A stretch of DNA of 64,000 bases from Spinactinospora alkalitolerans (GTDB taxonomy: Bacteria > Actinomycetota > Actinomycetes > Streptosporangiales > Streptosporangiaceae). Positions 1 to 64,000 of the stretch are shown here, piece after piece. Each line of letters starts with the position of its first letter. The stretch's first letter is position 1. The stretch is taken from assembly GCF_013408795.1 (NCBI RefSeq), contig NZ_JACCCC010000001.1, forward strand, positions 4,836,001 to 4,900,000. The letters are read 5' to 3'. The notes beneath the pieces were generated by a model. The model did no database searches. It was not told where the DNA came from and saw only the letters and a list, made by a program, of their open reading frames with translations. The position numbers and the translations under genes were made by a program.

Positions 1-250
1 GCCGGTTTCAGGATCGCGTCGGCCCGCTTGAGCTCGCGGTTCTCCCGCTCCGGTTCGGCGATGCGCGCCGCCTCGTCGCTCGTGGTCCCCGGGCGCAGGC
101 TCTCATCGGTCTCGGCGCGTTTGACCCAGGTCCGCAGCGCCTCGGGGTGGATACCGAGCTGCTCGGCCACGCGCCGGTAGGCGCCGGCCCGCGTGGCAGG
201 GTCCTTGCGGGCATCGACGGCCATTCGTGCCGCGCGCTCGCGCAGCTTCT

Positions 251-539
251 CGGGGTGCTTCCAATGCCACGTGGTTAGCGCGGTGCAGCCGGCAAGTCCG
301 CTGCCGGCTGAGGTTCCTGTTGGTCAGGAGCGGCCCGGTCCGGTGCGAGGATGCAGGTGGCCGGGGCAGGCGAGCGTGGTGATGGCGCACTGTTCGGACA
401 ACGAGACCTCTCGGGCAGGAAGACCTTGGTCGGCTTCCCCGCTCCACCAGGGCCCCGATCTCCTCAACGACGGTTGCCCTGAATCCTCCCCCTTGACAGC
501 CGCACCGCCACGCTAACCACGTGGCATCGGGGTACTTCC
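251..539. repeat. 12-bp target-site duplication around the MITE
   Basis: CGGGGTGCTTCC (251-262) and CGGGGTACTTCC (528-539) flank the element directly. They correspond to a single copy in the ancestral orfA codons for RKYPE. The single mismatch suggests the insertion is not very recent. Confidence 0.7.
263..527. mobile_element. MITE-like insertion, about 265 bp, inside IS3 orfA
   Basis: The element is bounded by perfect 17-bp inverted repeats, ATGCCACGTGGTTAGCG at 264-280 and its complement at 511-527. They extend inward imperfectly (CGGTGCAGCC... against GGCTGT/CGCACCG..., with a 3-nt gap). It is flanked by a 12-bp duplication with one mismatch, CGGGGTGCTTCC at 251-262 and CGGGGTACTTCC at 528-539. 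The interior contains no recognisable transposase. A target duplication of 10-12 bp is known for the IS231/IS4 group, so mobilisation by such a transposase is an inference. Confidence 0.75.
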
Positions 540-588
540 TCGGTGCTGCCATGACTCTCATCCTTCCCGGGAATGGAAGCCTCCGTCA

Positions 589-914
589 CTCTCGGTCCGA
601 GGCAGACCGGATCGACAACCGGAGTACCAGGGCTCCTCTCCGGTCTCTCGGCCGTGTCGCCTCCCGTGGTGGGCACTCTCGGTAATCCCGCCGCCGTCGC
701 CGATCGTCCTGATCATGGAACCGGCGTCGCGGCCCGTTCGCGGACCCTCCGCCGCGCAACGCCCCGCACCCGCCAGGGCAACAAGCATCCGCTTGGTACG
801 GGTATGGCAGAGTGGGCCCCGAACCGACCGGAGACCCGACATCATGGGCATCGCGGCGTCATCCCCGGCGTCAATGGCCATCGCGCACGCGAGAAGAAGG
901 GACCCCTCCTCCTG
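589..914. other. Gap between IS end and redox operon
   Basis: No convincing gene is visible. The stretch should hold the promoter of the oxidoreductase operon, but I see no clear -35/-10 pair. The open frame reading into the first gene lacks a good start or family-like sequence before 915. Confidence 0.4.
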
Positions 915-2903
915 ATGCAGCTCCTGTCTCCGCTGCGGTTCGCCTGCGGGGCCACGGCGCCCAACCGGTTGGTGTTCGGGCCGCACGAGACCAATCTCGG
1001 GCGCCGGCGCGGCCTGTCCGAACGGCACACCGCCTACTACCGGCGCCGCGCCGCCGGCGGGGCCGGCGTCATCGTCACCGAGACCGCCTCGGTACACGCC
1101 GAGGACCACCCCTATGAGCGCGCCCCGCTGGCCGCCGACTGCGCCGGGGGCTGGGCCGAGGTCGCCGACACCTGCCACGCCGAGGGGGCGCTCGTCCTCG
1201 CCGGGCTGGGCCACACCGGCCAGCAGGGCAGCAGCGCCTACAGCCAGGCGCCGCTGTGGGCGCCCTCCCGGGTGCCCGATGCGGTGAGCCGCGAGGTGCC
1301 CATGGAGATGGACGCCGACGAGATCGCCGAGATCGTGACGGCGTTCGCGACGGCGGCGCGGATCGCGGTGCGCGCGGGCGTGGACGGCGTGGAGGTCAAC
1401 GCCGGGCAGTCGAGCCTGCTCCGGCAGTTCCTCTCGGGGCTGACCAACCGGCGCGGCGACGGCTACGGCGGCGAGGGGCGGTCCCGCTTCGCACGCGAGG
1501 TGCTCGGCGCCGTCCGCGCGGCGGTGGGCGAGGGCGCGGTGCTCGGGCTGCGGCTGTCCTGCGATGAACTCGCTCCTTGGGCGGGCATCACCCCGGAGGC
1601 GGCGGTTCCCCTGGCGGCCGAGCTCGCCGATGCGGGGGCGCTGGACTACGTGGCCGTGGTGCGCGGATCGATCCACTCCGCGGGCGCCACCCGCCCCGAC
1701 GGCCACACGCCGCCGGGTTTCAACAACGGCCTCACCCGGCTCGTGCGCGGCGGGCTGGCGGAACCGGTGGCGGTGTGCGCGCAGGGCTCGATCGTCGACC
1801 CGGCCATGGCCGAGGAGCTGGTGGCCGAGGGGACGGCCCAGCTTGTGGAGATGACCAGGGCCCAGATCGCCGACGCCGAGCTCGGCGCCAAGCTCGCGGC
1901 GGGCGTCGCCGAGCGGGTGCGGCCGTGCGTGCTGTGCAACCAGACCTGCCAGGTCCGCGATCCGCGCAACCCGATCGTCTCCTGCATCGGCGACCCCCGC
2001 AGCGGGCACGAGACCGAGGACGACCCCGACCCCGGCGCGCTCGCCGGCGCCGGTGGCCCCGCAGCCGGGCACCCGGTGGAGGTGCTGGTGATCGGCGGCG
2101 GACCGGCCGGGTTGGAGACCGCGCGGGTCGCCGCGGCGGCCGGGCACCGGGTCCGGGTCGTAGAGCGGCGGGAGCGGACCGGCGGCATGCTGCGGGTGGC
2201 GGCGGCAGGGGCGGGCCGGGAGCGGTTGGCGCTGCTCGCCGACTGGCTGGAGGCCGAGTGCGAGCGGCTCGGCGTCACCGTCGAGACGGGGTACCGGGCG
2301 AGCGCCTCCGACATCGACGCGCGGCTGGCCACCGGCGGCTCGGTCGTGGTGTGCACGGGCAGCGTTGCGGGCGGGCGCGAGTTCCGTGTCGGCACCGGCG
2401 TCAGCGTGCACGACGCGGCGGAGGTGCTGGAGCTGAGCGGGCAGGAGGGGCGCATCCGGCTGCCCGACGGCCCGGTGGCGGTGCACGACCCGGTGGGCGG
2501 GCCCGTCGCGGTGAGCGTCGCCGAGTCGCTGGCCGCCGCGGGCCGCGAGGTCACGCTCATCACGCCCGACCACGTCGCGGGGACGCAGCTCGCGCGCACC
2601 GGCGATCTCGCCCCGGCCGCCACACGGCTGGCCGGGGCGGGCGTGGCCGTGCTGAAGCGCTCCCGGCTGCGTGCGGCGGCCGCGGGCGCGGTCGAAGTGG
2701 AGCACGCGTTCACCGGCGAGCGCCGCGAGGTCGCGGCCGGGGTGCTCATCGACTGCGGTTTCCGGCTCCCCTGCGAGGGCCTGTGGCGCGGCGCGCGCCT
2801 GGGGCTGAGCCGCGCCGGTGACACGGTGGCTCCGCGCACCGTTCACGAGGCCGTCCTGGAAGGTCGCCGCGCCGCCCTCGCCATCGAGGAGGTCTATCAA
2901 TGA
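915..2903 (+). CDS. FadH/OYE-family Fe-S flavoprotein oxidoreductase (first of two)
   Basis: This predicted 662-aa enzyme has the three-part layout of 2,4-dienoyl-CoA reductase and trimethylamine dehydrogenase. A FMN-binding TIM barrel covers about residues 1-330 (LSGLTNRRGDGYGG is the OYE loop). A [4Fe-4S] cluster motif C-x2-C-x3-C-x11-C sits at about 338-357 (CVLCNQTC). A Rossmann FAD/NAD(P) domain starts near 388 (VIGGGPAGLETA). Such enzymes move electrons from NAD(P)H through FAD, Fe-S and FMN to an organic acceptor. The ATG at 915 gives the family start (LLSPLRF); AAGAAGGGA lies upstream at a rather long spacing. It heads an operon with a second paralogue and FixABCX-like genes. The pair resembles the 'mycofactocin system FadH/OYE family oxidoreductase 1/2' families; no mycofactocin biosynthesis gene is in the window. 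The substrate is unknown. Confidence 0.85.
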   Translation: MQLLSPLRFACGATAPNRLVFGPHETNLGRRRGLSERHTAYYRRRAAGGAGVIVTETASVHAEDHPYERAPLAADCAGGWAEVADTCHAEGALVLAGLGHTGQQGSSAYSQAPLWAPSRVPDAVSREVPMEMDADEIAEIVTAFATAARIAVRAGVDGVEVNAGQSSLLRQFLSGLTNRRGDGYGGEGRSRFAREVLGAVRAAVGEGAVLGLRLSCDELAPWAGITPEAAVPLAAELADAGALDYVAVVRGSIHSAGATRPDGHTPPGFNNGLTRLVRGGLAEPVAVCAQGSIVDPAMAEELVAEGTAQLVEMTRAQIADAELGAKLAAGVAERVRPCVLCNQTCQVRDPRNPIVSCIGDPRSGHETEDDPDPGALAGAGGPAAGHPVEVLVIGGGPAGLETARVAAAAGHRVRVVERRERTGGMLRVAAAGAGRERLALLADWLEAECERLGVTVETGYRASASDIDARLATGGSVVVCTGSVAGGREFRVGTGVSVHDAAEVLELSGQEGRIRLPDGPVAVHDPVGGPVAVSVAESLAAAGREVTLITPDHVAGTQLARTGDLAPAATRLAGAGVAVLKRSRLRAAAAGAVEVEHAFTGERREVAAGVLIDCGFRLPCEGLWRGARLGLSRAGDTVAPRTVHEAVLEGRRAALAIEEVYQ

Positions 2904-2969
2904 CCGTCCCGATCAGCCGCCCTTCTCCGCTTCGCCCCGCCCCGGCGGCACCCCGGCTCGTGCCGGGCC

Positions 2970-3078
2970 GTCCACAGGCCGGGAATTCTTCTGGAGGCCG
3001 AGGCGTGCGGGCTGGAAGGATTGTGAGTGGGGACCTCGTCTCTCCCCCACCCCTGGGGGCGCCCCCGGGGATAGGGGC
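2970..3078 (+). repeat. Copy A of a ~110-bp interspersed repeat (intergenic)
   Basis: Lies between the two oxidoreductase genes. It starts GTCCACAG, passes through GTGAGTGGGGACCT and ends in the C/G-rich palindromic run CCCCTGGGGGCGCCCCCGGG. It aligns end to end, with small gaps, to two further copies at 5131-5237 and 5686-5795. It is the most diverged of the three. Confidence 0.65.
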
Positions 3079-3105
3079 GCTGCCGGTCGTGCGCGGAGGC
3101 CGCCG

Positions 3106-5103
3106 ATGAGCGCCGGCGGGCGGTATTCGCACCTGTTCACGCCGCTGCGGGTGGGGCCGATCACGGTGACCAACCGCGTGGTGTTCAGCGCGCACCTCAC
3201 CAACTACGCCGAGGACGGCCTGCCCGGCATCCGGCACGCCGCCTACTACGCGGCGCGGGCGCGCGGCGGCGCCGGGCTGATCATCACCGAGGAGCATTCC
3301 ACCCACCCCACCGACCAGCCCTACGAGAAGCTCATCCACGGCTTCCGGCCGGAGGTGCTGCCCGGCTACCGCGCCATCACCGAGGCGGTGCACCGCGAGG
3401 GCGTGCCGATCCTGGCGCAGATCAACCACAACGGCGGGCAGGCGTCCTCGATGTACTCCCGGCTGCCGGTGTGGGCCCCCTCCCCGGTGGCCGATCCGCT
3501 GTTCCGCGAGGTGCCCAAGGCCGTGGAGCGGCACGAGATCTCCGAGATCATCGACGGCTACGGGCTGGTCGCGGGGCACTGCGCCGACGGCGGTTTCGAC
3601 GGCGTGGAACTGCAGTGCTCGCACTCCTCCATCGTCCGGGGGTTCCTCTCCCCCGCCACCAACCGCCGCGGCGACCGCTACGGCGGGTCACCGGCCAACC
3701 GGGCGCGGCTGCTGCTGGAGCTGATCAGCGAGGTGCGGCGCAGCATCGGCCCCTCCCGCGTGCTGGGGGTGCGGCTGTGCGGCGACGAGCTCGTCGACGA
3801 GGGCACCACCCTGGACGAGGCCGTCGAGGTGGCGCGCATGGTGGAGGCCACGGGCAAGGTCGACTACATCAACACCTCGATCGGGGTCGCCACGTCGACG
3901 CTGTACATGGTCGAGGCGTCCATGCACGTCCCGCCGGGGTACGCGCTGTTCATCGCCAACGCGATGCGCCGGGCGGTCGACCTGCCGGTGGTGGGGGTCG
4001 GCCGGTTCACGGATCCGATGCAGGCCGACCGGGCGCTCGGCGACGGCCACTGCGACCTCGTGGGGGTGGTGCGCGGCCAGGTCGCGGACCCCGACTTCGC
4101 CGCGAAGGCGCGCGCCGGTTCGCCCGAGGCCATCCGCACCTGCCTGTCGTGCAATCAGGAGTGCGTCGGCCGGGTGGGGCTGAACCGCTGGCTGGGGTGC
4201 GTCGAGAACCCGCGGACCGGGCGCGGGGCCGCATCGCCGGAGGCCGGCCGGCCCGTGGCGCTGCCGACGCCGGGTCGGCGCGGCCGCGACGTGCTGGTGG
4301 CCGGCGCCGGCCCTGCGGGGTTGCAGGCGGCGATCGCGGCGGCGCGGGCCGGGCACAGGGTGCGGGTGCTGGAGGCGGAGGACGCGGCCGGGGGCCAGGT
4401 GCGGCTGGCCGCGGCCGCGCCCGGCCGCGCGGAGTTGGGCGGCCTGGTGCGCAACCAGCTCGCCGAGTGCCGCAGGTACGGGGTGCGGATCGACTACGGA
4501 GCACCGGTCGGCGCGTCGCTGGTGCGTCGGGAGGCGCCCGAGGTGCTGGTGGTGGCCACGGGTGCGCGGCCCGACCGGCCGTGGTGGGCGGGCGAGCACG
4601 CGCGGGTGGTCGACGTGCGTGACGTGGTGGCGGGCGTGGCGCGGCCGTCGGGGTCGGTGCTGGTCGTGGACGAACTCGGTTTCCACCAGGCCACGAGCGT
4701 CGCGGAACTGCTGGCCGACCGCGGCTGCGCGGTCGAGGTCGTCACGCCGGACATGGTGGTGGGCCGGGACCTCGGTCTGACGCTGGACCTGGAGAACTGG
4801 TGCGTGCGCGCCGCCGCGAAGGTGATCGTGGAGACCTGCGACCACGGCGTGATGGGGGTGGCGGCCTCCGGGGCGGAGCCGGGACGGCTCGAGGTGGCGC
4901 TGCTGCACCACCCGACCGGGACCCCGGTGCCGCGCACCGTGGACTGGGTGGTGTGCGCGGTGCCGCAGGCGCCGGTGGACGGCCTGTACCGGGAGTTCAA
5001 GGGGGAGCCGGGGATCGCGGTGCGCAGGGCGGGCGACTGCGTCGCGCCGAGGCGGGCGCACGCCGCGGTGATCGAGGGCGACCGGATCGGAGCGGCGCTG
5101 TGA
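3106..5103 (+). CDS. FadH/OYE-family Fe-S flavoprotein oxidoreductase (second of two)
   Basis: A 665-aa paralogue of the preceding protein with the same order of domains. The FMN TIM barrel fills the first 340 residues (FLSPATNRRGDRYGG), the cluster motif C-x2-C-x3-C-x11-C is at about 345-364 (CLSCNQEC), and the FAD/NAD(P) Rossmann motif VAGAGPAGLQAA lies near 394. The ATG at 3106 follows GGAGG at 7-base spacing. It is separated from the first gene by about 200 bp containing repeat copy A. Its stop overlaps the GTG of the ETF-alpha gene (GTGA), so the two are probably translationally coupled. The two paralogues are only moderately similar, so they may act on different substrates or form a heteromer; this is inference. 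Confidence 0.85.
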   Translation: MSAGGRYSHLFTPLRVGPITVTNRVVFSAHLTNYAEDGLPGIRHAAYYAARARGGAGLIITEEHSTHPTDQPYEKLIHGFRPEVLPGYRAITEAVHREGVPILAQINHNGGQASSMYSRLPVWAPSPVADPLFREVPKAVERHEISEIIDGYGLVAGHCADGGFDGVELQCSHSSIVRGFLSPATNRRGDRYGGSPANRARLLLELISEVRRSIGPSRVLGVRLCGDELVDEGTTLDEAVEVARMVEATGKVDYINTSIGVATSTLYMVEASMHVPPGYALFIANAMRRAVDLPVVGVGRFTDPMQADRALGDGHCDLVGVVRGQVADPDFAAKARAGSPEAIRTCLSCNQECVGRVGLNRWLGCVENPRTGRGAASPEAGRPVALPTPGRRGRDVLVAGAGPAGLQAAIAAARAGHRVRVLEAEDAAGGQVRLAAAAPGRAELGGLVRNQLAECRRYGVRIDYGAPVGASLVRREAPEVLVVATGARPDRPWWAGEHARVVDVRDVVAGVARPSGSVLVVDELGFHQATSVAELLADRGCAVEVVTPDMVVGRDLGLTLDLENWCVRAAAKVIVETCDHGVMGVAASGAEPGRLEVALLHHPTGTPVPRTVDWVVCAVPQAPVDGLYREFKGEPGIAVRRAGDCVAPRRAHAAVIEGDRIGAAL

Positions 5104-6329
5104 GTGAGGCGGAGGACGCCGGGGCGGGTTGTCCACAGCCGGATGATCCGAGTGGCGGGGGTCCGGCCGGATCTCCGATTCTTGGGAGTGGGGGGGTTGA
5201 CTCTCCCCCTACCCCCGAGGCGTCCTCGGGGATGGCCGCGGTTGTGCCGGTGCGCGAGGGTCGGCTTCCGGCGGGCGGTCTGGAGGTCGCCGCCGAGGCC
5301 GGTGACGCCGTGATTCTGGTCGGCGACGGCGCGGCCGCGGCGGCGGCCGGGCTGACCGCGGGCGCGCCGCGGGTGCTGGCGTGGGAGACCCCGGGCTTCC
5401 GGGCGGGTGCGTGGGCGCGGGTGCTCGCCGAGGTGTGCGCCGGTTTCGACGCGGTGCTGCTGCCGGCCTGTCCCGACGGCCGTGATCTCGCGCCCCGGCT
5501 GGCGGCGCGGCTGGGCCGTCCGTTGTTGGCCGGGGCCGTGGAGGTGGGGCCGGGGTTCGCGGTGCTGCCCCGCGACGGCGATCGCCGCAGCATCCGGGTC
5601 GGGTTGACGGGACCGGCCGTGGTGACGGTGCGGCCGGGCGCCGGCGGCGGGGCCGCGCGTGGAGGGGCCGGTGGCCGCGGGGTTCGTCCACAGCCCGGAA
5701 ACCTGGTTGGCGCCGCGGGTTCCCGGTCGCCGATTCTTGGGAGTGGGGGGGTTGGTTCTCCCCCTACCCCCGGGGCGCCCTCGGGGACGGGGGCGGTTGG
5801 GCGGGTTGGGCTGATCACCGCCGAGACCGACGATGCGGGGGCGCACGACGCCGAGACGATCGCTGTGATGGCGCCCGATCCCGCCACGATGGATCTTTCG
5901 GAGGCCGGGCGGATCGTCGCCGGGGGCGCCGGGCTGATGGGCGGCGAGGACGGCGGGGCCGCGGCCTTCGCCCTGCTGTCCGAGGTCGCCACCGCGTTGG
6001 CGGCGTCCACGGGTGCCACGCGCGTGGTGACCGATGCCGGTCTTGTCCCGTTCGAGCGGCAGATCGGCACCGCCGGGACTATGGTGAGCCCTGTTCTGTA
6101 CATGGCGATCGGGGTTTCCGGGGCGGTCCAGCACCTGTCGGGCACGGGCGATCCGGCGCACGTGGTGGCGGTGAACCTGGATCCGAGCTGCCCGATGATG
6201 GCCGCGGCCGACCTCGGCCTGGTCACCGACGCGCCGGGGCTGCTGGCCGCGCTCGCGCGGCGGCTGGGGGTCGATCCGGCCGCGGTGGATGCGCGCTTCG
6301 AGGGAGGGGACGCGGGTGACTCGCTTTGA
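5100..6329 (+). CDS. etfA: Electron transfer flavoprotein alpha subunit (FixB-like) with two repeat-derived inserts
   Basis: Predicted 409 aa against roughly 320 for the family. The FAD-binding C-terminal domain is clear at about residues 308-375 (DAGLVPFERQIGTAG, then GISGA-type GVSGAVQHLSG, then NLDPSCPMMAAADLGLV). The N-terminal domain runs from about 47 to 185. The extra length comes from two stretches encoded by copies of an interspersed repeat. Residues about 11-46 contain PILGSGGVDSPPTPEASSG, and residues about 196-232 contain PILGSGGVGSPPTPGAPSG, placed exactly in the linker between the two domains. The GTG at 5100 overlaps the previous stop. An alternative ATG at 5232 would remove the first insert but not the second. 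The partner is the ETF beta gene at 8041. Confidence 0.85.
   Translation: MSEAEDAGAGCPQPDDPSGGGPAGSPILGSGGVDSPPTPEASSGMAAVVPVREGRLPAGGLEVAAEAGDAVILVGDGAAAAAAGLTAGAPRVLAWETPGFRAGAWARVLAEVCAGFDAVLLPACPDGRDLAPRLAARLGRPLLAGAVEVGPGFAVLPRDGDRRSIRVGLTGPAVVTVRPGAGGGAARGGAGGRGVRPQPGNLVGAAGSRSPILGSGGVGSPPTPGAPSGTGAVGRVGLITAETDDAGAHDAETIAVMAPDPATMDLSEAGRIVAGGAGLMGGEDGGAAAFALLSEVATALAASTGATRVVTDAGLVPFERQIGTAGTMVSPVLYMAIGVSGAVQHLSGTGDPAHVVAVNLDPSCPMMAAADLGLVTDAPGLLAALARRLGVDPAAVDARFEGGDAGDSL
5131..5237 (+). repeat. Copy B of the interspersed repeat, inside etfA (N-terminus)
   Basis: Begins GTCCACAGCC and contains GATTCTTGGGAGTGGGGGGG and CTCCCCCTACCCCCG, ending in a CGAGG...CCTCGG palindrome. It is read in frame as part of ETF alpha if translation starts at 5100. 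Copies B and C are close to identical over their second half. Confidence 0.75.
5686..5795 (+). repeat. Copy C of the interspersed repeat, inside etfA (domain linker)
   Basis: Same order as copy B: GTCCACAGCC, a variable middle, then GATTCTTGGGAGTGGGGGGG and a CCCCCGGGGCGCCC palindrome. It is open in the etfA frame and falls between the N-terminal domain (ending VVTVRPG) and the FAD domain (beginning VGLITAETDD). Confidence 0.78.
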
Positions 6330-7614
6330 CGTGGTCGTGGTGGGCGCCGGGCCGGCGGGGTCGGCCGCGGCGATCACCGCGGCGCGTTCCGGGGCGTCGG
6401 TGCTGCTCGTCGAGCGCGGGCCGTTCCCGGGCGCGAAGAACATGTACGGCGGTGTCATCCACGGCCGGGTGCTGGACGATCTGGTCCCCGACTGGTGGGA
6501 GCGGGCGCCGGTGCAGCGGTGGGTGGCGCGCCGCTCCACGATGGTCATGACCGGTTCCCAGTCGCTCAGCGTCGAGTACCGCACGGATGCCTGGTCGCAG
6601 CCGCCCTACAACGGGGCGACGGCCTACCGATCGGAGTTCGATTCCTGGTTCGCCGGTGAGGCGGAGCGGGCCGGGGCGCGGCTGGTGTGCTCGACGACGG
6701 TCACCGGGCTGCTGCGCGCCCCTGACGGCACGGTGCGGGGTGTGCTGACCGACCGCGACGGCGGTGAGGTCGAGGCGGGCGTGGTGGTGGCCTGCGACGG
6801 GGTGAACTCGTTCCTGGCGAGGGAGGCCGGGTTGTACCCGGGTTTCAGCGCCGAGAACTTCTCGCTCGGCGCCAAGGAGGTGCTGGCGCTGCCCCGGGAG
6901 GAGATCGACAAGCGGTTCGGGCTGACCGGGCTGGAAGGGCTCGACATCGAGATGCTGGGGTGCACGCGGGGCATCCCCGGCGGCGGGTTCCTGCACACCA
7001 ATGTCGACACGGTCGCGGTGGGCGTGGTGGTGTCGACGACCGCTCTGGCCGAGGCGAAGATCCGGCCGGAGGAGTTGATCGCGGGTGTCAAGGCGCATCC
7101 GTCGATCGCGCCGTACCTGCGCGGCGCCGAGCTCAAGGAGTACTCCGCGCATCTGATCCCCGAGGGGGGTTATGCGGCGATGCCGGAGTTGGCGGGCCCG
7201 GGGCTGCTGGTGTGCGGGGATGCGGCGGGGATGTGCCTGGCCGCGGGGCTGTGGCTGGAGGGGGTGAACTTCGCGATCGGGTCGGGCATGGCGGCGGGCG
7301 AGGTCGCGGCGCGCGCGGTGCGCAGAGGGGACGTGTCGGAGGCGGGGCTGGCCGGCTACCGCAGGCGGTTGGAGTCCGATTTCGTGCTTTCCGACCACGA
7401 GAGGTTCAGGGACGTGCCGGGCCTGGTGCTGTCGGAGCGGGTGCAGCGGCGTTATCCGCAGTTGGTTTGCGATGCGGCGGAGCGGTTGTTCACGGTGACG
7501 AATCCGCGTCCGAAGAAGGGGGTCGCCGCGGTGCTCAGGGAGACCGCGGCCGCGCACGGGGTGAAGTTGCGCGACCTGGCTCGGGACGGGTGGCAGATCT
7601 TGAGGAGGTTTTGA
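6316..7614 (+). CDS. fixC: FixC-like FAD-dependent ETF:quinone-type oxidoreductase
   Basis: A 432-aa flavoprotein starting with an FAD-binding Rossmann motif (VVVVGAGPAGSAAAITAARSG) and the family's GAKNMYGG segment near residue 40. A second FAD contact, GLLVCGDAAGMC, lies near 300. FixC/ETF-QO proteins accept electrons from reduced ETF and pass them, with the small ferredoxin partner, to quinone. The GTG at 6316 is preferred because GGGAGGGGA ends six bases before it; it overlaps the end of etfA by 14 bases. Its stop overlaps the ATG of fixX. The C-terminal ferredoxin domain of full-length ETF-QO is absent and is supplied by the next gene, as in FixC/FixX. Confidence 0.88.
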   Translation: MTRFDVVVVGAGPAGSAAAITAARSGASVLLVERGPFPGAKNMYGGVIHGRVLDDLVPDWWERAPVQRWVARRSTMVMTGSQSLSVEYRTDAWSQPPYNGATAYRSEFDSWFAGEAERAGARLVCSTTVTGLLRAPDGTVRGVLTDRDGGEVEAGVVVACDGVNSFLAREAGLYPGFSAENFSLGAKEVLALPREEIDKRFGLTGLEGLDIEMLGCTRGIPGGGFLHTNVDTVAVGVVVSTTALAEAKIRPEELIAGVKAHPSIAPYLRGAELKEYSAHLIPEGGYAAMPELAGPGLLVCGDAAGMCLAAGLWLEGVNFAIGSGMAAGEVAARAVRRGDVSEAGLAGYRRRLESDFVLSDHERFRDVPGLVLSERVQRRYPQLVCDAAERLFTVTNPRPKKGVAAVLRETAAAHGVKLRDLARDGWQILRRF

Positions 7615-8006
7615 TGGCGACGATGCTGGAGCGTCTGCGGCGGCGCCGGCGCGCGCGGTCCGATGGTCGGCGGCCCGGTGCGCCGGCCGCGGAGTCGCGT
7701 GCGGCCGCGGAGCCGCCGGAGTGGCCGGAGTACGCCTTTGCCGAGCGCATGGCGGCGGTGGAGTTCCGGGTCGCGGACGAGCCGCACATCGTGGTGGACA
7801 CCGATGTCTGCCGGAGTTGCACGACCAAGGCGTGCGTGACCGCCTGTCCCGCGGATCTGTTCGTGCCGACCTCCGACGGCGGCATCCTGTTCAACTACGA
7901 GCACTGCTTCGAGTGCGGCGTCTGCTATCTCGTCTGTGACGGCGAGGGGGCCATCACCTGGTCCTATCCGCGGGGCGGTCACGGCGTGGTGATGCGGTGG
8001 TCGTGA
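7614..8006 (+). CDS. fixX: FixX-like ferredoxin with two Cys clusters
   Basis: 130 aa. After a basic, low-complexity N-terminal stretch of about 40 residues, two four-cysteine sets follow. The first is CRSCTTKACVTACP (C-x2-C-x4-C-x3-CP) and the second CFECGVCYLVC (C-x2-C-x2-C-x3-C), ending in the family's WSYPRGG motif. This suggests two [4Fe-4S] clusters, as reported for FixX of electron-bifurcating FixABCX. The ATG overlaps the fixC stop (TGATG) and is preceded by GAGGAGG at five bases. Confidence 0.88.
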   Translation: MATMLERLRRRRRARSDGRRPGAPAAESRAAAEPPEWPEYAFAERMAAVEFRVADEPHIVVDTDVCRSCTTKACVTACPADLFVPTSDGGILFNYEHCFECGVCYLVCDGEGAITWSYPRGGHGVVMRWS

Positions 8007-8040
8007 TCGTGTGGGCGCCGCGCCCGCTGGGAGGTTCCTC

Positions 8041-8937
8041 ATGACCGTGGCCGTTGCGATCAAGCTGGTCGATCTGCGTCCCGAGATCGATCCGCTCTCG
8101 GGCACGGTGCGCGGCGGGCACCGGTGGGACCGGCACACGCTGGGGGTCTCCGCCGCTGATTGGGCCGCCGTGGAGACGGCGCTGCGCATCGGGTCGGCGT
8201 GGGGCCAGGAGGTGGTGGTGGTCAGTGTGGGGCCGCCGGAGGCCGAGGGGGTTCTGCGGGAGGCGTTGACGCTGGGGGCCGTGCGCGCGGTCCGGGTGGA
8301 GCTGCCCACGGCGGGTCCGCACGGTTCGGCGTCGAGTTCGACGGTCGCCGCGGCGCTGGCTTCGGTGGTGGGGTCTGAGGGGCCTGCGCCGGCCGGGCTG
8401 GTGGTGTGCGGCGCGGCGAGTCCGGATCGGGGCAGCGGTTCGGTTCCGGCGTTCCTGGCCGAGGAGTTGGGGGCGGCGCAGGCGCTGGGGCTGGTGTCGT
8501 TGGAGACCGCGGAGTCGCGGGGCCGCGGGGAGTTGCGCGGGGTGCGCCGGCTGGACGGGGGTGGGCGGGAGCGGTTGCGGGTCGCGGTGCCCGCGGTGGT
8601 CTCGGTGGAGGCGGGGGTCGCCGTGGTGCGGCGGGCTTCGCTGGAGGGTCTGCTGGGGGCGCGTTCGTCGGTGGTGGAGACCGCGTTGGCGCCGGCTCCG
8701 CGCGATGGTTTCTCCGGGTTCCCGCACCGGCCGGGCCCGTTCCGTCCGCGGCCTCGTGCGCTGCCGCGTCCGGATCCGTCGGAGGACGCGCGGCGGCGCG
8801 CGCTGGCGCTGGCCGGTGCGCCGGGCGGGCGGACCGCGCCGCGGGTCGTGACCGCCGATCCGGAGCGGGCCGCCGATGAGCTGCTGGATTATCTGCGGGA
8901 GATCGGTCTTCTGCCGCGCGGGGCCGGGGCGGGGTGA
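8041..8937 (+). CDS. etfB: Electron transfer flavoprotein beta subunit (FixA-like)
   Basis: 298 aa. The N-terminus VAVAIKLVDLRPEIDP and the middle (EVVVVSVGPPEA, GAVRAVRVE, VAAALASVV) follow the ETF beta fold. The C-terminus after about 210 is longer and more proline/arginine-rich than usual before the final helix (ELLDYLREIGLL). It pairs with etfA to bind FAD, and in FixA also a second, bifurcating FAD; I cannot confirm the second site by eye. The ATG at 8041 has GGGAGG seven bases upstream. It is the last gene of the operon. Confidence 0.83.
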   Translation: MTVAVAIKLVDLRPEIDPLSGTVRGGHRWDRHTLGVSAADWAAVETALRIGSAWGQEVVVVSVGPPEAEGVLREALTLGAVRAVRVELPTAGPHGSASSSTVAAALASVVGSEGPAPAGLVVCGAASPDRGSGSVPAFLAEELGAAQALGLVSLETAESRGRGELRGVRRLDGGGRERLRVAVPAVVSVEAGVAVVRRASLEGLLGARSSVVETALAPAPRDGFSGFPHRPGPFRPRPRALPRPDPSEDARRRALALAGAPGGRTAPRVVTADPERAADELLDYLREIGLLPRGAGAG

Positions 8938-10211
8938 TCGGGCGCGGGGCGTTTTCACCGCTGTTCTCGGCTTTGGGTTCTACCGAGGTTTTCATTGGTT
9001 GGGTGGGGTCGGGTGCTCCGGCGGCCACGGTCTGCTGTGCGGCCTTGCTGCCGGCCGGGCGGCGGGTGGCCTGAAGCCAAAAGCAGCGGCAAGGGCGGCG
9101 AGGGTCTGCGCGGGCAGGCCCGGCCGCGGGCCTGGCGCGACTTTTGCGCGTCTCAGTAGCGGCTGACCTGGTGTTGCCGTTGTCGTTGGCACGATTTCAG
9201 CGGCAAAGCGGTTCAAATCCGGTTCTGTGGTCAGGGGGACGGCAGGCACACGAGTGGTGAGTCGATGCGCTCTCGTGCGCCGGTGATCCGATACAGAGTG
9301 GGTGCCCCAGCGCCTTCCCCCGGGCGGATGCGCGGTTTCCGCCTGATCGCCGTCGCGGCCTCCGTTGTGAGGGAAGCGGAAGCCGCGGCATCGCGGAGTC
9401 CGACCCGCTCCGCCGGTGAGGCGCGCCGACCGGTTCTCCGCCTCGCTGTGGAAGGCCGGCCGGGGGCGGTTCCCGCCGATTCGGCGGGGTCGCCTCGGTT
9501 CCGCCACCGGTCCGCGTGCCGTGCCGACGGTCCGGATCACGCGCCCAGCGATGCGACGCCGTCCCAGAACGTCCGGCGGCGCGGTTCCCCCTGTTCCGTG
9601 CCGATGCGTCGGTGATCACGGACGCCCCCGAACAGATGCAGGTTGATCATGCTCGGTCCCGTACCACGGCACTTTTATGAGCCCGGCGCGTGTGTCCCCG
9701 ATGCGAGCGAGGGTTCCGTCTGCGCCTTCACGCTGGGAACCGCCGGCGTCATCAGCGCCGATCCGCAGCCCGACGGCGCCTTCGTCTCCCCGGTCCGGCC
9801 GACGGCGGCGGGGAGCGGGCGCACTGGCCGTCATGTTTCACCGTCCCGGCCAAGACCTGGGCTGATCCGTCGGCGTCGGGTCCTCTGTCCGGCGCGTGTC
9901 CGGCCGCCGGGGAGGAGGGCGCGCCCACGCCGGCCGCGGCGGTCCGCGCACCGAGGTCCCGGTGTCCGCTTCCGGTGGTGGCGGCGCGGCTCGCCGCGGC
10001 GGGGTCGCGGGGTGTGGCGGTGGCTGATTCCCCGTGCTGGGCGGTGCTCGGCGGCGGTGCCGTGCACGCGCCGGAAAACAGGCGTGCGTTTGTCGTTACG
10101 CAGGAGTCCCGGGCGGGGGAAGATGAGTTCCACGGACGCCAGCGGCCGGTGGGGCGGGACCGGTTCCGGTGTGGCCCGCTGTGGACGGGTGAGGGCCTTC
10201 GGGGAGGACAG
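8938..10211. other. 1.27-kb stretch without a convincing gene
   Basis: Several open frames cross this region on both strands, but none has family-like sequence, a good ribosome site and coherent composition together. GTTCAAATCC at 9211-9220 looks like a tRNA T-loop, but no matching stem or cloverleaf is present. The last 100 bases must hold the promoter and leader of the GAF-ANTAR gene. The region may contain decayed genes; I see nothing I can name. Confidence 0.4.
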
Positions 10212-10922
10212 ATGGAACCGGATACGCAGATGGCGCGCTTGTTCGCCGAGATGGCGCGCGAGCTCGCCGCGCAGGAGGCTTTGGACAAGACCCTGGAGCA
10301 GACGGTGCGGCTGGCGGCCGCGACCGTTCCGGGATGCGAGTACGCGGGGGTGTCGATCCTGGGGCCGGGCAAGCGGCTCGACACCCCGGCCTGCACTGCT
10401 TCCGTGGTCATCGACTGCGACCGGATCCAGTACGAGCTCGGTGAGGGGCCGTGCGTGCAGGCGGCGCGGGAGGAGGTGATCGTTGTGCAGGTCGACGATC
10501 TCGTTTCGGATCCGCGGTGGCCGCGGTTTGCCGCGCGCGCCGGTGATCTGGGCATCGGCAGTGTCCTGTCGTGCCAGTTGTCGACTTCGCGCGGCACTTT
10601 GGGTTCGCTCAACCTGTACGCCGCCGGTACGAAGGCCTTCGATGCGGCTTCGCGCGAGGTCGCGGTCATCTACGCCGCGCACGCCGGCATCGCGCTGGCC
10701 TCGATCCGGTTGGAGAGCGCGCTGCGTTCGGCCATCTCCAGCCGCCAGACCATCGGGGAGGCCATGGGGGTGCTGATGGAGCGGCACCGCATCAGTGCCC
10801 GGCAGAGTTTTGAGATGCTGTCGCAGGCGTCGCAGAACCTCAACATCAAGCTCCGCGACATCGCGGGCCGGGTCGCCCACACCGGTGTCGATCCGGGCCG
10901 TCTGACCCGGGACGACCTGTGA
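10212..10922 (+). CDS. GAF and ANTAR domain regulator
   Basis: 236 aa, predicted cytoplasmic. A GAF sensor domain spans about residues 20-160 (ELGEGPCVQAAR, then VLSCQLS and GSLNLYA). A C-terminal three-helix ANTAR domain spans about 170-230 (IGEAMGVLMERHRISARQSFEML). ANTAR domains bind paired hairpins in nascent mRNA and prevent termination; the GAF domain senses a ligand or redox state. The ATG at 10212 follows GGGGAGGA at three bases. The gene stands alone and is followed by a strong hairpin, so its targets are elsewhere. Confidence 0.88.
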   Translation: MEPDTQMARLFAEMARELAAQEALDKTLEQTVRLAAATVPGCEYAGVSILGPGKRLDTPACTASVVIDCDRIQYELGEGPCVQAAREEVIVVQVDDLVSDPRWPRFAARAGDLGIGSVLSCQLSTSRGTLGSLNLYAAGTKAFDAASREVAVIYAAHAGIALASIRLESALRSAISSRQTIGEAMGVLMERHRISARQSFEMLSQASQNLNIKLRDIAGRVAHTGVDPGRLTRDDL

Positions 10923-10948
10923 GGCGCCGCGCCGGGTCCGAAGGGCAC

Positions 10949-10979
10949 GTGGGGGGCCGGCCGCGGTCCGGTCCCCCAC
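10949..10979 (+). terminator. Hairpin after GAF-ANTAR gene
   Basis: GTGGGGGGCCGG (10949-10960) pairs with CCGGTCCCCCAC (10968-10979) around a 7-base loop, 26 bases after the stop. No T-run follows, as is usual in high-GC actinomycetes. Confidence 0.6.
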
Positions 10980-11267
10980 GCTGTCCCACCGGTCTCTTGG
11001 AGTCGAATCCGGGGGGCTGTCCCCACGGTACTGTCCGGTTTCCGCCCGGCGCGGCGGCGATGACCTGATCGACACCCATCTGTGATCAGTGTTACAGGCG
11101 GCCGCCGGGCGATGGTGCGGTCACGTTGCGTCGTCGGCGCGGGGACGGCATCATGGGGTTACCGGAGAGTAGTTCTCCGTGGGTGTCCTCCCCCGGCGCC
11201 CCGCCGCGGCCGTGCGAGCGTTCTCCCCCTTCGAGCCCACGCACGGCCGCGGGCCGCTCCGCGGGTT
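10980..11267. other. Gap between convergent ANTAR and GNAT genes
   Basis: Apart from the hairpin at 10949-10979 I see no gene or clear signal between the end of the ANTAR gene and the end of the leftward GNAT gene. Confidence 0.4.
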
Positions 11268-11768
11268 TCACGGCGCGGTGCGGTACCTGAGTTCGGTGAA
11301 GGTGACGCCGAAGCGGGTCTTGGAGCGGCGGGTTCCGTCGGGGACCCAGCCGTGGCGTTCGTAGAAGGCCCGGGGGCGGTGGTTGTCGACGGCGGTCCAC
11401 AGGGTGGCCTCGGCGTAGCCGCCGGAGCGGAAGTGCGCGAGGGCCTGCGCCATCAGAAGCCGGGCCGCGCCGCCGCCCCAGGCGTCGGGGTGGACGTAGA
11501 GCATGTGCAGTTCGGCGACGCCGCGGTCGGCGTCGCCGTCCTGGGATTCGCGGGTGACGGCGAAGCCGACGACGCGGCCGCCGTGTTCGGCGGCGAACAC
11601 CGTCACCTCCGGTGCGCGAAGCGCCGCCGCGTAGACCTCCGGGCGCAGGGGCTCCGCGGCCAGCTCGCCGCCCGGCAGGAAGTGCGCCCAGCCGACCGCG
11701 GCGGCCGCGTGGAAGATCTCGCTCATCGCCCGGGCGTCGTCGCTACGGGCCGGGCGCACGGTCGTCAT
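11268..11768 (-). CDS. GNAT-family N-acetyltransferase
   Basis: 166 aa. The order is that of a single GNAT domain: VRPARSDDARAMSEIF at the start, VVGFAVTRES (beta 4), LHMLYVHPDAWGGGAARLLM (the acetyl-CoA pyrophosphate loop) and LWTAVDNHRPRAFYERHGW (motif B). It should transfer an acetyl group from acetyl-CoA to an amine; the substrate cannot be told. It is separated from the aldo/keto reductase gene by a strong hairpin. Confidence 0.85.
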   Translation of the reverse strand: MTTVRPARSDDARAMSEIFHAAAAVGWAHFLPGGELAAEPLRPEVYAAALRAPEVTVFAAEHGGRVVGFAVTRESQDGDADRGVAELHMLYVHPDAWGGGAARLLMAQALAHFRSGGYAEATLWTAVDNHRPRAFYERHGWVPDGTRRSKTRFGVTFTELRYRTAP

Positions 11769-11814
11769 CGCCCCATCCTCGCACGTCCCTTCCGCCGGGA
11801 GACCGGGCCGGGGT

Positions 11815-11840
11815 GCGCGCCCCGCGCGGGCGGGGCGCGC
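11815..11840 (-). terminator. Hairpin downstream of aldo/keto reductase gene
   Basis: GCGCGCCCCGC (11815-11825) pairs with GCGGGGCGCGC (11830-11840) over a 4-base loop, just past the end of the leftward aldo/keto reductase gene. Confidence 0.55.
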
Positions 11841-11846
11841 CCGGGC

Positions 11847-12932
11847 TCAGCTCCGGCTGGACCTGCTCCAGATGTTGATCCCGATGTCCTGGGCGTGCGC
11901 GTCGATCTCGGCGAGCTCCTTGTCGGTGAGCTCGGGCGCGTGCACGGCGGCGATGCTGTCCTCGAGCTGGGCCACGCTGCTCGCGCCGATCAGCACCGAG
12001 GTCACGCGGCGGTCGCGCAGCGCCCACGCGAGCGCGAGCTGGGCCAGCGACTGGCCGCGCCGCTGCGCGATCTCGTTGAGGGCGCGGATGCGGCCGAGGC
12101 TGTCCTCGGTCAGCCAGTCCGGGGACAGCGACTTGCCCGCGCCGGCCCGCGACCCTTCGGGGATGCCGCTGAGGTACTTGTCGGTGAGCATGCCCTGGGC
12201 CAGGGGCGAGAAGGCGATGCAGCCGGCGCCTTCGCGCTCCAGCGCGTCGAGGAGCCCCTCCTCCTCGATCCAGCGGTTGACCATGGAGTAGGACGGCTGG
12301 TGGATGAGCAGCGGGGTGCCCATGTCGCGCAGGATCGCCACGGCCTGGGCGGTGCGCTCGGACGAGTAGGAGGAGATGCCGGCGTAGAGGGCCCTGCCCG
12401 ACTTCACGGCCTGGTCCAGCGCCGCCATCGTCTCCTCCAGCGGCGTGTCGGGGTCGAAGCGGTGGCTGTAGAAGATGTCGACGTGGTCCAGTCCCATGCG
12501 CGCCAGTGACTGGTCCAGGCTGGCCAGCAGGTATTTGCGGGAGCCGCCCTGACCGTAGGGGCCGGGCCACATGTCGTAGCCGGCCTTGGTGGAGATCACG
12601 AGTTCGTCGCGGTAGGGGCGGAGGTCCTCGCGCAGGATCCGGCCGAAGTTCAGTTCGGCCGAGCCGGGCGGCGGGCCGTAGTTGTTGGCCAGGTCGAAGT
12701 GGGTGATGCCGAGGTCGAACGCCCGGCGCAGGATGGCGCGCTGGGTGTCCAGCGCGCGGTCGTCACCGAAGTTGTGCCACAGCCCCAGCGACACCTCCGG
12801 CAGGTCCAGGCCGCTGCGGCCGGTCCTGCGGTAGGGCATCCGGTCGTCGTAGCGGGCCGGGTCGGCCTGGTAGACGCCTGCGCTGGGCACATCGAGACGC
12901 GGAATGTCGGCTTTTCGCACCATGGGCGCCAT
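11847..12932 (-). CDS. Aldo/keto reductase, YghZ/L-glyceraldehyde-3-phosphate reductase type
   Basis: 361 aa, NADPH-dependent (beta/alpha)8 barrel. It follows E. coli YghZ almost throughout: YRRTGRSGLDLPEVSLGLWH, then FDLANNYGPPPGSAE with the catalytic Tyr, TKAGYDMWPGPYG with the Lys, and FYSHRFD with the active-site His. The cofactor loop VTSVLIGASSVAQLEDS is near the C-terminus. YghZ reduces L-glyceraldehyde 3-phosphate and methylglyoxal, giving a detoxification role. Two starts are possible, ATG 12932 or 12923, preceded by a weak GGGA; homologues begin near VYQADPARY about 18 residues later. Single-gene unit. Confidence 0.88.
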   Translation of the reverse strand: MAPMVRKADIPRLDVPSAGVYQADPARYDDRMPYRRTGRSGLDLPEVSLGLWHNFGDDRALDTQRAILRRAFDLGITHFDLANNYGPPPGSAELNFGRILREDLRPYRDELVISTKAGYDMWPGPYGQGGSRKYLLASLDQSLARMGLDHVDIFYSHRFDPDTPLEETMAALDQAVKSGRALYAGISSYSSERTAQAVAILRDMGTPLLIHQPSYSMVNRWIEEEGLLDALEREGAGCIAFSPLAQGMLTDKYLSGIPEGSRAGAGKSLSPDWLTEDSLGRIRALNEIAQRRGQSLAQLALAWALRDRRVTSVLIGASSVAQLEDSIAAVHAPELTDKELAEIDAHAQDIGINIWSRSSRS

Positions 12933-12951
12933 TTTCCCACGTCGGCACCGC

Positions 12952-12983
12952 GCGCCCGTCCCGCACGGCGGCGGGGCGGGCGC
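12952..12983 (-). terminator. Hairpin downstream of phoX
   Basis: GCGCCCGTCCCGC (12952-12964) pairs with GCGGGGCGGGCGC (12971-12983), one wobble, 17 bases past the phoX stop on the minus strand. Confidence 0.5.
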
Positions 12984-12999
12984 GGCGGGCCGGGCGCGG

Positions 13000-15045
13000 T
13001 CAGAAGCCGATGTCCTTGCCCTTGGTGTGCCAGATGGAGACCACCGACGGGCGCGGGAAGTCGCCGTCGGGCCAGGTGCTGACGGGGTCGGCCACGGTGC
13101 CGCCGTCGCCGGGGTGCTGGGGGGCGATGAACACCGTCTTCTGGTCCTGGGTGATGTAGGGGCCGCAGCATTCGGCTCCGGCCGGGACCGTGGCGAACGT
13201 CCGCAGTTCACCGCGGTGCCTGCCCTCCACCGGCACGGCGTGCAGCGCGTCGTGGTTGCCGAACGTGCCGGGGTGGCCGTCGGTGGAGATCCACAGGTTG
13301 CCGCGGGCGTCGAAGGTGACGTTGTCGGGCGAGGAGATCGGGGAGACCTTGGACTTGTCGTAGCCGGCGAAGTAGGTGCTCTCGTCCTCGGGGTCGCCGC
13401 AGACGATCGGCACGATCCAGCCGAACGCCGTGGCGCCGGCGTCGTCGCCCTTCTCGGTGATCTCCAGGACGTGGCCGAACTTGTTGTTCGCCCGCGGGTT
13501 GACCTCGTCGGCCTGCTCGGGGGTGCGGGCGGTGTTGTTGGTCAGCGCGCAGTAGACCTTGCCGGTGACCGGGCTCGGCTCGAAGTCCTCGGGCCGGTCC
13601 ATCTTGGTGGCGCCGACCGCGTCGGCGGCCTGGCGGGTGTGCACGAGCACCTCGGCGACGCTGAAGCCCTCGACGTAGCTGCGCTCGTTGTCGCACAGCC
13701 GGACCCACTCGCCGGAGCCGTCGAACCTGCCGTCGGAGGGCAGCGCGCCGGAGCCGTCGATCTCCTCGTCCGGGCTGTTGCCGGTGAACCTGGCGACGTA
13801 GAGGGTGCCGGAATCCAGCAGCGTGTCGTTGTGGCGGCGCGAGCCCTCGCGGTACCTCTTCGCGGTGACGAACTTGTAGATGTAGTCGAAGCGCTCGTCG
13901 TCGCCCATGTAGACGGCGACCCTGCCGTCCTCGGTGATGCGGGTGGTGGCGCCCTCGTGCTTGATGCGGCCGAGCATGGTGCGCTTGCGGGGCTTGTAGG
14001 TGGGGTCGAGGGGGTCGATCTCCACCACGTAGCCGAAGCGGTTGGCCTCGTTGGGGTGCTTGGACAGGTCGAAGCGCTCCTGCACCCGGTCGAAGCGCCG
14101 GTTGCCCTCCCGGGTGTCGCCGCTGGTGGCGATGCCGTAGCGCCGCAGCGCCGGCTTGGCCTCGGCGGGGGCGTCCTCGCCGCCCACGAAGTACTGGTTG
14201 AAGTTCTCCTCGCAGGTGAGGACGGTCCCCCACGGCGTCGTCCCGCCGGCGCAGTTGTTGAGCATGCCCAGCACCTCGGTCCCGGCGGGGTCGTCCTGGG
14301 TGCGCAGCAGCCGGTGGCCGGCCGCGGGGCCGGTGATCCTCATCGGCGTGGTGGCGGTGATGCGGCGGTTGTAGGGGCGCTCGCCCTTGGTGACCAGCTT
14401 CCAGGCGCCGGTGGCGCGTACGCGTTCGATCTCGACGATGGAGCCGCCGTGCGCGGCCAGGCCGACCTTGATCTGCTCCAGGTCTGCGGCGCTGCCGTCG
14501 GTGTAGCCGTCGAACATCAGCTCTTCGTTGGTGTACTCGTGGTTCACCCACAGCAGGCCGCGGCGGTCGTCGAGCTCGAAGAAGGCCACGTAGTCGCAGT
14601 TGTAGCCGAACTGCTTCTCCTGGGCCTCCCCGGTCTGGCCGGCGAAGTCGAACTCGGGGGCGTCGGCGGCGACCGGGTCGCCCCAGCGGATCACGACGCG
14701 GTGGTCGTAGTGCTTGGGGACGGTGACGGCGTCGACGGTGTTGGGCTCGACGGCCTTGAAGCCGAGGCGGGGGTTGGGGCCTCTTCCGCCGGGCGCGGCC
14801 AGCGCGGGGGTGAAGGCCCCGTTGAGGCCGACGGCGGTCGCGCCCGCGCCGACGGCGCCGGCGCGCAGCACGTTGCGGCGGGAGAGCACGCCGGCGTAGA
14901 TGTCGCCGAAGTATTCGTTCGCGCTGGTGTTGGGCGCCTCGTGGAAGCAGGCGTCGCCGCAGCGGAAGCGGCAGGTGGCGCGGGATCTCCCTCCATTGTG
15001 GCCGATGAGGGGCAACAGTCGGCGGCGGGGCGCGGAATCAGACAC
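13000..15045 (-). CDS. phoX: PhoX-family (DUF839) alkaline phosphatase, Tat-exported
   Basis: 681 aa, the usual length of actinobacterial PhoX. Residues about 56-85 form a twin-arginine signal (SRRNVLRAGAVGAGATAVG, then an Ala-rich cleavage region), so the enzyme should be folded and exported. The rest is the DUF839 beta-propeller (VNHEYTNEELMFDGY, then LNNCAGGTTPWGTVLTCEEN, and ISSPDNVTFDARGNLWISTDG). PhoX enzymes hydrolyse phosphate esters using Ca and Fe. The upstream region carries a PHO-box-like direct repeat, fitting induction by PhoP under phosphate starvation. Transcribed alone, with a hairpin after it. Confidence 0.92.
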   Translation of the reverse strand: MSDSAPRRRLLPLIGHNGGRSRATCRFRCGDACFHEAPNTSANEYFGDIYAGVLSRRNVLRAGAVGAGATAVGLNGAFTPALAAPGGRGPNPRLGFKAVEPNTVDAVTVPKHYDHRVVIRWGDPVAADAPEFDFAGQTGEAQEKQFGYNCDYVAFFELDDRRGLLWVNHEYTNEELMFDGYTDGSAADLEQIKVGLAAHGGSIVEIERVRATGAWKLVTKGERPYNRRITATTPMRITGPAAGHRLLRTQDDPAGTEVLGMLNNCAGGTTPWGTVLTCEENFNQYFVGGEDAPAEAKPALRRYGIATSGDTREGNRRFDRVQERFDLSKHPNEANRFGYVVEIDPLDPTYKPRKRTMLGRIKHEGATTRITEDGRVAVYMGDDERFDYIYKFVTAKRYREGSRRHNDTLLDSGTLYVARFTGNSPDEEIDGSGALPSDGRFDGSGEWVRLCDNERSYVEGFSVAEVLVHTRQAADAVGATKMDRPEDFEPSPVTGKVYCALTNNTARTPEQADEVNPRANNKFGHVLEITEKGDDAGATAFGWIVPIVCGDPEDESTYFAGYDKSKVSPISSPDNVTFDARGNLWISTDGHPGTFGNHDALHAVPVEGRHRGELRTFATVPAGAECCGPYITQDQKTVFIAPQHPGDGGTVADPVSTWPDGDFPRPSVVSIWHTKGKDIGF

Positions 15046-15157
15046 TACTTCCTCCTGTCACAGGCGGGGGGACCGGCCCGGCGCGCGGAGTGTGGGAATC
15101 GCGGGGCGCCGCGCGGTAGGGCCGACCGTCGGGCGGACACAATCCGCCAAACGGCCG

Positions 15158-15478
15158 TCAGCCTGGCAAAACAGACACTCGGGGCGGTGAATCCGTGGTT
15201 AATGCGGCGACAACTTCTCGGCACGCGCTCACCTCCCACAACACCAGTAACTCATAGAACGGCTCCGGCGACCAGTAGTGACCCTCGGAGAGACGCCACT
15301 CCCCGGCGAACGGGCCGGTTGTCCACAGATTCCGGCCACCCGCCACCCCACCGAGGTCACCGGAAGTCAGTCCGCGTATCCTGACCGTGGACAGGAAGTC
15401 CGTAGCCGCGCAGTCCGACACCATCGCACACACTGCCCCACGCGTGACCACCCGCTTCCCTCGCGCCGTGACCTCCAT
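15158..15478 (-). CDS. Hypothetical protein (uncertain)
   Basis: A possible 106-aa protein from ATG 15478 (MEVTARGKRVV), or 88 aa from ATG 15424 (MVSDCAATDFL). The middle and end read like a real protein (GRNLWTTGPFAGEW, then HYWSPEPFYELLVLWE), with three Trp and mostly G/C third positions there. The last 15 residues lie in the phoX promoter, two rare TTA codons occur near the end, and no good ribosome site is seen. I do not recognise the family. If real, bldA-type control through TTA would be possible. Confidence 0.3.
   Translation of the reverse strand: MEVTARGKRVVTRGAVCAMVSDCAATDFLSTVRIRGLTSGDLGGVAGGRNLWTTGPFAGEWRLSEGHYWSPEPFYELLVLWEVSACREVVAALTTDSPPRVSVLPG
15186..15203 (-). promoter_or_regulatory. 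PHO box (PhoP direct repeat) upstream of phoX
   Basis: On the minus strand ATTAACC (15203-15197), four bases, then ATTCACC (15192-15186): two 7-mers at the 11-base period of the actinomycete PhoP consensus GTTCACC. It lies about 140 bases before the phoX start. A CAGGCT hexamer about 25 bases further on could be the -10. Confidence 0.6.
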
Positions 15479-15572
15479 GGCATCGGACGCCCGGCGGAGG
15501 GTCACCCCACGCACGTCATCCGCGGCTTGAACCCGACGTGACGCCGACGCACGTCGCTGGGGAGTGATCACC

Positions 15573-16124
15573 ATGCCCGACGTCCCTACCGCGCAGCCGC
15601 AGGCGCACGTTCAGGTGCCCTTGCCGCGCACATGCTCCGCCCGTCCCTCCACCGACCCTCCGGCGAATCCCATGGAAGAGCGCCCCATTCTCCCGTCCGA
15701 TGTCCACGGCGTAGCGGTCCGGCGCCGATTCCCTGGACTGGCCAACCAGATCAAGCACGCCCGGCGATTCGTGGAGCGCCAGCTCGGCTCGTCCCCCGAG
15801 ATTCCCACGGCGACACTGCTCACCAGCGAGCTCGCCACCAACGCCCTCACCCACAGCGCCTCAGGCGCGCCCGGCGGCAAGTTCGAGGTGGCGGTCTACC
15901 TGGCCGAGGGCTGGACCCGGGTGGAGGTGCGCGACCTCGGCAGCCCCGAGCTGCCGCGCGCCCAGCACCGGGACCCCTACGACACCAGCGAGCACGGCCG
16001 GGGACTGGACCTGGTCGAGGCTCTGGCCGCCAAGTGGGGCACCGAGCCCCGCGACGGCGGGCTGGGTCGCCTCGTCTGGTTCGAGCTGACCTGGGAGCCC
16101 GGCGACGCCCTGCCGGCCGCCTAG
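15573..16124 (+). CDS. Anti-sigma-factor-like ATP-binding protein (HATPase_c)
   Basis: 183 aa. After about 40 variable residues comes a single GHKL ATPase domain of the RsbW/SpoIIAB kind. The N box is LLTSELATNALTHS (about 90-103), then VEVRDLGSPELP, then HGRGLDLVEALAAKWG with the G box. Such proteins are abundant in actinomycetes and may bind or phosphorylate sigma-factor regulators. The ATG at 15573 follows GGGGAGTG at six bases. It has no regulator next to it, unlike the second copy at 28467. Confidence 0.8.
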   Translation: MPDVPTAQPQAHVQVPLPRTCSARPSTDPPANPMEERPILPSDVHGVAVRRRFPGLANQIKHARRFVERQLGSSPEIPTATLLTSELATNALTHSASGAPGGKFEVAVYLAEGWTRVEVRDLGSPELPRAQHRDPYDTSEHGRGLDLVEALAAKWGTEPRDGGLGRLVWFELTWEPGDALPAA

Positions 16125-16218
16125 CGCGCCTGCGGCACCGGTCCCGGCCTCGCGGGCCCGGACCGGCGGCCGCACCGCCCGCAGGACCGGGATCGCCGCG
16201 GACGGGCGCGGGCGGACA

Positions 16219-16257
16219 TGACGAAGGGTCCCCCACATGGGGAGACCCCACTCGTCA
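16219..16257 (+). terminator. Hairpin between HATPase gene and 49-aa gene
   Basis: TGACGA...GGGTC-CCCC pairs with GGGG-AGACCC...TCGTCA around ACAT. It sits between two convergent genes and could serve both strands. Confidence 0.5.
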
Positions 16258-16302
16258 GTACGCCCGGTCCTGCGGCATGGTCGATGGGCCATTGCCCATG
16301 CA

Positions 16303-16452
16303 CTATGTGGCCTCCTCGGGGTCTGTGTCGGGGGTCGCGGGCAGCCGGTACTTCTCGTACAGCTCGCGGGCGTAGTCCTTGGCCTCTTGCGACGGCTCCT
16401 CGCCGAGTTCCTCGCGAACGAGCTCGTCAAGGTCGGTGTTGATGCGATCCAT
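16303..16452 (-). CDS. Small acidic hypothetical protein, 49 aa
   Basis: Starts ATG 16452 and reads MDRINTDLDELVREELGEEP, then QEAKDYARELYEKYRLPATP and an acidic tail DTDPEEAT. It is mostly helical by composition, strongly charged, with no cysteine or membrane segment. Codon third positions are mostly G or C, as in its neighbours. GGAGGG lies 12 bases upstream. It lies just downstream of the RND gene in the same direction, about 150 bases away. I do not recognise the family. Confidence 0.6.
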   Translation of the reverse strand: MDRINTDLDELVREELGEEPSQEAKDYARELYEKYRLPATPDTDPEEAT

Positions 16453-16600
16453 ACGCGAAGCTTGCCCTCCATGGGGGCGCTATAACAAATCAGGGCCGCG
16501 CGGCGCGACGCCGACCGGGCGCCCGCCCCCCGTTCGGCCGCACCCGCGAAAGAAGCGCCGCGCCCCCGCCACCGGGGGACGCGGCGCTCGCCGGCCGTCT

Positions 16601-19600
16601 CTAGCGGGTCGCCGCCTGCTCCTGCTCGGTGCGCACGGCGTCGATCTTGGCCTCGCGCCGCTCCCGCCGGCGCTTGACCCGGCGCTCCTTGCGGCCCTCG
16701 GCCATGGCGTAGAGCACCGGGACCAGGATCAGCGTCAGCAGCGTGGAGGTGATCAGGCCGCCGATCACCACGATCGCCAGCGGCTGGGAGATGAACGCCC
16801 CGCCCCCGGTGATGCCCAGGGCCATCGGCGTCAGCGCGCCGACGGTGGCCAACGCGGTCATCAGGATCGGGCGGAGCCGGTGCCGCGAACCTTCGACGAC
16901 CGCCTCGCGCAGTTCCATGCCCTCCTGGCGGTACTGGTTGATCAGGTCGATCAGCACGATCGCGTTGGTGACCACGACGCCGATCAGCATCAGCAGGCCG
17001 ATCATCGCGGGCAGGCCGAGCGGGGTGTCGGTGATGAGCAGCAGCCCCAGGGCCCCGGTCGCCGCGAACGGGATCGACACCAGCAGGATCAGCGGCTGCA
17101 TCAGGCTCTTGAACGTCGCCACCATGATGAGGTACACGATCGCGACGGCCGCCAGCATGGCGACGCCCATCTGGGCGAAGGCCTCGTTCTGGTCGGAGGT
17201 GACGCCCCCGATGGTGGCGGTGGCGCCTTCGGGCAGGTCGAGTCCGTCGAGGGCGGTCGCCAGCTCGGCCGAGACGGCGCCGAGGTCGTCGGCCGTCGGC
17301 GTCGCCGAGACGGTGGCGCTGCGCACGCCGTCGCTGCGGTTGAGCTCGGGCGCCTGCCGCACCTCTTCGACGTCGGCGACCTCGGAGAGCTCGATCTGCT
17401 CGCCGGCCGGCGTCGTGATCTCCAGGTCCTCCAGCGCCTGCACGCTGCCGGGTGCCTCGTCGACGCGCACGACCATGTCGCGCTGGACGTCGTCGACGGT
17501 CGCCGTGCCGACCGTGGCGCCCTGGAACGCCTCGCTGACGGCCTGGCCGATCCGGCCTTCGGTGAGGCCCTCCTCGGCGGCCTGCTCGCCGTCGACCCTG
17601 ACCTCCAGGGCCGGCAGCTCCGCGGCGATGCTGCTCTGCACGTCGTCGGCGCCGGGGATGTCGCGGACGGCGTCCTCGACGGTGCCGGCGGCCTCGCGCA
17701 GCGTCTCGGAGTCCTCGGCCTTGACCTCGACCTCCAGGGTCGAGCCGCCCATGCCGCCGGTCTCGTCGACGGCGGGGGCGGACTCGGTGTCGACCTCGGC
17801 CAGGGTCTGGCGCAGCTTGTCCCGGTACTGCGCCTGGTCGCCGTCGGGGTCGGTGGTGATGGTGTACTGGATGGTGTCGGCGCTGCCGCCGCCCATCATC
17901 GCGGCCATGCCGCCACCGCCGATGGAGGACTGGTAGGACTCGATCCAGGCGAGTCCGTCGAGCTCGCCTTCGACCTTGCGAGCCTCCTCGTCGGCGCTGT
18001 CCAGGGAGGTGCCGACCGGCAGTTCCTGGGTGACGTAGAGGGTGTTCTGGCCCTGGTCGCCCAGGAAGTTGGTCTTGAGGTTGGGCACCAGCGCCATCGT
18101 GCCGACGAAGACCAGCACGGCCGCGGTCAGCGTGATGACGCGGTGCCGCGTGGACCAGCGGATGACCGGCAGGTACATGCGCTGCAACGGGGTGTGCAGC
18201 TCGCGCCGGTACTCCTCGGCCTTGATCTCCTCCAGCCGCTCCGGGGGCACCGTCTTGGGCCGCATGAACCAGTAGGCGAGCACCGGGATGATCGTCAGCG
18301 ACACCAGCAGCGACGCGGCCAGCGCGATGCTGACGGTGACAGCGAACGGCCGGAAGATCTCGCCGACCTGGCCGCCGACGAAGCCGATGGGCAGGAACAC
18401 CGCGATGGTGGTCAGGGTGGCCGAGGTGATGGCCGCCGCGACCTCGCGGACGCCGGTGTAGACGGCGCCGTAGCGGTCCTCGCCGTAGCTCATGTGCCGC
18501 TTGATGTTCTCCAGCACCACGATCGAGTCGTCGACGACCCGGCCGACGGCGACGGTGAGCGCGCCCAGGGTGAGGATGTTCAGCGAGTAGCCGAACGCCT
18601 GCATGCCCAGCATCGCGATCAGCAGCGACACCGGGATGGACACCGCGGTCACCACGGTGGAGCGGATCGACAGCAGGAACACCAGGATGATGATGATCGC
18701 GAAGGCCAGGCCCAGCGCGCCTTCCTCGGCCATGGCGACGATGGAGTCGTTGATGAAGGGCGCCTGGTCGAAGACGACGGTGATGTCGGCGTCCTCGCCG
18801 AGCAGCGGCCCGAGCTCGTCGAGCCGGTCCTGGACCGCCTCGGAGATCTCGACGGTGTTGCCCTCGGGCGTCTTGGTGATCATGACGCCGAGGCTGGGTT
18901 GGCCGTCGGTGCGGGCGATGCTGCTGGCCTCGTCGGTCTTGAGTTCGACGTCGGCGACGTCGGCGAGCTGGACCGGTTCGGGCGCGGCGGCCGCCGCGCC
19001 GGTCGGCCCCTGCGGCATCTGCGGGGCACCGGCGGAACCGGCGGAGGCGTCGCCGGGCATCAGCCAGATGTCCTCCACGTCCTCAAGGGACTCCAGCTGC
19101 CCGCCGGTGGTCACGGTGAGGGAGCGGCCGTCCTCGGTGATGTCGCCGCCGGGCGACAGGGTGCCGCTGGCCTGCAGCGCGCTGGTCAGGTCGCCGGTGC
19201 TGAGCCCGGCGTCCTCCAGCTCGTCGCTGTCGGGGGTGACGGTGACGGTGGACTCGCGCACGCCGGTGACCTGCACTCCGCGTACGCCGTCGATGGACTC
19301 CAGTTCGGGGACGACCTGCTCCTGCAGCGGTTCGGCGAGCGCCTGCTCGTCGCCCTCACCGCTGCCGACCGCGAGCATGACGACGGGCATGTCGTCGATG
19401 CTGAACGCCTGGACGTAGGGGTCGACGTCGTCGGGCAGCATCGGGGCGGCCTGGTCGACCGCCTGCTGCAGCGACCGGACCACGTCGTCGGTCGAGTCGC
19501 CGTAGTCGAACTCGACCATGACCGAGGAGGAGCCGGTGCTGGAGGTGGAGGTGTAGCCGGTGACGCCGGAGACGCCCTTGACCGCCTGCTCGAGCGGCCC

Positions 19601-19795
19601 GGTGATCTCGTTCTCCACGACCTGCGGTGACGCGCCCTGGTACTGGGCGCCCACCATGGCCATGGGGAGTTCGAGCGACGGCATGAGCTCACGTTTCGCG
19701 GATCCGGCGGCTATCAGGCCGAAGAGGATCGACGCGAGCGTGATCAGCAGGATGAGCGCCCGGTTGCCAAGGCTCATCTTGGCCAATCTGGACAT
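16601..19795 (-). CDS. RND efflux transporter (AcrB/SwrC-like permease)
   Basis: 1064 aa, full length for the HAE/AcrB group. It starts with a membrane segment (ALILLITLASILFGLIAAG), has the first periplasmic-type loop at about 35-330, and a helix bundle with the proton-relay segment GRVVDDSIVVLENI near 400. The second extracytoplasmic loop is at about 540-840, and the second bundle (VAIVYLIMVATF, then GVVVTNAIVLIDLI) follows. Unusual features are low-complexity inserts, such as an Ala/Pro/Gln-rich stretch near 255-275 and Gly/Met-rich GGGGMAAMMGGG near 635. No membrane-fusion protein is adjacent, as in Gram-positive SwrC. AGGAG precedes ATG 19795. It is divergent from a marR gene and should be under its control. 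Confidence 0.9.
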   Translation of the reverse strand: MSRLAKMSLGNRALILLITLASILFGLIAAGSAKRELMPSLELPMAMVGAQYQGASPQVVENEITGPLEQAVKGVSGVTGYTSTSSTGSSSVMVEFDYGDSTDDVVRSLQQAVDQAAPMLPDDVDPYVQAFSIDDMPVVMLAVGSGEGDEQALAEPLQEQVVPELESIDGVRGVQVTGVRESTVTVTPDSDELEDAGLSTGDLTSALQASGTLSPGGDITEDGRSLTVTTGGQLESLEDVEDIWLMPGDASAGSAGAPQMPQGPTGAAAAAPEPVQLADVADVELKTDEASSIARTDGQPSLGVMITKTPEGNTVEISEAVQDRLDELGPLLGEDADITVVFDQAPFINDSIVAMAEEGALGLAFAIIIILVFLLSIRSTVVTAVSIPVSLLIAMLGMQAFGYSLNILTLGALTVAVGRVVDDSIVVLENIKRHMSYGEDRYGAVYTGVREVAAAITSATLTTIAVFLPIGFVGGQVGEIFRPFAVTVSIALAASLLVSLTIIPVLAYWFMRPKTVPPERLEEIKAEEYRRELHTPLQRMYLPVIRWSTRHRVITLTAAVLVFVGTMALVPNLKTNFLGDQGQNTLYVTQELPVGTSLDSADEEARKVEGELDGLAWIESYQSSIGGGGMAAMMGGGSADTIQYTITTDPDGDQAQYRDKLRQTLAEVDTESAPAVDETGGMGGSTLEVEVKAEDSETLREAAGTVEDAVRDIPGADDVQSSIAAELPALEVRVDGEQAAEEGLTEGRIGQAVSEAFQGATVGTATVDDVQRDMVVRVDEAPGSVQALEDLEITTPAGEQIELSEVADVEEVRQAPELNRSDGVRSATVSATPTADDLGAVSAELATALDGLDLPEGATATIGGVTSDQNEAFAQMGVAMLAAVAIVYLIMVATFKSLMQPLILLVSIPFAATGALGLLLITDTPLGLPAMIGLLMLIGVVVTNAIVLIDLINQYRQEGMELREAVVEGSRHRLRPILMTALATVGALTPMALGITGGGAFISQPLAIVVIGGLITSTLLTLILVPVLYAMAEGRKERRVKRRRERREAKIDAVRTEQEQAATR

Positions 19796-19925
19796 GGAAG
19801 TGGTGCTCCTCGAAGGCTGTTCGCGCTGGTTACGGCTGCCGCTGCGACGAGCGGCCGAAATTCCCCTGCGCCACGCGGACACGGGGTACGGGGTTCCGCG
19901 CGGGGTTTGCCGGGCACGCACCTTT

Positions 19926-19939
19926 CACGATACTTCGTG
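19926..19939. promoter_or_regulatory. Inverted repeat, probable MarR operator 1
   Basis: CACGA-TACT-TCGTG lies in the shared promoter region between the RND and marR genes, 12 bases from a second inverted repeat. MarR proteins bind 14-20 bp palindromes in such divergent regions. Confidence 0.5.
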
Positions 19940-19950
19940 TCACTTTAAAA

Positions 19951-19966
19951 ATCACATCGAGGTGAT
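19951..19966. promoter_or_regulatory. Inverted repeat, probable MarR operator 2
   Basis: ATCAC-ATCGAG-GTGAT, embedded in an AT-rich patch (ACTTTAAAAATCAC) that is unusual for this genome and likely contains the promoters of one or both divergent genes. Confidence 0.55.
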
Positions 19967-20016
19967 ACAAATCAGGGGAAGAATAGGGGTGTGTCAGCGG
20001 TGTGTCAGGGATGACG

Positions 20017-20499
20017 ATGGAAGATGTGGCCGGCACGGAGAAGGACGAGCTGATCGAGCGGCTCAGGGAGCTGGAGCAGCGCCAGCTCAGGATGTTCGCG
20101 CGCGACCGGTCGCTGCCGCTGCTGACCACCTCGCTGACCATCCAGCAGTTGAAGGTGCTGCTTCGGCTCTCCCTGGACGGTGAGATGGCGGCCCACGAGC
20201 TGGCCGAGGGGGCCGGAGTGGGGATGGCCACCCTCACCGGCATCGTCGACCGCCTGGTCGCCCGGGGACTGGTGTGCCGCCGCGAGGACCCGCGCGACCG
20301 GCGGGTGCGCCGGATCGACCTGACGGAGGAGGGCCGCGGGCTGATGGCGGAGATGTCGGGCGCCGGCCACCAGCGCCACTACGCCGCCCTCGCCCGACTC
20401 GACACCGCCACGCTGGCCGACCTGGTCAGGGGTTTCGAGGCGCTGTGCGAGGCCCTGGAGGCGGAGTCGGCCGAAGAGGAAGGGGGCGGGTCCCGATGA
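20017..20499 (+). CDS. MarR-family transcriptional regulator
   Basis: 160 aa. A winged helix-turn-helix lies at about 45-120: LTIQQLKVLLRL, then MAAHELAEGAGVGMATLTGIVDRLVARGLV, then the wing DPRDRRVRRIDLTEEG. Flanking helices form the dimer interface. The ATG at 20017 has AGGGA five bases upstream; 20011 is an in-frame alternative. It is divergent from the RND pump, with two palindromes between. It overlaps the next gene by ATGA, so both are probably co-transcribed. Confidence 0.88.
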   Translation: MEDVAGTEKDELIERLRELEQRQLRMFARDRSLPLLTTSLTIQQLKVLLRLSLDGEMAAHELAEGAGVGMATLTGIVDRLVARGLVCRREDPRDRRVRRIDLTEEGRGLMAEMSGAGHQRHYAALARLDTATLADLVRGFEALCEALEAESAEEEGGGSR

Positions 20500-21281
20500 C
20501 CCGCGGCCTGCCGCGCCCGGAGGTCCTGCGGGTCATCGGCGATGTCGCCGGGATGGGCGGCTTCTTCGGCCTGTCGGCCGCCGATGCCGCGCCCTCGGAG
20601 CCCGGTCGGCACTCCTTCGCCGGGCTGTACTCCGATCCCCGGCTGCTGGACGCCCGGATCGGGCTGGTCCAGGAGCTGCACGAGCCCGCGGAGCCGCGGG
20701 TGTCGGCGTCGATCGCGTTCCTCGGGTTCGCGGCCTGGGTGTGCTCCCCCGCGCTCGCGTCCGCGTGCGGCGGCGCGCTGCTGGAGCTGCCTGCCGCCGA
20801 GCTGCACTGGAGGCACGAGCCCGGCCGGCCGATCGCGCCGGTCCTGGTGCGCCCGCGCGCCGCCGCGGCCGATCCGGGCGATCCCGCAGCGGTGGCCGCG
20901 GGGCTGCACCGGACGGTGGTCGAGGGGCACCTGCGGCCGCTGGTCGCCGCGGTGCGCGCCCGCGTGCGGGTGGCGGAGCGTCTGCTGTGGGGCAACGCGG
21001 CCTCGGCGGTCGGGGGCGCGGTGCAGATGATCTCGCGCGACCGGCCGGAGTGGGCCGGTGCGGCCGACGCGATCGCCACGGCCCTCATCGCCCGCGGCCC
21101 CATGGCCGGCCTGGGGACCACGGCCCGCCCCGACCCCGCACGGCCCGAGCGCTTCTTCGTGCGGCGCTCCTGCTGCCTGTACTACCGGGCGCCGCGCGGC
21201 TCCATGTGCGGGGACTGCTCGCTGCTGGAGCCGGCGACGATGCGGCGCCAGTGGCGGCAGGCCCTGGCCGAAGCGCGCTGA
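20496..21281 (+). CDS. FhuF-like (2Fe-2S) protein
   Basis: 261 aa. The C-terminal cysteine motif RRSCCLYYRAPRGSMCGDCS (CC-x10-C-x2-C) near residues 225-245 is the FhuF-type [2Fe-2S] site used for ferric-siderophore reduction. The upstream part is Ala-rich, with an LHRTVVEGHLRPLVAAVRAR helix typical of the family. It is translationally coupled to marR (ATGA overlap). A siderophore link to the divergent RND pump is possible; this is inference from position only. Confidence 0.75.
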   Translation: MTRGLPRPEVLRVIGDVAGMGGFFGLSAADAAPSEPGRHSFAGLYSDPRLLDARIGLVQELHEPAEPRVSASIAFLGFAAWVCSPALASACGGALLELPAAELHWRHEPGRPIAPVLVRPRAAAADPGDPAAVAAGLHRTVVEGHLRPLVAAVRARVRVAERLLWGNAASAVGGAVQMISRDRPEWAGAADAIATALIARGPMAGLGTTARPDPARPERFFVRRSCCLYYRAPRGSMCGDCSLLEPATMRRQWRQALAEAR

Positions 21282-21358
21282 GCTGTTTTCCACAGATCCG
21301 CGATCGCGGTGGCGCGGGCGCGGTTCTCAGACGCAGCCTTGGGGTATGGACACCGCGC

Positions 21359-21706
21359 TCAGCCGGCCCGCACCGGCACCGTCTCGCCCGGCGGCACGTG
21401 GTCGGCGGCCACGCCCCACACCACGTCCAGCAGGTCCTCCAGCGCGTGGGCCAGCGACGCGTCGACGAGCGCGTAACTCACCTGCCGTCCGTGCGCGGTC
21501 GCGGTCACCAGGCCGCATTCGCGCAGGCAGGCGAGGTGATTGGAAACATTCTGCCGGGTAAGACCAAGCTGCTCGGCCACCTGTGCGGGATAGGCGGGAC
21601 CGTCCAGCAGGGCCAGGAGCAGCCGGCATCTGGTGGGGTCCGCGAGGGCTCGGCCGAGGCGTTGGATCGCGGAGAGGCGCTGCTCGGAGGTCAACATGAA
21701 AACCAT
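21359..21706 (-). CDS. ArsR/SmtB-family metal-sensing repressor
   Basis: 115 aa from ATG 21706 (ATG 21697 is possible). The winged helix is clear: ALADPTRCRLLLALLDGPAYPAQVAEQLGLTRQNVSNHLACLRECGLV. Possible metal ligands are the two cysteines in helix alpha-R and its end (TRC, LRECG) and histidines near the C-terminus (DHVPPGE). CmtR-like sensors use such cysteines. It is divergent from the CDF exporter, with tandem palindromes between them, so it should repress the exporter until metal binds. Confidence 0.88.
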   Translation of the reverse strand: MVFMLTSEQRLSAIQRLGRALADPTRCRLLLALLDGPAYPAQVAEQLGLTRQNVSNHLACLRECGLVTATAHGRQVSYALVDASLAHALEDLLDVVWGVAADHVPPGETVPVRAG

Positions 21707-21719
21707 TGTACATAGTTTG

Positions 21720-21749
21720 CTGTATAGACAGCCTGGGCTGTATAAACAG
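21720..21749. promoter_or_regulatory. Tandem operator for ArsR regulator
   Basis: Two nearly identical 12-bp palindromes, CTGTATAGACAG (21720-21731) and CTGTATAAACAG (21738-21749), are spaced 18 bp start to start. They lie in the AT-rich region between arsR and the CDF gene and probably cover the promoter. Confidence 0.65.
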
Positions 21750-21844
21750 TAGGGACTGAACAGTCCTCGGGCCGGCACGGCCGCCGGCCCCCGCGCGGCA
21801 ACCGGTCCGCCGCAGCGGACTAGCCCGTCACACGAGGAGGCTTC

Positions 21845-22762
21845 ATGGGCACCAGCCATGGCCACGGCCATGGACATGCGACCGCGGCCGCGGCCCATCG
21901 CGGGCGGCTGGTCCTCGTCCTGTGTCTGACCCTGGTCGTCATGGTCGCCCAGATCATCGGCGGTCTCGCGGCGGGGAGCCTGGCGCTGCTGGCCGACGCG
22001 GGCCACATGGCCGCCGACTCCTTCGGCATCGTCCTGGCGCTGTTCGCCGTGTGGATCGCGGCCCGCCCCTCCTGCGACAAGCGGACGTTCGGCTACCAGC
22101 GCGCCGAGATCCTGGCGGCCGCGGTCAACGCGCTGCTGCTGTTCCTGCTGTGCGGCTACATCGGCTACGAGGCGGTGCAGCGGGTCCTCTCCCCCGAGCC
22201 CGTCGCAGGCCCCGTCATGCTCGTGGTCGCCACCGTCGGGCTGGTGGTCAACCTGGCCTCCCTGCTCCTGCTGCGCCGCGGCCAGGCCGAGAGCCTCAAC
22301 CTGCGCGGAGCCTACCTGGAGGTCTTCAGCGACATGCTCTCCTCGGTGGGCGTGATCGCGGCCGGACTGCTCATCTGGCTCATCGGCTGGGAGCGCGCCG
22401 ACTCCATCGCGTCGCTGGCCATCGCGGTGTTCATCGTCCCCCGGGCCTGGAACCTGCTGCGCGAGGCGGTGCACGTGCTGCTGGAGGCCACCCCCCGCGA
22501 CGTCGACCTGGAGGAGGTGCGCCGGCACCTGCTCGCCCAGCCGGGCGTACTCGACGTCCACGACCTGCACGCCTGGACCATCACCTCCGGCGTGCCGGTC
22601 ATGTCCGCCCACGTGGTGGTCGACGAGGGCCGGCTCGGCGACACCGGGCGGATACTCGACGAGCTGCACGCGTGCCTGTCCGGGCACTTCGACGTCGAGC
22701 ACTCCACCCTGCAACTGGAGCCCGCGGGCCACGTCGACCACGAAGGAGCGCGACACCAGTGA
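21845..22762 (+). CDS. Cation diffusion facilitator (CzcD/ZitB-type) metal exporter
   Basis: 305 aa. The N-terminus is His-rich (GTSHGHGHGHATAAAAHRG). Six membrane segments follow, with metal site residues in ALLADAGHMAADS (TM2, H and D) and EVFSDMLSSVG (TM5). A cytoplasmic C-terminal domain begins near 205 (LLEATPRDVDLEEVRRHL, then VHDLHAWTITSG). CDF proteins export Zn, Co or Cd in exchange for protons. GAGGAGGC precedes the ATG at about six bases. It is regulated by the divergent ArsR protein. Confidence 0.92.
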   Translation: MGTSHGHGHGHATAAAAHRGRLVLVLCLTLVVMVAQIIGGLAAGSLALLADAGHMAADSFGIVLALFAVWIAARPSCDKRTFGYQRAEILAAAVNALLLFLLCGYIGYEAVQRVLSPEPVAGPVMLVVATVGLVVNLASLLLLRRGQAESLNLRGAYLEVFSDMLSSVGVIAAGLLIWLIGWERADSIASLAIAVFIVPRAWNLLREAVHVLLEATPRDVDLEEVRRHLLAQPGVLDVHDLHAWTITSGVPVMSAHVVVDEGRLGDTGRILDELHACLSGHFDVEHSTLQLEPAGHVDHEGARHQ

Positions 22763-22912
22763 TCTGAGGCCACACGGCGACCACGGGCGCCGGAGAACCC
22801 GGGAAGCAGCGGATGGCCGGTCCCGGCCGCGCCCCGCCGATCCGGTCGCCCTTGGACAAACCACCCATTGAGCTGGCATAGTCACGTGAGGATTCCGAAA
22901 AGGGTCCTCTTC

Positions 22913-22990
22913 GCGCGCCGGAGGAGGCGCGCACTGGGTGTGCCGGGAAGTCTGGTCGGCGATCGTACCGGCCATCGATTTTTCGGGGGG
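22913..22990 (+). promoter_or_regulatory. Structured 5' leader of nhaA, candidate riboregulator
   Basis: A perfect 7-bp hairpin GCGCGCC/GGCGCGC (22913-22932) is followed by two mutually exclusive stems. GCCGG (22942-22946) with CCGGC (22968-22972) competes with TGGTCGG (22953-22959) and CCGGCCA (22968-22974). Then comes ATCGATTTTTCGGGGGGGG just before the start codon. The arrangement could hide or expose the ribosome site. Known sodium and nhaA-associated RNA motifs exist, but I cannot assign this one. Confidence 0.4.
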
Positions 22991-23001
22991 GGCACATCTC
23001 C

Positions 23002-24255
23002 ATGACCAAGACCCGCGCTCCGCGTGCGCTCGGCGAGCTGCTGCGTGAGGACGCCGTCGGCGGCTTCCTCCTCATCGCCGGGGCCGCCATCGCCCTGATC
23101 TGGGCCAACTCACCGCTGGGCGGCGCCTACGAGGCCATGCGCACGTTCAGCTTCGGCCCCGAGTCGCTGCACCTGAACCTCTCGGTCGAGGCGTGGGCCG
23201 CCGACGGCCTGCTCGCGATCTTCTTCTTCATCGTGGGCAACGAGCTGAAGCAGGAGTTCGTCCACGGCGAGCTGCGCAACCCCCGCCGGGCGATGCTGCC
23301 CATCATCGCCGCCATCTGCGGCATGGTGGTGCCGGCGCTGGTCTACGTCGGGATCAACATCGGCCAGGGCGACGCGCTGCGCGGCTGGGGCATCCCGATG
23401 GCCACCGACATCGCCTTCGCCGTGGCGATCCTGGCGGTGGTCGGCCGCTACCTTCCGCCGGCCCTGCGCACGTTCCTGCTGACCCTGGCCATCGTCGACG
23501 ACCTCGGCGCCATCGTGGTCATCGCGGTCTTCTACACCGACCACCTGGCGTTCCTGCCGCTGCTGGGCTCCGTCGCGCTGCTGGCGGTGTTCGGCTACCT
23601 GCAGCAGGGGCGCGGCCTCGCCGCGGCCCTGAACCGCTCCCCGGTCCCGAACTGGCTGGTCTACGTCCCGCTCGCCTTCGCCATCTGGACGCTGATGCAC
23701 GCCAGCGGCGTGCACGCCACCATCGCCGGCGTCGCGATGGGCATGCTGATGCGCACCAAGCCCCTCGAAGGGGAGGACGCCGACCCCAGCCACCTGATCG
23801 AGCGCATGCTGCGTCCCTGGTCGGCCGGGCTCGTGCTGCCGATCTTCGCGCTGATGGCCGCGGGCGTCGCCTTCGAGGGCCTTGGCACGATGTTCACCGA
23901 CTCGGCCGCCATCGGCGTGATGCTCGGCCTGGTCGTGGGCAAGCTGGTCGGCATCGTCGGCGGCTCCTGGATCACCACCAAGATCACCAAGGCCGAGCTC
24001 AATCCGGCGCTGAACTGGATCGACATCATCGGCATGGCGCTGCTGGCCGGAATCGGCTTCACGGTTTCCCTGCTGATCACCGAGCTGTCCTTCCCCGAGC
24101 ATCCGGAGATGCTGGCCCACGCCAAGGCCGGCGTCCTCGTCGCCTCGTTCATCGCGACCGTGCTGGCCTCCGGCATCCTGATGGTGCGCAGCGCCCACTA
24201 CCGCAAGCACGGCATGCCGGAACTCCGCACCGACTCCGGGGGCAGCATCGACTGA
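23002..24255 (+). CDS. nhaA: Na+/H+ antiporter NhaA
   Basis: 417 aa, the normal length. Membrane segments run through most of the protein. Conserved segments include FFFIVGNELKQEFVHGEL, MATDIAFAVAILAVVG and LAIVDDLGAIVVIAVFY, with the paired aspartates of the ion site. LMHASGVHATIAGVAMGML (unwound TM11 region) and LLAGIGFTVSLLITELSF (Lys/Thr region) follow. It exports Na+ in exchange for H+ at high pH. The ATG at 23002 follows a G-run. It has its own leader and a hairpin after the stop. Confidence 0.95.
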   Translation: MTKTRAPRALGELLREDAVGGFLLIAGAAIALIWANSPLGGAYEAMRTFSFGPESLHLNLSVEAWAADGLLAIFFFIVGNELKQEFVHGELRNPRRAMLPIIAAICGMVVPALVYVGINIGQGDALRGWGIPMATDIAFAVAILAVVGRYLPPALRTFLLTLAIVDDLGAIVVIAVFYTDHLAFLPLLGSVALLAVFGYLQQGRGLAAALNRSPVPNWLVYVPLAFAIWTLMHASGVHATIAGVAMGMLMRTKPLEGEDADPSHLIERMLRPWSAGLVLPIFALMAAGVAFEGLGTMFTDSAAIGVMLGLVVGKLVGIVGGSWITTKITKAELNPALNWIDIIGMALLAGIGFTVSLLITELSFPEHPEMLAHAKAGVLVASFIATVLASGILMVRSAHYRKHGMPELRTDSGGSID

Positions 24256-24288
24256 CCGCCGACGATATCGGCGGGTACGCTCGTGTCC

Positions 24289-24316
24289 GGCCCGGCGGGG
24301 AACCTTCCGCCGGGCC
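24289..24316 (+). terminator. Hairpin after nhaA
   Basis: GGCCCGGCGG (24289-24298) pairs perfectly with CCGCCGGGCC (24307-24316) over an 8-base loop, 33 bases after the stop. Confidence 0.65.
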
Positions 24317-24444
24317 GCGCTCGTTCACCGTTGCAGTCCGCCGCACCGCAGGTCGATTAGTCCCACGTGCGCGACGGCGTTACCTTCGACCTCGGTGGAA
24401 ATGTCGCCTTCGGCGATCATTCGACGTGAGATGGCAGGCGGAAC

Positions 24445-25869
24445 ATGGTGGGGAGTCTGCGCGGAATGCGCGGCCGGCTGTTGCGGCCGCTGCGGCTGCT
24501 GCACCGGGGGCGTCCCCTTCTGGGGCTGCCGACGGGTGCGCCCCGGGGCTGGGGGCGGCCCGCCCGGCTGCTGGTGACGATCTTCGCCGTGGTCGACCTG
24601 ATCGGGACCGGGCTGCTGATGCTGCCGTTCGCCCATGCCGACCCCGGCGGCGCGACCCTGGTCCAGGCGCTGTTCACCTCGACGTCGGCCCTGTGCGTGG
24701 CGGGACTGGCCGTCGTCGACATCGGCGAGCACTGGTCGGTGTTCGGCGAGCTCGTCGTCCTCGGCCTCATCCAGGCCGGCGGCCTGGGGATCATGACGCT
24801 GGCCTCGCTGCTGGGCCTGGTCGTCATCCGCCGGTTCGGGCTGCGGATGCAGTTGAGCGTGCAGACGGAGACGCGGGCGCTCAACGTCGGCGAGGTGCGC
24901 GGCATCGCGACGCGCATCCTCAAGGCGAGCCTGCTGTGCGAGGCCGTGCTGGCCCTGATCCTGGTGCCGCGCATGTGGCTCGCCCACGGCATCGACCCGC
25001 ACTACGCCCTGTACAGCGGCGTCTTCCATGCGGTGTCGTCCTTCAACAACGCCGGGCTCTCCATCTACGGCGACAGCCTGACCCGCTTCGCCGGCGACCC
25101 CGTCATCCTCATCCCGGTCGCCTGCGCCACGATCCTCGGCGGCATCGGCTTCCCGGTGCTGCTGGAACTACGCCGGCACATCTCCTCGCCGCGGCGGTGG
25201 AGCCTGCACGCCAAGCTGACCGTCTGGACCACGGCCCTGCTGTTCCTCGGCGGCATGGTCGTCGTCACCGCGCTGGAGTGGTCCAACCCCGCGACGCTGG
25301 GCCCCATGAGCCCGGGGCAGAAGGTCCTGGACGGGGCCTTCCACGGGATCATGCCGCGCAGCGGCGGCCTCAACGTCATCGACGTCGGGGAGATGCGGGA
25401 CCCGACGCTGTTCGTCACGATCATGCTGATGTTCGTCGGCGGCGGCAGCGCCGGGACCGCCGGCGGCATCAAGGTGACCACGTTCGCGGTGATCTGGCTC
25501 GTCGTCTGGGCCGAGATCCGCGGCCACCCGCACGTGCACGCGTTCGGCCGCAGGCTGTCCTCCAGCGCCATCAGGCAGGCGCTCAGCCTCACCTTCCTGT
25601 CGATGACGGTCGTGGTGGTCGCCACCGTCTTCATGCTGATAACCACACCGTTCGACTTGAAGAACATCCTGTTCGAGGTCGTGTCCGCCTCAGCCGTGGT
25701 GGGGCTGTCCACGGGCATCACCCCCGACCTTCCGCCCATGGCCCAGGTCGTGCTGGCCGTACTGATGTTCGCGGGGCGGATCGGACCCATCACGTTCGCC
25801 TCGGCACTGGCGCTGCGCGAGCGCACGCGGCGCTACGACCTGGCCGAGGCCCGCCCCATCATCGGTTGA
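24445..25869 (+). CDS. trkH: TrkH/KtrB-type K+ transporter membrane subunit
   Basis: 474 aa. A basic N-terminus is followed by the repeated membrane-pore-membrane units of the SKT family. Pore segments are TSTSALCVAGLAVVD (about 88-102), HAVSSFNNAGLSIYG (about 195), HGIMPRSGGLNVID (about 305) and SASAVVGLSTGITPDLP (about 415), each with the filter glycine. Start 24445 or 24466. Together with the downstream TrkA protein it should form a regulated K+ channel-like uptake system in the membrane. Confidence 0.9.
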   Translation: MVGSLRGMRGRLLRPLRLLHRGRPLLGLPTGAPRGWGRPARLLVTIFAVVDLIGTGLLMLPFAHADPGGATLVQALFTSTSALCVAGLAVVDIGEHWSVFGELVVLGLIQAGGLGIMTLASLLGLVVIRRFGLRMQLSVQTETRALNVGEVRGIATRILKASLLCEAVLALILVPRMWLAHGIDPHYALYSGVFHAVSSFNNAGLSIYGDSLTRFAGDPVILIPVACATILGGIGFPVLLELRRHISSPRRWSLHAKLTVWTTALLFLGGMVVVTALEWSNPATLGPMSPGQKVLDGAFHGIMPRSGGLNVIDVGEMRDPTLFVTIMLMFVGGGSAGTAGGIKVTTFAVIWLVVWAEIRGHPHVHAFGRRLSSSAIRQALSLTFLSMTVVVVATVFMLITTPFDLKNILFEVVSASAVVGLSTGITPDLPPMAQVVLAVLMFAGRIGPITFASALALRERTRRYDLAEARPIIG

Positions 25870-25889
25870 GACCACGAGGAGACAAGGCA

Positions 25890-26558
25890 GTGCAGCGTAA
25901 CAAGACCCACGACAATCGCGTGCTCGTCATCGGGCTGGGTCGATTCGGCAGTTCGCTCGCCCACGAACTCGTGACCCACGGCTGGGAGGTGCTGGGCGTG
26001 GACAGCAACCCGCGCCTGGTCCAGGCCTACGCCGACTCCCTCACCCACACCGTGGTGGCGGACTCCACCGATGACGAGGCGCTGCGCCAGATCGGCGCGC
26101 AGGAGTTCAGCCGGGCGGTGGTGGCCATAGGCACCCATCTGGAGGAGAGCATCCTGACCACCTCCATGCTGGTGGACATGGGCGTGCCGCACATCTGGGC
26201 CAAGGCGATCAGCCGCCGCCACGGCCGCATCCTGCAGCAGATCGGAGCCCACCACGTGGTGCTGCCCGAGCACGACATGGGCGAGCGCGTGGCGCACCTG
26301 GTCTCGGGCCGCATGCTGGACTACGTCGAGATCGAGGAGAACTTCGCGCTCGGCAAGACCCGGGCCCCGCGCGAGATCCTCGGCCGCAAGCTCGGCGAGA
26401 CCGGCATCCGGGCCCACCACGGCATCACCGTGGTCTGCATCAAGCGCCACGGCGAGCGGTTCACCTACGCGACCGCCGAGACGGTGCCGCAGAAGGGCGA
26501 CATCATCATCGTCGCGGGCGAGACCGACCGCGTGGAGAAGTTCGCCGAGCTCAGTTAG
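25890..26558 (+). CDS. trkA: TrkA/KtrA-type K+ channel regulatory subunit
   Basis: 222 aa. An N-terminal RCK Rossmann domain (VLVIGLGRFGSSLAHEL, then EVLGVDSNPRLVQ) binds NAD(H) or ATP/ADP. A C-terminal TrkA_C domain (LGRKLGETGIRAHHGITVVCIKR, then VPQKGDIIIVAGETD) may bind c-di-AMP. It sits on the cytoplasmic face of the TrkH pore. The GTG at 25890 follows AGGAGA at about seven bases. It begins 20 bases after trkH in the same operon. Confidence 0.92.
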   Translation: MQRNKTHDNRVLVIGLGRFGSSLAHELVTHGWEVLGVDSNPRLVQAYADSLTHTVVADSTDDEALRQIGAQEFSRAVVAIGTHLEESILTTSMLVDMGVPHIWAKAISRRHGRILQQIGAHHVVLPEHDMGERVAHLVSGRMLDYVEIEENFALGKTRAPREILGRKLGETGIRAHHGITVVCIKRHGERFTYATAETVPQKGDIIIVAGETDRVEKFAELS

Positions 26559-26611
26559 GGGCCCGGCGGGCCCGCTCGGCGCCGCTGTCCGGCGGTCGCC
26601 GAACGGGCCCC
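26558..26611 (+). terminator. Nested hairpin directly after trkA
   Basis: GGGGCCCG beginning in the stop codon pairs with CGGGCCCC (26604-26611), with TCGGCG and CGCCGA inside. A long GC-rich terminator-like stem. Confidence 0.5.
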
Positions 26612-26613
26612 TT

Positions 26614-26671
26614 CCGCCGCCGTGGCGGGGTCGGCGAGCCGCCTCGCTCGCCGACCCCGCCACGGCGGCGG
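26614..26671. repeat. 58-bp perfect palindrome (25-bp arms)
   Basis: The 25-bp left arm (26614-26638, beginning CCGCCGCCGTGGCGGGGTCG) is matched exactly by its complement at 26647-26671 around an 8-base loop. It lies right after the trkA hairpin and before the promoter region of the DUF397 gene. A strong terminator or insulator is likely. It is much longer than the other hairpins in the window. Confidence 0.75.
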
Positions 26672-26750
26672 GTTGCTTCGTGCAATTTCGTACGGTGCTT
26701 TGCACGAATTTTCCTACCACCGATACCGGGGGAACCCTCAGCCGTTTCTC

Positions 26751-26798
26751 ATGCACGTGCGCTATCCTGTTCAAAGTACGGTGCGGATGCACGTGCAT
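26751..26798 (+). promoter_or_regulatory. Palindromic operator(s) upstream of the DUF397 gene
   Basis: ATGCACGTGCAT at 26787-26798 is a perfect palindrome, and ATGCACGTGC at 26751-26760 is a second partial copy 36 bases upstream, followed by GCTATCCTG, a possible -10. The identical 12-mer occurs at 29113-29124 before the HATPase gene of the same cluster, pointing to the XRE protein encoded between them as the binder. Confidence 0.6.
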
Positions 26799-26861
26799 TG
26801 GAGTGTGCATGAGCACGGGGCATCGCGCTGGTCCACACGAGCTGAACGAGGGAGCTTCCCC

Positions 26862-27092
26862 ATGAGCGCCTACAACGGCATTTCCGCGACCGAGCTCGAA
26901 GTCGCCTGGCAGAAGAGTCGGCGGAGCAACTCCCGCGGAAACTGCGTGGAGATGGCCAAACTGTCCGACGGGTCGATCGCGATGCGCAACTCGCGCTTCC
27001 CGAACGGTCCGGCCCTGGTCTACACCCAGGCCGAGATCGACGCGCTGATCCTGGGCGCCAAGGACGGCGACTTCGACAACCTGCTGAGCTAG
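26862..27092 (+). CDS. DUF397 protein (WhiJ/AbaA-cluster type)
   Basis: 76 aa, single DUF397 domain. The family signature is present: VAWQKSRRSNSRGNCVEMA, then IAMRNSRFPNGPALVYTQAEIDALI, ending in an acidic tail. DUF397 proteins accompany XRE regulators of the WhiJ type in many actinomycetes and probably bind and modulate them, acting on development and antibiotic production. The ATG at 26862 has GAGGGAGC upstream. Transcribed towards the convergent XRE gene. Confidence 0.9.
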   Translation: MSAYNGISATELEVAWQKSRRSNSRGNCVEMAKLSDGSIAMRNSRFPNGPALVYTQAEIDALILGAKDGDFDNLLS

Positions 27093-27144
27093 CCCCCGCG
27101 CGCCTCGCGCACCATCGGCTCGCGCCGTGCAGAACGGCGCCCGG

Positions 27145-27187
27145 GGAGCTCCACTGGGTTTCGGGGGGTGGAGCTCCTCCCCCTTTT
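27145..27187 (+). terminator. Hairpin with T-run after DUF397 gene
   Basis: GGAGCTCCAC (27145-27154) pairs with GTGGAGCTCC (27168-27177), followed by TCCCCCTTTT, close to a classical intrinsic terminator. Confidence 0.7.
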
Positions 27188-27355
27188 CACGGGCCTTCCG
27201 GCCGCTTCCACCGGCCTGGCCGGCCCCTCACCGATGTTCGACGACCGGGTCCGCACAGGGGGTCGGCCGCCGCAGTGTGCGCGGCGCCGGCGGCACGGTG
27301 GATCCGGACCCCGAAAGTCCCACCCCGCCCCGCGAACGCGGCGGTCGGACCCCGG

Positions 27356-28225
27356 TCAGAGGTCGCTGATCATGCTCTTCAGCATCTGGGCCGTCTTGTT
27401 CGGCGGCTCGGCGGCCACGCTCAGGCGCTCCATCGCCATCGTGTAGGCGTCGATGTCATCGCGCTTGTCCAGGTAGAGCGCTCCGGTGAGCTGCTCCAGG
27501 TAGACGATGTCGGCCAGGTCGTACTCGGGGTAGCGCAGGATCGTGAAGGACCCGGCCTCGGCGGCGTGCGCGCCCACGCTGAACGGGATGATCTGGAGCG
27601 TGACGTTGGTGTAGTCGCAGAACTCGATGAGCCGTTCGAGCTGCCGCTTCATGATGTGGCCGTCGCCGACGGGACGGCGGACGGCCGCCTCGTCCATGAT
27701 CGCCCAGAGTTTGGCGCTCTGGTTCTCGGTGATCCGCCGCTGGCGCCGCATGCGTACGGCGACGCGGTTGTCGGCCTCGGGATCCCTGCTGTTGGAGCCG
27801 CCCGTGATGACCGTGCGGGCGTAGTCCTCGGTCTGCAGCAGGCCGGGGATGAACTGGGCCTCGTAGGTGCGGATCCGGGTGGCGGCCTCCTCCAGGCCCA
27901 CGTAGGACTGGAACCAGCTGGGCAGGGCGTCGCCGTACTGCTGCCACCAGCCGGCCTTGTTGGACTCCTTGGCCAGGGAGAGCAGGGGTTCGCGCTGCTT
28001 GGGGTCGGTCACGCCGTAGAGGGTCAGCAGGTCCTCGACGTCGCGCAGCTTGAAGCCGACCCGGCCGAGTTCCAGGCGGCTGATCTTGGATTCGGAACCG
28101 CGGATCTTGTAGCCCGCGTCCGCTCGGGTGATGCCCTTGGCCTCACGTAACTTGCGAAGTTGGTACCCGAGCAGGATCCGACGCACGGTCGGGCCGCTGC
28201 CCGGCTCCGGCTGAGCGACGCTCAC
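27356..28225 (-). CDS. XRE-family regulator with DUF5753 sensor domain (WhiJ-like)
   Basis: 289 aa. A helix-turn-helix is at about 15-75 (LGYQLRKLREAKGITRADAGYKIRGSESKISRLELG). The DUF5753 domain follows from about 95 to 275 (GLEEAATRIRTYEAQFIPGLLQTEDYARTVI, ending with the YLEQLTGALYLD segment). The GTG at 28225 has GGGGAGG eight bases upstream. Such proteins repress development genes and act with a small DUF397 partner, here convergent at 26862. The leader contains an inverted repeat and a tandem 26-bp repeat, so autoregulation is likely. Confidence 0.9.
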   Translation of the reverse strand: MSVAQPEPGSGPTVRRILLGYQLRKLREAKGITRADAGYKIRGSESKISRLELGRVGFKLRDVEDLLTLYGVTDPKQREPLLSLAKESNKAGWWQQYGDALPSWFQSYVGLEEAATRIRTYEAQFIPGLLQTEDYARTVITGGSNSRDPEADNRVAVRMRRQRRITENQSAKLWAIMDEAAVRRPVGDGHIMKRQLERLIEFCDYTNVTLQIIPFSVGAHAAEAGSFTILRYPEYDLADIVYLEQLTGALYLDKRDDIDAYTMAMERLSVAAEPPNKTAQMLKSMISDL

Positions 28226-28260
28226 CGCTGCTGCCTCCCCACCCTTGCTCCTGCGTCAGC

Positions 28261-28313
28261 GCCGGTTCCCCTCCCCAAGGGACCCGTGCCGGCTCCCCTC
28301 CCCAAGGGAACCG
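28261..28313 (-). repeat. Two tandem 26-bp repeats in the XRE leader
   Basis: 28261-28286 and 28288-28313 match at 24 of 26 positions (core TCCCCTCCCCAAGGGA). They lie between the inverted repeat and the ribosome site of the XRE gene and are therefore probably transcribed. Confidence 0.65.
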
Positions 28314-28315
28314 CT

Positions 28316-28338
28316 GGAGTCACCGCCTCGGTGACTCC
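28316..28338. promoter_or_regulatory. Perfect inverted repeat at the XRE promoter
   Basis: GGAGTCACCG-CCT-CGGTGACTCC. On the minus strand it follows TATATCGTG, a plausible -10, so it overlaps the transcription start. It may be an autoregulatory operator or a 5' hairpin. Confidence 0.55.
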
Positions 28339-28466
28339 TACACGATATAGCGGACGGAGGGGTCTGCTCGGCAATTGTCCGCCCACGACGAATATTCGGG
28401 CGTCCGGAAGCTCGTACCGGTGCGCCGTCGTGGAGCAGGCCTCCGTGCCCTCGTGCGAATCAGGGC

Positions 28467-29021
28467 TCAGGTGAACAGCGCCCAGACGAATTTCCCATCG
28501 GGAACGGTGGGAACCGCCCCCCAACTGCGGCTGAAACACGCGACCAGGTGCAGTCCCCGTCCGCTCTCGGCCATGAAGTCGGGTTCGCGCTGGGCCGGGA
28601 GCTGGTCGCTGCCGTCCCGGACGGCGCAGATCAACTCGCCGCCCCGGCGCATCATGCTCAACTGGATAACGTTTTCGCATCCCGGCGCGTCGAAGGCGCG
28701 GACGCCGGCGTGCCGCAGCGCGTTGGTGACCAGTTCGGAGACCACGAGCTCGACGTCGCCGGCCATGCGGGACATGCCCCATTCCCGCAGGACCGCCATG
28801 GCGAGCTCGCGCGCGACCTTCACCGCGCCGTAGTCGGGCTCCAGGCTCCACGACGTGCTGTCATGGCTGGCAGGGCCCCTGTGGGCCTCCCAGCGCAGCG
28901 CACCGTGTTGCAGGGCGGGAAGCCACCAGGATTGGGGGATGCTCGCGTTGAGAGCGGCCGAGGACGTCCATTCCCATCCCGATGTCCTCCTCACCGACTC
29001 TTGGGCTGAATGTCCGGTCAC
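28467..29021 (-). CDS. Anti-sigma-factor-like ATP-binding protein (HATPase_c)
   Basis: 184 aa. A GHKL domain of the RsbW kind covers the second half. The N box is VELVVSELVTNALRHAG, then LICAVRDGSDQLP, then the G box ESGRGLHLVACFSRSWG. The GTG at 29021 is preferred because AAGGGGA ends five bases before it. It is transcribed in the same direction as the XRE gene and upstream of it by about 240 bases. Its promoter region carries the same palindrome as the DUF397 gene, consistent with a WhiJ/AbaA-type trio. Confidence 0.82.
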   Translation of the reverse strand: MTGHSAQESVRRTSGWEWTSSAALNASIPQSWWLPALQHGALRWEAHRGPASHDSTSWSLEPDYGAVKVARELAMAVLREWGMSRMAGDVELVVSELVTNALRHAGVRAFDAPGCENVIQLSMMRRGGELICAVRDGSDQLPAQREPDFMAESGRGLHLVACFSRSWGAVPTVPDGKFVWALFT

Positions 29022-29112
29022 CGCGATCCCCTTGCAGTCGTCTCGATCGCTCGTATGTCTCTGGCACGCAGACGCCAGTATTCTCCGAGGATTATGCAGA
29101 TGCAAGGCCCGA

Positions 29113-29124
29113 ATGCACGTGCAT
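29113..29124. promoter_or_regulatory. Palindromic operator upstream of the HATPase gene
   Basis: ATGCACGTGCAT, identical to 26787-26798, about 90 bases before the GTG. On the minus strand TTGCAT and TACTGG lie downstream of it as possible -35/-10 elements. Confidence 0.6.
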
Positions 29125-29258
29125 GCGCCTCTTGCAAACATCCTAGAACATCGGCCCTCGTCCATCAGATGAAGTGTGGACAAAAAACACCGCGATTCTG
29201 TGCGGCGTCGACAAAGAGCAGACTTCTCGCTGCGTGCGGGACCTTGCGCGGAGCGCGT

Positions 29259-30092
29259 TCAGGCCGCGACGGCCAGGTGCCCGGCGACGCGGTCGGGGTA
29301 GTCGGAGATGATGCCGTCCACGCCGTCGCGGATCACCCTGCGGATCGCGCTGTCGGTGTTGACCGTCCAGCTGAACATCGTGAGCCCGTGCTCGTGGACG
29401 TGGCGGACATAAGGCGCGCTGACCCGGAGGTGGTGCGGGTTGACCTGGCTGGCGTAGCGGGCCACCCTGCGCAGCGCGAGCCTGCTGTAGGTCGTGCCCA
29501 GCACGGCGGTGCGGGCGCCGGGCAGGTGCTCGGCGATCCCCCGCAGCGCCGTCCAGTCGAAGCTCTGCAGGATGAGCCGGGAGTCGGCGCCGGCGCCGCG
29601 CCAGTGCGGGTCGGCGGCGATCCGGCCGATCAGGCGCAGGGCCGCGGCCGGATCGCGGCGCCGCACCTTCAGCTCCACCAGCGCGCCCAGCCCGTTGTCC
29701 TTCAGCGTCTCCAGCGCCTCCTCCAGGGTGGGCACCGGCTCGCCCGCGAAGGCCGGGCCGTACCAGGAGCCCGCGTCGAGCCGCCGGATCTCGGCGAGCG
29801 TGAAGTCGCAGACGCGCCAGGGCCGCCGTTCGGGGAAGACCGCGCCGGCGTTGGTGGTGCGGCGCAGGGTGGGGTCGTGCATGACCACGAACGCGCCGTC
29901 GGCGGTCTGGCGCACGTCCAGCTCGGCCATGTCGGCGCCGCGCCGGTGCGCCTCGCGCAGGGCGGCCAGGGTGTTCTCGGGGGCGTAGGCCGAGGCTCCA
30001 CGGTGGGCCACGATGATCATCGACGACCGCATCCGGGGTCCGGTGCCGGTGCGCTCGCGCGGCGGCGGGACGGGGAACTCGACGGCGGGCAT
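29259..30092 (-). CDS. Glycerophosphodiester phosphodiesterase
   Basis: 277 aa, GDPD TIM barrel. Catalytic and metal motifs are visible: IIVAHRGASAYAPENT (His and Glu), ADMAELDVRQTADG (Glu, Asp) and FVVMHDPTLRRTT (His). No signal peptide is visible, so it is probably cytoplasmic, hydrolysing glycerophosphodiesters to glycerol 3-phosphate. ATG 30092 has AGGGG ten bases upstream; ATG 30032 would give the core domain only. Three PHO-box repeats lie upstream, so phosphate control is likely. Confidence 0.9.
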   Translation of the reverse strand: MPAVEFPVPPPRERTGTGPRMRSSMIIVAHRGASAYAPENTLAALREAHRRGADMAELDVRQTADGAFVVMHDPTLRRTTNAGAVFPERRPWRVCDFTLAEIRRLDAGSWYGPAFAGEPVPTLEEALETLKDNGLGALVELKVRRRDPAAALRLIGRIAADPHWRGAGADSRLILQSFDWTALRGIAEHLPGARTAVLGTTYSRLALRRVARYASQVNPHHLRVSAPYVRHVHEHGLTMFSWTVNTDSAIRRVIRDGVDGIISDYPDRVAGHLAVAA

Positions 30093-30152
30093 CGGCACCG
30101 CCCCTCTCGATCTCTCCCGGTGGGGCCGTTGCCCACAACCCTCACCGGCTCT

Positions 30153-30181
30153 GGTTAGCGCTCGGTGGCAGCCGGGTGAGC
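30153..30181 (-). promoter_or_regulatory. PHO box with three 11-bp direct repeats upstream of GDPD
   Basis: On the minus strand GCTCACC (30181-30175), TGCCACC (30170-30164) and GCTAACC (30159-30153) are each separated by four bases, the period and consensus (GTTCACC) of actinomycete PhoP sites. The box ends about 60 bases before the GDPD start. Confidence 0.6.
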
Positions 30182-30420
30182 GTCCGATGGAGGGACGGAG
30201 GACATGCCGCACCGCCGGGACGCGGCCGGCCACATCCCGGCGGCCGAACTCGTAGCGTCACCATACCGCGCACAGGGCCGCAAATCCGGTCACGCACCGT
30301 ATTGGCGGGCTGTCCCCACTCGGCACGTGGTGGCACCACCACCGCCGCCGGTGGGGCCCCCTCTGCATCAAGGGGCCCGGGGGCGGAGCGGCCGGCGGGT
30401 CGGCTTCTAGAGTGGCCGGC

Positions 30421-31326
30421 ATGACGACCACCGATGCGCCGCACGACGACGAGGCCGCCCCGGTCCGCGCCCTGTGGTCCGGGCTCGGGCTGCCGGGGAT
30501 CATCGACGTGCACACCCACTTCATGCCCGAGAACGTCCTGGTCAAGGTGTGGCGGTTCTTCGAAGAGCTCGGTGAGGGCGTCTGGCCGATCAGGTACCGG
30601 GGCGGGGAGCGGGAGCGGACGGAGCTGCTGCGCGCGCTGGGCGTGCGGCGCTTCACCAGCATGCTCTACCCGCACCGGCCGGGAATGGCCGAGTGGCTGA
30701 ACGCCTGGGCCGCCGATTTCGCCGAGCGGACACCGGACTGCCTGCGCACCGCGACCTTCCACCCGGAGCCGGGAGCCGGCGGCTACACGGCCGCGGCGAT
30801 CGAGGACGGCGCCCGAGTGTTCAAGGCGCACCTGCAGGTCGGCGGGTACGACCCCCGCGACCCGCTGCTCTCGGACGTGTGGGGCGCGCTCGCCGACTCC
30901 GGCACCCCGGTCGTGGTGCACTGCGGGTCGGGGCCGCACGGCGGGGCCTTCACCGGGCCGGGACCGTTCGCCGAGGTGCTGGCCGAGCACCCGCGGCTGC
31001 CGGCGATCATCGCGCACTGCGGGGCGCCGGAGTACACCGAGTTCCTGGACCTGGCCGAGCGCTACGAGCGAGTGCACCTGGACACCACGATGGTCTTCAC
31101 CGCGTTCACCGAGCGCTCCGCGCCGTTCCCGCGCGCGGAGCTGCCCCGGCTGGCCGACCTGGGCGGGCGCGTCCTGCTCGGGACGGACTTCCCCAACATC
31201 CCCCACCCTTATGCCGATCAGCTCACCGCGCTGGCGGAGCTGGACCTGGGCGGGGACTGGCTGCGCGGCGTCCTCTACGGCAACGCCGCCCGGCTGTTCG
31301 GCGCGGGCCCGCACCGCGCCCCGTAG
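30421..31326 (+). CDS. Amidohydrolase family protein
   Basis: 301 aa, metal-dependent TIM barrel of the amidohydrolase-2 kind. Motifs are IIDVHTHFMPENV (HxH), VFKAHLQVGGYDP, VVVHCGSGPHGG, IIAHCGAPEY and VLLGTDFPNIPHPY with the final Asp. It may be a hydrolase or decarboxylase; the substrate is unknown. The ribosome site is weak. The 3' end overlaps the next, convergent gene by 52 bases. Confidence 0.85.
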   Translation: MTTTDAPHDDEAAPVRALWSGLGLPGIIDVHTHFMPENVLVKVWRFFEELGEGVWPIRYRGGERERTELLRALGVRRFTSMLYPHRPGMAEWLNAWAADFAERTPDCLRTATFHPEPGAGGYTAAAIEDGARVFKAHLQVGGYDPRDPLLSDVWGALADSGTPVVVHCGSGPHGGAFTGPGPFAEVLAEHPRLPAIIAHCGAPEYTEFLDLAERYERVHLDTTMVFTAFTERSAPFPRAELPRLADLGGRVLLGTDFPNIPHPYADQLTALAELDLGGDWLRGVLYGNAARLFGAGPHRAP

Positions 31327-32051
31327 AAGTCCAGCGCGTTGGCCGACAGGACGCGTTCGGCCGCGTCGCCGCCGAGCACCTCGGCGACCAGGTCGCGGTC
31401 GGCGTCGGCGAAGGGCCGCGGCGCGCGGGTGGAGGGCAGGTCCGTGCCGAACATCAGGGCGCCGGGGTTGACCTCGGCGACGGCGCGCAGGGCGGCCGGG
31501 ACGTCGAGGTCGCCCCGGCCGAATCCGGTGGCCTTGACCCGGGCGCCGGAGGCCACGAGGTCGAGCAGGGCCGGCAGCCCCTCCCTGGACAGGCCCAGGT
31601 GGTCCACGCTGATGCGGGGCAGCGGGGCCAGTCTGGACCGCAGCCCGGGCAGGTCGCGGGCGTCGACGTAGAGCTCGCAGGGCCAGCCGAGCAGCTCGGC
31701 GGCGCGCAGGCCCAGGTGGACCAGCGCGTCGATGTCGGTGGCGACGCCGCGGTACAGGTTGAGGCGCAGCGCCCGCACCCCTGCGGCGTGCAGGTCGCGC
31801 AGTTCGCGGTCGGAGGTGCCGGCCGGCAGTTGGGCGACGCCGACGAAGCCGGGGCCGAGTTCCCGCACGGCGTCGATCAGGTGGGCCTGGTCGTAGCCGT
31901 GGAACGAACCGGTGACGACCGCGCCGCCGGTGACTCCGAGCGCCGCGACGCGGGCGCGGTAGTCCGCGACCGTGAACGGCGGCGGCCGGTAGTCCCGGTC
32001 GGCGGCGATCGGGAACCGCGGCTCGATGATGTGCAGGTGAGCGTCGAACAA
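31275..32051 (-). CDS. Amidohydrolase family protein (second)
   Basis: 258 aa from a TTG at 32051, chosen because GGAGAGG lies eight bases before it and the protein then begins FDAHLHIIEP with the metal-binding HxH. Further motifs are GAVVTGSFHGYDQ, LRLNLYRG, ISVDHLGLS (His) and LMFGTDLPSTRAPRPF (Asp). The proteins at 30421 and here are only distantly alike. Homologues act on dicarboxylate lactones or related compounds; this is not decidable here. Confidence 0.8.
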   Translation of the reverse strand: MFDAHLHIIEPRFPIAADRDYRPPPFTVADYRARVAALGVTGGAVVTGSFHGYDQAHLIDAVRELGPGFVGVAQLPAGTSDRELRDLHAAGVRALRLNLYRGVATDIDALVHLGLRAAELLGWPCELYVDARDLPGLRSRLAPLPRISVDHLGLSREGLPALLDLVASGARVKATGFGRGDLDVPAALRAVAEVNPGALMFGTDLPSTRAPRPFADADRDLVAEVLGGDAAERVLSANALDFYGARCGPAPNSRAALP

Positions 32052-32234
32052 CGTCGTGGCCTCTCCAGCGCGGGGCCGGTGGCGCCCGCTCTCCCTCCCC
32101 CGCGCGGCCGCGCGGGGAACCCGGGGGACGCCATCACCGTAGCGCCCGCGGCCCGCTCCGGCCCGCCACCCGCACCGGCGGGCCGGGCCGCCCCGCGTCC
32201 CCGGCCGCGGGGTGACACCGCCATCACCACCCCA

Positions 32235-32254
32235 CATACCACCCAGTCGGTATG
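32235..32254. promoter_or_regulatory. TetR-type operator before the fabG/acyl-CoA dehydrogenase operon
   Basis: CATACC-ACCCAGTC-GGTATG, a 6-bp perfect inverted repeat whose interior (ACCCAGTCGGT) is also partly symmetric, like TetR/AcrR operators of lipid genes. It sits 52 bases upstream of the SDR start. No tetR gene is nearby. Confidence 0.55.
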
Positions 32255-32305
32255 AAGTGGATAGGATCACCACAGCGTGTTCCGGACCACCATTTGGAGG
32301 TAGAC

Positions 32306-33064
32306 ATGTCACAGGCTTCCCGCGTCGCGATCGTCACCGGGGCCGCCCGGGGGATCGGGGCCGCCACGGCGCGCCGGCTCGCCGCCGAGGGGCACTCCGT
32401 CGCCGTGGTCGACCTGAAGGAGGCCGACGCCCGGCAGACCGTCGACGCGATCACCGTCGAGGGCGGCAATGCGGTCGCGATCGGCGCCGACGTCAGCGAC
32501 GGCGACCAGGTCGAATCGGCGGTCTCCCAGGTCGCCGAACGCCTCGGCGGCCCGGCCATCCTGGTCAACAACGCCGGCGTCATCCGCGACAACATGCTGT
32601 TCAAGATGACCGACGCCGACTGGGACACCGTCATGGGCGTGCACCTGCGCGGCTCGTTCCTGATGAGCCGGGCGGCGCAGGCCCACATGACCGACCAGGG
32701 CTGGGGCCGGATCGTCAACCTCTCCAGCAGCTCCGCGCTGGGCAACCGCGGCCAGGCCAACTACTCCGCGGCAAAGGCCGGCCTGCAGGGCTTCACCAAG
32801 ACGCTGGCGATCGAGCTCGGCAAGTTCGGGGTCACCGCCAACGCGGTCGCGCCGGGCTTCATCGTCACCGACATGACCAGGGCCACCGCCGAGCGGGTCG
32901 GCATGGACTTCGAGGACTTCAAGAACGCCGCCGCCGCCAACATCCCGGTGCGCCGCCCCGGCCGCCCCGAGGACATCGCCGCCACCATCGCGTTCCTGAC
33001 CAGCGAAGAGGCCGGTTTCGTCTCGGGCCAGGTCATCTACGTCGCCGGCGGCCCGCTCGACTGA
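32306..33064 (+). CDS. SDR oxidoreductase, FabG-like 3-oxoacyl reductase
   Basis: 252 aa classical SDR. Cofactor motif TGAARGIGAA (about 10-19), NNAGVIRDN (about 90), catalytic Ser in NLSSSSALG and Tyr-x3-Lys in YSAAKAG (about 153-157), then PGFIVTDMT. TGGAGG lies five bases before the ATG. It probably reduces or oxidises a 3-hydroxyacyl-CoA together with the two dehydrogenases that follow, as part of a beta-oxidation-type pathway. Confidence 0.88.
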   Translation: MSQASRVAIVTGAARGIGAATARRLAAEGHSVAVVDLKEADARQTVDAITVEGGNAVAIGADVSDGDQVESAVSQVAERLGGPAILVNNAGVIRDNMLFKMTDADWDTVMGVHLRGSFLMSRAAQAHMTDQGWGRIVNLSSSSALGNRGQANYSAAKAGLQGFTKTLAIELGKFGVTANAVAPGFIVTDMTRATAERVGMDFEDFKNAAAANIPVRRPGRPEDIAATIAFLTSEEAGFVSGQVIYVAGGPLD

Positions 33065-33118
33065 CCCGCCCACCCCTGATCCAGACGTCCACCGTCAGAC
33101 CGTCACGTGGAGGCTCCA

Positions 33119-34327
33119 TTGACAACGGCTCCGGCCGGCGGCCGACTCGACGCCGCAGCCCTGCGGGCGAGGGTCGCCGACTTCGTCGCCGCGCACGACC
33201 CCGCAACCACCGATCAGAGCGAGTTCCTGGCCGCCCGATTCGACGCGGGTCTGGCCTGGGTGCACTTCCCCGAAGGGGCCGGCGGCCTGGGCGCGCCGCG
33301 CGCCCTGCAGGTCGTCGTCGACAAGGAGTTCGCGCGCCTGGGCGCCCCGGTCCCCGCCGGACGCGAGAGGCTGGTCATCGGGCTCGGCATGGCCGCGCCG
33401 ACGATCCTCGCCTTCGGCACGCCCGAGCAGCGCGAACGGTTCCTCAAGCCGCTCTACACCGGCGAGGAGGTCTGGTGCCAGCTCTTCAGTGAGCCCGGCG
33501 CCGGCTCCGACCTCGCCGCGCTGGGCACTCGGGCCGTCCGCGACGGCGACGCGTGGGTGGTCAACGGGCAGAAGGTGTGGACCTCGGGGGCGCACGCCGC
33601 GCGCTGGGGGATCCTGATCGCGCGCACCGACCCCGACGTCCCCAAGCACCGGGGCATCACCTACTTCGTCTGCGACATGTCCGACCCCGGCGTGGACGTG
33701 CGGCCGCTGCGGCAGATGACCGGGGAGGCCGAGTTCAACGAGGTCTACCTCACCGACGTGCGCATCCCCGACGCCCACCGCCTCGGCGAGGTCGGCGACG
33801 GCTGGCGGGTCGCGCAGACCACGCTGATGAACGAGCGGGTCTCCATCGGCGGCCACGCCGAACCGCGCGAAGGCGGACTGATCGGCGTGGTCGCCGACAT
33901 CTGGCGCGACCGGCCGCAGGCGCGCACCCCCGGCATGCACGACGCGCTGCTGCGGCTGTGGGTCGAAGCCGAGGCGGCCCGCCTGACCAAGGAGCGGCTG
34001 CGCCAGCAGCTCGCGATCGGCCAGCCGGGGCCGGAGGGGTCGGCGGCCAAGCTCTCCTTCGCAGAGCTCAACCAGCGGATCTCCGGCCTGGAGCTGGAAC
34101 TCCTGGGCGGCGAGGGGCTGACCTACGACGACTGGACCTTCCGCCGCCCCGAGGGCGCGGACTTCCGCAGCCGCGTCGCCGGTTTCCACTACCTGCGCTC
34201 CAAGGGCAACTCGATCGAGGGCGGCACCTCGGAGATCCTGCGCAACATCATCGCCGAACGTGTCCTCGGCCTGCCCGGTGAGGTCCGGGTGGACAAGGAC
34301 GTCGCGTGGAAGGACCTGCCGAAGTGA
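33119..34327 (+). CDS. Acyl-CoA dehydrogenase (subunit 1 of a pair)
   Basis: 402 aa from a TTG at 33119, chosen because TGGAGG ends five bases before it. Acyl-CoA dehydrogenase fold: FSEPGAGSDLAALGTRA (FAD/substrate loop), VNGQKVWTSGAHAARWGILIART, and the C-terminal GNSIEGGTSEILRNIIAERV with the family's Gly-Thr segment. It resembles the catalytic member of two-gene dehydrogenases such as the steroid side-chain enzymes. It overlaps the second gene by GTGA. Confidence 0.88.
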   Translation: MTTAPAGGRLDAAALRARVADFVAAHDPATTDQSEFLAARFDAGLAWVHFPEGAGGLGAPRALQVVVDKEFARLGAPVPAGRERLVIGLGMAAPTILAFGTPEQRERFLKPLYTGEEVWCQLFSEPGAGSDLAALGTRAVRDGDAWVVNGQKVWTSGAHAARWGILIARTDPDVPKHRGITYFVCDMSDPGVDVRPLRQMTGEAEFNEVYLTDVRIPDAHRLGEVGDGWRVAQTTLMNERVSIGGHAEPREGGLIGVVADIWRDRPQARTPGMHDALLRLWVEAEAARLTKERLRQQLAIGQPGPEGSAAKLSFAELNQRISGLELELLGGEGLTYDDWTFRRPEGADFRSRVAGFHYLRSKGNSIEGGTSEILRNIIAERVLGLPGEVRVDKDVAWKDLPK

Positions 34328-35472
34328 ACGGACCGACGGACGGCAAGGAAGAGCTGAACCTGCTCTACACCGAGGTCGAGGAGGACCTGCGCGCGAGCGT
34401 CCGGTCGCTGCTGGCCGACAAGTGCGCGTGGGACGCGGTGCTGGCGCGGGTGGAGAACGAGGCCGGGGACGTCGCCGACAAGGCGCTGTGGCGCGACCTC
34501 GCCGAGATGGGGGTCACCGGCCTGCCGGTGCCCGAGGAGCGGGGCGGTGCCGGCGTGACGCTGCGCGAGACCGCGGTGGTCGCCGAGGAGCTGGGCCGCG
34601 CCGCGGCTCCTGTGCCGTTCCTGGGCAGCGCCGTGCTGGCCACGGCGGCGCTGCTGGCGCTGGGCGACGACGCCGAGGCCGCCGCGGGCGAGACGCTCGC
34701 GGCGCTGGCGTCGGGGGAGCGCGACGCCGCGCTCGTGGTCCCGCTGGCCACCGAGCCCGACGCCGCCTTCCCCGAAGCGGTGCGCGCCGACGGCGGTGCG
34801 CTCACGGGCGAGGTGCGCGGCGTGGTCGACGCGCTCACCGCCGACGTGCTGGTGGTCCCGGCCACCGGGCCGGACGGCCCCGGCCTGTATCTGGTGGAGG
34901 CCGGTGACGCGGTCCGCACGCCGGTCGTGAGCCTGGACCTCACGCGGCCGCTGGCGGCCGTGGAGCTGCGCTCGGCCCCGGCGCGCGCGCTGGCCGTGGG
35001 CAAGAAGGCCGAGACCGCCGTGCAGTCGGCCCTGGTCACCGGTGCCGCGCTGCTCTCGGCGGAGCAGCTCGGAGTGGCGGAGTGGGCGCTCGACACCACC
35101 GTCGCCTACCTGAAGACGCGCACCCAGTTCGGTCGGCCGGTGGGCTCCTTCCAGGCGCTCAAGCACCGACTGGCCGACCTGTGGGTGGCGATCTCGCAGG
35201 CGCGGGCCGTCGTGCGCAACGCCGCCGACGCCGTGGCCACCGACAGCCCCGAGGCGCCCCTGGCCGCCGCGCTGGCCCAGGCGTTCGTGTCCGGCGTCGC
35301 GGTGAAGGCGGCGGAGGAGGCCGTGCAGTTGCACGGCGGCATCGGCTTCACCTGGGAGCACCCGGCCCACCTGTACCTGAAGCGGGCCAAGAGCGCGGCG
35401 ATCGCCCTGGGCACGGCCGACCGCCACCGCCTGACGATCGCCAGGCTCGTGGAGCTGCCGGTGGGCGCGTAG
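34324..35472 (+). CDS. Acyl-CoA dehydrogenase (subunit 2 of a pair)
   Basis: 382 aa. The N-terminal helical domain (LLYTEVEEDLRASVRSLLADK, then GVTGLPVPEERGGAGVTLRE) and the C-terminal domain (TRTQFGRPVGSFQALKHRLADLWV, then QLHGGIGFTWEHPAHLYLKRAKS) are clear. The middle beta domain is weaker. The GTG overlaps the stop of the first dehydrogenase. Adjacent unequal pairs like this form alpha2beta2 heterotetramers in actinobacterial steroid degradation; similar assembly is inferred. Confidence 0.86.
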   Translation: MNGPTDGKEELNLLYTEVEEDLRASVRSLLADKCAWDAVLARVENEAGDVADKALWRDLAEMGVTGLPVPEERGGAGVTLRETAVVAEELGRAAAPVPFLGSAVLATAALLALGDDAEAAAGETLAALASGERDAALVVPLATEPDAAFPEAVRADGGALTGEVRGVVDALTADVLVVPATGPDGPGLYLVEAGDAVRTPVVSLDLTRPLAAVELRSAPARALAVGKKAETAVQSALVTGAALLSAEQLGVAEWALDTTVAYLKTRTQFGRPVGSFQALKHRLADLWVAISQARAVVRNAADAVATDSPEAPLAAALAQAFVSGVAVKAAEEAVQLHGGIGFTWEHPAHLYLKRAKSAAIALGTADRHRLTIARLVELPVGA

Positions 35473-35481
35473 CCGGCGCCC

Positions 35482-35922
35482 TCACCCTCCGGAGCGGGCG
35501 CCGGACGTCCCGATCGGCGCCCGCTCCGGGGATCCGCGCTCCGCGGCCCGCCGGGCCACCCGCGCCTGGACCAGGATCAGCAGCGGCATGCCGATCAGCT
35601 CCATGAGCATCGCCCCGATGAAGACGGGGTGCGGCCAGCCGGTCACGGCCACCGAGAGCAGCCGGACCAGCCCTCCCACGAAGATCAGGCCGAAGAGCAG
35701 CCGAAACGGTGTGGTCACCCACTCGATGCGCGGCACCATCCACAGGGCGATGACCCCGGTCGCCAGCCAGAAGAGCCCGTTGAAGCGGAACGTGCCGTCC
35801 ACGCTCGGGGTGACCTCTCCCCCGCCGGGGATCATGGTGGGTCCCAGCAGGACGTCATTGAGTCCGGTGAGAATCGGGACGAGCGCGAGAACGGCCACGG
35901 CGACCTGCAGACCACGACGCAT
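35482..35922 (-). CDS. DUF4345-type small membrane protein
   Basis: 146 aa. Four probable membrane segments: VAVAVLALVPILTGLNDVLLG, LFWLATGVIALWMVP, LLFGLIFVGGLVRLLSVAV and VFIGAMLMELIGMPLLILV, with a charged C-terminal tail. The layout and N-terminal segment fit the DUF4345 family, whose function is unknown. AAGGAA lies eight bases before the ATG. Single gene, convergent with the dehydrogenase operon. Confidence 0.7.
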   Translation of the reverse strand: MRRGLQVAVAVLALVPILTGLNDVLLGPTMIPGGGEVTPSVDGTFRFNGLFWLATGVIALWMVPRIEWVTTPFRLLFGLIFVGGLVRLLSVAVTGWPHPVFIGAMLMELIGMPLLILVQARVARRAAERGSPERAPIGTSGARSGG

Positions 35923-36004
35923 CGCGGGGTTCCTTTCCCGAGGACGGTTCGGTCCCACGCTAACCCCGGCTCCGGGGACCCGCCCGGGAGGGTCCCCGAC
36001 CGGG

Positions 36005-37018
<1,014 letters not shown>

Positions 37019-37071
37019 TGCCGCGCTCCGCTCCTGTGGGCTGTCGTGGTCGGGCACGCCCAAGCCTAGAT

Positions 37072-38073
37072 CTAGGACCGGTCCTCCTCGATGGCGGCGG
37101 CGACCTCGGTGACGACGTGCTCCACGCACTCGATCCCGCCTGCGTAGTCGCCGTGGCGGTCCGACAGCACCGCGATCAGGTAGTCGCGCTCGGGGCCGCG
37201 CACGCGTCCAGCGCTGTTGATCGCCCAGCGGCCGGCGTCGGCCTCCTGGGGCGCCCATCCGTTCTTGAGCTCCACCAGGTCGCGGTCCCCGGCCGCCGTG
37301 GACACGCCCCACGCCTGTTCCGGGGCCACCGAGCCGAGCAGGTCCCGCGCGTAGGCCCGGCTGCGCCGCGACAGCGGGCCGGCGTCGGTGAACACCGCGC
37401 GCAGCAGCCGCAGCTGGTCGGCCGCCGTGGTCGTGGTGGCGCCCCACGCTCCCCCGGCGCCGGGCTCGGTCGCGTGCAGGCCCAGGCGCTCGTTGCCCTC
37501 GACGAAGCCGGGGGTGAAGCCGATCCGCTCGTAGAGCACGTCGGTGACGTCGTTGTCGCTGTAGCGGATCATCCGCTCGGCCAGGTCGCGCTCCTCCCCG
37601 GTCAGCGCGCGGTCGGCGTCGTCGGCCCGGAGCAGCAGCAGGACCAGGATGTTCAGCTTGACCAGGCTCGCGGTCCGGAACCGCTCGTCGGATGCGTAGC
37701 TGTAGGTGGCGCCTCCGCCGAGGTCGTGCAGCGCGATGGCGAGGCGGCCCTCCTGGGCGCCGAGGTGGTCCTCGACCGCTCCGGTGAGCCGCTCGTACCG
37801 GCCGGGCGCCAGGGCCGATCCCCGCTGCGGCTCGGGCTCGGGGGACGGTCGCGGGGAGGGGCCGGGAGAGGGCCCGGCGGATCCCGGGGCGCCGGCCGCG
37901 GTCGCCGTGCGCGCCGGCCCGCGCTGAACGCCCACGGCCGCGAGGAGCAGCACCAGCGCCACGGCGACGACGGAGCCGGTGAGGAGCCAGTGCCGCGCCC
38001 GCCGGGAAGGCGGCGCGATCCGCTCGGGAAGGGACCGTAACGATTCCGTCCAGCGCTGTCGCACGCCCATCAC
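37072..38073 (-). CDS. Membrane-anchored serine hydrolase, class A beta-lactamase-like
   Basis: 333 aa. A basic N-terminus leads to one membrane segment (about 30-48, LLTGSVVAVALVLLLAAVG), then a Pro/Ser-rich linker (about 55-85) and an extracellular hydrolase domain. The active-site motifs of class A beta-lactamases are present in order: TASLVKLN (SxxK), YSDNDVT (SDN) and VELKNGWAP, where the usual K-T/S-G is KNG. The omega-loop glutamate is not evident to me. It may act on peptidoglycan or be a weak lactamase. Confidence 0.8.
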   Translation of the reverse strand: MMGVRQRWTESLRSLPERIAPPSRRARHWLLTGSVVAVALVLLLAAVGVQRGPARTATAAGAPGSAGPSPGPSPRPSPEPEPQRGSALAPGRYERLTGAVEDHLGAQEGRLAIALHDLGGGATYSYASDERFRTASLVKLNILVLLLLRADDADRALTGEERDLAERMIRYSDNDVTDVLYERIGFTPGFVEGNERLGLHATEPGAGGAWGATTTTAADQLRLLRAVFTDAGPLSRRSRAYARDLLGSVAPEQAWGVSTAAGDRDLVELKNGWAPQEADAGRWAINSAGRVRGPERDYLIAVLSDRHGDYAGGIECVEHVVTEVAAAIEEDRS

Positions 38074-38349
38074 CTCACGGGCCGGGGGAAGCCGGGGATG
38101 GAGGCGGCTCCGGATCCATCGGGGCCGCCGGTGGATCGGAGCATAACAGGAGGACAGCCGCTAAACGGACATCCCATATCGATTCACCGAGAGCCCCTGC
38201 GGCGTCCGGGACTGCGAGTGCGGTCGGCGCCCGGTTCCGGTCGGGCGACGGTCCCGGCACGCAACGTGATTGACACCACGCCGATGCCTCCTGTTGCATG
38301 AGCGGAAGATGCGCGCGGCAGGTCAATGACGATCGATCTTGGAGTCCAT
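38074..38349. other. Upstream region of the sugar ABC operon
   Basis: TTGACA at 38270-38275 is the best -35 in the region, with only weak -10 candidates (GTTGCA, 17 bases on). No LacI-type or other palindrome stands out. Confidence 0.3.
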
Positions 38350-39609
38350 ATGGGCAGACGCGGTCCCGGCAGGCCCGTCCGGGCGGCCGCTCTCGCCCTG
38401 TGCCTCGCCCTCACCGCCACCGCCTGCGCGGGCAGCCTTCCCGGTGACAACTCCGACGCGGCCGTCACGTTCGCGGCGACCAGGGCCAGCGGCGGCGACC
38501 TGGGCGCCCTGGTCGAGCGGTACAACGAGGCCAACCCCGACGCCCCGGTCCGCTACATCCCGCTCGCGGCCGAGGCCGACGAGCAGCGCAACGCCATGGT
38601 CCAGGACCTGCAGGCGCGCACCGGCCGCTACGACGTGCTCTACGTCGACGCGGTGTGGACGGCGGAGTTCGCGGCGCGGGGCTGGCTGGAGCCGCTGGAG
38701 GAGAAGCGCTTCGCCGGACCGGAGATCCTGGACGCCGCGGCCGAGACCGGGCGGTGGGAGGACCGGCTCTACGCCGCGCCTTTCGCCACGGGCACCGGCC
38801 TGCTCTTCTACCGCACCGACCTCATCGACGAGCCCCCGACCACCTGGCAGGAGCTCATCGACGCCTGCGCGATCGCCGAGGAGCACGACATGGACTGCTA
38901 CGCCGGGCAGTACATGCGCTACGAGGGCATCACCGTGGCCGTGATCGAGGCGATCGCCTCGGCCGGAGGCCAGGTCATCACCCCCGACGGCGAGGTGGCG
39001 GTGGACTCCCCCGAGGGGCGCGAGGGCCTGGGCTTCCTGGTCGACGCCATGGCCGAGGGCCACATCCCGCAGGCGGCCCTCACCTACAACGAGGACCTGA
39101 CCCGGCTGGCCTTCCAGCACGGCGATCTGATGTTCATGCGCAACTGGGCCTTCGCCTACCCGCTGATGAACTCCCCCGGCGAGGAGTCGATCGTGCAGGG
39201 CCGGTTCGACGTCGCGCCGCTGCCCGGCCCCGGCGGCCCGGGCACCGGGACGCTGGGCGGCAACAACTTCGGGCTCTCGGCCTACAGCGACCACAAGGCC
39301 GAGGCGCTGCGGTTCATCGAGTTCATGCAGAGCGAGGAGGTCATGCGCGACTGGCTCGCGCAGACCAGCACGCCCATGGCCCGCGACGACCTGTTCACCG
39401 ACCCGGAGATCCTGGCCGAGGCGCCCTATCTCGGCCCGCTCCGCGAAGGGCTGGACCAGGTGCAGCCCCGTCCGGTGACCCCGCGCTACAACGACGTCAC
39501 CAATGCAATCCAGAAGCACGCCTACGCCGCCATGACCGGTGAGAAGACGGTGGACGAGGCGGTCACCGACCTGCAGGAGGAACTGGAGAGGGCGGTGCGG
39601 GGAGTATGA
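38350..39609 (+). CDS. Sugar ABC transporter solute-binding lipoprotein
   Basis: 419 aa, family 1 extracellular binding protein. A signal peptide (VRAAALALCLALTATAC) ends in a lipobox-like cysteine at about residue 27. The mature part has RYDVLYVDAVWTAEFAARGW and the family motif LLFYRTDLIDEPPTTWQELIDAC. ATG 38350 is chosen over 38326 because GGAG lies five bases before it. The family usually binds trehalose, maltose or other alpha-glucosides. It is coupled by ATGA to the first permease. Confidence 0.88.
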   Translation: MGRRGPGRPVRAAALALCLALTATACAGSLPGDNSDAAVTFAATRASGGDLGALVERYNEANPDAPVRYIPLAAEADEQRNAMVQDLQARTGRYDVLYVDAVWTAEFAARGWLEPLEEKRFAGPEILDAAAETGRWEDRLYAAPFATGTGLLFYRTDLIDEPPTTWQELIDACAIAEEHDMDCYAGQYMRYEGITVAVIEAIASAGGQVITPDGEVAVDSPEGREGLGFLVDAMAEGHIPQAALTYNEDLTRLAFQHGDLMFMRNWAFAYPLMNSPGEESIVQGRFDVAPLPGPGGPGTGTLGGNNFGLSAYSDHKAEALRFIEFMQSEEVMRDWLAQTSTPMARDDLFTDPEILAEAPYLGPLREGLDQVQPRPVTPRYNDVTNAIQKHAYAAMTGEKTVDEAVTDLQEELERAVRGV

Positions 39610-40670
39610 CGGAGCGTCGATCCGACGAGCGAGCGGAGCCGCCGGAGTCCGACCGCGAAGCGCCCCCCACCCCGGCGTCTCCGCGCGACGCACCGTCGGT
39701 GGCGGAGCCGGGCGAGCAGGTGAGCGCGGTCGGAACGGTGCCGCGGGGGTCCCGTCTCGGCGGGCGCTCCCCCGGGGATCCCGTCGGCGAGCGGCGCGGG
39801 GAGCGCCGACTGGCGCTGTGGCTGCTGCTGCCCACCCTGGTCGCGCTCGGGCTGATCGTGGTCTACCCGATCTCCTCGGCGATCGTCCGCTCGTTCTTCG
39901 ACGACCCGATCGGGCGGGCGCCGGAGTTCATCGGGTTCGGCAACTACGTCCAGGCCCTCTTCGGCTTCGACCGCGAGGACTTCTGGGCCGCGCTGGGCAA
40001 CACGGTGTTCTTCACCGTGGTCAGCGTCGTCATCGAGACCGCGCTGGGCCTGGTCATGGCGCTGGTGATGCACCGGGCGTTCCGGGGCCGCGGCATCGTG
40101 CGGGCCTCGGTGCTGCTGCCCTGGGCGCTGCCCACCGCGGTGAGCGCCGTCATGTGGGGGTGGATGCTGCAGCCCGACGGCGTCGTCAACGCGCTGCTGG
40201 GGACCGAGATCGTGTGGGGCGGCAGCGAGTGGCCGGCCAAGTGGTCGATCATCTTCGCCGAGGTCTGGAAGACCGCGCCCTTCGTGGCGCTGCTGATCCT
40301 GGCCGGCCTGCAGACGATTCCACCGCACCTGTACGAGGCCGCGGCCATCGACGGCGCCTCGTCGTGGCGGCGCTTCACCGCCATCACCCTGCCGCTGGTC
40401 AAGCCCGCGCTGGTGGTCGCCGTCCTGTTCCGCACCCTGGACGCGCTGCGGATGTACGACCTCCCGCAGATCCTCACCGGCGGCGCCAACAACACCGAGA
40501 CGCTGTCCATCCTGGTCGTGCGGACCGCCACCGGTGAGCTGAAGCAGGGGTACGGAGGGGCACTGTCCACCCTGACGTTCCTGTTCGTGTTCCTGTGCGC
40601 ATTCCTGCTGATCCGGGCGATGGGAGCGAACGTGTTCGCGGGGTTCAAGGCCGACGGGGTGAAGCGATGA
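39606..40670 (+). CDS. Sugar ABC transporter permease, MalF-type
   Basis: 354 aa. A hydrophilic Pro/Glu-rich N-terminus of about 70 residues precedes six membrane segments (LALWLLLPTLVALGLIVVYP, and others). The EAA loop that contacts the ATPase is EAAAIDGASSWRRFTAITLPLV near 255-276. Start and stop overlap the neighbours by ATGA on both sides, so the three genes are one translational unit. Confidence 0.9.
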   Translation: MTERRSDERAEPPESDREAPPTPASPRDAPSVAEPGEQVSAVGTVPRGSRLGGRSPGDPVGERRGERRLALWLLLPTLVALGLIVVYPISSAIVRSFFDDPIGRAPEFIGFGNYVQALFGFDREDFWAALGNTVFFTVVSVVIETALGLVMALVMHRAFRGRGIVRASVLLPWALPTAVSAVMWGWMLQPDGVVNALLGTEIVWGGSEWPAKWSIIFAEVWKTAPFVALLILAGLQTIPPHLYEAAAIDGASSWRRFTAITLPLVKPALVVAVLFRTLDALRMYDLPQILTGGANNTETLSILVVRTATGELKQGYGGALSTLTFLFVFLCAFLLIRAMGANVFAGFKADGVKR

Positions 40671-41521
40671 GCGCAGGCACGACGCGCGCCGCGCGCCGGT
40701 GGAGCTGGGAGACGTGGGTGATCGGCGCCGGGATCGCGCTGCTCGTGCTGTACTGCCTCGCGCCGTTCTATTGGATGTTCGTCTCCAGCCTGAAGGGGCC
40801 GGGTGAGATCACCGGTAACGCGCTGTGGCCCGACGACCCCACCCTGGTCAACTACCGGGGCGTGTTCGGCGGTCAGAACAACTTCGGCTACGCGGTACGC
40901 AACAGCGTCATCATCGCGGTGTCGACCACGGCGCTGGCGATGATCATCGCGATCTTCTCCGGCTACGCGCTGGCACGGCTGCGCTTCCGCGGCCGCAACC
41001 TGGTGCTCGCGCTGATCCTGGCCTGCTCGATGTTTCCCGGCGTGGCGATCGTGACCCCGCTGTACCAGCTCTTCGCCGACTGGGGCTGGATCGACGAGTA
41101 CCAGGCGATGGTGGTGCCCAACATCAGCTTCGCGCTGCCTCTGGCGATCTTCGTGCTGACCACGTTCTTCCGTGAGATGCCGTGGGACCTGGAGGAGGCC
41201 GCGCGGGTCGACGGGTGCGGCCCGGTCGGCGCGTTCGTGCGGGTGATCCTGCCGATCGCGGCGCCGGGCGTGGTGACGACCGCTCTGCTGGTGTTCTTCG
41301 CGGCCTGGAACGAGTACCTGATCTCCAGCGTCGTCTCCATCACGCTGGCCTCCAACCCGGTGACGGTCGCGCTCGCCAAGTTCGCCGGGGACAGCGAGTT
41401 CCAGCAGCCGTTCGGTTCGCAGATGGCGGCCGGTGTCGTGGTCACGGTTCCGTTGGTGATCCTGGTGCTGCTGTTCCAGAAGCGCATCGTCAAGGGCCTG
41501 GCGGCAGGCGGGTACCGTTGA
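40667..41521 (+). CDS. Sugar ABC transporter permease, MalG-type
   Basis: 284 aa, six membrane segments beginning VIGAGIALLVLYCLAPFYWM. The EAA loop EEAARVDGCGPVGAFVRVILP is near 180-200, and FFAAWNEYLISSV follows. It pairs with the MalF-type protein. No ATPase gene is present, so a shared MsiK/MsmX-type ATPase is presumed. Confidence 0.9.
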   Translation: MSAGTTRAARRWSWETWVIGAGIALLVLYCLAPFYWMFVSSLKGPGEITGNALWPDDPTLVNYRGVFGGQNNFGYAVRNSVIIAVSTTALAMIIAIFSGYALARLRFRGRNLVLALILACSMFPGVAIVTPLYQLFADWGWIDEYQAMVVPNISFALPLAIFVLTTFFREMPWDLEEAARVDGCGPVGAFVRVILPIAAPGVVTTALLVFFAAWNEYLISSVVSITLASNPVTVALAKFAGDSEFQQPFGSQMAAGVVVTVPLVILVLLFQKRIVKGLAAGGYR

Positions 41522-41564
41522 GCCCTCGCACGTCCGGCGGTTCCCGCGGTGAAGGAGGAGGAGC

Positions 41565-42875
41565 ATGCCCCCCGTACGAGTGCTGATTGTGGGAGCGGGG
41601 TCGCGCGGCGGCGGCTACGCGGAATGGATCCGGCGCCATCGCGACGTCGCCGAGGTGGTGGCGGTGGCCGAGCCGCGGCCGGAATACCGCGAGCCGCTGG
41701 CCGAGGCGCACGGGATCGCGCCCGAACTGCGCTTCGCCGACTGGCGCGAGGCCGCGGCGCTGCCCCGGCTGGCCGACGCCGCGCTGGTGTGCACGCTGGA
41801 CGACGCCCACCTCGAGCCGGCCGTGGCGCTGGCCGACCGGGGCTACCACCTGCTGGTGGAGAAGCCTCTGGCGCAGACCCGGGCCGACTGCGAGGCGATC
41901 GTGGCCGCCGCGCACCGCAACGACGTGCTGCTGGGCGTGTGCCACGTGCTGCGCTACACCGCCTACACCCGGATGCTCAAGGAGATCATCGACTCCGGGC
42001 GGATCGGCGAGATCGTCAGCGTCGACCACGTCGAACCGGTCGGCTTCTGGCACCAGGCCCACTCCTATGTGCGCGGCAACTGGCGGCGCACGGCGGACAC
42101 CGCTCCGATGCTGATGGCGAAGTCCTGCCACGACCTGGACTGGCTGCGCCACATGATCGGCAGGGACCCGGTCAGGGTGTCGTCGTTCGGCTCGCTGCGG
42201 CACTTCCGCCCCGAGCAGGCCCCGCCCGGCGCGGGCGAGCGCTGCCTGGACTGCGCGGCCGAGCCCACCTGCCCCTACTCCGCACCCCGGATCTACGGCC
42301 GGTTCCTGGACGAGGGCCGCACGGGCTGGCCGCTGGACGTGCTCACACCCGAGCCCACGCGGGAGTCGGTCTTCCGGGCGCTGCGCGAGGGCCCCTACGG
42401 GCGCTGCGTCTACCACTGCGACAACGACGCGGTGGACCACCAGGTGGTGTCGCTGGAGTTCACCGGCGGCGCGACGGCGACGTTCACGATGACCGCCTTC
42501 AACCGGGCGCGCCCGCGCGAGACGTCGATCTACGGCACCCACGGCGAGCTGTTCTGCGACGGCACCCGCATCACCCACTACGACTTCCTCACCGACTCCA
42601 CCGAGCTGATCGACGTCGCCGCGGCCAACGACGGCATGATCGAGTCGGGTCACGGCGGCGGCGACGGCGGGCTGCTGGCGTCCTTCCTGCCCGCCGTCGC
42701 GGCCGGCGACCCCGCGATGGTCGCCACCAGCGGCGAGGACGCGCTGCACTCGCACCTGCTGGTCTTCGCCGCCGAGCAGGCGAGGCTGGAGGGCCGTGTG
42801 GTGCACTTCGACCCCGTGTCCCCGGCCCCCGTCCCGGCCTCCGCCCCGGTCCCCGGTTCGGGCCGCTTCCGGTAG
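41565..42875 (+). CDS. Gfo/Idh/MocA-family sugar dehydrogenase
   Basis: 436 aa. N-terminal NAD(P) Rossmann motif VLIVGAGSRGGGYAEW, the family signature LLVEKPLAQTRADCE with the Lys-Pro pair near 100, and a C-terminal alpha/beta substrate domain (MAKSCHDLDWLRHMIG, with the catalytic His/Asp positions). A Cys group RCLDCAAEPTCPYS near 225-238 is shared by a subfamily and may bind metal. GGAGGAG precedes the ATG. It probably oxidises the sugar imported by the upstream transporter. Confidence 0.87.
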   Translation: MPPVRVLIVGAGSRGGGYAEWIRRHRDVAEVVAVAEPRPEYREPLAEAHGIAPELRFADWREAAALPRLADAALVCTLDDAHLEPAVALADRGYHLLVEKPLAQTRADCEAIVAAAHRNDVLLGVCHVLRYTAYTRMLKEIIDSGRIGEIVSVDHVEPVGFWHQAHSYVRGNWRRTADTAPMLMAKSCHDLDWLRHMIGRDPVRVSSFGSLRHFRPEQAPPGAGERCLDCAAEPTCPYSAPRIYGRFLDEGRTGWPLDVLTPEPTRESVFRALREGPYGRCVYHCDNDAVDHQVVSLEFTGGATATFTMTAFNRARPRETSIYGTHGELFCDGTRITHYDFLTDSTELIDVAAANDGMIESGHGGGDGGLLASFLPAVAAGDPAMVATSGEDALHSHLLVFAAEQARLEGRVVHFDPVSPAPVPASAPVPGSGRFR

Positions 42876-42898
42876 CGGGCGGGCCGCGCCCGTCGGGA

Positions 42899-43498
42899 TC
42901 AGTCCATTCCGCGGGCGCTCATGGCCTGGCCGAGGGACTCCGCCGAGCGGATCAGGTTGACGATGACCGGGACCACCATCAGGTGCGGCCTGCCGCGCAG
43001 GCCGCGGGCGGCGTAGGCCTCGCGGGAGGCGCGCCAGGCCGTGGCGACCATGGGGATGCAGCGGATCGTGAGCGCCAGCACCAGGGCCACCCGGTCGGGG
43101 CGCGCGCCGACCAGGCGCAGCGGTGCGGCCAGCCGCTCGAACAGGGCGAGCATCTCGCTGACCCTGGTGGTGAGCGTGACCAGTCCGGCCAGCAGCACCG
43201 CGGTGGTCAACTGGGCGCAGACCCGCAGGCCCACCTCCCAGCCCGCGGTGAACGCCTGGAAGGCCGCGATGGCCACGAGGAAGGGCAGCAGCGGGCGCAG
43301 GGTGCGCCACAGGTACCGATGCGCCGGGCTGCACAGCGGGTAGAGCAGTGCCGCGCCCGCCGCCGCGCCCAGTGCGGCCCACGGGTCGCCGACCAGCAGC
43401 ACCGCGGTCACCGTCACCAGCAGGACCAGCAGTTTCGCGCCCGCCGGTATCCGGTACACGGGTCCGGTGCCGGGGACGTAGAGCCCGATCACGCTCAC
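42899..43498 (-). CDS. bioN: ECF transporter T component (BioN-type)
   Basis: 199 aa. Several membrane segments (LLVLLVTVTAVLLVG, then LLPFLVAIAAFQAF, and VLLAGLVTLTT). The two Ala-Arg-Gly coupling motifs that dock on the ATPases are AARGLRG near 165 and SARGMD at the C-terminus. It follows the ATPase gene with an ATGA-type overlap (43495-43498). The bioY gene at the head of the operon indicates biotin. Confidence 0.87.
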   Translation of the reverse strand: MSVIGLYVPGTGPVYRIPAGAKLLVLLVTVTAVLLVGDPWAALGAAAGAALLYPLCSPAHRYLWRTLRPLLPFLVAIAAFQAFTAGWEVGLRVCAQLTTAVLLAGLVTLTTRVSEMLALFERLAAPLRLVGARPDRVALVLALTIRCIPMVATAWRASREAYAARGLRGRPHLMVVPVIVNLIRSAESLGQAMSARGMD

Positions 43499-44205
43499 GG
43501 CCGCCGCTCCGGGGCCGCGGGCGGCTCCATCAGCTTCCGGTAGTGGTCGACGGCGTCCTGCGGGGCTCCGTCGAAGACGATCCGGCCCTCATCCATGACC
43601 AGCACCCGGTCGAAGCCGGCGAGCGTGTCCAGGTGGTGGGTGAGCAGGATGACCTGCTGCGGCAGCGCGCGCAGGGTCTGCTCGATGACGTGCACGTTGC
43701 GCAGGTCGAGCAGGGTGGTGGGCTCGTCGCAGACCAGGACCTCGGGCTCGGTGACCAGCACCGAGGCCAGCGCGAGCATCTGCTTCTGCCCGCCCGAGAG
43801 CAGGTGTGCGGGGTGGTCCCGGTGATCGGCCAGACCGTGCCGCTCCAGGACGGCGCGCACCCGCTGGTCGACCTCGGCCCTGCTCAGCCCGCTGCCGCGC
43901 AGCCCGATCGCGACGTCCTCGGCGACCGTGGGCATGATGATCTGGGTGTCGGCGTCGGAGAAGACGAAGCCCACCCTGCGGCGGATGGCCCGGGCGTGGC
44001 GGCGGGTGTCCCCGCCGTCGAGGAGTACCCGCCCGGAGTCGGGGACGACCAGCCCGTTGAGCATCCGGGCCAGGGTCGACTTGCCGGACCCGTTTGCGCC
44101 GATCACCCCGATGCGGTGCTCGGCCAGGTCGACGGAGACGTCGTGCAGAACGCGGCGCCCGTCATAGGCGTGCGTCACGTTCTCCAGTCGCAGCATTGGC
44201 CTCAT
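43495..44205 (-). CDS. bioM: ECF transporter ATPase (BioM-type)
   Basis: 236 aa from ATG 44205, which has GAGGAG six bases upstream; a longer GTG start at 44259 would overlap bioY. Walker A GANGSGKST, Q-loop FSDADTQIIMPTV, ABC signature LLSGGQKQMLALA, Walker B VLVCDEPTT and switch His LTHHLD are present. Only one ATPase gene is found, as in bioYMN, so it should form a homodimer. Confidence 0.9.
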   Translation of the reverse strand: MRPMLRLENVTHAYDGRRVLHDVSVDLAEHRIGVIGANGSGKSTLARMLNGLVVPDSGRVLLDGGDTRRHARAIRRRVGFVFSDADTQIIMPTVAEDVAIGLRGSGLSRAEVDQRVRAVLERHGLADHRDHPAHLLSGGQKQMLALASVLVTEPEVLVCDEPTTLLDLRNVHVIEQTLRALPQQVILLTHHLDTLAGFDRVLVMDEGRIVFDGAPQDAVDHYRKLMEPPAAPERRP

Positions 44206-44255
44206 CCGTTGCTCCTCGTCGGCGGCCGCGGTCGCGGCGGTGCCCGCGGGCTCGG

Positions 44256-44873
44256 TCACCTCGGCCCGTCCGGCGCACTCTCCTGCTCCACGCGGCGGCC
44301 CGCGGGCGGGATCGGGTAGGCGCGGTGGACGCCGGCGGCGATCGCCGCGGCGATGACGGCCTTGACCAGGTCACCGGGGAGGAAGACGAATGTCGCGATC
44401 AGCGTGGCCAGCAGTCCGTCGTCCACGGCCTGCGCCGTCCACGGCACCCCGAACAGGTAGACGACGCCGATGCCTCCGATGACGTTGAACAGCAGGCCGA
44501 GCCAGAACCGGTACCGGGGCAGCATCCGGTCCACCAGCAGGCCGATGACCACGGCGGCGAAGATCCAGCCGACCATGTAGCCGCCGGTCGGCCCGAAGAA
44601 GGGGGTGAGGCCGCCGCGCCCGCCGGGCAGCAGCGGGAGCCCGGCCAGCGTGAGCGCCAGGAAGGTGACGACCGCCAGCGTGCCGCGCTTGGCGCCGAGG
44701 ACGCTCGGGGCCAGCATCACCCCGAGCGTCTGCAGCGTGATGGGCACCGGGCCGACAGGGATGGCGACCGGCATGCTCAGCACCGCGATCAGCGCCGCGA
44801 ACAGCGCGACGAGCGCGGCGTCGCGGGCCGTCAGCCCGCGATGGCGAATGTGGTTGGTGGGGGATTCGCTCAT
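44256..44873 (-). CDS. bioY: Biotin transporter substrate-binding component BioY
   Basis: 205 aa, six membrane segments. The family signature runs VGPVPITLQTLGVMLAPSVLG and GPTGGYMVGWIFAA, followed by LLFNVIGGIGVVYLFG. It binds biotin in the membrane and couples to the downstream EcfA and EcfT proteins. It is first in the operon; the upstream region (44874-45024) shows no clear BioQ-type operator to my eye. Confidence 0.92.
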   Translation of the reverse strand: MSESPTNHIRHRGLTARDAALVALFAALIAVLSMPVAIPVGPVPITLQTLGVMLAPSVLGAKRGTLAVVTFLALTLAGLPLLPGGRGGLTPFFGPTGGYMVGWIFAAVVIGLLVDRMLPRYRFWLGLLFNVIGGIGVVYLFGVPWTAQAVDDGLLATLIATFVFLPGDLVKAVIAAAIAAGVHRAYPIPPAGRRVEQESAPDGPR

Positions 44874-45024
44874 GTCCCGTCCTTGGATCCGTGCCCGATA
44901 TGGGAAGAGGTGTCGCTTTCATTGTGGTGTACGCCCCCTCCCCGGTGCGGATGCGGGGTCGGACAGCTTTTCCCCGGACCTTTTGTCGGAATCGGCGATG
45001 GCCGCCCCGGACCGACGGGCGGGG

Positions 45025-46083
45025 CTAGGGCGCGGGCAGGACGCAGACCGGGTCGGGGAGGGGCAAGTGGTGCTCCGCGGCCCGCGGGACGCCGGTGGCG
45101 GGGTCGATGCGCAGGGCGGTCAGCGTGCCGGAGTTCTGGTTGGCGACCACCAGGAGGTCGGCCACCCGCGCGAAGTGCCGCGGCCAGGCGCCGCCGGTGG
45201 AGGTGTCGGCCAGGTGGCGCAGCTTCGCGCCGTCGGCGCTGACCTCGAAGGTCGCGATGGTGTCGGCGCCGCGGTTGCTCACGTAGAGGCGGTCGCCGCC
45301 AGCGGAGAGCGCGACCTCGGCCGGGAAATTGTCGACGCCGGTGACGCCGGTGGCCTCGGCCTCGTCCACCGGTTCGGCGGTGGACGAGGCCGCGTCCCAG
45401 CGCAGCACGTGTACCCGGGAGTCGAGCTCACCGGCCACGTGGACGTGGCCGGAGGGGTGGACGGCCAGGTGCCGGGGTCCGGTCCCCGGCGTGAGCCGCG
45501 CGGCGATCGAGGGCTCCCCCACCGGGTCGGCGGCCCGCGGGTCGAACGGGATGCAGCGCAGCTCGTCGGTCCCCAGATCGGCGACGAGCAGGTGCCGGCC
45601 ACCGGGCGCCACGCCGACGCTGTGCGCGTGCGGCCCCTCCTGCCGCTCGGCGTCGGGACCGCCTCCGCTGTGCCCGATGAGCCGCGAACGCTCCCCCGGT
45701 GCGCCTCCCGGACCGATCGGGTGGACCGACACGCCGCCGTCGGCGTAGTTGGCGGCGATGACGTGCCGACCGCCGGGGTGCGCGATCAGATGGCACGGCG
45801 AGGCTCCGCCCGTGGCCGCGGCGCCCAGCTCCTCCAGCACCCCCTCTGCGGTGGCGGCGAATCCGGTGACGCCGCCCTCGGCGCGCTCGTTGACCGCGTA
45901 GACGCGCCGGCCGCCGGGGTGCGCGGCGAGGAAGGACGGCCCGCTCGTCCTGGCGGCGACCCCCTCGTCGCCGAGCTCTCCGGTCCGGAGGTCGAGCCGG
46001 ACCCGGTGGATGCCCGAGCCGGTCCCCGCCGGGTCGGAATCGGGGGTGTAGGTACCGATCCACAGGAGTCGCCGCTCGGCCAT
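45025..46083 (-). CDS. Lactonase family protein (YbhE/6-phosphogluconolactonase-like beta-propeller)
   Basis: 352 aa. Start MAERRLLWIGTYTPDSDPAGTGSGIH and repeated blade motifs (FLAAHPGGRRVYAVNE, then HLIAHPGGRHVIAANYADGGVSV, HSVGVAPGGRHLLVADLGTDE and VALSAGGDRLYVSNRGADTIATF) identify the seven-bladed lactonase_7 family. It may hydrolyse sugar lactones; a partner for the sugar dehydrogenase at 41565 is conceivable. ATG 46083 lacks a strong ribosome site; in-frame upstream sequence to 46140 seems unlike the family. Confidence 0.85.
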   Translation of the reverse strand: MAERRLLWIGTYTPDSDPAGTGSGIHRVRLDLRTGELGDEGVAARTSGPSFLAAHPGGRRVYAVNERAEGGVTGFAATAEGVLEELGAAATGGASPCHLIAHPGGRHVIAANYADGGVSVHPIGPGGAPGERSRLIGHSGGGPDAERQEGPHAHSVGVAPGGRHLLVADLGTDELRCIPFDPRAADPVGEPSIAARLTPGTGPRHLAVHPSGHVHVAGELDSRVHVLRWDAASSTAEPVDEAEATGVTGVDNFPAEVALSAGGDRLYVSNRGADTIATFEVSADGAKLRHLADTSTGGAWPRHFARVADLLVVANQNSGTLTALRIDPATGVPRAAEHHLPLPDPVCVLPAP

Positions 46084-46206
46084 GATCGTCCATTCGTGTC
46101 CGTGGGGATTGCGGGGCCGGTGGCCCGGGGCCGTCGGCACACCTTACGCCGCTGTGCGCCGCGGCGGTGGACCCGCGTCCGGCCGGGGCGGCTCCGGCCG
46201 GACCGG

Positions 46207-46972
46207 TCAGTGCCCCGGCGGTTCGCTCCGGAGCAATTCGAACAGGCGACCCAGTTGGGCGCCCGTGAAGAAGTGGCCGCCGGGGATCAGCGCGCTCGCG
46301 AACGGGCCCGCGGTGTGCCGGCTCCACTCCCGCAGACCGGACTCCGCCACCTCGGTGTCGTCGGCTCCGGCCACGGCCGTCACCGGGATGTCGAGCGGCG
46401 CGTCCTCGTGCCACCGGTAGTGGCCGTGGGCGAGGAAGTCGTCGCGCATGTCCGCGCCGAAGACCTGCATCAGTTCCGGTTCGGCCAGCACCTCCCTGGG
46501 GACGCCGCCGTAGCGCTCGGCGACCCGGCGCACCAGCTCCACCGGATCCTCCGGCAGCTCCAGCGACTTTGCGCGGTGCGGCGCCTCGCGCCCGCTCACC
46601 ACCAGGTGGGCGACGGCCCTGCCGCGTCGGCGCAGCTCCCGCGCGGTCTCGTAGGCGTACAGGGTCCCCATGCTGTGCCCGTAGAGGACCAGCTCCCCGT
46701 CGATGGCCGCGAGGTCGTCGGCGTAGCGCCCGGTCAGGAGTCGCCAGTGCCGCTCGGGAGCGGTCGGGAGGCCGCTTCCCCGGGTGGCCGCGGCCCAGAC
46801 GTGGAAGCGGTCGGCCAGTTCCGGCAGCCAGGGAAGGTAGGAGCCGCCGTTCCCGCCCGCGTGCGGGAAGCAGATCAGGTTCCGGTCCTGGCCGGTGTCC
46901 TCGCTCAACCGAACGACCATGCTCTCCGGCACCGCTCGCGCGCGGTGCCGGCGCGACGTCCGCACGGTCATC
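46207..46972 (-). CDS. Type II thioesterase (alpha/beta hydrolase)
   Basis: 255 aa. LICFPHAGGNGGSYLPW (oxyanion region), the nucleophile elbow VLYGHSMGTLYAYE, VTAVAGADDTEV with the Asp, and IPGGHFFTG with the His give the Ser-Asp-His triad. Such enzymes clear stalled acyl chains from NRPS or PKS carrier proteins. No NRPS or PKS gene lies in the window, so it is an orphan or serves a distant cluster. GAGAGG lies eight bases before ATG 46972. Confidence 0.87.
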
Positions 46973-47199
46973 TCCTGCCCCTCTCCGTCATGTCGTGCGT
47001 CGGCGAAGTGACGGGGGTGCTTCCGGAGCCGGACCACTGTGACCGCCCTCACAAAAGGACACGCGGCCACATTCACCCCAAGGCGGACAATACGCGGGAA
47101 CAGTAACCCTCTGGTGGAACGCGGAGCAATTACCCGCGTCATTTCAGTCACGGATCCGATGGTTATGGACTCCTCCATATGACCTGGGACACAACGTAA
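46973..47199. other. Region between thioesterase and conservon
   Basis: No gene seen. It contains the thioesterase promoter region and ends at the conservon terminator hairpin (47200-47247). The patch ACCCTCTGGTGG...AATTACCCGCGTCATTTCAG is somewhat AT-richer and may hold the promoter. Confidence 0.35.
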
Positions 47200-47247
47200 G
47201 AGCGCAGGGCCCCGGACACGTTCCGTGCTGTCCGGAGCCCTGCGCTC
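47200..47247 (-). terminator. Hairpin downstream of the conservon
   Basis: GAGCGCAGGG (47200-47209) pairs with CCCTGCGCTC (47238-47247), extended inside by CCGGACA/TGTCCGG. It lies about 75 bases past the end of the leftward GTPase gene. Confidence 0.7.
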
Positions 47248-47322
47248 GGTGTTCTTCCCCGCCGGTCGGGGCGTTCGAGGCGACGGTCGGCCGCCTTTCC
47301 TCGCCCCCGCCCGATATTGCGG

Positions 47323-47919
47323 TCAGCCGACGAGTTCGGCGTCCTTCGGGCGCGAGAGGGTGTACTTGAGCAACCGCTTGAGGACCTCGCCGGAGGACGT
47401 GCGCTCCCTGGCGTCGAAGTCGATGACCGGCACGTCGGCGCTGATCTCCAGGGCCTCGCGGATCTCCTCGGCGGTGTAGGCGAGTTCGTCGTCGAAGCGG
47501 TTCAGCGCCACGACGTAGGGGATGTGCTGGTTCTTCTCGAAGTAGTCGATGGCGTCGAAGCAGTCCGCCAGGCGGCGGCTGTCCACGACGATGACCGCGC
47601 CGACGGCACCGCGGACGATGTCGTCCCACATGAACCAGAAACGGGCCTGGCCCGGCGTGCCGAACATGTACATGATCAGCTGTTGGTCCAGGGTGAGCCG
47701 ACCGAAGTCCATGGCGACGGTCGTCGTGACCTTCTCCGGCGTGGCCGAGATGTCGTCGTGCTCGACGCTGGCCTCGGTCATCACGGCCTCGGTCGTCACC
47801 GGCGGGATCTCCGACACCGAGCCGACCAGGGTCGTCTTCCCGGCGCCGAAGCCGCCGGCGATGACGATCTTGGTCGACATCATCGAGTTGGTGTCATTGG
47901 AAGAGACGTTCGAGTCCAC
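47323..47919 (-). CDS. Conservon GTP/ATP-binding protein (CvnD-like)
   Basis: 198 aa, Ras-like fold. P-loop GGFGAGKTTLVGSV (about 22-35), effector-like segment TTTVAMDFGRL, switch II MFGTPGQARFWFMW and the base-recognition VALNRFDDE are present. It acts with the kinase-like, roadblock and DUF742 proteins at the membrane. The GTG at 47919 has GGAGAGGG upstream. It overlaps the DUF742 gene by 26 bases. Confidence 0.92.
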   Translation of the reverse strand: MDSNVSSNDTNSMMSTKIVIAGGFGAGKTTLVGSVSEIPPVTTEAVMTEASVEHDDISATPEKVTTTVAMDFGRLTLDQQLIMYMFGTPGQARFWFMWDDIVRGAVGAVIVVDSRRLADCFDAIDYFEKNQHIPYVVALNRFDDELAYTAEEIREALEISADVPVIDFDARERTSSGEVLKRLLKYTLSRPKDAELVG

Positions 47920-48253
47920 GGAGCGCCCTCTCCAGAACTTGGTTTTCCGACGGACTGTGTCCGGTGATGGTGGGATGGATGTAGATCAGGTCCTGGTCGG
48001 CCAGGTCGCTCAGCAGGACCTGGGTCACGCCCAGCGGGATCTTGAGCTGCGCCGCGATCTCGGCGACCGACCGCGCCTCCCGGCAGAGCCGGTGGATGTC
48101 CTGCGACTCGGGCATCAGGTTCTTCGGCGGCTCGGTCCCGGGATCCGCGGTGGAGACGAGCGTCTGCACCATCAGCGGGTGGCGCGAGCGGGTGCGCCCT
48201 CCCGTGAAGGTGTAGGGGCGAATGCGCGCGCCCCTTCGCCTGCGTTTGCTCAT
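47894..48253 (-). CDS. Conservon DUF742 protein (CvnC-like)
   Basis: 119 aa, wholly DUF742. It reads RIRPYTFTGGRTRSRHPLMVQTLV and later ARSVAEIAAQLKIPLGVTQVLLSDLADQDLIYIHP, a winged-helix-like region. The four-gene order kinase-like, roadblock, DUF742, GTPase is that of Streptomyces conservons. Confidence 0.92.
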   Translation of the reverse strand: MSKRRRRGARIRPYTFTGGRTRSRHPLMVQTLVSTADPGTEPPKNLMPESQDIHRLCREARSVAEIAAQLKIPLGVTQVLLSDLADQDLIYIHPTITGHSPSENQVLERALRGLERLFQ

Positions 48254-48304
48254 TGCGGTGACAACCTCTTCATGAGTCGCTCCGAAGTCCTAGGGAGACG
48301 GGCG

Positions 48305-48730
48305 TCAACGTGCGATGACCTCGCGGAGCACGGAACGGAGCTGAGGGGTCAGCACGTGTCCCGCGTTCTCCACCAGCAGCGTCATCTGGTAGGCCACGAT
48401 CTTCATGTCGGCGTCACCGGAGGTGAGGACCGCGAGGGAGGATCCGTCGCTGATCGACATGACGAACAGATACCCGCGCTTCATCCGCAGGATGAGCTGT
48501 TCGGAGTCGCCCTTGCCGAACATCCGGGCGGTGCCGTCGGCGAGACTCTGCAGACCGCTGGCGATCGCGGCGAGCTGTTCGGCGTTCTGCTCCGAGAAGT
48601 CACGGGAAGAGGTCAGCAGGAGGCCGTCGGAGGAGACCACGACGGCGTGCTCGACCCCCGGCACTTCGGAGACGAAGTTGGAGATGAGCCAGGTGAAGTT
48701 CTCCGCGCTCTCACTCAAGCGGTGTTCCAT
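48305..48730 (-). CDS. Conservon roadblock/LC7 protein (CvnB-like)
   Basis: 141 aa. Single roadblock domain: ENFTWLISNFVSEVPGVEHAVVVSSDGLLLTSS, then AAIASGLQSLADGTARMFG and YLFVMSISDGSSLAVLTSGDADMKIVAYQM. It likely acts as a GTPase-activating partner for the CvnD-type protein, as in MglB/MglA; this is inference from the family. Confidence 0.92.
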   Translation of the reverse strand: MEHRLSESAENFTWLISNFVSEVPGVEHAVVVSSDGLLLTSSRDFSEQNAEQLAAIASGLQSLADGTARMFGKGDSEQLILRMKRGYLFVMSISDGSSLAVLTSGDADMKIVAYQMTLLVENAGHVLTPQLRSVLREVIAR

Positions 48731-48787
48731 GTCCGTCCAAGCTTCTCTATGAGTCGGTTACGAATAGATTGGCTCACGTCCGAGCCG

Positions 48788-50095
48788 CTACTCATCCGTG
48801 TTCGCCGCCCGCTCGCCCTCGAGGAAGCCCTCCAGATCGGCGCGGATCCGCTCGGCCTTGCTGGCGCCGCCGCCCTGCTCCTCCTCCGGCCGCCCGTCCG
48901 CCGCGGCTTCCTTCTCCGGCTCGGCCGGCAGGGTCGGCAGCGGCGACGTGGTGCGGTGGGCGCTGCGGCGCGGCAGGCCGGCAGCCGTCACGGGTGACTG
49001 TGACTGCTGCATGTCCGTTCTGCTCTCCTGCGGCTTCGGTTCGGAAACGGCGGCCGGCGCGGCCCTGACCGGCGGGACGGGCATCGGCGTCCGCACCGGG
49101 GCGGGGCGCTCCGGGCGCTCGGGAGCCGGTCCGGTCTCGCTGAACATTCCGGCGGGCACGACGACGTGGGCGCTCATGCCCCGGAACGCCCGGGCCTCCA
49201 ACTGCACCTCCAGCTCGTGGCGGTGCGCGATGCGGCTGACGACGTAGAGGCCCATGTGCCTGACGACCTGCTGGTCGAGGACCGGGGAGCCGCTCAGCCG
49301 CTCGTTGAGCGCGTCGAGCTGCGGCTTCGGGATGCCGATGCCCTCGTCCTCGACCGTGAGCAGGAGCCGGCCGTCGGCCATCGGCTGCGAGCTGATGACG
49401 ACCTGCGCGTGGTCGGGGGACTTCGCGGTGGCGTTGTCCAGGAGTTCGGCCAGCAGGTGGCTGATGTCGTCGGCGATCGGGCCGGCGATGAACAGCTCGG
49501 GCAGCCGGCCGAGGCGCACGCGCTCGTAGTCGCTGATCTCCGAGATCGCCGCGCGGGCCACGTCGAGCAGCGGAACGGGCTCCATCTGCGGGTCGCCGCT
49601 GTCCTGACCGGCCAGCACCAGGAGGTTCTCGCCGTTGCGGCGCATCCGGGTGGCGAGGTTGTCGATCTTGAACAGCCGGTCGAGCAGTTCGGAGTCCTCG
49701 GTGCTCTCTTCGAGCTCTTCGACGATGTCCAGCAGCGAGTCGACCAGGGTGAGGTCGCGCATCGCGAGGCTGGCCAGGGTGGCGGTCACCAGCTCCTGGG
49801 ATTGGGATGCCGTGTCCGCCTGCGGGCCGACCGGTGCGCCCTGAGGGCCGGGAGGACCCGCGGGGCCCGACTGCCCGGGGGGCGCCTGCGGCACGCCGAC
49901 CGGGGCCGGTGGTGGTGCCGGAGCCGACGGCGGGACCGGCGCGGGAGCGGGGGCCGAGCGCCCGCCGAGTCCCAGCCAGCCCAGGATCCGACGTAGTCTG
50001 CCGCCTCCTGATGCGGTGGAGACGCCGCTCTCCGGCCGCATCATGTGCGACAAGGGATGGTCCACACGATCAGCCGATGACCGCGCCTGTGCCAC
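48788..50095 (-). CDS. Conservon sensor-kinase-like ATPase (CvnA-like)
   Basis: 435 aa from GTG 50095, chosen because GAGGAG lies seven bases before it. The N-terminal third is Pro/Ala/Gly-rich and includes the collagen-like GQSGPAGPPGPQGAP. A helical segment follows (LVTATLASLAMRDLTLVDSLLDIVEELE), then a histidine-kinase-like ATPase domain with N box LLAELLDNATAKSP and GIGIPKPQLDALNERL. The last 110 residues are disordered, Pro-rich and acidic. No membrane segment is obvious, unlike Streptomyces CvnA. It heads the operon. Confidence 0.85.
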   Translation of the reverse strand: MAQARSSADRVDHPLSHMMRPESGVSTASGGGRLRRILGWLGLGGRSAPAPAPVPPSAPAPPPAPVGVPQAPPGQSGPAGPPGPQGAPVGPQADTASQSQELVTATLASLAMRDLTLVDSLLDIVEELEESTEDSELLDRLFKIDNLATRMRRNGENLLVLAGQDSGDPQMEPVPLLDVARAAISEISDYERVRLGRLPELFIAGPIADDISHLLAELLDNATAKSPDHAQVVISSQPMADGRLLLTVEDEGIGIPKPQLDALNERLSGSPVLDQQVVRHMGLYVVSRIAHRHELEVQLEARAFRGMSAHVVVPAGMFSETGPAPERPERPAPVRTPMPVPPVRAAPAAVSEPKPQESRTDMQQSQSPVTAAGLPRRSAHRTTSPLPTLPAEPEKEAAADGRPEEEQGGGASKAERIRADLEGFLEGERAANTDE

Positions 50096-50520
50096 AGCAC
50101 ATCTCCTCGATACGGGGGAACTGACCAATCACGGCGAGCTGACGGGATACCGGTGGCGCGCGGCCACGCATCGCGGCTCACCGAGAAACCGGGAAGCCGG
50201 TCGTCAGCAGGGATTCTCCGGAGGGAAACGGAGCGATGCCGTTTTGGTGGCGTCGTCGCATCTCCGGCCGTCGAACCGCCGGTGCAACCGCTGATAAACG
50301 AGCGAATCGCTGGCAACAGTAGCACAGAACCCCTACGTAGTAGGTGATTCATCGACCCATGGAAAAAATGGGCCGAGTGCGCCGGATGACCGGATACGCC
50401 CGGTCAACCGGGCGAAAACAGCCATCCGTGACCGCCCGTGTCACCGGCGACATTAGCGCGACTCGTGCGGGGTTCGCCGGGTTTCGGGAAAAGTCGCCGC
50501 CGTTTTGCGGGTTCGCCGCT
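50096..50520. promoter_or_regulatory. Conservon promoter region and LacI terminator
   Basis: No gene seen. CCTAC-GTA-GTAGG at 50332-50344 is an inverted repeat upstream of the conservon, near TACTGT (minus strand), a possible -10. CGCCCGGT-CA-ACCGGGCG at 50397-50414 is a hairpin about 107 bases past the end of the leftward LacI gene. Confidence 0.4.
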
Positions 50521-51582
50521 TCAGCGCCGCGCCGAGGTGGAGCCGCGCGCGACGAGCGTCGGCTCGAAACGCAGGCGCTCGTGCCGGTGGCCGGGGTCGT
50601 TGAGCTCGGCGAGCAGCAGCCGCATCGCTGCGCGGCCCATCTCGTACTTGGGCTGGGCCACGCTGGTCAGGCCCGGATGGATGAGCGAGGCGACGTCGAT
50701 GTCGTCGTAGCCCATCACCGAGATGTCCTCCGGGGCCCGGATGCCGCGCCGCCCCAGCGACTTCAGCAGCCCCAGCGCCAACTGGTCGTTGGCGCAGAAG
50801 ACCGCCTGCGGGCGCCGGCGCGGGCCGCCGGCCAGGACGGCCTCGGCGGCGTCCTCACCGGATCTGGCGTTGAGCTGCGGCGTCTCCACGACGCGCACGG
50901 CCTCGTGGGGGTCCAGTCCCGCCTCGGCGCACGCGCTCCGCAGCCCGGCCAGGCGGTCGCGGCACTGCTCGATCGCGAAGGGGCCGCTGACGAAGGAGAT
51001 CCGCTCGTGGCCGAGACTGATCAGGTGCCGCCCCGCTGCCAGGCCGCCGGCGTGGTTGTCCACGCAGACGCTGCATCCCTCCTCGACCTCGATGTCGCCG
51101 CGGTCCAGCAGCACCCAGGAGATTCCGCGCTGGCGCAGCCACAGCAGGTCGGACAGGTCGTCGTCGATCGGCATGACCACGGCGCCCGCGGCCCGCTGCT
51201 CGGCGAGCAGGCGCAGCGACCGGCGCTGGCGGTCGGCGCGCTCGGCCGAGTTGAGCAGGAGCACCGCGAGGCCCTCAGCGGTGGCCTCGTCCTCGACCCC
51301 CCGGGCGACCTCGGTGAAGAAGGGGTTGGTGACGTCGAGGACGAGCAGCCCGATCGAATCGGTGCGGCCCGAGCGCAGGCTGCTACCGGAGGAGTTGCGC
51401 ACGTAGTCGAGCTCGCGGATGGCCTCCTCGACGCGCCGCCGGGTCGCCTCGGCCACCCGTTCGGGGCGGTTGAGAACGTTGGAGACCGTGCCGGGCGACA
51501 CACCCGCGCGCGCCGCGACCTCACCGATCCCCACCGGGCGGCGCGTGTCATCGGATGACGACTGGGAGGTGGTGGCTGCCAA
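50521..51582 (-). CDS. LacI-family transcriptional regulator
   Basis: 353 aa. The helix-turn-helix is at about 17-65 (VGIGEVAARAGVSPGTVSNVLNRPERVAEATRRRVEEAIRELDYVRN), followed by a periplasmic-binding-protein-like sensor domain (IGLLVLDVTNPFFTEVARGVEDEA, then ISVMGYDDIDVASLIHPGLTSVAQP). Start is a TTG at 51582. Members of this subfamily control sugar uptake; no sugar gene is adjacent. A LacI-type palindrome upstream suggests autoregulation. Confidence 0.9.
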   Translation of the reverse strand: MAATTSQSSSDDTRRPVGIGEVAARAGVSPGTVSNVLNRPERVAEATRRRVEEAIRELDYVRNSSGSSLRSGRTDSIGLLVLDVTNPFFTEVARGVEDEATAEGLAVLLLNSAERADRQRRSLRLLAEQRAAGAVVMPIDDDLSDLLWLRQRGISWVLLDRGDIEVEEGCSVCVDNHAGGLAAGRHLISLGHERISFVSGPFAIEQCRDRLAGLRSACAEAGLDPHEAVRVVETPQLNARSGEDAAEAVLAGGPRRRPQAVFCANDQLALGLLKSLGRRGIRAPEDISVMGYDDIDVASLIHPGLTSVAQPKYEMGRAAMRLLLAELNDPGHRHERLRFEPTLVARGSTSARR

Positions 51583-51642
51583 GGTCCGCTCTCTTCCCGT
51601 TGCGACGAGTCCGTGCCTCCCACGATGCTACCCGCCTCGCCT

Positions 51643-51654
51643 TGAATCGTTTTA
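51643..51654. promoter_or_regulatory. LacI-type operator upstream of the lacI gene
   Basis: TGAATCGTTTTA matches the LacI/GalR half-site arrangement TGAAACGTTTCA at 10 of 12 positions, about 60 bases before the TTG start and in a locally AT-rich patch. Confidence 0.5.
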
Positions 51655-51774
51655 CGGGAGCGGGCGTGGCCGCATCCGGCGCTCTCCCGCACCGCGTGCG
51701 GGCGCAACCGTCGTGCAGCGGAGACAGGCCCTGGTGAGCGGCCCCGCGATCGGAGCGCCGGGCCGCGCACCGGC

Positions 51775-51794
51775 ACCGCGGCATGCGCCGCGGT
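51775..51794 (-). terminator. Hairpin downstream of the hemerythrin gene
   Basis: ACCGCGGC-ATGC-GCCGCGGT. It lies about 90 bases past the end of the leftward hemerythrin gene, in a 300-base gap with no gene. Confidence 0.4.
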
Positions 51795-51885
51795 CTCAGG
51801 CGCCGTGGCCGAATGCGGGCATCGACCGGGACTCGATCGGGGCGGACCGAAAGGACGCGGCCCACCCCGCGTGGACCGGCGCGGC

Positions 51886-52410
51886 TCAGTGCGAGGCGCG
51901 CCGCGCGCGGTCCACCTCTTCGGCGAGCTGCTCCTTGACCATCTTGGAGCGCTCTTCGGCGCTGCCCGCCATCAGCCGACGCACCTCCTCCTGGCGCATG
52001 CGGTCGAACGCGTCGCCCAGCTCCTTGAGGCGATCCTTGCCGACGGCGTCGGCCAGTCCGGGCAGGACCTCGCTCTCCTCCTCCTCGATGTGGTGCTTGA
52101 CCGCGTCGACGAACTCCTTCAGCCGGTCGTCGAACTGGGCGGAGCCGGGGTCGGTCTCCTGCAGCCGGCGCAGCATCGCCTCGGCCTCGTGGTGCTCCTC
52201 CGCGCCGTGGTGCACCTCTTTCCTCTCCCCCGCTTCCCGCGCGACGACCGGGTAGACCTGCTGCTCCTCGGCGCGGCTGTGCGCCAGGAAGCGGGCGGCC
52301 ATCTCCGGGAGCAGCCGGGAGCGCTCGTCCCGGTTCCGGCTCAGCCGGTCGAACATCTCCTCCATGTCGCGGTGGTCCTGCTTGATCAGCGTGATGGCGT
52401 CGCGGGCCAT
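51886..52410 (-). CDS. Hemerythrin-domain protein
   Basis: 174 aa. The di-iron-type His/Glu ligands fall in four helices: IKQDHRDMEEMFDRL, FLAHSRAEEQQVYPV, HHGAEEHHEAEAML and VKHHIEEEESEVLPGL. A Lys/Glu-rich C-terminal helix follows. It may bind O2 or sense redox state in the cytoplasm. ATG 52410 has GGAGG five bases upstream; the longer frame to 52473 is unnecessary. Confidence 0.87.
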   Translation of the reverse strand: MARDAITLIKQDHRDMEEMFDRLSRNRDERSRLLPEMAARFLAHSRAEEQQVYPVVAREAGERKEVHHGAEEHHEAEAMLRRLQETDPGSAQFDDRLKEFVDAVKHHIEEEESEVLPGLADAVGKDRLKELGDAFDRMRQEEVRRLMAGSAEERSKMVKEQLAEEVDRARRASH

Positions 52411-52541
52411 GGTCGCCTCCGAATCGGTTCCTCGAACGTGACGGGCCCGGCTACCCGGCATCGGGCCGGTCATGCGCTCGCGCGTAACCGACCTGAACTG
52501 GAGGAGAACCGCAGCCGGGCCGCGAATCGGCGGTCGGTCGG

Positions 52542-52718
52542 CTAGCCGGGGGGCTCGGGTCGGGGATGCTCCGGGCGCACGTCCTCGTCGGGCACCTCCC
52601 GGTCGCCGCCGGGAGGCTCGATGTCGGGAACGGGCGGCTCCGGCGCGTTGGGCGGCTGCGGCGGATCAGGGTTCTTGGGACGCTCCGGGTCCTTCGGGTG
52701 CTCCTGGTCTCGGGTCAT
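52542..52718 (-). CDS. Small Pro-rich acidic protein, 58 aa
   Basis: MTRDQEHPKDPERPKNPDPP and on to PDIEPPGGDREVPDEDVRPE, ending HPRPEPPG. About one third proline, with many Asp/Glu and no hydrophobic core, so it is intrinsically disordered. It sits between the hemerythrin and DUF6098 genes, all leftwards. The family is not recognised; composition and placement make it a plausible real gene. Confidence 0.5.
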   Translation of the reverse strand: MTRDQEHPKDPERPKNPDPPQPPNAPEPPVPDIEPPGGDREVPDEDVRPEHPRPEPPG

Positions 52719-52772
52719 GCGGCCCGACTACCCGGACGGCGCCGGATGACACCGGTGCGCGCCGCCGACCCG

Positions 52773-53255
52773 TCACCGGGTCGAGTCCCGTCCGACGTCG
52801 AAGCGCTGCTCGTAGCGGGCGTGCGCCTCCCGGATGACGGCGCCGTCCAGCCAGGCCACCGGGTCGACGTCGACGAGCAGCGGCTCGTGGTCCGGCCCGC
52901 GCGCCGTCACCCGCCCGGCGAGGATCCAGGCCCGGCGGGACTCCCCCTCCTCCGCGATGCCCGCGTACTTGCAGACCTGGCGGGCCAGCCAGTCGGCGAG
53001 GGGGCGCCGCCACCAGGGTTCGGGGTCGAGCACGGTGGCCGAGAGCCCCGGCAGTTCCAGACCGCTCTCGTAGTCCAGGCTCAGGCTCCCGCTGTCGTGC
53101 GCGGGCCCGTGGGAATAGCGCAGGTACAGTCCTCTGCGCCCCTCGATCAACTCCACGAGCTCGTCCAGTCCGCGCAGCACGGGCAACCGCGGCGCGTCCC
53201 CGCCCTCGTCGCGCGGGCGCTCCGATGCCCCGTACTCGTCCTCCGCCCCGCTCAT
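52773..53255 (-). CDS. DUF6098-type protein
   Basis: 160 aa from ATG 53255. It reads RLPVLRGLDELVELIEGRRGLYLRYSHGPAHD, then DYESGLELPGLSATVLDPEPWWRRPLADWLARQ and AWILAGRVTARGPDHEPLLVDVDPVAWL. This pattern fits the DUF6098 family of actinobacteria, whose function is unknown. No signal peptide or membrane segment. Confidence 0.7.
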   Translation of the reverse strand: MSGAEDEYGASERPRDEGGDAPRLPVLRGLDELVELIEGRRGLYLRYSHGPAHDSGSLSLDYESGLELPGLSATVLDPEPWWRRPLADWLARQVCKYAGIAEEGESRRAWILAGRVTARGPDHEPLLVDVDPVAWLDGAVIREAHARYEQRFDVGRDSTR

Positions 53256-53424
53256 GCCGGGCCGACTACCCCCGGACCCCGCCGGCCATGCGTCCGGCCC
53301 CTTTACGCGGCGGACGCGTCCGCCCCCGCGCACATACGATCCCCGCGCACGGGCAGCCGGACCGCCACGACCAGTATGATCCGCGGCCGCCGCGCCGGGC
53401 GCGGGCGACGAAGGAGGGATCGAC

Positions 53425-54273
53425 GTGTCCGACACAGCCGACGACACCACCACGCCGGGCGCAGGGCGGGACGTCTACGCCTCCTACGACCGGATCGCGA
53501 TCGTCACCGGGGGCGACAGCGGAATCGGCCGGGCGACCGTCGTGGCGCTGGCCGAACAGGGATTCGACGTCGGACTGACCTACCACGAGGACGAGGAGGG
53601 GGCGCGGGGCGCGGCCGAGGAGGCGCATCGGGCCGAGCGCGGCGTCGCGGTGCGCCGGCACGACCTCACCGACCCCGTCTCCGGCTCCCGGGCGGTCGAG
53701 GAGCTGGCCGACGAGCTCGGCGGCGTGGGCGTCCTGGTCAACAACGCCGGGGTCGGCACCGAGCGCGCCCTGCTGGAGACGGACTACGAGCAGTGGCGCG
53801 CGGCGCTGGCGGTCGATCTCGACGGGCCGTTCCTGTGCTCGCGGTTCGCGGGGCTGCGCATGGCCGAGCGGGGCCGCGGCGGGCGCATCATCAATGTGAC
53901 CAGCGTCCACGAGGACCTCCCGCGCGTGGGGGCCGGACCCTACTGCGCGGCGAAGGGCGGCCTGCGGATGCTGACCCGCACCCTGGCGCTGGAGCTGAGC
54001 GCGTACGGCATCACCGCCAACGCCGTGGCGCCGGGGGAGATCGCGACCCCCATGACCGGTCAGCACGAGCAGCCCCCTGAACCGGACTCGCGCGGCGGCT
54101 ACCCGCTGGCCCGGCCGGGCGACGCCCATGAGGTGGCCGCGGTCGTCGCGTTCCTGGCGAGTCCCGCGGCGTCCTACGTCACCGGCGCGACGGTGTTCGT
54201 GGACGGCGGGCTGACCCTGATGGGCCCGCAGGCGGCGGGGGCGCTGTCGTCACCGCGGTGGCGTGCCGGATGA
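53425..54273 (+). CDS. SDR-family oxidoreductase
   Basis: 282 aa. Cofactor motif TGGDSGIGRATV (about 29-40), NNAGVGTERA, catalytic Ser in NVTSVHEDL and YCAAKGG, PGEIATPMTG, and the C-terminal GATVFVDGGLTLM. The GTG at 53425 follows AAGGAGGGA at about five bases. It resembles glucose 1-dehydrogenase or general-stress SDRs; the substrate is unknown. Its end overlaps the convergent phosphoesterase gene by 24 bases. Confidence 0.87.
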   Translation: MSDTADDTTTPGAGRDVYASYDRIAIVTGGDSGIGRATVVALAEQGFDVGLTYHEDEEGARGAAEEAHRAERGVAVRRHDLTDPVSGSRAVEELADELGGVGVLVNNAGVGTERALLETDYEQWRAALAVDLDGPFLCSRFAGLRMAERGRGGRIINVTSVHEDLPRVGAGPYCAAKGGLRMLTRTLALELSAYGITANAVAPGEIATPMTGQHEQPPEPDSRGGYPLARPGDAHEVAAVVAFLASPAASYVTGATVFVDGGLTLMGPQAAGALSSPRWRAG

Positions 54274-54777
54274 GGACGGCTCGGGGCGGACCGGATGCAG
54301 CTCCACCCCGGTGAGCGCGCCGCTCTCGACCACCGCGGTCATGTAGGTGTGCTGCGGCTGGCGGCGCCGGTCCGTCGGCGAGCCGGGGTTGAGCAGCCGC
54401 AGCCCGGTGGAGGCGGTGGAGTCCCACGGGATGTGGGAGTGCCCGAACACCAGCACGTCGGCGTCGGGGAAGCGCGCGGCGCAGCGCTCGTCGCGGCCGC
54501 GGGCCTGACCCGTTTCGTGCACCACCGCCAGGCGCACTCCGTCGAGGGTGGCGCGGGCGACCTCGGGCAGCCGCTCGCGGAGCTGCGGCCCGTCGTTGTT
54601 GCCGTGGACGGCGATCAACCGGCGCGCCCGTTCGTCCAGCGCCTCCAGGGAGGCCAGGTCGCACCAGTCGCCGGCGTGGATGACCACGTCGGCGCCGTCC
54701 ACCGCGCGCCACACCTGTTCGGGCAGGTCGCGGGCTCGTCGCGGGATGTGGGTGTCGGAGAGGATCACCAGGCGCAT
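54250..54777 (-). CDS. YfcE/MJ0936-type metallophosphoesterase
   Basis: 175 aa. Metal-binding motifs are in order: VILSDTHIPRR (DxH), VIHAGDWCDLASLEAL (GD), AVHGNNDGPQLRERLP (GNND), VVHETGQ and VFGHSHIPW (GHxH). These small enzymes cleave phosphodiesters with Mn. ATG 54777 is preferred; a TTG six bases earlier is in frame. Confidence 0.88.
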   Translation of the reverse strand: MRLVILSDTHIPRRARDLPEQVWRAVDGADVVIHAGDWCDLASLEALDERARRLIAVHGNNDGPQLRERLPEVARATLDGVRLAVVHETGQARGRDERCAARFPDADVLVFGHSHIPWDSTASTGLRLLNPGSPTDRRRQPQHTYMTAVVESGALTGVELHPVRPEPSSSGTPPR

Positions 54778-55187
54778 GGGCAACCGGCCGTGGAGTCGAC
54801 GGATCGTGGCGTTGTGCGACCACGGTAGCCGGTCCGCGGCCGGATCGCGCCCGCTGCCCGGCGCCGCCGCCGGTCCGCGGCCGGGTCGGGCCCCATTGGT
54901 CGCTCTTTTTCCGGACGCGGTGCGGTTTCAGCCGGTGTTCTCGGGTAGTCGGGCCTGCGGGCCCACGGTTCCGCCCGACCTTTACGGCGGCGACCAGGGG
55001 GCCGTGGGCGCCCGGGCCGCGCCGGACGGCCGTGGTGGGGAATCCGCACGTGCGGACAACGGGGTCGGCACCGCGGAGAATCCGCTCGCAGGCGCCGGCC
55101 GGTGGCACTCATGCGGTCCACGACCGCGGTGCGGTCCGCACGGGCCGTGCCGCGGCACCACTCGGCAGCCACGGGAGGACACCTTCG
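54778..55187. promoter_or_regulatory. Divergent promoter region of phosphoesterase and Clp genes
   Basis: No gene seen in about 410 bases. CCGCACGTGCGG at 55044-55055 is a perfect 12-bp palindrome about 130 bases before the Clp start. No HAIR or clear ClgR site was found. Confidence 0.35.
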
Positions 55188-57713
55188 ATGACGCAGAACT
55201 TTCCAGATGGCGGCGGCTTCGACCCGGGATCCTTCGAGGAGTTCCTGGCCCGGTTCTTCGGCGGGACCGGACCGCGCCGCCCGGTACGGCGCATTGACAT
55301 CTCCCAGCTCATGGACGACGACGCCAGGCAGATCGTCAGCGAGGCGATCGCCCGCGCGATGGAGTCCGACCGGACCGACCTCGACGCGGGGCACATCCTG
55401 TGGGCGCTGCTGCGACACGATTCGACGCGCGCGCTGGTGGCCAAGACCGGTGCCGACCCCGACCGGCTCTCGGAGTCCATCGGCGCCGAGACCGGCGCGA
55501 TCCCCCCGGTGACCCGCCCGGCCCAGGGAATGCCGACGCTGACCCCCGCGGCCAAGCGCACCCTGCTGGACGCCCACCAGATCGCCCGGGCGCTCGGGCA
55601 CTCCTACATCAGCCCCGAGCACCTGCTGTTCGCGCTGGCGGTCAACGAGGAGTCCCCGGTCGGCCGGCTGCTCTCGGAGTCCGGTGTCACGGCGCAGTCC
55701 CTGCAGGCCGCCGCCGGGACCACGGGCGAGCGGCCGGCCAGGACCGAGAGTTCGACGCCGCACCTGGACGAGCACGGCACGGACATCACCGCGCTGGCCC
55801 AGGAGGGCCGGCTCGACCCGGTCGTCGGGCGCGACGAAGAGGTGGAGCAGGCCATCGAGGTGCTGGCCCGCCGCCGCAAGAACAACCCCGTGCTCATCGG
55901 CGACCCCGGGGTCGGCAAGACCGCGATCGCCGAGGGCATCGCCCAGCGCATCGCCGACGACGACGTGCCGGAGACCCTGCGCGGGCGCCGGCTGGTCCAG
56001 CTCGACCTGGCCGGCGTGGTCGCGGGGACGCGCTACCGGGGCGACTTCGAGGAGCGGCTGAAGAACCTGATCGACGAGATCCGCGAGCACGGCTCCGAGC
56101 TGCTGGTCTTCATCGACGAGCTGCACACGATCGTGGGCGCCGGCGCGGCGGAGGGCGCCGTGAGCGCCGGGAACATGCTCAAGCCGGCGCTGGCCCGCGG
56201 TGAGCTGCACATCATCGGCGCGACGACGGTCGACGAGTACCGCCAGAACATCGAGAAGGACGCGGCGCTGGAGCGGCGGTTCCAGCCCATCCTGGTCTCG
56301 GAGCCCGATGTCACCGACACCATCGAGATCCTGCGCGGCCTCCGGGACCGCTACGAAGCCCACCACCAGGTCCGCTTCAGCGACGAGAGCCTGGTGGCCG
56401 CAGCGGAGCTGTCCGACCGCTACCTCACCGACCGGTTCCTGCCGGACAAGGCGATCGACCTGATCGACCAGGCCGGAGCGCGGGTGCGGCTGCGGATGAA
56501 GACGCCGAGTGTGGACCTGCGCGAGCTGGAGCAGCAGTTGCGGCAGCTGGAGTCGCGCAAGGAGCGCGCCGTCGAGCAGGAGGAGTACGAGCAGGCCTCG
56601 TCACTGCGCGACGAGATCAACCGGACCCGCGCCTCCATCAACGAGGCGAGGAGCACGGGTCCGACCGGCGTCCCCGAGGTCGCCGTCGTCGACATCGCCG
56701 AGGTGGTCTCGCGCATCACCTCGATCCCGGTCACCCAGTTGACCCAGGAGGAGCGGGAGCGGCTGGTCCAACTGGAGGAGCGGCTGCACCAGCGGGTGAT
56801 CGGCCAGGACGAGGCCGTGACGGCCGTGGCCGAGGCGGTGCGCCGCTCCCGCGCCGGCCTGGCCGACCCGGACAGGCCGATCGGCGGCTTCCTGTTCCTC
56901 GGGCCGACCGGCGTGGGCAAGACCGAGCTCGCCCGCGCGCTGGCCGAGGCGCTGTTCGGCGGCGAGGAGCGGATGGTCCGCTTCGACATGAGCGAGTTCC
57001 AGGAGCGCCACACCGCCAGCCGACTGGTCGGCGCGCCGCCCGGGTACGTCGGCTACGAGGAGGCCGGGCAGCTCACCGAGGCGATCCGGCGCCAGCCGTA
57101 CTCGGTCCTGCTGCTCGACGAGATCGAGAAGGCCCACCCCGACGTCTTCAACCTGCTGCTGCAACTGCTCGACGACGGCCGGCTCACCGACGGCCAGGGC
57201 CGCACGGTCAACTTCAGCAACGTGGTCGTCATCATGACCAGCAACCTGGGGTCGGAGCTGGTCACCGGCGGCGGCCCGATCGGCTTCACCACCGGCGACG
57301 GGCAGAGCTCCGCCGACACCCAGAACCGGATCATGCGGCGGCTGCGCGAGGAGTTCCGGCCCGAGTTCCTCAACCGCATCGACGAGATCGTCGTCTTCCA
57401 GCAGTTGGGCGAGGCGGAGATGGGCCAGATCACCCGGCTGCTGCTGGCGGGGACCGAGCGGCGGCTGCGCGCCCAGGACATCACCGTGGAGTTCACCGAC
57501 GACGCCGTGCGCTGGCTGGCGCAGCGCGGCTACCAGCCGGAGTTCGGCGCTCGGCCGCTGGCCAGGACGATCCAGCGCAACATCGGCAACCGGCTGTCGA
57601 AGTTGCTGCTCAACAATGAGCTCCAGGCGGGCGAGCACGTCGTGGTCGGCGTGGAGGACGACGACATCGCCTTCTCGACCTCGCCGATCCCGGCCGCCCA
57701 GGGGCACGCCTGA
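55188..57713 (+). CDS. ClpC-like AAA+ unfoldase
   Basis: 841 aa. A Gly/Phe-rich start ([23 protein letters not shown]) precedes two Clp_N repeats (about 45-180). AAA domain 1 has Walker [10 protein letters not shown] and [17 protein letters not shown]-like linker ([15 protein letters not shown]) follows, then AAA domain 2 with [19 protein letters not shown] and [28 protein letters not shown] in domain 2 is placed like the ClpP-binding VGF loop, so partnership with ClpP is likely although no clpP is adjacent. GGGAGGA precedes ATG 55188. It differs from housekeeping ClpC in its N-terminus and is probably a stress paralogue. Confidence 0.88.
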
Positions 57714-57735
57714 GGGGCCGCGGCGCGCGGCGGCG

Positions 57736-58605
57736 TCAGCGGTTGACGCCCGCAGTCAGGCCGTCGATGACCTGGCGGGTCGCCAGCAGGAACAGGGCGA
57801 CCAGGGGCAGCGTCGTGATGACCAGGCCGGAGTACAGCAGTGACTGGGTCAGGCCGTACTCGGTGAAGAACCTGGTCAGGCCCACCGGAAGCGTGTACTT
57901 GGCCTGGTCGCGGATCAGTACCAGGGGGAAGAAGAAGTCGTTCCACAACTGGATGAACTGGAACAGCATCACCGTGGCCAGTGCCGGGCGCACCAACGGC
58001 AGCATGATCCGGCCGAACAGCCGGAACTCCCCCGCCCCGTCGATCCGGGCGGCCTCGGCCAGGTCGTCCGGCAGCCGGCGGAAGAACGCGGTCAGGATGA
58101 ACACCGAGAACGGCACTCCGCTGGCGGCGTAGACCAGGATCAGGCCCCACAGCGAGTCCAGCAGGCCGAGCGAGTCGAACAGGTAGAACACCGGGACGAT
58201 GCCCAGCCGGATCGGGATCATCAGCCCGGCCAGCAGATAGGCCAGCAGCAGGCCGCTGCCGGGGAAGGAGTAGCGGCCCAGGGCGTAGGCCGCCAGCACC
58301 GAGACCGCGGTGCCCAGCGCCACCGCCGCGGAGGTGACCAGCGTGGAGTTGAGGAAGTAGGTCCCGAAGTCGGCTTCGGTCCAGGCCCGGGCGTAGTTGC
58401 TCCACGCGGGCGAGGTGGGCAGGCCCAGCGGCTCGGCGCGCAGCTCGGCCTCGGGCCGCAGGGAGCTGATCAGCATCAGCAGCAGCGGGGCCAGCGCCAC
58501 GGCGGCGTAGCCCCACAGCAGCGCGTGGACCGCGGCCCCGCTCGCGTGGCGGGCGATCCCGCGGCGGGCCCGGCGCGGAGCGGCCGGCGCGGTGGTCGTC
58601 GTCAT
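57736..58605 (-). CDS. Sugar ABC transporter permease, MalG-type (mur cluster)
   Basis: 289 aa, six membrane segments (LLWGYAAVALAPLLLMLISSL, and others). The EAA loop is LAEAARIDGAGEFRLFGRIMLP near 195-215, then FQFIQLWNDFFFPLV. It overlaps the upstream permease by ATGA. It is last in the leftward cell-wall sugar operon; no ATPase is present. Confidence 0.88.
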   Translation of the reverse strand: MTTTTAPAAPRRARRGIARHASGAAVHALLWGYAAVALAPLLLMLISSLRPEAELRAEPLGLPTSPAWSNYARAWTEADFGTYFLNSTLVTSAAVALGTAVSVLAAYALGRYSFPGSGLLLAYLLAGLMIPIRLGIVPVFYLFDSLGLLDSLWGLILVYAASGVPFSVFILTAFFRRLPDDLAEAARIDGAGEFRLFGRIMLPLVRPALATVMLFQFIQLWNDFFFPLVLIRDQAKYTLPVGLTRFFTEYGLTQSLLYSGLVITTLPLVALFLLATRQVIDGLTAGVNR

Positions 58606-59603
58606 CGCAGCCTCGCCTCCCAGCGGCGCAGGATCCGGGTGGCGGCGATGGAGACGCCGAAGATGAACGCGAACATGACCACGGCCAGCGCCGAGGCCTG
58701 CCCGATCGCGCCCGGATCGGGGTTGTTGAAGGCGGTGCGGTAGAACAGCAGGCCGAGCACGTCGGTCGCGCCGGCGGGCGCCCCCTGCGAGCCCTGCATC
58801 GCATAGACCAGGTCGAGTACGTTCATGGTGCCCACGAACGTCAGCACCGTCACGATGCCGATCGCGGGCACCAGCAGCGGCAGCGTGACGTGCCGGAAGG
58901 CCTGCCATCCCGTGGCGCCGTCCACCCGGGCGGCCTCCTCGTACTCCGGCGGCAGTCCGGCCAGCGCCGCGGTGAACAGCAGCATCGGGAAGCCGATCCA
59001 CTGCCAGGCGTTGACCAGGACCAGGGTGGGCAGCGCCAGCGCGGGGTCGCCGGTCCACGGCTGGGCGAGCGCGTCCAGGCCGACCGCGCGCAGGGCGGCG
59101 TTGACCGCGCCGAACTGCGGGCTGAGCATGAGGCTCCACAGGTAGCCGACGACGATCGGGCTGACCAGGTGCGGCAGCACGTAGGCCGTCTGCAGGAAGC
59201 GCCGGCCCGCCCGGGAGCGCCGCAGCAGCACGGCGAAGGCCAGCCCCAGCGTCGTCTGCACCAGCATCGTCCCGGCGAAGAACACCAGGTTGTGGCCGAA
59301 CGCCCGCCACAGCCGCTCGCCGTAGACCCCGCTGAACAGCCGGATGAAGTTGTCCAGGCCCGCCATCCCGGTCCGGCGGGTGCCCTCCCAGCTGAACAGG
59401 CTGTACTGCAACGCGCTGAACAGCGGGTACACGATGAAGACGGTGTAGAGCACGAGCGCCGGCAGGATGAACACGGCCAGGACCCACCACGGCGGCCGAT
59501 TGCGGCCGGGGCCCCGCGCGGGCCGCGGCCGGCGGAGGCGGGAGGGGGCCGGAGCCGGGGCCGGAGCGGCCCCGGCCGGTCTCAGCCGGTCGGCTCGAAC
59601 CAC
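58602..59603 (-). CDS. Sugar ABC transporter permease, MalF-type (mur cluster)
   Basis: 333 aa from GTG 59603. A Pro/Arg-rich N-terminus is followed by six membrane segments (WWVLAVFILPALVLYTVFIVYP first). The EAA loop is YEEAARVDGATGWQAFRHVTLPLL near 225-248. It overlaps the binding-protein gene by 22 bases, indicating coupling. Confidence 0.88.
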   Translation of the reverse strand: MVRADRLRPAGAAPAPAPAPSRLRRPRPARGPGRNRPPWWVLAVFILPALVLYTVFIVYPLFSALQYSLFSWEGTRRTGMAGLDNFIRLFSGVYGERLWRAFGHNLVFFAGTMLVQTTLGLAFAVLLRRSRAGRRFLQTAYVLPHLVSPIVVGYLWSLMLSPQFGAVNAALRAVGLDALAQPWTGDPALALPTLVLVNAWQWIGFPMLLFTAALAGLPPEYEEAARVDGATGWQAFRHVTLPLLVPAIGIVTVLTFVGTMNVLDLVYAMQGSQGAPAGATDVLGLLFYRTAFNNPDPGAIGQASALAVVMFAFIFGVSIAATRILRRWEARLR

Positions 59604-60862
59604 GCCGAGATCTCCTTCTGGATCTGCGCGCCCGCCTCCTCAGCCGTGGCCTCACCGAGCAGCATGCTCGCCAGCGCCTGCCCTTCGGCGTCGCGCCCCA
59701 GCGGTTCGCCGTAGCCGAAGTGCACGCTCATCATGTACGGCGTTCCGTGCTCCTCGTAGCGGCTCTGCATTTCGGCCAGCAGCGGATCGCTCGGCTGCAC
59801 TCCCGGAACCGCCGAGATCTGCCGGAGCTCATCGGCGAACGCCTGGCCGAACTCCTCGGTGGCCATCCACTCGACCAGCTCGATCGCCTCTTCGCGGTGC
59901 TCGGAGGCCGCGTTGACCCCGTAGGAGCCGTCGGCGAACCCCGGTGTCAGCGGGGTCTCGGAGACCGCGTCCGGCGCGGGCGGCGCGTCGAAGAAGCCGA
60001 TCCGCAGGTCCGGCGCAGCCGCCTCGAACGGGGCCAGCTCGTAGGCGCCGCCCGGGTACATCGCGGCCCTGCCGCTGGTGAACAGCGTCTGGGCGTCGGT
60101 GTAGCTCACCGCCGTGGCGTCGGGCGGCAGGTAGGGCTCCAGGTCCGCGACGGCCTGCAGGGACGCCGTGTAGTCGGGGTCGGTGAAGTCGGTCTCCCCC
60201 GAGACCACCGCGCGGGCGAACTCCTCGCCGCCCACGCGCGTGGCGCCCATGGTCTCGCGCAGGATCGCCAGCACCCACGGCTCCTGGCCCGACGTCGCGA
60301 ACGGGATGGTCCCGGCGTCCTTGAGCTCCTCGGCGGCCTCGGTCATCTCCTCCCAGGTGGTCGGGGGCTCCAGGCCGTGCTCGGCGAAGATCTCCTCGTT
60401 GTAGAGCACGCCCAGCGTCTGGAAGGCGAACGGCACCCCGTAGAGCCGGTCGTCCTCGCGCCCGCGGGCGGCCTCCACGACCTCCTCCGGCCAGGAGCTC
60501 AGGTCCACCTCGCCGTCCAGCGGGACCAGTTGCCCGGCCCCGATGAAGGCCTGGATCGGGCCGTAGGGCTTGAGCTGGACCACGTCGGGGCCGCCGGAGC
60601 TCTGCGTCAGGCCGGTCTGCAGGATCGCCGGGTACTCGTCGTTCTTGTGCCCCCGGAAGGTCACGGTGACGCCGGGGTGCTCCTCCTCGAAGGCGTCGAA
60701 GATCCTGTCGTAGCCCTCGGCGTCCTCCGGACGCCAGGACCACACGGTGAGGGTGACGTCGCCGTCGGAGTCCCCGCCTCCCTGGGTGCCGGGGGCGCAG
60801 GCCGGAGCGATCAGGGCGAGGGCGGTGACGGTGACGAGGGTCGCGGATCGGCGGGATGTCAT
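59582..60862 (-). CDS. Sugar ABC transporter solute-binding lipoprotein (mur cluster)
   Basis: 426 aa. Signal peptide with lipobox LIAPAC near residue 22, a Gly/Asp-rich linker, then a family 1 binding-protein fold (LTVWSWRPEDAEGYDRIFDAFEEEHPGVTV, LYNEEIFAEHGLEPPTTWEEM and AMYPGGAYELAPFE). Its position between two permeases and murQ suggests MurNAc, GlcNAc or a muropeptide-derived disaccharide as ligand; this is inference. Confidence 0.87.
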   Translation of the reverse strand: MTSRRSATLVTVTALALIAPACAPGTQGGGDSDGDVTLTVWSWRPEDAEGYDRIFDAFEEEHPGVTVTFRGHKNDEYPAILQTGLTQSSGGPDVVQLKPYGPIQAFIGAGQLVPLDGEVDLSSWPEEVVEAARGREDDRLYGVPFAFQTLGVLYNEEIFAEHGLEPPTTWEEMTEAAEELKDAGTIPFATSGQEPWVLAILRETMGATRVGGEEFARAVVSGETDFTDPDYTASLQAVADLEPYLPPDATAVSYTDAQTLFTSGRAAMYPGGAYELAPFEAAAPDLRIGFFDAPPAPDAVSETPLTPGFADGSYGVNAASEHREEAIELVEWMATEEFGQAFADELRQISAVPGVQPSDPLLAEMQSRYEEHGTPYMMSVHFGYGEPLGRDAEGQALASMLLGEATAEEAGAQIQKEISAWFEPTG

Positions 60863-60896
60863 GGGGGACCCCTCTCGTGCGGGTGCGGCTCCTGTG

Positions 60897-61811
60897 TTAT
60901 GCGGCTCCGATTCGTCGCAGTGCTGCGCGGACCGATCCGCCGGCGGCGCGCACGGCCTCGGTCGCCGCGGCGGCGTCCACGTCGGCGAGCAGGCACACCA
61001 GCGCCACCCGGGTGTCGCCGTCGGCTCCGGCCAGCGCCTCGGCGCAGGCCTCCTCGGGCAGTCCGGTGGCCTCGACGAGGATGGTGACCACCCGGCCGCG
61101 CAGCTTGGCGTTGGTGGCGTTCACGCCCACCATGAGGTTGGAGTAGGTGTAGCCCATGCGCACCATGACCGCCGTGGAGAACGCGTTGAGCACGAGCTTG
61201 TGCGCGGTCCCGGCCTTCATCCGGGTGGAGCCGGCGATGACCTCGGCGCCGGTGTCGACACCCACATGGACGTCGGCCTCGCCGGCGAGCGCGGCCCGCG
61301 GGTTGGCGCTGACCAGGACGGTGCGCGCGCCGATCTCGTGGGCGCGGCGCAGCGCCCCGGCGACGTAGGGCGTGCGCCCGCTGGCGGTGAGGCCGACGGC
61401 GAGGTCGCCCTCGGCGAGGACCGCGGCGTCGCGCCGGCCGAGGTCGTGGTCGTCCTCGATGCCCTCGGCCGCGTGGTTCAGGGCGTCGTTGCCCCCGGCG
61501 TGGTGGGCCACCACGCGGTCGCCGTCGACGCCGAACGTGGGGGGCAGCTCGGCCGCGTCCACCGTGGCGAGCCTGCCGGAGGTCCCGGCGCCGAAGTAGT
61601 GGATCCGGCCGCCGCCGCTCAGCGCCGCCACGCCCAGGTCGACCGCGCGCGCCAGCTCCGGCAGGACGGCGGTGACGGCGCGCGGCACGGTCGCGTCCTC
61701 GGCGTTGATCTGGCGCAGCACCTCCAATGTCGACAGCAGGTCGATGTCGTGGGTCCCGCTGTTGCGGTCCTCGGTCGGGACCCGCACGATTTCCACCGGG
61801 CCTGATGTCAT
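60897..61811 (-). CDS. murQ: N-acetylmuramic acid 6-phosphate etherase MurQ
   Basis: 304 aa, SIS-domain enzyme. It reads DLLSTLEVLRQINAEDATVPRAV, then the phosphosugar loop FGAGTSGRLATVDAAELPPTF, GGNDAL and IAGSTRMKAGTAHKLVLNAFST, all in family order. It removes the lactyl ether from MurNAc 6-phosphate to give GlcNAc 6-phosphate. It overlaps murR by ATGA-type coupling and precedes the transporter genes. Confidence 0.93.
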   Translation of the reverse strand: MTSGPVEIVRVPTEDRNSGTHDIDLLSTLEVLRQINAEDATVPRAVTAVLPELARAVDLGVAALSGGGRIHYFGAGTSGRLATVDAAELPPTFGVDGDRVVAHHAGGNDALNHAAEGIEDDHDLGRRDAAVLAEGDLAVGLTASGRTPYVAGALRRAHEIGARTVLVSANPRAALAGEADVHVGVDTGAEVIAGSTRMKAGTAHKLVLNAFSTAVMVRMGYTYSNLMVGVNATNAKLRGRVVTILVEATGLPEEACAEALAGADGDTRVALVCLLADVDAAAATEAVRAAGGSVRAALRRIGAA

Positions 61812-62827
61812 GCCCCGGTTCCCCTTTCGGTGTGGGCGTCAAAACGCTGCTCCGTGCCGTCCGCCCGCCGGCCCTGGGTCCGGCCCCGGGTCCTGCGCCG
61901 GTCGTCGCGGTCGACGCGCAGGCCCCGGACCGCCTGGTAGGTCGACTCCAGCGCGTGCCGGCTGTCGGCGTAGCGCAGTTGGGCCAGTCCGACGAAGACG
62001 CAGTCGATCACGGTCAACTGCGCGAGGCGGCTGGCCGTGGCGCCGGATCGGAAGGTCGTCTCGCGCGCGGCGGTGGTCAGGACGAGGTCGGCGGTCTCGC
62101 TGATCGGTGAACGGGGGAAGTTGGTGATCGCCACGGTGGCGGCCCCCTGCTGCCGGGCCTCGGCCAGGGCCTCGATCGTGTCGAGGGTGGCGCCGGTGTG
62201 GGAGATGCCCACCGCGACATCGGTGTCGCCGAGCAGCGCGGCGCTGGTCAGCATCACGTGGGTGTCGGACCAGGCGTAGGAGATGAGCCCGATGCGGTGC
62301 AGCTTCTGCTGGAAGTCGGCCGCCACGAACGCGCTGGCGCCGACGCCGTAGATGTCGATGCGCCGGGCCGCGGCGAGCGCCTCGACGACCTTGTGCAGCA
62401 CGTCGACGTCGAGTTGGGCCGCGGTCTCCTCGACCGCGCGGGCGTCGGTGTAGGCGATCTTCTCGACGACCGTCACCAGCGTGTCGTCGGGGCTGATGTC
62501 GCTGGTCACCTCCCGGGCGCCGACCCGGGCGCCGCGGGCCTGGCCGGCCTCGGTGGCCAGCGTGAGGCGGAGCTCGCGGTAGCCGCCGAAGTCGATCGTG
62601 CGGCAGAACCGGATGACGGTCGCCTCCGAGGTGTCGCAGTCCTTGGCGAGCTGGGTGATGGAGGAGGCGGCGACGCCTTCGGGATCGTCGATGATGCGCT
62701 GCGCGACCCGCTGCTCCGCCGGTGCCAGGGAGGGGAGCAGGGAGCGGATGCGCAGCACGGTGGTGGGCCGCTCATCGCGGGCGGACGACGGCGGGCTCTC
62801 GCCCATTGCCTTCGCGGCCTTGTCCAT
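61808..62827 (-). CDS. murR: MurR/RpiR-family transcriptional regulator
   Basis: 339 aa. An N-terminal RpiR helix-turn-helix (SLAPAEQRVAQRIIDDPEGVAASSITQLAKDCDTSEATVIRFCRTIDFGG) is joined to a SIS sugar-phosphate sensor domain (IDIYGVGASAFVAADFQQKL, then VAVGISHTGATLDTIEAL). The C-terminus after about 300 is basic and low-complexity. It probably senses MurNAc 6-phosphate and represses the operon and the divergent kinase. Confidence 0.9.
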   Translation of the reverse strand: MDKAAKAMGESPPSSARDERPTTVLRIRSLLPSLAPAEQRVAQRIIDDPEGVAASSITQLAKDCDTSEATVIRFCRTIDFGGYRELRLTLATEAGQARGARVGAREVTSDISPDDTLVTVVEKIAYTDARAVEETAAQLDVDVLHKVVEALAAARRIDIYGVGASAFVAADFQQKLHRIGLISYAWSDTHVMLTSAALLGDTDVAVGISHTGATLDTIEALAEARQQGAATVAITNFPRSPISETADLVLTTAARETTFRSGATASRLAQLTVIDCVFVGLAQLRYADSRHALESTYQAVRGLRVDRDDRRRTRGRTQGRRADGTEQRFDAHTERGTGA

Positions 62828-62830
62828 GTC

Positions 62831-62841
62831 GGAAAGTTTCC
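62831..62841. promoter_or_regulatory. Candidate MurR operator 1
   Basis: GGAAAGTTTCC, a perfect 5-1-5 palindrome four bases before the murR ATG. Confidence 0.45.
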
Positions 62842-63348
62842 TTCGTATCGGCGGTGCGAGTCAATGCATGAGGAGGAGAATCCGGTGATTCGGCTGGTTA
62901 TCCCAGTATCGTTCTCCGACACTCCGATTGCGAGGCGGCGGCCGCCGGACGGCAGGGCCGGCCGGTCTCCGGTGGGAGGCGGGGAAACGGGAAGGCGGGG
63001 AGGCCGGGAAGCAGAGAGACGGGAGGGCGCGCCCGGCGGCTCAGGGCTCCCGACCAGCGGGGCGGCGCCGGGAAGGCTGTGCCCGGCGGGACCGATGCGG
63101 TCCTCGACCGTCCCGCCGGACACGCGGACCCGTGTGCAGGCCGTCCTCCTGCGCACGGGAGCCCGTCGGCCGCCGCGCCCCCACCGCCGGTGCCGTGCGG
63201 CGGCGGGGGTGAACGCATCGGCCGCAGTGCACCAGCCTGAAGCATCGCCCTTACACCGCACTGGCGTTTCACTTACAGAAAAACACCGGGGGCGCGACGA
63301 GGGCGTCCGCGGCTTCGGATCGGCGCGGGCAATGGCTAGGGTTCCCCC
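62842..63348. other. Divergent murR/kinase intergenic region
   Basis: About 500 bases without a convincing gene. TTTC-ACTTACA-GAAA near 63266-63280 is a second TTTC/GAAA inverted repeat, about 70 bases before the kinase. A purine-rich stretch at 62974-63008 has repeated runs of three or four G (quadruplex-like). Confidence 0.4.
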
Positions 63349-64000
63349 ATGAACGGCGACGTCGTCATCGGAGTGGACGCCGGCGGGACCGCGACGCGCT
63401 GCGTCGTGGCCGCACTCGACGGCCGGATGCTCGGTCGGGGGCGCGCGGGCGGGGCCAACCAGTACTCCAGCGCCGACCCCGCGGCCGCGCTGGCGCTGGC
63501 GCTGGGCGAGGCGCTCGCCGCCGCGCCGGGCGTCGCGGCGGCAGCGGTGGCAGGGGCGGTGTTCGGCATCGCCGGGGCCTCCGGTTCCGGTCACGCGCGG
63601 GCCGAGGCCGCGGTGCTGCGGGCCTGGCGGGACCTGGGCCTGCCGGGCGGACCGGAGGTCACCGACGACATCGCGGTGGCGTTCGCGTCCGGGAGCGCGG
63701 CGCCCGCCGGGACGGTGCTCATCGCGGGCACCGGCGCCGTGGCGGCCCACGTGCGCGACGGCGCGGTGGCGCGGCGCTGCGACGGCCACGGCTGGCTCCT
63801 CGGGGACGAGGGGTCGGCGGTGTGGATCGCGCTGGCGGGGCTGCGCGCGGTGCTGGCCTCGCTGGACGGCCGGGGCCGGGCGACGGTGCTGCGCGGGCGG
63901 CTGGCCGCGGCCCTGGAGACCGAGCCCGGCGACGCCCAGTCGATCATCCGCGCCGTACACGCCCTGCCGCCGGCCGAGCTGGGCCGGCTGGCCCCGGAGG
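63349..64000 (+). CDS. N-acetylglucosamine/MurNAc kinase, BadF/BcrA ATPase type (partial)
   Basis: 217 residues seen; the gene runs off the right edge. DVVIGVDAGGTATRCVVAALDG is the ATP phosphate-1 motif, then GIAGASGSGHARAEA, VTDDIAVAFASG (catalytic Asp), VLIAGTGAVAAHVRDG (phosphate-2) and GDEGSAVWIALAGLRAVL. This order fits GlcNAc kinases and MurK of Gram-positives. Divergent from murR, so it probably phosphorylates the imported amino sugar before MurQ. Confidence 0.87.
   Translation, partial: MNGDVVIGVDAGGTATRCVVAALDGRMLGRGRAGGANQYSSADPAAALALALGEALAAAPGVAAAAVAGAVFGIAGASGSGHARAEAAVLRAWRDLGLPGGPEVTDDIAVAFASGSAAPAGTVLIAGTGAVAAHVRDGAVARRCDGHGWLLGDEGSAVWIALAGLRAVLASLDGRGRATVLRGRLAAALETEPGDAQSIIRAVHALPPAELGRLAPE

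Follow-up and report, generated by a model that had tools for sequence, protein, structure and literature searches.

The window analysed here, a 64,000-nt stretch of the Spinactinospora alkalitolerans genome, contains the etfA gene encoding electron transfer flavoprotein alpha, in which two copies of a GC-rich repeat were found; a third copy lies in the same operon, between two genes (Table 1). These three copies of about 110 bp had been described in the original prediction, and the repeat observation at etfA was confirmed: the aligned full length of each copy was about 113 bp, the common end sequence GTCCACAG was identical in all three, and the peptides proposed for the two etfA copies matched the translation. 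The C/G palindrome described at the other end was visible as well; however, as a single-strand fold it was no stronger than shuffled sequences in two of the four copies folded (z = 0.15, −0.33, −1.64, and −2.05).

Table 1. Coordinates of the repeat copies and associated features in the window.
Feature	Position	Strand	Evidence
Type A copy between two operon genes (intergenic)	2968-3080	+	100.0 bits, E = 4e-22, model R2 (copy in the R2 training set)
etfA, electron transfer flavoprotein alpha, host of two copies	5100-6329	+	Pfam ETF and ETF_alpha
Type A copy, 5' end of etfA (copy one)	5129-5241	+	E = 1.6e-9, profile of intergenic copies; stop-free in the etfA frame; translated only if the start is GTG 5100
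Alternative ATG start of etfA, inside copy one at its right end	5232-5234	+	Sequence; product aligns with orthologue N-termini
Type A copy, EtfA inter-domain linker	5684-5796	+	E = 9.4e-11, profile of intergenic copies
Promoter-like site with the head only, TCCACAG-N15-TGGC ... CTTGGGG (excluded from the copy count)	21286-21350	+	17.5 bits, E = 0.014 for match 21286-21397

The relationship of the copies was evaluated in two ways. For seven copies from four genera, all 21 pairwise alignment scores exceeded those of dinucleotide shuffles by 5.3 to 12.2 standard deviations, and a profile constructed from five intergenic copies alone, with the etfA copies excluded and E-values set for 0.1 Mb, matched both etfA copies and had no matches in reversed sequence. 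The family unit was about 110–135 bp in size, and two subfamilies, A and B, were distinguished. In both of them GTCCACAG was at the start, followed about 15 nt further by TGGC (the spacing between TCCACA and TGG was constant in all seven copies), after which the sequences diverged: type A continued with GAGTGGGGG...CTCCCCC, and type B with GGTTGACTTGAAATAGGGGTTCCCCC and a different hairpin. Many type B copies began with CGTC, with the hairpin about 50 nt from this head; covariation in the hairpin was negligible. Kinship of the subfamilies was indicated by three type B copies of genome G071 that were matched by the type A profile (E < 1e-3; none in reversed sequence), while the mccA copy of S. 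alkalitolerans itself scored just 2.8–5.1 standard deviations above shuffles against type A copies.

A whole-genome search revealed four type A copies in S. alkalitolerans, two of them in etfA and the fourth at 6.15 Mb, 1.3 Mb away. Type B copies lay in the methylcrotonyl-CoA carboxylase (MCC) alpha gene mccA of this genome and in the gap between its EgtB-like and EgtC-like genes. Type A copies were also found in three other genera: between zwf and opcA in genome G147 (L048) and Actinorugispora (L103), and next to a gene resembling hmgA in Allosalinactinospora (L102); thus, the element is not confined to the operon. The type B core had 14 matches in G071 and one in G095 among 297 genomes, with none for the backward-pattern control. 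Among the copies examined, more were intergenic than intragenic, and they lay in either orientation to their neighbours. Identity among copies was 65–83%, from which they are judged to be old. None of the 13 G071 copies tested for reading frame was convincingly within a gene, and Pfam analysis of 29 of the 48 copy-covering ORFs and of L092 revealed a domain split by a copy in two MCC proteins only. In some copy-covering ORFs, the Pfam domain began well downstream of the copy. The 6.15-Mb copy was unmatched in plasmid and phage collections at E up to 1e-3, and a protein scan of genome contigs found no relative.

Several candidate matches were discarded. The hairpin-only pattern had five matches in the 297 genomes (three in S. 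alkalitolerans, one each in G057 and G101) against four backward controls, so it gives no copy count by itself; the G101 match was dropped, since it was coding-looking sequence with the head absent. With L103 as the query, 69 of the 297 genomes were matched at E up to 0.01, mostly by short hairpin or right-end matches, which were not counted. After reading of the sequences, family matches with L003 in G099, G170, and G215 were attributed to chance, and the DUF559 label of the L089 gene was dropped because Pfam gave no match.

In the EtfA protein, the ETF domain occupied residues 70–182 (3.1e-13) and the ETF_alpha domain residues 265–348 (4e-22), with one insert between them, as originally described: the linker had 79 residues, whereas in five orthologues it had 35–38. 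None of the seven aligned etfA relatives carried these inserts. A codon-composition test around the linker copy was weak on the left (−3.8) and gave 8.4 on the right; single-sequence AlphaFold prediction of EtfA (mean pLDDT 35.6) yielded no usable model. The N-terminal insert calls for caution. Translation from GTG 5100, which overlaps the upstream stop, runs in an open frame through copy one, and the same start arrangement was apparent, by reading, in three of five orthologues; we infer that copy one is translated. However, a start at ATG 5232 would give an orthologue-like N-terminus, MAAVVPVREG, and judging by the position of this codon inside copy one, the latter could be an untranslated leader.

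The second intragenic site was a surface loop of MCC alpha between the VEFI and FLEMN motifs, in which a type A or type B copy was present in four of 22 genomes, with two copies in tandem in G095; in a fifth genome, a decayed copy was recognised by eye. The loop had 49–122 residues in these five genomes (one with the decayed copy) and 8–28 in the other 17. The type B profile, constructed without mccA copies, matched those of S. alkalitolerans (7.6e-15), G095 (3.3e-14 and 2.3e-10), and G021 (1.9e-9), and the intergenic type A profile matched the Actinorugispora copy (2.5e-7). Hence, both subfamilies occur in one and the same loop: Actinorugispora has type A and the remaining profiled copies are type B. 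All profiled mccA copies had a frame without stops, with coding composition outside the copies. The closest solved biotin carboxylase aligned to query residues 1–189 and 240–406, skipping the stretch between. On a tree of the 22 MCC sequences, the insert label required five changes, at least three of them forced by well-supported branches. It is tentatively proposed, with the odds still somewhat against it, that the loop of MCC alpha has served as a landing site more than once, and that two subfamilies of one mobile family with a promoter-like head entered it independently in several genera (with one tandem doubling), each copy being kept in frame, and that EtfA was entered twice in one genome.

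The last point has a serious competitor, which falls only a little short of even odds: a single arrival in the operon may have been followed by recombination or gene conversion, in which case etfA was not hit twice independently. Copies in S. alkalitolerans are few, and the location of three of its four type A copies within 2.8 kb suggests local copying; the two etfA copies were the most similar pair (83% in a gapped alignment, z = 12.2), and the tandem pair in the G095 loop indicates that local doubling occurs. Against this, the intergenic copy at 2968 was closer to the 6.15-Mb copy (80% identity, z = 10.1) than to the etfA copies (67–68%), and no clear likeness was visible by eye between the sequences flanking the etfA copies. 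The ends of the element were also compared, and their complementarity barely exceeded that of shuffles. The longest complementary word averaged 4.75 nt in type A (4.35 in shuffles) and 5.62 nt in type B (4.94), with an 8-nt complementary end word in three of 16 type B copies and 4–7 nt in the rest; in neither type did inverted repeats at the ends stand out clearly from shuffled sequence. In 11 G071 copies, for which the right end is inexactly defined, the longest word shared by the flanks averaged 4.82 nt versus 4.51 nt for unpaired flanks.

A rather unlikely alternative is that the element is not mobile and acts as a cis-regulatory unit, with TCCACAG as an upstream activator box (resembling a DnaA box), TGGC as a −35-like motif, and the hairpin as an attenuator or terminator. 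The constant TCCACA–TGG spacing agrees with this, as does the finding that the same head precedes genes matched in Pfam by UPF0102 (yraN), Pribosyltran (comF-like), Peptidase_M23, and helix-turn-helix families; some head sites also had TAGNNT 23–24 nt from the TGGC start, and TCCACAG-N14-TGGC occurred 15 times in S. alkalitolerans versus three for the backward control. In 99 other genomes, however, the head pattern was barely more frequent than its control (643 versus 565). Moreover, orientation to the neighbouring genes varied among copies (sense in etfA, but antisense in mccA, between zwf and opcA, and beside the hmgA-like gene), the copies within reading frames were not positioned to drive those genes, and the element was absent from the aligned etfA orthologues and from 17 of the 22 mccA loops. 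In an Rfam search, no match reached the gathering score, and among the matches listed none overlapped any copy.

Far less probable is that GSGG-SPPTP is a selected flexible linker module, kept and duplicated at the protein level. The two etfA copies encode similar peptides, both at domain edges, but differences between these copies were spread evenly over codon positions 1, 2, and 3 (7/38, 10/37, and 10/38), with no third-position excess, for which reason protein-level selection was rejected as the origin of the inserts. The same DNA also occurs between genes, the aligned etfA orthologues are without the module, and in mccA the opposite strand of the element is read, giving a different peptide. 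The mean number of open frames per copy, out of six, was 4.25 in type A (n = 8), 3.69 in type B (n = 16), and 4.04 in random pieces of the window, and the peptide is probably neutral by these sequence measures. It should be noted that each of the 16 type B copies had the same antisense frame open, a regularity not called for if the peptide is purely neutral. Chance likeness between GC-rich sequences can practically be dismissed: the genome is indeed very GC-rich and the hairpin energies were near those of shuffles in two of four copies, but this is refuted by the shuffle z-scores and by the profile matches with empty reversed controls.

The capture of selfish repeats in frame by enzymes is best known from the small genomes of Rickettsia and Wolbachia. 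Rickettsia palindromic elements (RPEs) are about 105–146 bp in size and dispersed in genes and between them, and add in-frame peptides to conserved enzymes (PMC2229807, PMC10969869). The element described here is likewise dispersed, about 110–135 bp in size, and present as in-frame inserts (etfA, mccA) missing from orthologues; in contrast to RPEs, it has an actinomycete host with a GC-rich genome and a promoter-like head. Thus, the resemblance to RPEs noted originally holds for the mode of working, namely dispersal and in-frame residence, whereas membership is unsupported because of the lack of terminal inverted repeats clearly beyond shuffles and the larger share of intergenic copies; compared with the published RPE description, the element appears to work like an RPE. 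In-frame insertion beyond Rickettsia is not new in itself, being already known for MITEs: ERIC/IRU and the Yersinia YPAL/RU-2 repeats are described as non-autonomous, both intergenic and intragenic, and giving translated fusions (PMC2229807). The element here falls into the same size class and is also non-coding (open frames near background), dispersed, and both intergenic and intragenic, but the terminal inverted repeats of MITEs were not seen clearly beyond shuffles, and the flank words gave no clear sign of a target-site duplication. The RAYT-associated GTAG/CGTC REPs, which are interspersed 20–40 bp palindromes, hairpin-bearing and partly located in ORFs, with different REPs at about the same recB site in two Xanthomonas species (PMC3733652), are similar in dispersal, hairpin, occasional ORF location, and the CGTC start of many type B copies; however, the unit here is longer, with the hairpin distant from the head, unlike a tagged palindrome of 20–40 bp. 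In the open-access literature searched, no protein-coding palindromic element was found described for actinomycetes, and the novelty proposed for this group is uncontradicted by it.

Taken together, these data argue, with a probability of about 0.8, for a MITE-like, non-autonomous and presumably mobile repeat family of Nocardiopsidaceae and their relatives that is captured in frame now and then in tolerant loops. Neither insert-bearing orthologues among the seven aligned etfA relatives nor restriction of the element to the operon was found, and the original interpretation as a whole is supported. According to the proposed mechanism, the element multiplies as DNA and is most likely mobilised in trans, as MITEs are; an occasional copy of suitable length would land in frame, because GC-rich sequence has few stops, and would persist where a flexible loop is tolerated, as in the inter-domain linker of EtfA and the VEFI–FLEMN loop of MCC alpha.

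The occurrence of such capture in large GC-rich actinomycete genomes, where a single enzyme loop bears copies of either subfamily and two congeneric species differ from each other, offers a natural experiment in the passage from DNA repeat to protein. Capture would account for puzzling inserts of 40–120 residues in annotated enzymes, and the type A and B profiles allow others to count such events. If the MCC loop is a repeated landing place and EtfA was entered twice, actinomycetes would have a repeat system of their own that remodels proteins, comparable to the one in Rickettsia, and the head of the element would have been copied from, or have been the source of, a genuine class of regulatory sites.

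The type A repeats, one of two subfamilies of a GC-rich interspersed repeat of approximately 110–135 bp with a common head (TCCACAG...TGGC), are not a chance resemblance. The three copies originally predicted in the window (bases 4836001–4900000) were all found, on the plus strand. For seven full-length copies representing four genera, the 21 pairwise scores lay 5.3–12.2 sd over dinucleotide shuffles, and TCCACA, TGG 15 nt on and TNGNGAGTGGGG at a fixed 26 nt beyond TGG were invariant in all seven. A profile of five intergenic copies only recovered both etfA copies (9.4e-11 and 1.6e-9, set for 0.1 Mb), with zero matches in reversed controls. The C/G palindrome proposed at one end was the weaker part of the prediction: fold z-scores of four copies were -1.64, -0.33, -2.05 and 0.15, a double change occurred in 3 of the 16 consensus hairpin pairs, and covariation was approximately zero.

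Coordinates and settings of the repeat copies and head-only sites
Feature	Location	Strand	Setting or evidence
Type A copy	window 2968-3080	+	between two genes
Type A copy one	window 5129-5241	+	in etfA
Type A linker copy	window 5684-5796	+	in etfA
Type A copy, 6.15 Mb	G000:C1:6150445-6150568		query of whole-genome search
Type A copy, Actinorugispora	L103 5284-5392	antisense to neighbours	zwf-opcA gap (Pfam)
Type A copy, genome G147	L048 1483-1588	antisense to neighbours	zwf-opcA gap
Type A copy, Allosalinactinospora	L102	antisense to neighbours	beside HgmA_C-domain gene (Pfam)
Type B copy, S. alkalitolerans	mccA		profile, <1e-3
Type B copy, S. alkalitolerans	gap between EgtB-like and EgtC-like genes		profile, <1e-3
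Head-only sites, S. alkalitolerans (G000)	L088, L090, L091, L096; window 21286-21350		TCCACAG-N15-TGGC

The element is not confined to the etfA operon: a search of the whole S. alkalitolerans genome (6.68 Mb, single contig) yielded four copies and none further at E up to 0.5, and further copies occur in other genera. The identical four were top-ranked by two covariance models of the repeat, R1 and R2, for which 150 of about 9,000 first-look candidates were scored, so that weak copies were possibly missed. Profile scans of 864 kb of this genome (860 kb distinct, picked partly around known copies) gave only known copies below 1e-3, with type A at four places and type B at two. The EgtB-like neighbour of the second type B copy is an FGE-sulfatase/DinB_2 gene and the EgtC-like one a class-II glutamine amidotransferase gene. 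Downstream of the intergenic copy in the window lies an Oxidored_FMN/Pyr_redox gene (Pfam), which the upstream gene resembles by reading.

EtfA had a match in 40 of 41 genomes (own counted). Orthologues without the inserts do exist, as seen in seven of the best-matching loci, which were aligned; the linker has 79 residues in S. alkalitolerans versus 35–38 in the five orthologues measured. The linker insert was placed, as predicted, between two Pfam domains, ETF and ETF_alpha; its frame is open, with a composition score that is weak on the left (-3.8) and 8.4 on the right. The predicted N-terminal insert is present as DNA, and its protein status is less certain, with ATG 5232 inside copy one giving back an orthologue-like N-terminus if used. 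Since GTG 5100 overlaps the stop of the upstream gene, apparently as in three orthologues (L014, L015 and L016, by reading), copy one probably entered just behind the ancestral etfA start. The two copies differ at 7 of 38 first, 10 of 37 second and 10 of 38 third codon positions, a near-even distribution with nothing pointing to selection on the encoded peptide. At 573–8937 of the window lie two similar Oxidored_FMN-type proteins, EtfA and, downstream of it, an FAD-dependent flavoprotein (FAD_oxidored type) and another protein with an ETF domain; this gene order hints at an operon for electron transfer in some oxidative demethylation. The closest EtfA relatives are scattered across a few genera.

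With the type A copy L003 as query, 7 of 200 same-family genomes (own counted) matched at E up to 0.001. By sequence reading, the matches in S. alkalitolerans, G057, G064 and G147 were true and those in G099, G170 and G215 chance. Over the 1 kb compared, G057 is identical to Actinorugispora endophytica and G064 to Allosalinactinospora lopnorensis, both Nocardiopsidaceae. The zwf-opcA gap holds a copy in both Actinorugispora and G147, another genus; this copy is either inherited or the result of a repeated target. Type B, which came to light via model R2 in nine chosen genomes, has the same head, with GGTTGACTTGAAATAGGGGTTCCCCC replacing the type A hairpin. Its core (up to 3 mismatches) occurred 14 times in genome G071, once in G095 and nowhere in the remainder of 297 genomes (backward-pattern control, 0 in 297). 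Three G071 copies were matched by the type A profile below 1e-3, and no reversed sequence was. At four G071 loci (L308, L312, L315 and L316), what looks by eye like a second inverted repeat, of about 65 bp and holding GGGGCATGGGA...TCCCATGCCCC, comes right behind the type B copy; the mobile unit may be composite.

The weakest R1 match (26.7 bits) lies antisense in the methylcrotonyl-CoA carboxylase alpha gene mccA (Pfam BT_MCC_alpha), in the loop between VEFI and FLEMN. It scored only 2.8–5.1 sd over shuffles against type A copies and was firmly assigned by the type B profile. Among 30 chosen genomes searched, 26 had an MCC alpha match, and the loop was read in 22 of these (L229–L232 left out). 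It was long in S. alkalitolerans (60 residues), G021 (61), G010 (58), Actinorugispora (49) and G095 (122), and 8–28 residues in the other 17. Profiles run on ten of the loci detected type B in S. alkalitolerans, G021 and G095 (two tandem copies) and type A in Actinorugispora; neither was detected in G010, whose loop, judged by eye, retains a decayed copy, and the five profiled loci without a long loop gave zero copies. G045, from the genus of G095, has a 28-residue loop that lacks a copy. Among solved carboxylase chains, the best match covers query residues 1–189 and 240–406, skipping the segment between. On the MCC tree (22 rows, loop left out), the insert needs five changes, of which the starred branches force at least three; with 9 of the 19 inner branches open, gain and loss are not separable. 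Actinorugispora falls inside a well-supported group otherwise without inserts, and because its copy is type A and those elsewhere type B, the sequences argue for at least two captures.

In the mccA copies of S. alkalitolerans, Actinorugispora, G021 and G095, the frame is stop-free through the copy, with coding composition outside. For 13 copies in G071, this test revealed no convincing gene residence, and Pfam, applied to 29 of 48 ORFs covering copies, gave MCC as the one case of a split domain; capture thus appears to be an occasional event and not a preferred one. Open frames per copy (of six) averaged 4.25 for type A and 3.69 for type B, near the 4.04 of random window pieces, so tolerance would stem from GC-rich composition. 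All 16 type B copies shared one open antisense frame.

The head spacing is specific. TCCACAG-N14-TGGC occurred 15 times in S. alkalitolerans (12 forward, 3 reverse) versus 3 for the backward control, and 643 versus 565 times in the other 99 genomes summed; the excess is therefore largely restricted to this and a few other genomes. Among 100 of 118 matches listed, a gap of 15 was found in 14 of the 46 TCCACAG matches with gaps of 11–19. Several head sites lie just upstream of genes (UPF0102/yraN, Pribosyltran/comF-like, Peptidase_M23 and helix-turn-helix; Pfam), some with TAGNNT 23–24 nt from the start of TGGC, and possibly form a promoter class. We take TTGTCCACA to be the actinobacterial DnaA box. 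The repeats appear either to share a promoter-like site or to have arisen from one. Their orientation varies and they reside within reading frames, which argues that they do not themselves act as promoters of neighbouring or host genes.

Published cases comprise in-frame insertion of Rickettsia elements, of ERIC and of Yersinia repeats, as well as REPs located within ORFs (PMC2229807, PMC3733652, PMC10969869); actino(bacteria) are unmentioned in all three texts, and Streptomyces in the two checked for it. As the original prediction held, no comparable actinomycete element was recognised in searches of the open-access literature.

Neither terminal inverted repeats nor target duplications were clearly above controls. 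The repeat is dispersed, resides in frame and is missing from orthologues, and two subfamilies occupy one loop. It is most likely a MITE-like DNA repeat that would be mobilised in trans by an enzyme, with local doubling having probably produced the tandem G095 copies and possibly both etfA copies. Copy one may be translated, and inserts in flexible loops would be retained neutrally.
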